Source: a virus. Taken from it: a stretch of 20,939 nt of DNA. The DNA lies in IMG/VR virus record IMGVR_UViG_3300044815_000065, positions 1-20,939 of that record, one strand, 5' to 3'. The position numbers and the translations under genes were made by a program. The notes under the pieces are model-generated. The model was not told where the DNA came from. It saw only the letters and a list, made by a program, of their open reading frames with translations, and did no database searches. This document shows, one piece after another, positions 1-20,939 of the stretch (its first letter is position 1; every line of letters begins with the position of its first letter).

Positions 1-44
1 CCTCGCCCATCGAGACCATTTCCAAGCCGGGACTGTTGATCTAA
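1..44 (+). CDS. 3' end of an unidentified gene (partial)
   Basis: The window opens inside an open frame whose last residues read SPIETISKPGLLI before a TAA. The A of that TAA is also the first base of the ATG of the next gene (TAATG overlap). The same stop/start overlap recurs at two gene junctions near 9863 and 10240, so this looks like genuine translational coupling. Fourteen codons are too few to assign a function; a baseplate or tail gene is only a guess from the neighbour. Confidence 0.45.
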   Translation, partial: SPIETISKPGLLI

Positions 45-898
45 TGAGTTTCCCCGTCGCCCGTATGGGTAGTCTCGTCATGGTCGATGGTAAAATCGGC
101 AAAATCATCAATGGGGTGTACACGCACCTCGTTGAAGGTGGTGGGGCGGGCGGTTCTGGCGACGGGGTCTCTGCCGAAGTTGCTGAAACTGAATCGGTCG
201 GCATGGAAACCGAGGACATGGAGCCGACAGAACGTCGGACTTACCTCGACAAACGATATGGCCCCGGCTCAGCCGATGCGTTCGACCGCGCCACGCAAGG
301 CGCCACGTCCGATCCCGGCGGGATGCCGGGCGAGGTCAACAACGGCAAAAACGTCTACAATGGCCAGAACTGCTCGACCCCGGACAGTGCGGCCGATTCC
401 ATGATGGTCTCGAAATATTTCACCGTGGGCCAACTGTCGTCTGGCATCTATCAGGCCGAGAACCGCCACTCGATTCCCACGACCACCGCCCTTAACCTGT
501 CGCGCGGCCAAGTCATCTGCAACCTGAAATTCTTGGCGACGAACTCGCTGGACCCGTTCAAGGATTGGCTGACCTCCAGAACGCCGTACACCTTCAAGCC
601 CGGCAGCGGTTTCCGCAACGCCACGAACGGCTCTGACCACAATCGGGGTCAAGCCGCCGACCTGCACATTTTCAAGGGAAACGCGCGCATCAGCCGAGAA
701 GAGCTTCGTCTTCTGGCCGTCAAGGCGCTGAAGGAAGCCAAAATCCCCTTCACCCAATTTCTGCTGGAATACAGCGGACCGTCCAGCTTCGGTTGGATTC
801 ACCTCGCCAACCGCCAAAGCGGCAACTCCGGCCTGCACGTCGGATATAGCCTGACCGGCGGCGCCCCTTACCACCCAAACATGCCGGTGAGCGTATGA
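44..898 (+). CDS. M15_3-type peptidase, probable tail-associated or lytic peptidoglycan peptidase
   Basis: The protein has 284 residues. The second half matches the zinc D-Ala-D-Ala peptidase fold of the M15_3 family: an FTVGQLSSG opening near residue 125, an SGFR turn near 188, the SDHNRGQAAD zinc motif (H199, D206) and WIH (H253) as the third ligand. E242 is a plausible catalytic acid. Such enzymes cut peptide cross-links in peptidoglycan. The first 30 residues (PVARMGS, then a short beta-rich stretch) resemble the start of PAAR-like spike-tip proteins, followed by a Gly-rich acidic linker; that part is tentative. No signal peptide is seen. The start overlaps the preceding stop (TAATG) and the end overlaps the next gene (ATGA), so it belongs to an operon. 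A baseplate or spike location is inferred from this layout; a free endolysin is the alternative. Confidence 0.75.
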   Translation: MSFPVARMGSLVMVDGKIGKIINGVYTHLVEGGGAGGSGDGVSAEVAETESVGMETEDMEPTERRTYLDKRYGPGSADAFDRATQGATSDPGGMPGEVNNGKNVYNGQNCSTPDSAADSMMVSKYFTVGQLSSGIYQAENRHSIPTTTALNLSRGQVICNLKFLATNSLDPFKDWLTSRTPYTFKPGSGFRNATNGSDHNRGQAADLHIFKGNARISREELRLLAVKALKEAKIPFTQFLLEYSGPSSFGWIHLANRQSGNSGLHVGYSLTGGAPYHPNMPVSV

Positions 899-1536
899 TC
901 GACCTCAAAATCGCCGGGGTCATGGCCACCCTGAACTCTGGAACATTCCTTGATTCGAACCTGACCAACCAACTCGTTGATCGTTCAAACAACAGCCTGA
1001 TCTCCAACGCCACGCTGGCGTTGACCCAGTATCGAGACACGATCACCGATCCGGCCATGTTGACTTCGGTGAACAGCGCGATCTCGACGTTGACCAGCAA
1101 CGCGACCTATGACGATCTGTCCACCCTGTCGAGCCATATCGGAACAATCGGTCCCGAGATCGGCTACCGCATGACGACGTTCGATTCGGTCATGTTCGTC
1201 AGCGGTGACACCGATACGGCCAACAGCGTCGGCGATGCTTTCGGATCAGCATTCACGGCTCGCACCTTCGTCAGCGCTCTGTCCGACATCCCCGCCCTGA
1301 CCGCAAGCGGCGCCGACCCAACCAGCATCCTAAATCGGGTCAACCAGATCAGCGCCACTCCGGCAACCGTCAACAGCACGATCACCGCCGAACACACGTT
1401 TTTCTCCAGCGCCAACTCGATCATCGACCAATTCTCACAAGCCAAGGAAATCGTTGGCTTCTTTTCGGATTCTAAATTCAAGGCTGTGCTCGGCGCCATC
1501 GCCAACACCTCGGTTCTCGGAATTCTCCGTTCATAG
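895..1536 (+). CDS. Unrecognised 213-aa protein, possibly virion-associated
   Basis: The protein has 213 residues, rich in Ser, Thr, Asn and Ala, with predicted helical stretches and a hydrophobic C-terminus (FKAVLGAIANTSVLGILRS). There are no cysteines and no recognisable catalytic motif. The ATG overlaps the previous stop (ATGA), so it is probably translated together with the M15 peptidase. That coupling and the low-complexity composition suggest a baseplate or tail component, but I recognise no family. A 17-bp hairpin follows the stop directly, so transcription may end or be attenuated here. Confidence 0.6.
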   Translation: MIDLKIAGVMATLNSGTFLDSNLTNQLVDRSNNSLISNATLALTQYRDTITDPAMLTSVNSAISTLTSNATYDDLSTLSSHIGTIGPEIGYRMTTFDSVMFVSGDTDTANSVGDAFGSAFTARTFVSALSDIPALTASGADPTSILNRVNQISATPATVNSTITAEHTFFSSANSIIDQFSQAKEIVGFFSDSKFKAVLGAIANTSVLGILRS

Positions 1537-1545
1537 CTTGCACCC

Positions 1546-1588
1546 GGTTTCGAGATGTGGTTAATTTGGTAAACCATATTTCGAAACC
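1546..1588 (+). terminator. 17-bp hairpin between genes, terminator or attenuator candidate
   Basis: The arms at 1546-1562 and 1572-1588 pair over 17 positions, 15 Watson-Crick and 2 G-U, around a 9-nt loop (AATTTGGTA). It starts ten bases after the stop of the 213-aa gene. Only a short T-rich tail (ATATTTT) follows. It could be an intrinsic terminator, a processing site, or a structure governing the next gene, whose ATG at 1599 has no visible Shine-Dalgarno sequence. Confidence 0.55.
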
Positions 1589-1598
1589 ATATTTTGCA

Positions 1599-1907
1599 AT
1601 GCTCACACCTGATCCTCTGCGCCACAAATTGGTCTCGCTCGTCGATAGCCGCATCGCGAGCTACGTCGTGGTGAAAATTGAGCCACAGGAAATGCCGCCC
1701 GCCAACGTGAGTAATAAAGTGGCGATGGATTTCGTGATCAACAATCCTCCAAAAATAATCGCGGAACTGGTCCCGACACAGCAATTCATTGACTGGGCCA
1801 AAGAACACGAATTCGAGCATAGTTTCTTTCCGGGTAATAATGTCGGTGAAATCTATATTCAAGCTGAAAATTACCGAGATTTCTTCTTTTTCAAGCTGAG
1901 TTGGTAA
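1599..1907 (+). CDS. Small hypothetical protein (102 aa)
   Basis: The reading frame is open from 1557, but that upstream start lies inside the hairpin. I chose the ATG at 1599, which gives a protein starting MLTPDPLRHK. No clear ribosome-binding site precedes it. The product has 102 residues, mixed charge, and ends in an aromatic run (YRDFFFFKLSW). No domain is recognised. The stop lies one base before the ATG of the MazG-like gene, which suggests coupled translation. Its position between structural genes and a nucleotide-metabolism cluster gives little hint of function. Confidence 0.55.
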   Translation: MLTPDPLRHKLVSLVDSRIASYVVVKIEPQEMPPANVSNKVAMDFVINNPPKIIAELVPTQQFIDWAKEHEFEHSFFPGNNVGEIYIQAENYRDFFFFKLSW

Positions 1908-1908
1908 G

Positions 1909-2850
1909 ATGAACAAAGAAATTCTGGATTATATTGCCGCTCTTTCGAAGACCGATAAGAAAACCCTCTCCCAGAAAGCACTGAAGACGGCCGAGGAAGT
2001 CGGCGAACTTGCCAAGGTGATCCTGCCGTTCGACGGCGCTGCCACCTCTTCCCACCGGTTCGTGGCGACTACCCGCATCCTCGAAGAAGTGGCGGACACC
2101 GTTCTGTGCGCTCTGAGCGTGGCCTACAGCCTTGGTTTCACCCATGACGATATCAGCGCATGGATGCTCCAGAAAGCCAAGTACTGGGACGAAATCCAGA
2201 ACCGCGAAGGCAACATCAGCTACCCTCTGCCTTACGAAATCCACCTAACGGTCTCCGGCGCCCGTGGGCTGAACATCGATCAGTTCAAGATCGATTGCGC
2301 CAAGCTCGCAGTTAAACCTCTGCTGATCGACCTTCACAATCGTCAGGGCGAGACGATCATGTTTGATGCCCAGACCTCCAGCGTTCACATGGGCGACAAC
2401 AGCAGCGCCTACCTCGAAATGAGCCGGGTCAATTCCGGCATGATCGAACTCGGATACGAAGTCGTTCGCCAGAAAATCGAAACCGTTCCGTGGCATCCAG
2501 CCGCGCCTTCCTCGACACACAGCCGCCCGGAGATGCCGAAGAACTGTTACTTCGAAGCCCACTTCAACATCGTCGTGGACGATGAACGGATGGTGAGGCT
2601 ACGGGCAGCGGCCAAGTTCCTCGGAGCCCACTTGTCGCGAAATGCTTTCAAGAAAATCAGCGACACCGACTACATCATGATGTTGACGTATCGTGAATAC
2701 GACGATCCCTTCGAGCATTTCCAATCAAAATGCGACTTCATCGTCGGTCACTTGACCGGCTTGGGTTTCGATGTCCCGAAGACCATCACGGAATTCTCCA
2801 TCTACGACACTAAAGTGTCCCATGATGCAGCTTGGTTGGTGAGCAAATGA
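1909..2850 (+). CDS. MazG-like NTP pyrophosphohydrolase domain fused to an unknown C-terminal region
   Basis: The protein has 313 residues. The first ~95 form a MazG-type all-alpha NTP pyrophosphatase: the EEVGE motif (E30, E33) and EEVAD (E60, D63) match the ExxE...ExxD metal-binding signature. Such enzymes hydrolyse (d)NTPs to monophosphates; phage MazG proteins have been linked to (p)ppGpp or nucleotide-pool control, but substrates vary. Residues ~108-313 are not part of MazG. They hold two blocks, each opening with a strand of the form Y/F-E-x-H (YEIHLTV near 109 and YFEAHF near 214), with a KIETVPWHP motif between. I recall similar segments in other viral proteins but cannot name a function. 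It sits between two short genes and overlaps the next start by ATGA. Confidence 0.75.
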   Translation: MNKEILDYIAALSKTDKKTLSQKALKTAEEVGELAKVILPFDGAATSSHRFVATTRILEEVADTVLCALSVAYSLGFTHDDISAWMLQKAKYWDEIQNREGNISYPLPYEIHLTVSGARGLNIDQFKIDCAKLAVKPLLIDLHNRQGETIMFDAQTSSVHMGDNSSAYLEMSRVNSGMIELGYEVVRQKIETVPWHPAAPSSTHSRPEMPKNCYFEAHFNIVVDDERMVRLRAAAKFLGAHLSRNAFKKISDTDYIMMLTYREYDDPFEHFQSKCDFIVGHLTGLGFDVPKTITEFSIYDTKVSHDAAWLVSK

Positions 2851-3332
2851 CCCAAGAACTCGAAATCGGGCAAGAATACGAAATCAATCTCTACGCAGGA
2901 GATGATTTTCGAACGGTAGCTTTTACCGCGCGTTACATGGGCGACGGACAATGGAACACGTTTGGTGATGACTGGACGTTTCCTATTCATCCCGCGCATG
3001 ATCCACGCCCGGCTCTTGCGTCTGACAACGTTCTTCTCCCAGAAAAGAATTTTGACGTGATGTCACCACCGATGTCTTCCGAATGGGGTACCTCGGAATT
3101 GGTTGACGAAAACGTTGAATTCGGCGTAAAACTCTTCGAGCCGACGCATCGCCATGTCGGGCGCAGCGGCCTCGGTAATCAGGGCCTCTACGAAGTGATC
3201 GCCGAAGGGTACCTTCAGGTGTCTGATGCGCAATGGGATGAAGCTTCGGTGACCATCTACCGAGGCGCAGACGGCAAATGGTGGGTCCGTCCCACCGAAG
3301 AATTCAACGACGGCCGCTTCGAAGCCGTCTGA
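2847..3332 (+). CDS. DUF1653-like domain protein (161 aa)
   Basis: I chose the ATG at 2847, which overlaps the preceding TGA (ATGA); an earlier in-frame start at 2832 would only add five residues. Residues ~98-158 fit a DUF1653-type fold: an EPTHRHVG opening, LYEVIAEGYL, then VTIYRGADGKWWVRP and a final F-x-G-R-F. DUF1653 proteins are small, common in bacteria and phages, and have no assigned activity. The N-terminal ~90 residues (YEINLYAGDD...) are unrecognised. The ribosome-binding site of serS follows directly after the stop, so the two genes are probably on one mRNA. Confidence 0.6.
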   Translation: MTQELEIGQEYEINLYAGDDFRTVAFTARYMGDGQWNTFGDDWTFPIHPAHDPRPALASDNVLLPEKNFDVMSPPMSSEWGTSELVDENVEFGVKLFEPTHRHVGRSGLGNQGLYEVIAEGYLQVSDAQWDEASVTIYRGADGKWWVRPTEEFNDGRFEAV

Positions 3333-3344
3333 TCAGGTTTGAAC

Positions 3345-4640
3345 ATGCTCGATCTTAAGTACGTCCGCGACAACGTCCAAGCGGTCATCAGCGAACTTGG
3401 GCGCAAGGGGGTGTCCCACAGCGAAGCGTCGAGCATCGTTCAAAACCTCGTCGATCTCGATGCGCGCCACCGCAACGCCATCCAGCGCACCCAGACGCTG
3501 CTGACCGAGCGCAACGAGGAATCGTCGAGGATCGCCACCCTCTCCGGCATCGACCGCCAGAACGCCATCGCAGGCATGGGCCAGATCAAAGCCCTGATCG
3601 TCGAGTCCACGACGGACGAACGCGAGTACGAACAACTCGTGGCCGTGGCCCAAAGGCGTATCCCGAACCTTCTGGCCTTGGGCGTTCCGCTCGGGAGCGA
3701 CGAAAGCCACAACCGGGAAATCTACCGGACCATGTCGGTTCGGACAGCAACCATGAATTTCGAGCCAAAGGATCACGTCGAACTCGGCGAAGCTTTGGGC
3801 ATGATGGACTTCGAAAGCGCCGCGAAGATCAGCGGATCGCGCTTCGTCGTGACCAAGGGTCCGTTGGCCCGCATGGAACGGGCTCTGGGCCAGTTCATGA
3901 TGGACCTGCACGTCAATTTCCACGGCTTCACCGAGGTCAATCCCCCACTGATCGTCAACACCAAATCTCTGGTCGGCACGGGTCAGCTTCCGAAATTCGA
4001 GGACGATCTGTATCGCCTCGACACCGATTCGGTGGACGGCCAATGGCTGATCCCGACCGCCGAAGTGTCGATCACCAACCTCGTGCGCGAAAGCATCATC
4101 CCGGAAGATCAACTTCCTCTGCGCTACGTGGCCTTGACCCCATGTTTCCGGGCTGAAGCCGGGAGCGCTGGGCGCGACACGCGCGGCATGATCCGCCAGC
4201 ACCAATTCTACAAGGTGGAACTGGTCTCGATCACGTCCGCCGATCACGCCGAGGACGAACAGGAAAACATCCGCATGTGCGCCCAAGCCGTGCTGGATTC
4301 CTTCGGTCTCGCCTATCGCACGGTCCTGCTGTGCGGAGGGGACACCGGCTTCTCGGCCGCCAAGACCTATGATATCGAAGTCTGGCTCCCCAGCCAGAAA
4401 ACGTTCCGCGAAATCTCCAGCATCTCGGACTTCGGTGACTTCCAAGCCCGGCGAATGGAAGCCCGCTACAAGCCAAAGAGTGGCAAGCCACGCTTCGTCA
4501 AGACCTACAACGGTTCTGGCGTGGCGGTCGGCCGAATGCTCGTGGCGATCATGGAGAACTTCCAAAACGAGGACGGCTCGATCACGGTCCCATATGCTCT
4601 GCGACCGTACATGAACGGCCTTGAGGTCATCACCAAATGA
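3345..4640 (+). CDS. serS: Seryl-tRNA synthetase, full length (431 aa)
   Basis: This charges tRNA-Ser with serine in the cytoplasm. The ATG at 3345 follows AGG at 7-base spacing and gives the usual SerRS opening MLDLKYVRDN; a TTG two codons upstream is less likely. Residues ~25-105 are the helical tRNA-binding arm, followed by RIPN and VPLGSDE. The catalytic core shows the serine-pocket TAE (238-240), class II motif 2 (FRAEAGSAGRDTRG, 268-281), GFSAAKTYDIEVWLP (335-349), REISS...DFQARR (355-370) and motif 3 (GSGVAVGRMLVAIMENFQ, 390-407). Length and motif order match bacterial SerRS. Departures from the usual sequence are SSIS for SSCS, GDTG for GDMG and TYNGSG for TLNGSG. No active-site residue appears lost. 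The next gene overlaps the stop (ATGA). SerRS genes are rare in phages. No tRNA gene was seen in the window. Confidence 0.93.
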   Translation: MLDLKYVRDNVQAVISELGRKGVSHSEASSIVQNLVDLDARHRNAIQRTQTLLTERNEESSRIATLSGIDRQNAIAGMGQIKALIVESTTDEREYEQLVAVAQRRIPNLLALGVPLGSDESHNREIYRTMSVRTATMNFEPKDHVELGEALGMMDFESAAKISGSRFVVTKGPLARMERALGQFMMDLHVNFHGFTEVNPPLIVNTKSLVGTGQLPKFEDDLYRLDTDSVDGQWLIPTAEVSITNLVRESIIPEDQLPLRYVALTPCFRAEAGSAGRDTRGMIRQHQFYKVELVSITSADHAEDEQENIRMCAQAVLDSFGLAYRTVLLCGGDTGFSAAKTYDIEVWLPSQKTFREISSISDFGDFQARRMEARYKPKSGKPRFVKTYNGSGVAVGRMLVAIMENFQNEDGSITVPYALRPYMNGLEVITK

Positions 4641-4915
4641 AACGGGTCGAGACTGACCAAGAACGCCACCGGCGTTTCGACTGGTATTGGGAACTCGGCG
4701 TGTTCGCCATCCCGTTTCTGTGGATGCCTCCGGCCATGTTTTTGATTCGCCGGTATGTCTATGTTCCGATGGATCAGATGAACCTCATGATGGGAACCAT
4801 TCTGCTGTTTTTCGGATGGATGGGAGTTGGATGCTCTCTCCGGGTCAATAATCTGAACAAAGAGATAGCTCGCATGAAGCGCGAGAACGAGGAAGACGAG
4901 AATGAGCATCATTAA
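4637..4915 (+). CDS. Small membrane protein (92 aa, two TM segments)
   Basis: The start overlaps the serS stop as ATGA. The protein has a charged N-terminus (KRVETDQERHRR), a hydrophobic segment at about residues 20-37 (ELGVFAIPFLWMPPAMFL), a second at about 49-67 (LMMGTILLFFGWMGVGCSL), and a very charged tail (KEIARMKRENEEDENEHH). This suggests a two-span inner-membrane protein with both ends on one side. No family is recognised. The next gene, also a two-span protein, overlaps by 14 bases, so the pair may act together. Confidence 0.65.
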   Translation: MKRVETDQERHRRFDWYWELGVFAIPFLWMPPAMFLIRRYVYVPMDQMNLMMGTILLFFGWMGVGCSLRVNNLNKEIARMKRENEEDENEHH

Positions 4916-5210
4916 ATTCCACAACCGGTTGAACTCCAAGCTGATCGGGTCGGTTCTGGATTACAAGCTCGCGGCCGAACCCAATTACAAGAGTATCATG
5001 ATCGCTGGAGGATTGATCACTTTCCTCCCGGTGCTCGTCCCATTCGTACTGATGGTTCTGTGGCAGGCGGATGCAAATGCGTTCATTCGGGTCGCATTGA
5101 TCGGCTTGATTATGATCTTTTGGGGCCAGATGAATGGCTACCTCTATCGGTCGTGGTGGCGCGCCGAGATGGTCAAGAAATACCCGGATTTGCATTATTT
5201 GTTCCAATAG
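4902..5210 (+). CDS. Small membrane protein (102 aa, two TM segments)
   Basis: The ATG lies inside the end of the previous gene, and a GAGGAAGACGAG stretch upstream can serve as ribosome-binding site. Hydrophobic segments are at about residues 31-53 (IMIAGGLITFLPVLVPFVLM) and 62-77 (IRVALIGLIMIFWGQM). The C-terminus is basic and aromatic (YLYRSWWRAEMVKKYPDL). It looks like a partner of the preceding protein. The last 38 bases overlap the convergent HNH gene on the other strand. No function can be assigned; holin-like or envelope-modifying roles are only possibilities. Confidence 0.65.
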   Translation: MSIIKFHNRLNSKLIGSVLDYKLAAEPNYKSIMIAGGLITFLPVLVPFVLMVLWQADANAFIRVALIGLIMIFWGQMNGYLYRSWWRAEMVKKYPDLHYLFQ

Positions 5211-5721
5211 CTCGGATAAGATCGATCAGTGCGATGACTGAATTATCGCTCTTATTGTTCTTTGCATAGTTCAATGCACAGGATACAAATTGGACGTTTC
5301 CTTCAACGTATCCAAGTGATGAATCCTTGCGATCGAGGGATGCTTGCGTATTGATGTCTCCACGGGTTTTTAGGTTGAGTGGTATTCCCGACCAAACACA
5401 CTGACCGTCTTGGATATTCCACAAAGAACTAAGATAATCCGTAGTGATGTCTACATCCGAATGGCGCTGTCTCGCAGTCCGTACAAATCTTGAAAATGGG
5501 GATTTGTTTGCAGATCGCCGTGTATTGTGTTCAATCAAACGATTGCGATTTTCGGTTGAATGTTTCCATGGTGTGAAATTGCTTTTAACGGTCACTGACC
5601 CCCAACATGACCGAGAGCAATAGAATACTGAGTGGCCAAGTTTCACTCTTCTAGTGTGTTCTTTCAAAGGCTTTGTGAATTCAGCGGAACATTGCCCGCA
5701 TACGAGAGTGATGGTTTGCAT
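5173..5721 (-). CDS. HNH-family homing-endonuclease-like protein (182 aa)
   Basis: A free-standing endonuclease of a type common in large phages. The N-terminus has a zinc-finger-like cysteine set (C8, C11, C35, C39). The C-terminal half shows the family pattern QDGQCVWSGIPL (105-115), ASLDRKDSSLGYVEGNVQ (127-144) and a late NYAKNNKS. Such proteins cut DNA and promote spread of their own gene. It is AT-richer than its neighbours, lies against the local transcription direction, and overlaps the end of the membrane-protein gene by 38 bases, all signs of insertion. I used the ATG at 5721; a GTG one codon earlier is possible. There is no Shine-Dalgarno sequence; a GATAAATA late-type motif lies only four bases before the ATG. 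Confidence 0.8.
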   Translation of the reverse strand: MQTITLVCGQCSAEFTKPLKEHTRRVKLGHSVFYCSRSCWGSVTVKSNFTPWKHSTENRNRLIEHNTRRSANKSPFSRFVRTARQRHSDVDITTDYLSSLWNIQDGQCVWSGIPLNLKTRGDINTQASLDRKDSSLGYVEGNVQFVSCALNYAKNNKSDNSVIALIDLIRAIGTNNANPGIS

Positions 5722-5725
5722 CACT

Positions 5726-5733
5726 TATTTATC
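5726..5733 (-). promoter_or_regulatory. Late-promoter-like motif GATAAATA before the first HNH gene
   Basis: Read on the minus strand this is GATAAATA, one base off the T4 late consensus TATAAATA. It ends 4 bases before the ATG of the HNH gene, so a transcript starting at the usual distance would carry almost no leader. The identical octamer precedes the SleB gene at nearly the same distance. Confidence 0.45.
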
Positions 5734-5792
5734 GTGGAGACGATAGGTTAATTTTGGTGGAATTAATTATTGCGCAAAAAACAAATTCATGC

Positions 5793-5799
5793 GTAAATA
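5793..5799 (+). promoter_or_regulatory. Late-promoter-like motif GTAAATA in the 5725-6118 gap
   Basis: A TAAATA core in the AT-rich start of this gap, on the plus strand. No gene starts directly behind it (the next ATG is followed by a stop), but it could drive transcription toward the gene at 6119. It is the weakest member of the motif set. The rest of 5725-5824 is AT-rich and I see nothing else in it. Confidence 0.25.
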
Positions 5800-5824
5800 A
5801 GAATGTAATTGTTGACCTGAGTTT

Positions 5825-6082
5825 CTACCCGAGCCAGACCCGAATTGCGATGTTCGGCGCCTCCACCACAAACGCCCGCGCCTCCACCATGCGGACGTTT
5901 GTCATTGGGGGCGAATTAGTATCGATGGGCGGCGAACGACGAAGCGAGATTTCCGGTAAGAAACGACCGTCAATCAGTTCAAATTTGTAATTGTCAACGA
6001 CAACGTTGCCATGGATTATGCTATCGCTGCGTAAGCAGTGATTGTTTCCGGGGTAGGGAGCCGGGTCTTCGGACTTAGCCTG
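5825..6082 (-). pseudogene. Startless 85-codon open frame, possible gene remnant
   Basis: On the minus strand an open frame runs from just after a TGA at 6083-6085 to a TAG at 5825-5827. The translation looks protein-like: HGNVVVDNYKFELIDGRFLP in the middle and VEARAFVVEAPNIAIRVWLG at the end, with third positions rich in G and C. No ATG, GTG or TTG exists before residue 60, so only a 26-residue piece (from MTNVRM) could start normally. It may be the 3' end of a gene that lost its front, next to the HNH insertion; it could also start from a rare codon. A competing plus-strand frame (5754-5990, TTG start) is also open, so the coding strand is uncertain. Confidence 0.35.
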
Positions 6083-6098
6083 TCAACAGAAAGCTCCC
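6056..6098 (+). ncRNA. Possible three-way-junction RNA in the leader of the 6119 gene
   Basis: GGGAGC (6056-6061) pairs with GCTCCC (6093-6098). Inside are a UUCG-capped hairpin (6063-6067 with 6072-6076, two G-U pairs) and a small CTG/CAG hairpin with a UCAA loop (6080-6089). The element ends 20 bases before the ATG at 6119. It might be a leader regulatory structure or an mRNA 5'-end stabiliser. It matches no riboswitch class I know, and the pairing was found by eye only. Confidence 0.35.
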
Positions 6099-6118
6099 AC
6101 TTTCCTTAGGATTTTTCG

Positions 6119-6520
6119 ATGAAATATTTGCAATCCGACACCATCTTCTCCTTCCTCAAGGAGGATGGGACGCGTATCTGTGTCGTTCCAGTGGATGGCG
6201 AGGTTCATTACAACGATGTCGGCTTCAGCGCTGGCTTCGTTCATTTCGCCGATCCGGAAACCGGCCTGAAACTCGGGTTCTGTGGCATCGACCGTTTCGA
6301 GACAAATGCCGATGAAACCGGAGGCTATGAAGGCCTCTACAGCGATCTCTTCGACATTGACGAAGTCACCCCACTCTCCGGCGTTCTGAACGACCAAGCC
6401 CTCACCGACCTTGCCAAGCATTTCAAGGGAATGCTCCCCAGCAGCACGGGTATTCCCCAACTCGGTCTCCTTCTCATCCATGAATTGAGAGAGACGAGAA
6501 AGGCCCTCGAAAAGGCCTGA
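6119..6520 (+). CDS. Hypothetical phage protein (133 aa)
   Basis: The ATG at 6119 is preceded by TTAGGA at 7-base spacing, a good ribosome-binding site. The protein is acidic with a beta-rich first half (YLQSDTIFSFLKEDGTRICV, VHYNDVGFSAGFVHFADPET) and a helical second half ending in a charged helix (HELRETRKALEKA). Four to five short strands followed by a helix suggest a compact globular protein. No family is recognised. It lies between a structured leader and the fibre cassette but has a separate leader from the fibre genes, so it need not be structural. Confidence 0.65.
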   Translation: MKYLQSDTIFSFLKEDGTRICVVPVDGEVHYNDVGFSAGFVHFADPETGLKLGFCGIDRFETNADETGGYEGLYSDLFDIDEVTPLSGVLNDQALTDLAKHFKGMLPSSTGIPQLGLLLIHELRETRKALEKA

Positions 6521-6571
6521 TACTTAATGTCCGGCCATAAGTGCTAGGACCGTTAAGCTATGTGAGAACAT

Positions 6572-6610
6572 CCCAAGTAATGCCCTAAATAGCCTAGGCA
6601 TTTTCTTGGG
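6572..6610 (+). promoter_or_regulatory. Hairpin with late-type motif in its loop, overlapping the RBS of the 607-aa gene
   Basis: CCCAAG (6572-6577) pairs with CTTGGG (6605-6610), and AATGCC (6579-6584) pairs with GGCATT (6597-6602), leaving a 12-base loop. The loop holds CTAAATA (6585-6591), a late-promoter-like motif. The last GGG of the stem is also the start of the GGGAGA ribosome-binding site for the ATG at 6621. Long read-through transcripts could therefore fold and hide the site, while a transcript started at CTAAATA would lack the left arm. The remainder of 6521-6571 shows nothing convincing. Confidence 0.5.
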
Positions 6611-6620
6611 AGAATTGCAT

Positions 6621-8444
6621 ATGGCTGAAATTAAAAACTTTGGGATTTCTGGCGTTGGTACCAACGTTCAACTCGGCAAGGCTGGTCCTCGCCTGAAGGT
6701 GAACGCAGGTACGGTCGAAGCCCGGAATGCGGCGGACGATAGTCTTGCCGTCATTCGTGCGGCGAACGCTGTTACGGACAACGATGTTGTCACGCTCGCC
6801 CAACTCAACACCTCTGTCGCCAACGCTGGTGTCGCGGACGGTTTCCATCTGAAGATGGGCAACGTCGTGACGGACGGCGATGGTTCTTGGCTTCCGGGCG
6901 CGATCACGATCACTGACGACTCCAAAATGTCGGATGTCGTTGACAAGATGAACACGGTCCTCGGTCTTCTGACCCCGCCGAGCCCACCGGCGTTCCCTAA
7001 CGCCAACGCCCTAACCGTTTCCAACACCTCGGGTAGCACTCCTGTGCTGTCCAACGGCGTTACGGACAATAGCGGCGGCGGCTCTGGCTACACGCCGGGC
7101 AGCGCGGTCACCCGCGTCATCACCACCGTCAACTCCAACGCCTTCAACGACATGGGTCCGGGCAACTCTGGCACGGTCCAACTGCTGATCAACGGCACGC
7201 TCGTCGGTTCCAAGGCCCTCACGGGTACGGGAGACGCTTCGACGACCAACGGTCTGGTCATCGCTGACCAAAAGGATTTCCCGGTCGCAACGCCGGGCTT
7301 CTGGAAGTCGGTTGATATCTCAGTCGCTGCTGGCGCCGATCTGACCGGCATCAACAAATTCAAGCTGAACCACACAGGTGCTGGTGCAACCAGCGATGTG
7401 TACTTTGTTCGTGACACCGTCACGGCTGTTCCGGCGGTCACTACCGTTTCGCTGGCGCAAGCCAACGCCGGTACGCTGGCCTATTCGTCGAGCGTACCGC
7501 ACTACGGAACGGGCGCATCGCTGACGGCGGGTCTGTCGATCAGCAACCTCGCTGGCCAGACCTACTATGGCGGCGCCGACCCGCTGGTGATCTCGGGAAC
7601 GAACTCGATCTTCTCGGCCGCAACCTACACCTACTCGAACATGGGTCTCACCACGCCGTTCGCCGCCAACACGACGACTGCGCAGGCGATTTCGGCGGTC
7701 ACCATCACGGTGAACGGTACCACCCACGGCTCTGGCACGGTTTCGGCCATCGCCAAGAACGTCAACGGTTCGAGCACGTCTACGGCTCTGACGGCTCAGG
7801 TGGTTCTGGTCAAGAACGGAACGGCTGCTGCGGCCAAGGTTGATGAACTGTCCATCCCGGTTTCGGGACTGGGTAGCTCTCCGAACGCCTTGAATGCTAT
7901 CCGCGTTAACAAGGGCTCGGGCGACACGCCGAACACGGCGGTGACCGCTTGGTCCAACACCAACACGCTGACCAGCTACGACGCTGCGGTCGTCGCCGGT
8001 GTCCTGACCTGCAACAACACCGATTACTCGACCGGCGCATTCCTCCCGATTGGTCCTAACCTCTCGGGTCGTGGAACGGCTCAGTACGCCACGTTCTCGT
8101 TCAAGCGTACTGCTCTGTCGCAGTTCAAGATCGTCGTCACCGGCTCCTATGCTGGTTGCTGGATCAGCCTGCCGAACATCTCGGACAACGCGGGTGTCAG
8201 CCCGAACGCTCTGGGTGGTGCTTGGTGGAACGCGTTCCAACCCTACGACGGCGCCGGTCTCCCCGGCGAAACCGGCGACACGGTTGCGGGCTGCGCTTCG
8301 GGCACGGTCATGAATGGCGCGAGCGGAACGTTCTCGATCACGTTTGGTACGGCTTCGTCCACCAGCGCGACCGGCAACGAAATTCTCGTTCGTTTCCGTC
8401 TGAACACCGGACAGTCCATCACCGCTCTCAGCTTTACGAACTAA
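6621..8444 (+). CDS. Virion structural / tail-fibre-like protein (607 aa)
   Basis: I chose the ATG at 6621 behind GGGAGAATTGCAT; an upstream TTG lies inside the hairpin. The first ~65 residues (AEIKNFGISGVGTNVQLGK..., then VTLAQLNTSV) match the N-terminal attachment segment of T4-like cyanophage fibre proteins and of the 1038-aa protein encoded at the far right of this window. The long middle is Thr/Ser/Gly/Asn-rich beta-structure. The C-terminal region (GAWWNAFQPYDGAGLPGETG, CASGTVMNGASGTFSITFG, NEILVRFRLNTGQSITALS) resembles a conserved marine T4-like virion domain. It probably trimerises in the tail or capsid and contacts the cell surface. The next gene follows after 15 bases, so both form one late transcript. 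Exact location in the particle is unknown. Confidence 0.8.
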   Translation: MAEIKNFGISGVGTNVQLGKAGPRLKVNAGTVEARNAADDSLAVIRAANAVTDNDVVTLAQLNTSVANAGVADGFHLKMGNVVTDGDGSWLPGAITITDDSKMSDVVDKMNTVLGLLTPPSPPAFPNANALTVSNTSGSTPVLSNGVTDNSGGGSGYTPGSAVTRVITTVNSNAFNDMGPGNSGTVQLLINGTLVGSKALTGTGDASTTNGLVIADQKDFPVATPGFWKSVDISVAAGADLTGINKFKLNHTGAGATSDVYFVRDTVTAVPAVTTVSLAQANAGTLAYSSSVPHYGTGASLTAGLSISNLAGQTYYGGADPLVISGTNSIFSAATYTYSNMGLTTPFAANTTTAQAISAVTITVNGTTHGSGTVSAIAKNVNGSSTSTALTAQVVLVKNGTAAAAKVDELSIPVSGLGSSPNALNAIRVNKGSGDTPNTAVTAWSNTNTLTSYDAAVVAGVLTCNNTDYSTGAFLPIGPNLSGRGTAQYATFSFKRTALSQFKIVVTGSYAGCWISLPNISDNAGVSPNALGGAWWNAFQPYDGAGLPGETGDTVAGCASGTVMNGASGTFSITFGTASSTSATGNEILVRFRLNTGQSITALSFTN

Positions 8445-8459
8445 GGAGGAACCAGATCA

Positions 8460-9539
8460 ATGGCTATTTCTGATACCGAAAAACTGGACTTCCTTTGGAA
8501 AAAGGTCATCTACGGCACTTCCAAGACCGCTGGATCGACTGTGAAGTCTGGCTCGAACGAAACGGTTGCTTCCCCGACTCCGGTTTATGCTGGTAACATC
8601 TGGGCACAATCGGACTCTGCTGCTATCCCGGCTACCCCGCCTGCCAGCACGACGGCCTATGTTCAGAAATTCGCTGGCGCCTCGCGCGTCCGCTGTACTT
8701 CTGACCCGACCGCACCGGCCAACCAGTCGTGGTTCGCCACTTCTACGTACAACGACGTGTCCACCCGCATGACCGATTTCATCCCGACCACTTTTGGTTC
8801 GGGTTATCTGGTCAAGGTCTATCTTGGTGATCCGAACAGCGGCAACGCGGCTCGTATCTTCCCCGACACGACCAACGAAGAATATGTCTACGACTACGTC
8901 GCGGGCGTTCTGAACTTCACGGGCACAATTCCTTCTGGCAAGGCCGCCACAATCGGCACGGGAACGTTCTCGGCCGCGTCGAACGGTGTGTACCTCGAAG
9001 TCTATCGCTATATCGGCGTGAAGGGCGCTTCGGTCACGAAGTCGTCGGTCGTCGCTGACATCGCGGCTCGCGATACCCTGATCGCTGCTGCGGGAGATTT
9101 CGTCCACGTCATCGACGCGGGCGGAATTCCGACCGACGCTGCTGCGGGAGAGTATGCCGACTACATCTACGATGGTTCGGCTTGGAAACTCGTGGCAACC
9201 GAAGACTCGGCTCGCTCCGACAACCTGACGACCAAGGTGGCCCTCACGGCTGCTTCGACCGGTACGATCTCTCTTGGCAAGGTCGGCAACGGCGCTCGCG
9301 TCGTCGAAGTGTCGGTAGAAGTCACGGTCGATTTCGATGGCAGCATCGCGATCAGTGTCGGCGATGCGGGCGACAACGCCCGTCTGATGGGCGCGGACCA
9401 AAACGACCTGCAAGGCGCTGGCTCTTATGTCACGACTCCGATCTATCAGTTCCCCACAGGCTCTGAGACGGACATCGCGATCTACGTCACCGGTACCGCG
9501 ACGGTTGGTGCGGCTAACGTGATCATCACCTACGCCTAA
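8460..9539 (+). CDS. Virion structural protein with fibre-type C-terminal module (359 aa)
   Basis: A perfect AAGGAGG sits 9 bases before the ATG, the strongest ribosome-binding site in the window, which fits a highly made structural protein. The N-terminus (ISDTEKLDFLWKKVIYGTSK) and following ~185 residues match a conserved virion protein of T4-like cyanophages. Residues ~198-255 (ADIAARDTLIAAAGDFVHVI, then YIYDGSAWKLVATEDSARSD) are a linker domain often seen in such proteins. Residues ~260-359 (ISVGDAGDNARLMGADQNDL ... ANVIITYA) resemble the last ~80 residues of the 1038-aa protein. The gene is last in its operon and is followed by a strong terminator. Confidence 0.8.
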   Translation: MAISDTEKLDFLWKKVIYGTSKTAGSTVKSGSNETVASPTPVYAGNIWAQSDSAAIPATPPASTTAYVQKFAGASRVRCTSDPTAPANQSWFATSTYNDVSTRMTDFIPTTFGSGYLVKVYLGDPNSGNAARIFPDTTNEEYVYDYVAGVLNFTGTIPSGKAATIGTGTFSAASNGVYLEVYRYIGVKGASVTKSSVVADIAARDTLIAAAGDFVHVIDAGGIPTDAAAGEYADYIYDGSAWKLVATEDSARSDNLTTKVALTAASTGTISLGKVGNGARVVEVSVEVTVDFDGSIAISVGDAGDNARLMGADQNDLQGAGSYVTTPIYQFPTGSETDIAIYVTGTATVGAANVIITYA

Positions 9540-9565
9540 TCCAATCTATCAGTAAGCGTAACACC

Positions 9566-9597
9566 AAGCCCTCGGAAGAAATTCCGAGGGCTTTTTG
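9566..9597 (+). terminator. Intrinsic terminator after the fibre cassette
   Basis: AAGCCCTCGGAA and TTCCGAGGGCTT form a perfect 12-bp stem closed by a GAAA tetraloop, followed by a TTTTT run. It starts 27 bases after the stop of the 359-aa gene. This is a textbook factor-independent terminator. Confidence 0.92.
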
Positions 9598-9598
9598 C

Positions 9599-9626
9599 TT
9601 GACTTATACCTGAAACATGGTACCTT
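9599..9626 (+). promoter_or_regulatory. Tentative sigma70-like promoter for the small-gene cluster
   Basis: TTGACT (9599-9604) is a good -35 box; TACCTT 16 bases downstream is a poor -10. Its location directly after a strong terminator and before three coupled genes is what makes it plausible. Confidence 0.3.
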
Positions 9627-9650
9627 CTCTACATCAACTGGAGAAACCCT

Positions 9651-9863
9651 TTGTCCCTGAAGCGCAAATTCACGTTCGAAACTGAAGAAGCGTTCTGGGA
9701 TGCTGTCTTCAGCGATAGCTGGGGCGCGGGACGCAAGTCCAGCCGTTTCAAGGATTACGTGGTTGTCGAGGTCGCTGGCCAACGCAGCATGTTCATCCCG
9801 CGCAAGGGCTGGACCCCGATGAAGAACGGACGTGTGCTCGGCGGCAAGAAGGGAGGCCTGTAA
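9651..9863 (+). CDS. Small basic hypothetical protein (70 aa), TTG start
   Basis: No ATG opens this frame. A TTG at 9651 follows GGAG at 7-base spacing, a convincing site. The 70-residue product is basic at both ends (SLKRKF; MKNGRVLGGKKGGL) with a central FKDYVVVEVAGQRSMFIPRK beta-type stretch. It may bind nucleic acid, judging only by charge. Its TAA shares its last A with the next ATG (TAATG), so this is the first of three coupled small genes. Confidence 0.6.
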   Translation: MSLKRKFTFETEEAFWDAVFSDSWGAGRKSSRFKDYVVVEVAGQRSMFIPRKGWTPMKNGRVLGGKKGGL

Positions 9864-10240
9864 TGGCTCCCGACATTGGCGACATCATCCAGAAGATTGG
9901 TTCTGACCCGTCGAAATTCGAGACCTTTCGGGTCACTGGCTGGATGAAAGCCATGCCCGACATGGTGGACCCCGGCCCCGACGCGTCCTTCATGGATAGT
10001 TTTTGTTTCGAACTGTGGCAGGAGGCCGAGGCCAGCGGCGATGGTCGCCATGGCCCGGACAAAAAGCGTCTGATCTGGTGCATTCGCGAAGAAGCCGAGT
10101 ACGTCTGCGGCGCTGGCGTGTGTGGCGTTCTGTGGCGTATCGCCGACTGCGAAGTCATCGGTCGGGTGAAATGGACGGAAGAGTCCATCGCGTCGGAACG
10201 CAACCATGCTCTGTGTTTGGTTGGCGAGAGGTTGATCTAA
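9863..10240 (+). CDS. Hypothetical protein (125 aa)
   Basis: The start is coupled to the previous gene (TAATG), with AGGGAGG a few bases upstream as ribosome-binding site. The protein has 125 residues, is acidic, and has five cysteines including a CGAGVCG cluster near residue 82. Predicted structure is mixed, and the end (ERNHALCLVGERLI) is hydrophobic. No known domain is recognised. The following gene again overlaps the stop, giving a tight three-gene unit of probable shared function. Confidence 0.6.
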   Translation: MAPDIGDIIQKIGSDPSKFETFRVTGWMKAMPDMVDPGPDASFMDSFCFELWQEAEASGDGRHGPDKKRLIWCIREEAEYVCGAGVCGVLWRIADCEVIGRVKWTEESIASERNHALCLVGERLI

Positions 10241-10476
10241 TGCGGGCCGGTTGTTACGAACTCAACGTCTATTGCTCGAACGCCCCAGAATCCAACGAGG
10301 ACAGCCTGTTCAAGTGCGTGGCGCTCGAAAAGACCCTCAAGGGAGGGTTCATTTCGGCAACCGGGCAAACCGAGCGCGAGTGCATCAGTCAAGTGCAGAC
10401 TCGCGGCTGGAAAATCAAAATGCGCGACAATCGAGAATTCTGCCCCGGATGCGTAAGGGCTGATCGAGTCTGGTGA
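10240..10476 (+). CDS. Small cysteine-containing protein (78 aa)
   Basis: The ATG at 10240 shares a base with the preceding TAA, and GAGAGG upstream can act as ribosome-binding site. The 78-residue product has C5, C12, C26, C48, C68 and C71, ending in a FCPGC motif that resembles half of a zinc ribbon. The middle has basic residues and a GWKIKMRD strand. No family is recognised; a small metal-binding regulator is possible. It is the last gene of the cluster. Confidence 0.6.
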   Translation: MRAGCYELNVYCSNAPESNEDSLFKCVALEKTLKGGFISATGQTERECISQVQTRGWKIKMRDNREFCPGCVRADRVW

Positions 10477-10520
10477 TTTTTAAGTAGCGCCCAATTGCCG
10501 AGGTCATTATAGTTGACCAA

Positions 10521-12110
10521 ATGGAAAATGACCAAATCTGGGCGGACTATCTCGCCGGTGATCATGAAAAAGTCCTCGTGCAAGGCGCGCACGCCGCTGG
10601 GGCTCTTCACATCACGGGCCTGTCTCTCGTAGCGCTCGGCCGGTTCGACGAAGCGATCAACATGCTCACGGTCGCCACGATGGCTAAGCCGCTCCCGGTG
10701 TGGTTCTCCAACACGATGGTCGCCCTGCTTGAAGCGGGCGAGGCCAAACGCGCACTCGACTACGTCTCGACGATTCCGGCCACAGTCGGCAACGATGGAA
10801 CCATTCGGTTCATGATCGGCAACGTCTTCGTCGCCAACGACATGAACCGTGAAGCCGAAGAACATTTCGAGGCCGCGACGTTCCACGACCCAACGAACTG
10901 GGAATTTCGCCTCAATCTTGGGAATTGCTATCGCAGGCTCGACAAGTTCGACAAGGCGATCCAAGCCTACGACAACGCGGTGCTCCATGCCCCAACCCCC
11001 GAAGATGTCATCCGGATCAAGATGAACACGGCCGTCGTCCACAGCGATGACGCGAACTACCGGGAAGCTCTTCGCCTGTTCAATAAGCTAGCCGAGACAC
11101 CCGGCATAGACAGTCCAGAACTCGACTTCAACCGAGGCACGCTCAACCTCATGCTGGGAGACTTCGAGAAGGGTTGGAAGCTCTACGACCGCCGGTGGGA
11201 CTGCCCGATGGCTTCCACTGCCAAGGCGGCCTTCCTGCGTCCACGGTTGCCCTCTCTGGAGGCGGCCAAGGGTAAGCATGTTCTATTCTCCCACGAGCAA
11301 GGGTTCGGCGACAGCATCCAGTTCGTTCGCTACGCCAAACTTTTGGCTGAGCACTGTGAAGTGACGATCTTGTGCCCGGAACCGTTGGTCAGGTTGTTCC
11401 AATGCCTTGGTCTTCCGGTAATCTCGGATCGCAGCCAAATCGACGATTACGACTACGAGTGCCCCATGCTGGACGCTCCGCTGCTGTTCGGTACGACTCT
11501 GGATACGATCCCTGCTGCGCCATATCTGATCATCCCTGACGACATCATCCACGATCATCGAGCATTGTTCGGGGGAGCCCTTGACATGTCCGGCTGGCTG
11601 AACGTCGGCCTTATATGGGCCGGTGAGGATCGGCGAGATAATCCCGAGATGCGGGCCATGGATGCCCGGCGGTCGATTGACGTTCGCATGTTCAAGAAAA
11701 TCTTCGACGACGATCCGGTCACCGAGGACTCGATCAAATGCACGTTCTTCAATCTCCAGTACGGCCCTCGGAATCGCGACATTCAGATGGCCAACATGCT
11801 GCACGACAACTTCGATGCGTACATCGTCCCGCTGGCAGACAACGGGATCGATGATTTCCTCGACACGGCCGCCTACATGAGGAACCTCGATTTGGTCGTG
11901 ACCGTGGACACAGCGGCGGCACACCTCGCGGGCGCCATCGGCGTTCCAGTCATCCTTCTGTCGCGATATGACGGCTGCTGGCGGTGGATGGAGGCTGGGT
12001 ATGATACTCCATGGTATCCGACCATGGAAATCCTCAGGCAAGAGGCTCCGAACCATTGGGAGCCGGTGATGGAAAAATTGTATCGGGAACTGTATATTCG
12101 CTCTAATTAA
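10521..12110 (+). CDS. TPR protein with GT9/GT41-like glycosyltransferase domain (529 aa)
   Basis: Residues ~1-225 form tetratricopeptide repeats (for example FRLNLGNCYRRLDKFDKAIQ at 129-148), ending in the linker GDFEKGWKLYDRRW. Residues ~250-529 match the glycosyltransferase-like domain often fused to TPRs in proteobacteria: SHEQGFGDSIQFVRYA (257-272), VGLIWAG (362-368), DLVVTVDTAAAHLAGAIGVP (457-476), WRW (487-489), PWYP (497-500) and LRQ (505-507). Related proteins resemble heptosyltransferases and O-GlcNAc transferases. The acceptor (surface sugar, phage protein or modified DNA) cannot be told from sequence. No signal peptide is seen, so it acts in the cytoplasm. The start lacks a good Shine-Dalgarno sequence. 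Long cellular-type enzymes like this are unusual in phages and suggest acquisition from a host. Confidence 0.85.
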   Translation: MENDQIWADYLAGDHEKVLVQGAHAAGALHITGLSLVALGRFDEAINMLTVATMAKPLPVWFSNTMVALLEAGEAKRALDYVSTIPATVGNDGTIRFMIGNVFVANDMNREAEEHFEAATFHDPTNWEFRLNLGNCYRRLDKFDKAIQAYDNAVLHAPTPEDVIRIKMNTAVVHSDDANYREALRLFNKLAETPGIDSPELDFNRGTLNLMLGDFEKGWKLYDRRWDCPMASTAKAAFLRPRLPSLEAAKGKHVLFSHEQGFGDSIQFVRYAKLLAEHCEVTILCPEPLVRLFQCLGLPVISDRSQIDDYDYECPMLDAPLLFGTTLDTIPAAPYLIIPDDIIHDHRALFGGALDMSGWLNVGLIWAGEDRRDNPEMRAMDARRSIDVRMFKKIFDDDPVTEDSIKCTFFNLQYGPRNRDIQMANMLHDNFDAYIVPLADNGIDDFLDTAAYMRNLDLVVTVDTAAAHLAGAIGVPVILLSRYDGCWRWMEAGYDTPWYPTMEILRQEAPNHWEPVMEKLYRELYIRSN

Positions 12111-12117
12111 GGTCGAA

Positions 12118-12124
12118 CTAAATA
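12118..12124 (+). promoter_or_regulatory. Late-promoter-like motif CTAAATA before the methyltransferase
   Basis: CTAAATA lies in the 20-base gap between the glycosyltransferase and methyltransferase genes and ends 6 bases before the ATG. It has the same core and gap location as the other motif copies. Confidence 0.4.
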
Positions 12125-12130
12125 CGGGGC

Positions 12131-12778
12131 ATGAGCCCCCTCGATCCCTACGATTTCTTCATCAAGAACGCCATCACGCCGGACGAACCCAAAGAGGTCG
12201 ATCCCAAACTCAAACGAGCGCAGAGCCTCGTCGGTACGTCCGCTGGGCGGCCGGATGATGATTTCTATCCTACGCCTCCTGAGGCGACCCTAGCCTTACT
12301 CGCGAACGAAACCTTCGTTGGTGACATCTGGGAGCCAGCCTGTGGAGACGGTGCGATCAGTCGGGTTTTGGAGGATCACGGGTTCACCGTGAAGTCCACG
12401 GACCTGAACTATCGCGGCTACGGTGTGGGGAACCGTGATTTTCTGCATGAATTCCCGGCGTTCAACGAGGATGCCAACCCGACGAACATCATCACGAACC
12501 CTCCGTTCAAACTGGCTGAAGAGTTCATCTGGAAATCTCTGGAGATGACGGCAGACAATGGCGGCAAGGTCGCCATGCTCTGCAAGCTCCAGTTTCTGGA
12601 AGGCATCAAGCGCAAGAAGATGTTCGAGGCCACTCCTTTGGCCAGAGTTCATGTTTTCTCCAAACGCATCACCATGTGGAGAAATGGTGAAGCCAAACCA
12701 TCGTCTTCGATGATTGCATTTGCGTGGTTCGTTTGGGATCATAAATACAAGGGTGAACCAATCATCAGATGGATTTAA
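12131..12778 (+). CDS. DNA adenine-methyltransferase-like protein (215 aa)
   Basis: A class I SAM-dependent methyltransferase. It has a FYPTPPEAT entry motif (45-53), SAM-binding WEPACGDGAI (67-76), STDL (89-92), GNRDFL (100-105), and the catalytic NPPF (123-126) typical of N6-adenine enzymes. Length is close to small phage methyltransferases. It may protect phage DNA from restriction or alter host DNA; the recognition site cannot be read from sequence. No cognate restriction enzyme is nearby, so it appears to be an orphan. No other plausible start exists downstream, so the ATG at 12131, six bases after CTAAATA, must be used unless the message comes from the upstream gene. The second HNH gene overlaps its end by 26 bases. 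Confidence 0.8.
   Translation: MSPLDPYDFFIKNAITPDEPKEVDPKLKRAQSLVGTSAGRPDDDFYPTPPEATLALLANETFVGDIWEPACGDGAISRVLEDHGFTVKSTDLNYRGYGVGNRDFLHEFPAFNEDANPTNIITNPPFKLAEEFIWKSLEMTADNGGKVAMLCKLQFLEGIKRKKMFEATPLARVHVFSKRITMWRNGEAKPSSSMIAFAWFVWDHKYKGEPIIRWI
12740..12747 (+). promoter_or_regulatory. Late-promoter-like motif CATAAATA before the second HNH gene
   Basis: CATAAATA lies within the last codons of the methyltransferase gene and ends 5 bases before the GTG start of the HNH gene, the same arrangement as at the first HNH gene. Confidence 0.4.
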
Positions 12779-13556
12779 GGCGAGCCGAAAAGAAGCCTTG
12801 ATTGCCGGAGATAAGTTTTTCTTCACCGGTCTATTGTGTAAACGAAATCATTTATCTGCGCGTAGGACGGACAATAGCAGTTGTGTCCAATGCTTAAATG
12901 ATCGTTCGCGGACATATTATAACGAAAACATTGAAGACGAGAAATCGAAATCTCGAAGCAGAAAATCACGCCGCTATGCCGAAAATCCCGAGCCATTCAA
13001 AGAGGCCGAGAGGAAACGTCGGGCCAAAAACCCTGAACGGTTTAAGAAACAAGCTCAAAATTATTATGATAAAAATCGCGAAGAGCGCAAGGCGGTTGTA
13101 ACTGTCTACCGAGAGGCGAACCGTGAATATATAAGTGAACGGAAAAAACAAAAATATCAATCACTGACTGATATTGAGAAGTTGGCTAGAACGGAGATAC
13201 GACGAGCGAAATGGGATGATAACCCAGAACTTCGAGACAAGTCTTATAAAAAAGCGAAAGAATATCGAATAAACAATCCCGATAAAGTCAGAGCGGGACG
13301 TGTAAATTATCTGGCTCGTTTGCGAAATGCTCCGGGAGATATCACCAAGGACGATATTCTGGCATTGCATGACAAACAAAATGGGCTCTGTTTCTATTGT
13401 ATCGAACCTTACACGGATTATCACGCAGATCATTACATTCCACTCTCCAAGGGTGGAACTAATTATCCAAGCAATATCGTGATTGCGTGTCCGACATGTA
13501 ACCTACGAAAGAAAGATCGCATGCCGGACGTATTCTTGGCTCTGATCAGAGCTTGA
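12753..13556 (+). CDS. HNH endonuclease, homing-type (267 aa)
   Basis: The product carries an N-terminal zinc-finger-like motif typical of phage HNH proteins (CKRNH at 29-33, CVQC at 44-47). A long charged helical region of repeated NPE-x-FK units follows (about 78-135). The C-terminal HNH nuclease shows CFYC (213-216), the catalytic DHYIPLSKGG (226-235), N241, and CPTCNLRKKD (246-255). I chose a GTG at 12753 because it gives the family-like SRKEALIAGD opening; AAGG abuts it. An ATG farther upstream (12714) would run deep into the methyltransferase gene. Base composition is clearly AT-richer than the flanks. It overlaps the methyltransferase by 26 bases and the convergent 111-aa gene by 11, consistent with insertion of a mobile gene. 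Confidence 0.85.
   Translation: MNQSSDGFKASRKEALIAGDKFFFTGLLCKRNHLSARRTDNSSCVQCLNDRSRTYYNENIEDEKSKSRSRKSRRYAENPEPFKEAERKRRAKNPERFKKQAQNYYDKNREERKAVVTVYREANREYISERKKQKYQSLTDIEKLARTEIRRAKWDDNPELRDKSYKKAKEYRINNPDKVRAGRVNYLARLRNAPGDITKDDILALHDKQNGLCFYCIEPYTDYHADHYIPLSKGGTNYPSNIVIACPTCNLRKKDRMPDVFLALIRA
13539..13552. repeat. Perfect 14-bp palindrome at a convergent gene junction
   Basis: GCTCTGATCAGAGC spans the overlapping ends of the HNH gene and the 111-aa gene and contains the stop codon of the latter. It could fold as a 5-bp stem with a GATC loop, or be a protein-binding or cleavage site. No T-run follows on either strand, so it is a weak terminator at best. Confidence 0.5.
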
Positions 13557-13881
13557 TGCCGAGCAGGTCGAGTTCTTCCTGCGACATGGCGGATTGCAGC
13601 TTGGCCTGCGCGGCGGCCTTGTCGTTTTTGGCCTTGAGGATCATATCGACGTTCATCTCGACCGTACCGATGACGTAGTCCGACAGGAGGTAGGTGTGGC
13701 CGTCGAATTCGATCACGCGACCCTCGCGGACGGAGCCCTCGCTATTGTAGTAACCCTTACCCTGCGCGGCGGCCTTCGCAAGCGCTTCGGTGTCGAACAC
13801 GCCAACCAGAGCCCCAAGACGGCCGTATTCATTGGCGGTTTCGAAGGCGGTGAAAACTCTCCGGATGACGGGGTGCGGCAT
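13546..13881 (-). CDS. Hypothetical protein (111 aa)
   Basis: AGGAG at 6-base spacing precedes the ATG, and a good sigma70-like promoter lies just upstream. The protein opens with a strand-rich segment (VIRRVFTAFETANEYG, LGALVGVFDTEALAKAAAQG) and a short beta region (EGRVIEFDGHTYLLSD). It ends in a charged helix (KAKNDKAAAQAKLQSAMSQE). No domain is recognised. The host-type promoter suggests expression early in infection, separately from the late-type genes around it. Its stop overlaps the convergent HNH gene. Confidence 0.65.
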   Translation of the reverse strand: MPHPVIRRVFTAFETANEYGRLGALVGVFDTEALAKAAAQGKGYYNSEGSVREGRVIEFDGHTYLLSDYVIGTVEMNVDMILKAKNDKAAAQAKLQSAMSQEELDLLGIKL

Positions 13882-13907
13882 AATGGGCTCCTGCGAATGT
13901 TGAAAGC

Positions 13908-13936
13908 ACCATAAGGCATCTGTACTTCACAGTCAA
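13908..13936 (-). promoter_or_regulatory. Sigma70-like promoter for the 111-aa gene
   Basis: On the minus strand TTGACT (13936-13931) and TATGGT (13913-13908) are separated by exactly 17 bases. The ATG lies 27 bases further on, with AGGAG between. This is the clearest host-type promoter in the window. Confidence 0.6.
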
Positions 13937-13961
13937 CCTCTTCTTTGCCTCAAACACAGAA

Positions 13962-13987
13962 AAACGGCCGAGTGATCCCGGCCGTTT
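13962..13987 (-). terminator. Intrinsic terminator after the NYN-domain gene
   Basis: AAACGGCCG and CGGCCGTTT form a 9-bp GC-rich stem around an 8-base loop. On the minus strand it is followed by TTTTTCTGTGTTT. It lies about 24 bases past the NYN stop and separates it from the promoter of the 111-aa gene. Confidence 0.85.
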
Positions 13988-14010
13988 CTCTATCTTTCGG
14001 AGACGTTGTC

Positions 14011-14580
14011 TTAGCGGGCGGCTCGGGTCTTCCCGAACATGGCCACCATGTCATTGCTGGTGATGCTGACGTAGCGGTCAGCTTGGCGGCGCAGGTCTTC
14101 GGAAACTTGGGTGTCTTCCGAGATGATGGTCACGCGCACGCCACAGTCCTGCACGGCCGCGACCAGCGGGGCGAAATCGCCGTCGCCCGAGAACAGCAGG
14201 ATGTGATCGACCTTGCCGCCGTAGGCCGCTTTCAGCATGGCGATGGCGATTTCCATGTCCATGCTGTTCTTGACGCGACGCTGGCCTTCACGGTTGGTGA
14301 ATTCCTGCGCGGGCTTGGTGTGCATCACGAAGCCGTTGAAGCTCAGCCAATCGACGAGCTTCATCGCTGGAGCGTAGTCGTTCGCGTCGCTGGCCACGGC
14401 GGTGAAATAGTTGGTGCGGACGTACTTGCAGACATCGTCCGTTTCGAAGTGCTGGATCAGCAGCTTCCAGTCGAAGTCCTTTTCGGTGCGCTTGACCGAA
14501 TTGTAGAAATTCGGGCCGTCGATGAAAATCATCACGCGTTCCGAGAACGCTACCCCAAAGGGGGAAACCACATGCGTCAT
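14011..14580 (-). CDS. NYN/LabA-type (PIN-like) RNase (189 aa)
   Basis: The frame is open further upstream, but the ATG at 14580 has GGAG at 5-base spacing and gives the expected domain start. The fold is a NYN (PIN-like) nuclease: VMIFIDGPNFY with D21, NSMDMEIAIAML with D108, and ILLFSGDGDFAPLV with D133 and D135. These acidic residues bind metal for RNA cleavage. Family members (LabA, DUF88) are common in bacteria and are putative RNases. In a phage it may degrade host RNA or act against a defence; this is inference. It follows the SleB gene after a 73-base gap and ends at a strong terminator. Confidence 0.85.
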   Translation of the reverse strand: MTHVVSPFGVAFSERVMIFIDGPNFYNSVKRTEKDFDWKLLIQHFETDDVCKYVRTNYFTAVASDANDYAPAMKLVDWLSFNGFVMHTKPAQEFTNREGQRRVKNSMDMEIAIAMLKAAYGGKVDHILLFSGDGDFAPLVAAVQDCGVRVTIISEDTQVSEDLRRQADRYVSITSNDMVAMFGKTRAAR

Positions 14581-14631
14581 AATTGCTCCAGAATGTATCG
14601 CGGCTATCTGCCGCCGTATCGCAAACTGGAA

Positions 14632-14656
14632 CATACACAAAGAAAATAGCTCGTCA
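14632..14656 (-). terminator. Weak A/T-rich hairpin after the SleB gene
   Basis: On the minus strand AAAATAG, an 8-base loop (TTGACGAG) and CTATTTT follow directly after the SleB stop, with TTTTCTT at the end. The stem has only one GC pair, so termination would be inefficient. The loop's TTGACG could instead be a -35 box for the NYN gene, but no matching -10 is clear. Confidence 0.3.
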
Positions 14657-15295
14657 ACTATTTTTAGAAGGCAAGCTGTAGAAAATGTGATTGGCGACCT
14701 TACTAACTGGAACCATTTCACTTGCCCAGTAAGGTTTTACAGCCGTGGTGTGATAGTAGACCGCCCCATTTGTAGGATCAGGCGACTTGTCACTCAGGAT
14801 TTCGCGGGCGATCTTGTTAGCCTTCTGCCATGCCACGAAATCTCTATAGGAACCACTGGTTTTGAATTCAGCGAACCATTCGTCGAAATCTCGACCATCT
14901 GGCGCGCGTCTATCCCGAACCATGGCCCAGATGTTAGCCATGTCTTTTATAGCGGCTCTATTTGGATCACCGGAATTCCAGCAAGAGAATTGCTTGTCCT
15001 TCTTGATCACGCCCGGTAGACCGATACCGAACATCTTCTTGTGAGCATCAACGCGGTTTTTGATGACGTGCCCCACGGCGTTCATGCCCTCGGCGCCATG
15101 GCCGCGAGCTTCACCCCAGATCGTCGCAGTCAGAACCGCCACGTCGCGGCTGTACGACGTGGCGGCCGGTTGATCCTTTACCACCGAGTGCCCAACAGGG
15201 GTTGCCAGTAATGCTCCACCCAGCATAGCCGCACCAAGCGTCTTGCGGATGTCCTCGTCGATCATCTCGTCAGTAAAAAGTTCGTTTACGCGCAT
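14654..15295 (-). CDS. SleB/CwlJ-type cell wall hydrolase (213 aa)
   Basis: A Hydrolase_2 (SleB) family peptidoglycan hydrolase, likely a lysin. The core shows LTATIWGEARGHGAEGMNAV (55-74, E62 the probable catalytic acid), HVIKNRVDAH, KQFSCWN (101-107), and GAVYYHTTAVKPYWA near the end followed by a final HIFYSLP. The N-terminus is acidic (NELFTDEMIDEDIRK), then a hydrophobic stretch of about 16 residues (LGAAMLGGALLATPVG), which could be a signal-anchor for export. The ATG lies only 4 bases after GATAAATA and lacks a properly spaced Shine-Dalgarno sequence; an ATG at residue 11 is an alternative. It lies 19 bases downstream of the DNA ligase gene. Confidence 0.85.
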   Translation of the reverse strand: MRVNELFTDEMIDEDIRKTLGAAMLGGALLATPVGHSVVKDQPAATSYSRDVAVLTATIWGEARGHGAEGMNAVGHVIKNRVDAHKKMFGIGLPGVIKKDKQFSCWNSGDPNRAAIKDMANIWAMVRDRRAPDGRDFDEWFAEFKTSGSYRDFVAWQKANKIAREILSDKSPDPTNGAVYYHTTAVKPYWASEMVPVSKVANHIFYSLPSKNS

Positions 15296-15299
15296 CCTT

Positions 15300-15307
15300 T
15301 ATTTATC
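15300..15307 (-). promoter_or_regulatory. Late-promoter-like motif GATAAATA before the SleB gene
   Basis: On the minus strand GATAAATA is followed by AAGG and the ATG. It is the same octamer, preceded by C, as at the first HNH gene. It sits in the short gap between ligase and SleB, as expected for a late lysis gene given its own promoter. Confidence 0.5.
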
Positions 15308-15314
15308 GGATGAC

Positions 15315-16700
15315 TTACAGCTTTTCACCCGGAACAGTTCCTCGGAAACCCTTGAATCGTGGGAAACGAAGCGAATAGTTGTTGGTTCCGATATTGTCAC
15401 CTTCCTGCGAAAAAGCATCGGCCCTGACTTCGACGATCATGCCCATCACGAGCGATTGATCTTCCCAGAATTCCCGAACCTGTTTGTCGGTGAAACCGCC
15501 TCCGACATTGACCTTGATGAACTTGCCATCGTCCTCGCCTTCGCAGACCAAGGCGCCGAGCAAACCCTTTCGCTTGCCTTCTTCCTTACCAATGTCGACT
15601 CCGACCACGGTCAGACTGACTTCGATGAACGGCTTGACCTTCAGCCACGAGGCGGTTCGACGGGTCACGTAGGGTGCCAGCGGGTCCTTGACCATGATGC
15701 CTTCGTAACCGGCCTCGACGGTCGTCTTGTTGAACTCGGCAAAAGTCTTCTGACCGTCATCGGTGTCCAGATCGACCAGCAACTTAGGAATCACGTAGAC
15801 CAGACCGTTGGTGATCTGGAAATGACCCTGCTCCTGCATTTCCACCAAGAATCCGTGGCGTTCTTCCTGTGTCTTATCGCACTTACCCTCGAAGAAATCC
15901 TTCTTGGGAACGATGTCGAACACCGCCAGCCGGGCGAGGCTGGTGTCCACGTCAGAGCGACGGTTGACCTGACGCATCAGGTCTTGGAAACTTTTGGAAA
16001 CGACCTCCCCGTCGAGAACCATCGACACCGGGATAACGTCCAGCAACGGGGTGAGCGCGGTGGTGATCTCGGTGAAATTCTCGTTGGGCTTGCCCTCGCG
16101 AGTGTACTGGATGACGCGACCGAGTTCCTTATCCAGAACCGTCAGCAGGCGCACGCCGTCGAGCTTGGCATCCAGCAGCTTGCGACCGGCAACCTTCTTG
16201 GTGTGAGCCGGATCGGAGCCGTCCTTGGCCAGTTGGCACGAGAACACGTAGGTCAGGAGCGCATGGGCCTGCGCAGCCCAAGCCGAATGTTCCTCGACAA
16301 TCTTTAGTAGAACCTTGTTGGTCGTGGACACGTCCACACCGCACTTCAGGTCTTTCAGCAAGATGCGACGGAAGAAACCATTCCACTCGGCGATGTTGCT
16401 GTTGTCAGCCGCTTCAATCAGGGCATCCCGCGCGGCGTGTCCGGTCAGTTGCCTAGTTTCCAGCTTGCTTGCCAGTTCGACTAGGTTGTCGAAGTTGAAA
16501 GAGAACGGACCTTCGTCCGTTTCGTCGTCTTCGATGTATGGAGCTTTCTTGATCCCGTAGGTGATCATCTTGTCGAATGCCATTCGGGCTCCGAGGAAGA
16601 ACGTTCGTTCTCCGGAGAGGAAGGCTTCAGTCAGGATTTTTTCTTTTTCGAGACGAGAATTCGTCGCCTCAAGGGCGTAGATAATATCGATCGTGGACAA
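15315..16700 (-). CDS. ATP-dependent DNA ligase, T4 gp30-type (461 aa)
   Basis: This seals nicks using ATP during phage replication and repair. An N-terminal helical domain (about 1-170) precedes the nucleotidyltransferase core: motif I KLDGVR (179-184; K179 is the AMP-accepting lysine), LDGEVV (motif III, 229-234), VFDIV (260-264), EGIMVKDP (motif IV, 333-340) and WLKVKP (motif V, 352-357). The C-terminal OB-fold includes GALVCEGEDDGKFIKVNVGG and ends with LRFPRFKGFR. Length is near T4 ligase (487 aa). It starts with TTG, and AAGG lies 7 bases before it; the start is only two bases beyond the stop of the upstream membrane-protein gene, so the two are coupled. Confidence 0.92.
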   Translation of the reverse strand: MSTIDIIYALEATNSRLEKEKILTEAFLSGERTFFLGARMAFDKMITYGIKKAPYIEDDETDEGPFSFNFDNLVELASKLETRQLTGHAARDALIEAADNSNIAEWNGFFRRILLKDLKCGVDVSTTNKVLLKIVEEHSAWAAQAHALLTYVFSCQLAKDGSDPAHTKKVAGRKLLDAKLDGVRLLTVLDKELGRVIQYTREGKPNENFTEITTALTPLLDVIPVSMVLDGEVVSKSFQDLMRQVNRRSDVDTSLARLAVFDIVPKKDFFEGKCDKTQEERHGFLVEMQEQGHFQITNGLVYVIPKLLVDLDTDDGQKTFAEFNKTTVEAGYEGIMVKDPLAPYVTRRTASWLKVKPFIEVSLTVVGVDIGKEEGKRKGLLGALVCEGEDDGKFIKVNVGGGFTDKQVREFWEDQSLVMGMIVEVRADAFSQEGDNIGTNNYSLRFPRFKGFRGTVPGEKL

Positions 16701-16702
16701 TG

Positions 16703-16906
16703 TTATGCCTTGTAAAAGGCAACCACTCTACTCATCCAATTGAATACGGACTTGGTAAGAGAAATTGCGAAAAAAATGGGCCAGAGAAGGGCTCCGGGAA
16801 TAGTCCTCTGCGGGCAGTCTTCAATGAAGACTTCCCCGTGCGCTAGCTTGTAGTGAGCCCACAATGCAACTCCTACAACCAGCCAGATGACAAATGCCAC
16901 GGCCAT
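16703..16906 (-). CDS. Small membrane protein (67 aa)
   Basis: The first ~19 residues (AVAFVIWLVVGVALWAHYK) and a later stretch (PGALLWPIFFAISLTKSVF, about 37-55) are hydrophobic, with a charged loop (HGEVFIEDCPQRT) between and a basic tail. This suggests a two-span membrane protein. The ribosome-binding site is weak. It lies directly upstream of the ligase gene, whose ribosome-binding site lies in its last codons. No function can be given. Confidence 0.6.
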   Translation of the reverse strand: MAVAFVIWLVVGVALWAHYKLAHGEVFIEDCPQRTIPGALLWPIFFAISLTKSVFNWMSRVVAFYKA

Positions 16907-16947
16907 AAATCTATTTTCTGTTAACCATATTTCTAACGCAATATAAA

Positions 16948-17577
16948 TCAGCCCTTACGCAGCAGATTCATGATACTTTCCAATTCACTCTTGGAGATAA
17001 CCGTGTACCCCTGATCGTTTAGGAGGTCCAAGAGTCCTTGTGGTTGATCGTAATCAACCGTCTTGTACTTATCCGGAAGCTCGTGCCATTGGCGCAAAAG
17101 CGGATGAGTCTTGTTGCTAATGCTGACCGTCAGTCCATAACGCCATCCACCATCGGTGCGTTCCTTGAACCAATCATCATGCTGTTTCTTCGCCCACGCG
17201 GTGCATAGCTCGGTGAAACTGTGGTCCTTGATCTCAATGGACGGGAGGTCCATCGCATTATTGGCCTGAGCCGACGACACCTCAATATCGAAATCAACGT
17301 CGGGGTTTTTCTTCGTGAAATGCTCGACCATCGGCTCAATCTCAACATCTGTCATGTCGCGTGTCAGCGGAATGATGTATTCAAATCCATCCGTGGTCTG
17401 ACGACATACCATAGATGCACTGCGGCGGCCGGTATCATCGGTGGTTTGGCAAGTCGTCATAATGCCATTAGGGAGCATATCCTTGGCGGCTTTGAACCAT
17501 GCAGACACTGTTTCGTTCGGAAGCTCTTTCCCGACGACGAGTTTTGCATAACGTTGGATGTTGACTGGTTCGTTCAT
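16948..17577 (-). CDS. RyR-domain protein (209 aa)
   Basis: Residues ~124-193 match the RyR domain first named in ryanodine receptors and also found in bacteria and phages. The matching parts are LCTAWAKKQHDDWFKERTDG, GGWRYG (143-148), KTHPLLRQWHELPDKYK (156-172), then a final LLDLLNDQGYTV helix-strand. The ligand in prokaryotes is unknown; a nucleotide-derived small molecule has been proposed for related defence proteins. The N-terminal ~110 residues are unrecognised. I chose the ATG at 17577, 5 bases after GGTGG; an ATG one codon earlier and GTG or TTG just upstream also exist. The CTAAATA motif lies about 23 bases before the start, a normal late-promoter layout. Confidence 0.75.
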   Translation of the reverse strand: MNEPVNIQRYAKLVVGKELPNETVSAWFKAAKDMLPNGIMTTCQTTDDTGRRSASMVCRQTTDGFEYIIPLTRDMTDVEIEPMVEHFTKKNPDVDFDIEVSSAQANNAMDLPSIEIKDHSFTELCTAWAKKQHDDWFKERTDGGWRYGLTVSISNKTHPLLRQWHELPDKYKTVDYDQPQGLLDLLNDQGYTVISKSELESIMNLLRKG

Positions 17578-17599
17578 CATTTCCACCAAATTTCACAAA

Positions 17600-17606
17600 T
17601 ATTTAG
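17600..17606 (-). promoter_or_regulatory. Late-promoter-like motif CTAAATA before the RyR gene
   Basis: On the minus strand CTAAATA is followed by about 22 bases containing GGTGG and then the ATG. This copy has a spacing that allows a normal leader and ribosome-binding site, which supports a promoter role for the motif set. Confidence 0.5.
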
Positions 17607-17620
17607 CAAGCGATTCATAA

Positions 17621-17651
17621 GGAAAAGGGCGGGAACCGAAGTCCCCGCCCT
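17621..17651 (-). terminator. Second of two tandem terminators after the 1038-aa gene
   Basis: On the minus strand AGGGCGGG pairs with CCCGCCCT, and the stem extends through GAC/GTT (one G-U) to a UUCG tetraloop, 11 bp in all. TTTTCC follows. It backs up the first terminator and shields the RyR promoter. Confidence 0.85.
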
Positions 17652-17660
17652 CAAACTTTT

Positions 17661-17685
17661 CAAAAGAGGGGCCTAAACCCCTCTC
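17661..17685 (-). terminator. First of two tandem terminators after the 1038-aa gene
   Basis: On the minus strand AGAGGGG, loop TTTAGG, CCCCTCT and then TTT. It lies just after the stop of the long fibre gene. Confidence 0.8.
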
Positions 17686-17690
17686 CGAAA

Positions 17691-20600
17691 TTAGGCCGCC
17701 ATGTACTCGACATAGACCTTGGCCGAGCCAGTGCCCGAAACCGCGCCAGCGATGGTAGCTTGGATCGTTCCATCGACGTAGTCCTTGGCCGTATCCACAA
17801 TGTAGATACCAGCAGAGCCTTCATCGATATCATTCGCGCCAGCCAGTTCGTTGGACGTACCTTCAGCCGAACCAACCGTGATCGTGACACCCGAGTTGAA
17901 GGCGCCGGTGATCAGCACACGAATGCGCAGAACCGTTCCGGTGACTTCGTCGAGGGTAACCGCGCCGTTGGTTTCAGTCAGGGTCGCAACGATGGTCTTG
18001 ACGTGACCGACTTCGGCGGCGGCGATTGCCGTGCCGAGTTGGCCGAGATTGACCGCGTCAGTCGAAGCAACAGCGTTACCCACGAACAGGACGCGAGCGT
18101 TCGAGACGCTGACGTTGCCGAGGCCCTTAGGAGCCCAGACGAGGTCGAGGTTCGAACCCGTGCCGTCAACACCGAACTCAACCGAGTTCGTGCCGTTGGT
18201 GACCGTAGCGAAGGCCGTAGCGTTCGCATCGCCATAGAACTTGGCGATAGCCGTGCCGTCTTCGGCGCCGACCGTGATTTCGTCCGACAGCAGGAGCAGA
18301 GCGCCGCCGCCGAAACCACCAGCAACGGTCATCGAGTAACCGTCGTCGGCTTGGATCACACCAACGCCGGTCTCACCGATGATGACGTGGCCGCTACCTT
18401 GACCAACCAGTCGCAGATCAACATCCGTACCCAGACCCGTAGCGCGCAGAGCGATCTCACCAGCCACGCCAGCGTCGATAGCCAGCTTGGAGTCGGTGTC
18501 GTCAGTGGAAACAACGGTCAGGACCGTGGTCGCCGTGCCAGCAACGTCGAGCTTGGTTTCGATCAGTTGAGCAGCAACGTGAACCGAGTTCAGGTTATCT
18601 TCGGTACGGATCGTGTCTTGCGACAGGTTCGCGACCGAGTTGGCCAGATCGAACAGAGCCGTGTCGAGCAGGTTGTCAGCACCCTTCAGCGACGTGGCGT
18701 TGGCGATGTAATGCGCCGTGGCGTTCGCAGTATAGGTACCGTCCGCGCCGAGACCCGCGCCCAGTTCGATGGCGTTGATTTCGGTAGCGGCATTGCCAAC
18801 AGTCGAAGACAGAGCGACAACAGTGTTCGACAGCGTGGAGACATTGGCGTTCGTGTTGGCTACCGTGCTCGTCAGAGCGACAACAGTGTTCGACAGGGTC
18901 GAAACGTTAGCGTTCGTGTTGGCAAGATTGGCGGCGGCAGCGACTACGGTGTTCGACAGCGTGGAGACATTCGCGTTCACAAGATCAACGCGACCCGACA
19001 GGATAACAACATTGGCGTTCGTGTTAGCGATATTAGCGGCCAGAGCAGCGTCGCCGTCCGCGCGGTCGATGATTTCGTCTGCCAGATCAGCAGCGACATC
19101 AGCAATAGCGTTAGCGTAGTCAGCGGTTTCCAGAGCATCGACGCGAGCCGTCAGAGTGACGGCATTGGCGTTGGTGTTGGCGATGTCAGCAGCCAGAGCC
19201 GTGTCAGCAGCTTCCAGATCGGACACAGCGTCGGCGAGGTCCGAAGCGACGTTCGCAACCGAGTTGGCGACCAGAGCGGTAGCAGCAGCGGCAGCGTTAG
19301 CAGCGTTCGTGACTTCCAGTTGACGAGCAGCGGTATAGGCTCCGTCGATGGAGACGGTGTAACCAGTGTCAACCGTACCGGCAACGTCGATTTCGCCAGC
19401 GGTACCGGCGACGGTCGAGTCGGTGTTGTCGATCTTGTCGATGGTTCCAGCGTTGTTCCAGACCAGACCATCATTGGCGTTGTAGAAGATAGCGTCTTCG
19501 GTATTGTCACCAGCGGTGAACCAACCAGCAACCGTGATCTTGTAGTAATCGCCCGGATTCTTGCCATCAGCCGCAAGTTCACGAACGTCGATAGCGCTCG
19601 CCGCGTCGATGCCATCAGTACCGTCCAGAACGCCAACGTAGTTGAAGGCGTTACCCAGAGCGGCAACCTTGGCTTCGACCCACTGCATGTTGGCAGCGTC
19701 GGTGTCGAGAACCGGGTCAGAAACGTTGTGGATGACGTTGTTGCCCATGTTCAGAGCACCGGTCATCGCAACCGAACCGTTCTTCAGAACAGCGTTGGCG
19801 GTCAGAGCAGCCAGATCGTCGGCGACATCAACGATGGCGTTGGAGTTCAGCGAGTCGGCAGCAACGCGAGCGTTGGTTTCGGCCAGCAGATCAGCAGCAA
19901 CATCAGCGATAGCGTTGGAGTTCAGCGAGTCGGCAGCAACGCGAGCGTTACCTTCATCCGACAGGTCTTGCGTGAGTTCGGCGATAGCCGCGCCGTAGTC
20001 AGCAGCTTCCAGATCATCAACTCGACCCGTCAGGGTGACGACGTTGGCTTCCAGTTCAACGACCGAGTTCGTCAGGCCGCCCGTGGTGGCTTCGACAGCA
20101 TCAACGCGAGCCGACAGAGTGACGACGTTGGCGTTAGTGTTGGCGACGTTCAGAGCAGCTTGGTTGGCTGTAGCATTGGCAATAGCCGAGGCAGCAACTG
20201 CGTTCGCAGCGGACGAAGCAACAGTGCCGATGGCGCCGTCGAGAGTTTCGACCGCACCGACGAGGTCCGTAGCGTTGGCCAGATAGTTACCAGCGGCGAG
20301 GGTCAGCGTACCGTCCGGAGCCAGACCGACCGAAGTCTCAACCTGATCAAGTTCCGACTGGGCAGCGATAGCGTTGGCAGCGGCATTGGCCACGTCCGAA
20401 GCCAGAACCGAGTCAGCGAGGACACGAGCATCGACTTCAGCCTTCAGGCCGGTGTCGAGCAGAGATTCGGCGTTGAACAGAGACGTAGCATTGCCCAGAT
20501 AGTTCGATCCGACCGGGGCAGTGTAGGAACCGTCAACGCCGAGACCGGCGCCGAGTTCGATAGCATTGAGTTCGGCCAGAATAGCAGCCGTGTTCGACGC

Positions 20601-20807
20601 GACGTTCGCGACAGCGTTTGAAAGCTGTCCGAACGTGACGGCATCGCCCGCATTAGTACCTTCCGCGATTTGGAAGCGAACGAAGGCATTGCCCGCCGCA
20701 TTCTTAGCCGCGAACGTGCCTTCGGTCTGGGTGAGGCGTGCGCCGCCCTTACCAAACTGCACATCAGTACCAACACCGACCATACCGAAATTTTTGATAT
20801 TAGCCAT
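17691..20807 (-). CDS. Long tail-fibre-like protein (1038 aa)
   Basis: The N-terminus (ANIKNFGMVGVGTDVQFGKG) is homologous to that of the 607-aa protein and to T4-like cyanophage fibre proteins, and is probably the particle-attachment segment. Then follow three copies of a ~42-residue GL-x-x-DG-T-Y...NATSL unit (78-120, 152-192, 675-717), long Ala/Asn/Val coiled-coil-like heptads (ANTNANV...), and a fibre motif MTGALNMGNNVIHNVSDP (348-365) ending in DAANMQWVEAKV. A beta domain lies at ~385-500, and a beta-rich region (~760-910) precedes GQLGTAIA. The last ~80 residues (ITVGSAEGTSNELAGANDID to VYVEY) resemble the C-terminus of the 359-aa protein. The ATG has AGGAGA upstream in a leader similar to that of the 607-aa gene. 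It likely forms a trimeric receptor-binding fibre. Confidence 0.85.
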   Translation of the reverse strand: MANIKNFGMVGVGTDVQFGKGGARLTQTEGTFAAKNAAGNAFVRFQIAEGTNAGDAVTFGQLSNAVANVASNTAAILAELNAIELGAGLGVDGSYTAPVGSNYLGNATSLFNAESLLDTGLKAEVDARVLADSVLASDVANAAANAIAAQSELDQVETSVGLAPDGTLTLAAGNYLANATDLVGAVETLDGAIGTVASSAANAVAASAIANATANQAALNVANTNANVVTLSARVDAVEATTGGLTNSVVELEANVVTLTGRVDDLEAADYGAAIAELTQDLSDEGNARVAADSLNSNAIADVAADLLAETNARVAADSLNSNAIVDVADDLAALTANAVLKNGSVAMTGALNMGNNVIHNVSDPVLDTDAANMQWVEAKVAALGNAFNYVGVLDGTDGIDAASAIDVRELAADGKNPGDYYKITVAGWFTAGDNTEDAIFYNANDGLVWNNAGTIDKIDNTDSTVAGTAGEIDVAGTVDTGYTVSIDGAYTAARQLEVTNAANAAAAATALVANSVANVASDLADAVSDLEAADTALAADIANTNANAVTLTARVDALETADYANAIADVAADLADEIIDRADGDAALAANIANTNANVVILSGRVDLVNANVSTLSNTVVAAAANLANTNANVSTLSNTVVALTSTVANTNANVSTLSNTVVALSSTVGNAATEINAIELGAGLGADGTYTANATAHYIANATSLKGADNLLDTALFDLANSVANLSQDTIRTEDNLNSVHVAAQLIETKLDVAGTATTVLTVVSTDDTDSKLAIDAGVAGEIALRATGLGTDVDLRLVGQGSGHVIIGETGVGVIQADDGYSMTVAGGFGGGALLLLSDEITVGAEDGTAIAKFYGDANATAFATVTNGTNSVEFGVDGTGSNLDLVWAPKGLGNVSVSNARVLFVGNAVASTDAVNLGQLGTAIAAAEVGHVKTIVATLTETNGAVTLDEVTGTVLRIRVLITGAFNSGVTITVGSAEGTSNELAGANDIDEGSAGIYIVDTAKDYVDGTIQATIAGAVSGTGSAKVYVEYMAA
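18795..18986 (-). repeat. Tandem 21-codon repeats in the fibre gene
   Basis: Three consecutive copies of a unit reading ANTNANVSTLSNTVVAL plus STV-like residues, about 63 bp each, with close DNA identity (GTGTTCGACAG recurs on the plus strand). This is typical of fibre-shaft coiled-coil growth by repeat duplication; copy number could change by slippage. Confidence 0.7.
19809..19949 (-). repeat. Two-copy 75-bp repeat in the fibre gene
   Basis: The segment NARVAADSLNSNAI-x-DVA-x-DL occurs twice, 75 bp apart (residues 287-308 and 312-333), nearly identical at DNA level, including GAGTTCAGCGAGTCGGCAGC on the plus strand. It indicates recent duplication in the shaft. Confidence 0.7.
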
Positions 20808-20870
20808 ATGTGAAGTTCTCCTATAGGTGATACCTCACGCAAGCCAATGTGCCCGCGTGGGAAGCGTTGA

Positions 20871-20877
20871 TATTTAG
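20871..20877 (-). promoter_or_regulatory. Late-promoter-like motif CTAAATA before the 1038-aa gene
   Basis: On the minus strand CTAAATA lies 63 bases before the ATG. The leader between carries a short CACGC/GCGTG inverted repeat and an AGGT-ATC-ACCT mini-hairpin before the AGGAGA ribosome-binding site. Nothing else is seen in the 20808-20894 gap. Confidence 0.45.
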
Positions 20878-20894
20878 CCCGTACCTACGGAAAT

Positions 20895-20939
20895 TTAGGT
20901 ATAAGTGATTGCAACAACTACTCTTCCAGTAATGGAGTC
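20895..20939 (-). CDS. 3' end of another probable fibre/virion gene (partial)
   Basis: The minus strand at the right edge reads DSITGRVVVAITYT and then TAA. The ending resembles the C-termini of the 359-aa (AANVIITYA) and 1038-aa (SAKVYVEYMAA) proteins, so this is probably the end of a third protein with the same terminal module. Fourteen residues make this tentative. A TACCTA/TAGGTA inverted repeat overlaps the stop but lacks a T-run. Confidence 0.45.
   Translation of the reverse strand, partial: DSITGRVVVAITYT

Follow-up and report, generated by a model that had tools for sequence, protein, structure and literature searches.

A two-domain RyR protein kept at a late-type locus of jumbo phages, a candidate sponge for ADP-ribose-type signals

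The first report of function for a phage RyR domain that we found in the open literature searched is a preprint of 29 May 2026, in which phage RyR proteins cleave (one protein) or bind 2'/3'cADPR (PMC13232231). The cleaving protein, RyDEP (gp78 of Mycobacterium phage DyoEdafos), has H75 and D117 as its catalytic pair, stacks W78 on the adenine, and holds the phosphates with H100 (PMC13232231); we checked these residue letters on the gp78 sequence (MN234187.1). Out of eight other phage RyR homologs, six bound 2'/3'cADPR and two did not, none cleaved the signals despite the conserved residues, and both sponge types tried in vivo let phages evade Thoeris (PMC13232231). The RyDEP family is not defined there by placement in a NARP1 operon; such placement holds for DyoEdafos and for Salmonella phage Mansal (L006, positions 4299 to 7798), where an RyDEP-type RyR gene is followed immediately by the genes for PRPP synthetase and nicotinate phosphoribosyltransferase, a NARP1-like set of three that DyoEdafos also has. 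Some RyR-like genes carry the labels "Anti-CRISPR protein" or "alanyl-tRNA synthetase" (Pseudomonas phage vB_PaeP-D14S [L010], positions 2836 to 3708, and Pseudomonas phages MK511039 to MK511051). Otherwise, we met passing mentions of RyR, and no description of a two-domain jumbo-phage RyR family was found in the open literature searched.

Here, we report on such a two-domain protein, encoded on the minus strand within a virus record of 20,939 bases, the whole of which is called the window below.

Domains, fold, and predicted ligand pocket

The original prediction, made from the letters of the window, had described an RyR domain fused to an unknown N-terminus of 110 residues and had proposed structure prediction as a check; both the domain and the N-terminal extension hold up. 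The open reading frame is present (Table 1), and its C-terminal part matches Pfam PF02026 (48 bits against a gathering cut-off of 27.4; E value, 1.5e-12), with a best E value of 3.1e-17 in a sequence search against solved RyR domains (ryanodine receptor and Bacteroides). NCBIfam returned nothing useful for this protein, nor did PADLOC, whose models describe defense rather than anti-defense.

AlphaFold, run with a 14-sequence alignment, predicted two separate domains (residues 8 to 101, then RyR from about residue 118; mean pLDDT, 78.8; pTM, 0.46) joined by a low-confidence linker (residues 103 to 115 of the full-length model). The modeled RyR domain matched 3nrt, 4n05, and 6uag (Z, 8.4; 3.4 to 4.0 Å; 84 to 86 residues) and human RyR3 Repeat12 (Z, 7.2 to 7.6, the latter at 3.5 Å over 90 residues), and some of the fold-matching RyR structures were solved with ATP or AMP-PCP. 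The N-terminal domain is kept in all 14 aligned family members and, modeled alone, is predicted to fold separately as a ferredoxin-like unit (mean pLDDT, 87; pTM, 0.79). In the PDB, it matches generic folds of the ferredoxin-like kind (aspartokinase ACT, TUTase, ribosomal S6, and PII-like; maximum Z, 7.0 to 7.2); because Z was at most 7.2 and no row stood out, an assignment of function from structure was dropped. A second, degenerate RyR repeat was ruled out for this domain by its predicted fold. A 98-amino-acid (aa) phage protein, A0A6J5TBS3, resembles a stand-alone copy of the N-terminal domain (E value, 2.5e-4).

All four RyDEP pocket positions are matched by alignment in the window protein. 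H133 and W136 occur in 14/14 members of the family alignment, and H158 and D175 each occur in 13/14. The H158 position is Ser in Agrobacterium phage Atu_ph07 and in Sinorhizobium phage Phosso (the latter outside the 14-member alignment), and the D175 position is Asn in the closest relative, on contig L012. The stretch before the H..W motif (RyDEP Q54, N-terminal helix) is not reliably alignable to the window protein. Judged from sequence, the window pocket likely binds an ADPR-like adenine ligand.

A tree of 30 RyR domains (79 columns, with several long branches and low inner support on the side of the window) placed the 12 RyDEP-type phage domains, RyDEP included, on one side of a branch with support of 100/99, and 13 rows of the window family on the other, together with Bacteroides, fecal phage, and RyR3 repeats. 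The window protein thus carries the RyDEP pocket but lies outside the RyDEP phage clade as sampled, and the split is strong.

Table 1. Features at and around the RyR gene in the window
Feature	Position	Strand	Basis
RyR-domain protein gene, 209 aa	16948..17577	-	ATG start, translation; Pfam PF02026; 14-member alignment
N-terminal domain, about residues 8-101, beta-alpha-beta...-alpha-beta, predicted ferredoxin-like	17275..17556	-	AlphaFold models
RyR (PF02026) domain, residues 108-193	16999..17256	-	Pfam; fold matches to 3nrt/6uag/RyR3 Repeat12
Predicted ligand pocket: H133 (17179-17181), W136, H158, D175 (17053-17055)	17053..17181	-	Alignments; equivalent to RyDEP H75, W78, H100, D117
CTAAATAT, late-promoter-like motif upstream of RyR gene	17599..17606	-	Same motif before the L012/L016 orthologue
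1038-aa repetitive protein, upstream neighbor, tail-fiber-like by position and composition	17691..20807	-	Weak PHROG matches only
67-aa ORF, predicted membrane protein, between the RyR and ligase genes	16703..16906	-	Similar ORFs in L012, L013, L017 by eye
ATP-dependent DNA ligase, 461 aa, downstream neighbor	15315..16700	-	PF01068 (E 2.5e-16); PHROG 114 (E 6.9e-86); synteny

Relatives, locus, and late-type motif

The closest relatives lie on uncultured phage contigs, many of them jumbo-sized: L012 (63% identity; 578 kb), L017 (55%; 52 kb), L013 (53%; 415 kb), L001 (48%; 39.8 kb), and L019 (41%; 457 kb), with a partial match on L021 (51%; 23 kb). The phage origin supposed for the window fits both its source in a virus record and these relatives, on contigs of up to 415 to 578 kb. 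Relatives of 33 to 36% identity occur on five contigs of 159 to 465 kb and on three shorter ones, and two isolates carry one, Phosso (32%) and Atu_ph07 (29%). A distant relative in Salicola phage SCTP-2 has 21 to 23% identity with most of the length covered. Five records were searched for RyR, with one match in each. Among bacterial and archaeal genomes (one per species), 79 stretches matched in a search for cellular homologs with the same two-domain layout, and none was confirmed.

Down to 28% identity, the RyR gene keeps a fixed late locus in jumbo phages. A long fiber-like gene lies upstream in most of 15 loci, and the upstream protein starts in the same way as in the window (MANIKNFG...) in L016 (the L012 locus), L017, L018, and L019. 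The 67-aa membrane ORF that follows RyR in the window gave no match in Pfam or NCBIfam. A ligase-sized gene follows RyR in 14/15 loci, the exception being L019. The ligase is ATP dependent in the window and L012 (Pfam) and NAD dependent in L025 and Atu_ph07 (tested), with calls in the remaining loci resting on length, position, or record annotation; read in this way, the cofactor class switches (ATP type in the window, L012, and L013; NAD type in L025 and L003) while the RyR gene stays. A free ORF of about 133 aa beside the NAD-type ligase matches the N-terminal domain of the ATP-type ligases of the window, L012, and L013 (hmmsearch; E values, 1e-26 to 2e-32), as seen in L025 (8605 to 9006), L002 (15609 to 16025), and L003 (15642 to 16055) and also in L020, L027, and L028. 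From these sequences, the ligase appears to have been swapped in place for one of the other cofactor class, with one domain left behind.

Of the 14 loci that extend far enough upstream, 9 carry a gene for a holin-like membrane protein directly before RyR. The two genes overlap by as much as 26 nucleotides (nt) or stand as much as 12 nt apart, and in six cases the junction measures 1 nt. PHROG holin matches were obtained in L019, L020, and L028 (E values, 6e-5 to 1e-3), with PF11351 below its cut-off; the match is weaker in Atu_ph07 and Phosso and weak for L002 and L003. No holin-like gene separates fiber and RyR in the window and L012. In SCTP-2, by annotation, the RyR relative lies elsewhere and has neither a holin-like nor a ligase neighbor. 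A 154-aa ORF takes the holin place in L013 (5540 to 6004; L018, 7540 to 8004), where it overlaps the RyR start by 4 nt and contains a VYHGT motif that, by eye, we take to recall ADP-ribosyltransferases. An ADP-ribosyltransferase identity was not retained, as it rested on that motif and found no support in Pfam, PHROG, NCBIfam, or PDB. L017 matches only the last 22 residues of this ORF.

The gene had been placed under a late-type motif, and this motif is confirmed: CTAAATAT ends 21 nt short of the RyR start codon, and its TAAATA begins 28 nt ahead of the ATG. TAAATA occurs eight times in the window, and six of the sites lie within 80 nt upstream of a gene start on the same strand (binomial P, 1.9e-7, for 23 gene starts and an 80-nt limit that were chosen after the sites had been seen), preceding the RyR gene, the fiber-like gene, and a cell-wall hydrolase, among others. 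For upstream placement, it came first out of 15 hexamers of the same composition. The form CTAAATA is given as a late promoter of the T4-like phage Aeh1 (PMC1524935). TAAATA precedes the RyR gene or the gene just upstream in 14/14 loci, several of which are close relatives. In five of them (L020, L025, L026, L002, and L003), the site coincides with or falls within what looks by eye like a terminator hairpin, and it is there no more than a candidate promoter. The RyR gene is probably transcribed late, as far as the motif tells. Conserved co-occurrence with structural genes, which the original prediction had counted, together with a lack of ligand binding, against its own proposal if such genes were the only neighbors, is found in part; the neighboring DNA ligase is not structural.

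A gene of the nicotinate/nicotinamide phosphoribosyltransferase (NAPRTase) family was found in 9 of 12 related records and in 9 of the 10 that exceed 150 kb; the three records without it are a 415-kb contig and two short fragments. NAD-salvage genes do not lie beside the RyR gene in any related record where they were found. In the L012 phage, the NAPRTase-family gene adjoins ORFs resembling nicotinamidase and an NMN adenylyltransferase/Nudix protein (by eye), and in Phosso it lies near annotated NMN adenylyltransferase and NAD synthetase genes. In a survey from 2022, 33% of jumbo phages had NadV (PMC9503650); the excess over this figure is not an independent count here, the records searched being related to each other. 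No NARP1-type genes lie beside RyR in the window or the related loci, and the PRPP synthetase family PF14572 (NARP1) was found in one of nine related records; a NARP1 partnership is not supported, with no adjoining pair and this single record. In the same number of related records, Tad2 was found in none and a Macro domain in two.

Elsewhere in the window, there is a phage-encoded tmRNA (5766 to 6101, plus strand; Rfam alpha_tmRNA, 102.5 bits, overlapping a permuted tmRNA match of 100.9 bits), where ARAGORN reports none; a tmRNA has been reported for a related jumbo phage of Sinorhizobium (PMC11242549). About 1.1 kb before it lies a seryl-tRNA synthetase gene (3339 to 4640, plus strand; Pfam E value, 1.4e-38). 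A 313-aa protein (1909 to 2850, plus strand) has a weak MazG-like N-terminus and a PADLOC AbiEi match over residues 108 to 310 (E value, 3.4e-31). An NYN-domain nuclease-like protein (14011 to 14613, minus strand; Pfam E value, 1.4e-30) has a similar place, by eye, in L012, L013, L017, and L001.

Possible functions of the RyR protein

We tentatively favor, at slightly less than an even chance, a late-expressed sponge for an ADPR-type ligand, the job of which would be to sequester NAD-derived immune signals (Thoeris-type 2'/3'cADPR). The C-terminal RyR domain (Repeat12-like family) would bind an adenine-nucleotide-type ligand via H133, W136, H158, and D175, with ADP-ribose, cyclic ADP-ribose isomers, or ATP/NAD-like molecules as candidates. 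The N-terminal ferredoxin-like domain would likely be a partner-binding or multimerization module, and the signal would be sequestered late in infection or by RyR protein carried over in the virion. The fold matches, the near-invariant pocket residues, the late-type motif, and the NAPRTase-family genes of related phages count in favor of this reading. Of the possible uses, sequestration of Thoeris-type signals has the best support, since other phage RyR domains have been shown to serve in this way; hydrolysis is less likely because 8/8 other phage homologs do not cleave (PMC13232231). The original prediction had allowed for either a sponge for a host signal or another role. Its first half gains from the sponges shown among other phage RyR proteins (PMC13232231) and from the four contact residues kept here; the subtype, the extra N-terminal domain, and the fixed late locus set this protein apart from the tested enzyme and allow for the second.

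Anti-defense genes do not usually hold their place across so deep a divergence, and this counts against sequestration. So do the placement of the domain outside the RyDEP-type clade (12 rows, 100/99), the Ser and Asn replacements at the H158 and D175 positions in Atu_ph07, Phosso, and L012, and the lack of a NARP1-type pair, of Tad2 in the related records, and of any PADLOC match among its defense models. Two of the eight tested homologs, moreover, are nonbinding (PMC13232231). It is mainly the late, fixed locus that suggests a different or additional role; the protein might be a sponge carried in the virion, or a sensor acting on a late partner.

Carriage in the virion was considered from gene position in Atu_ph07, in which 131 virion proteins were found, most of them encoded in CDS 31 to 76, 170 to 215, and 284 to 329 (PMC6102473). 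The RyR gene comes out as gp284 when annotated genes are counted between the landmarks gp266 (glutaredoxin), gp288 (tail fiber), and gp303 (NUDIX), the numbers of which agree with that paper (PMC6102473), and it therefore lies at the edge of the third cluster. The edge may be drawn rather than observed, because all three clusters span exactly 46 CDS, a possible artifact that also weakens sequestration by virion-borne protein. The position of the gene is thus suggestive at most of a virion link. Elsewhere, a Stenotrophomonas phage has an RyR gene between two neck genes (PMC9025141), and the 2022 survey, in which RyR is not mentioned, makes the case that myovirus virions often contain proteins that handle ADPr (PMC9503650).

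A late lysis- or virion-associated nucleotide sensor is rather unlikely in our estimate and is the strongest competitor to the sponge. RyR would read the ATP, ADP-ribose, or NAD state, with no immune signal involved, and the N-terminal domain would couple it to a late partner, e.g., the adjoining holin-like protein or a virion component. The holin-like gene directly upstream in 9/14 loci, with its PHROG matches in L020, L019, and L028, speaks for such coupling, as do the late-type motif upstream of RyR or the preceding gene in all 14 loci, the virion-cluster edge in Atu_ph07, and the neck-gene placement in the Stenotrophomonas phage. The holin-like gene, however, is missing from that place in the window and L012, is replaced by a different, ART-like gene in L013, and has weak holin matches in L002 and L003, and the SCTP-2 relative lies elsewhere.

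In a broader proposal, which we regard as speculative and distinctly improbable, a jumbo-phage lineage would keep a canonical, animal/Bacteroides-type RyR as a core late gene and package its product in the particle. Each newly infected cell would then be supplied at DNA entry, before phage gene expression, with a preformed sponge or reader of cADPR signals; where the locus includes a holin-like gene, this nucleotide sensing might adjust lysis as well.

It is very unlikely that the protein is an RyDEP-like glycosidase converting 2'/3'cADPR to ADPR and feeding phage NAD salvage. The catalytic residues of RyDEP, H75 and D117, are kept as H133 and D175, and most related genomes have NAD-salvage genes, but conservation went with no cleavage in the other homologs tested (PMC13232231), the closest relative has Asn at the D175 position, and the window subtype is not of the RyDEP clade. 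Least probable of all is a nucleotide sensor or partner of the neighboring phage DNA ligase, for although RyR stays beside a ligase-sized gene in nearly all loci while the cofactor class switches, L019 and SCTP-2 keep the RyR protein without an adjoining ligase, phage gene order can persist without contact between products, and the late motif precedes the RyR gene, whereas the ligase has a replication function.

With this family, one could ask whether cyclic ADP-ribose isomers are also ligands of the animal/Bacteroides-type pocket. Within the tree sample, its members are the nearest phage counterparts of the nucleotide site in ryanodine receptors, and the answer would bear on the long-standing question of cADPR action at these receptors. 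The late, structural neighborhood of the gene offers a specific test of virion-delivered anti-signal proteins.

Comparison with known systems

The window protein shares with RyDEP and the sponge homologs (PMC13232231) the PF02026 domain, the equivalents of H75, W78, H100, and D117, a phage origin, and NAD genes in related genomes. It differs from RyDEP in that its domain groups with Bacteroides and animal RyR domains, in its extra N-terminal ferredoxin-like domain, and in having no adjoining NARP1 pair; its gene also has a late-type motif, whereas activity in DyoEdafos is early to mid (PMC13232231).

The putative RyR protein of Bacteroides thetaiotaomicron (3nrt, 6uag, 4n05) is of the same subtype and is the best fold match (25 to 28% identity; Foldseek), but it is a single domain of about 100 aa, not from a phage, and lacks the N-terminal domain. 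Animal RyR Repeat12 (RyR3 6uhh with ATP; 9ls7 and 9l91 with AMP-PCP) has the same fold and pocket residues, in tandem repeats within a calcium channel, whereas the phage protein has 209 aa and no channel. The Thoeris sponges Tad1 and Tad2 have folds that differ from RyR; if the window protein binds cADPR isomers, it would act in the way they do.

Atu_ph07 gp284 and the Phosso RyR protein are full-length relatives that include the N-terminal domain and the locus. They differ from the window protein in having Ser for H158 and an NAD-dependent ligase after RyR (Pfam-tested for Atu_ph07), with the detached ATP-ligase N-domain ORF in between.
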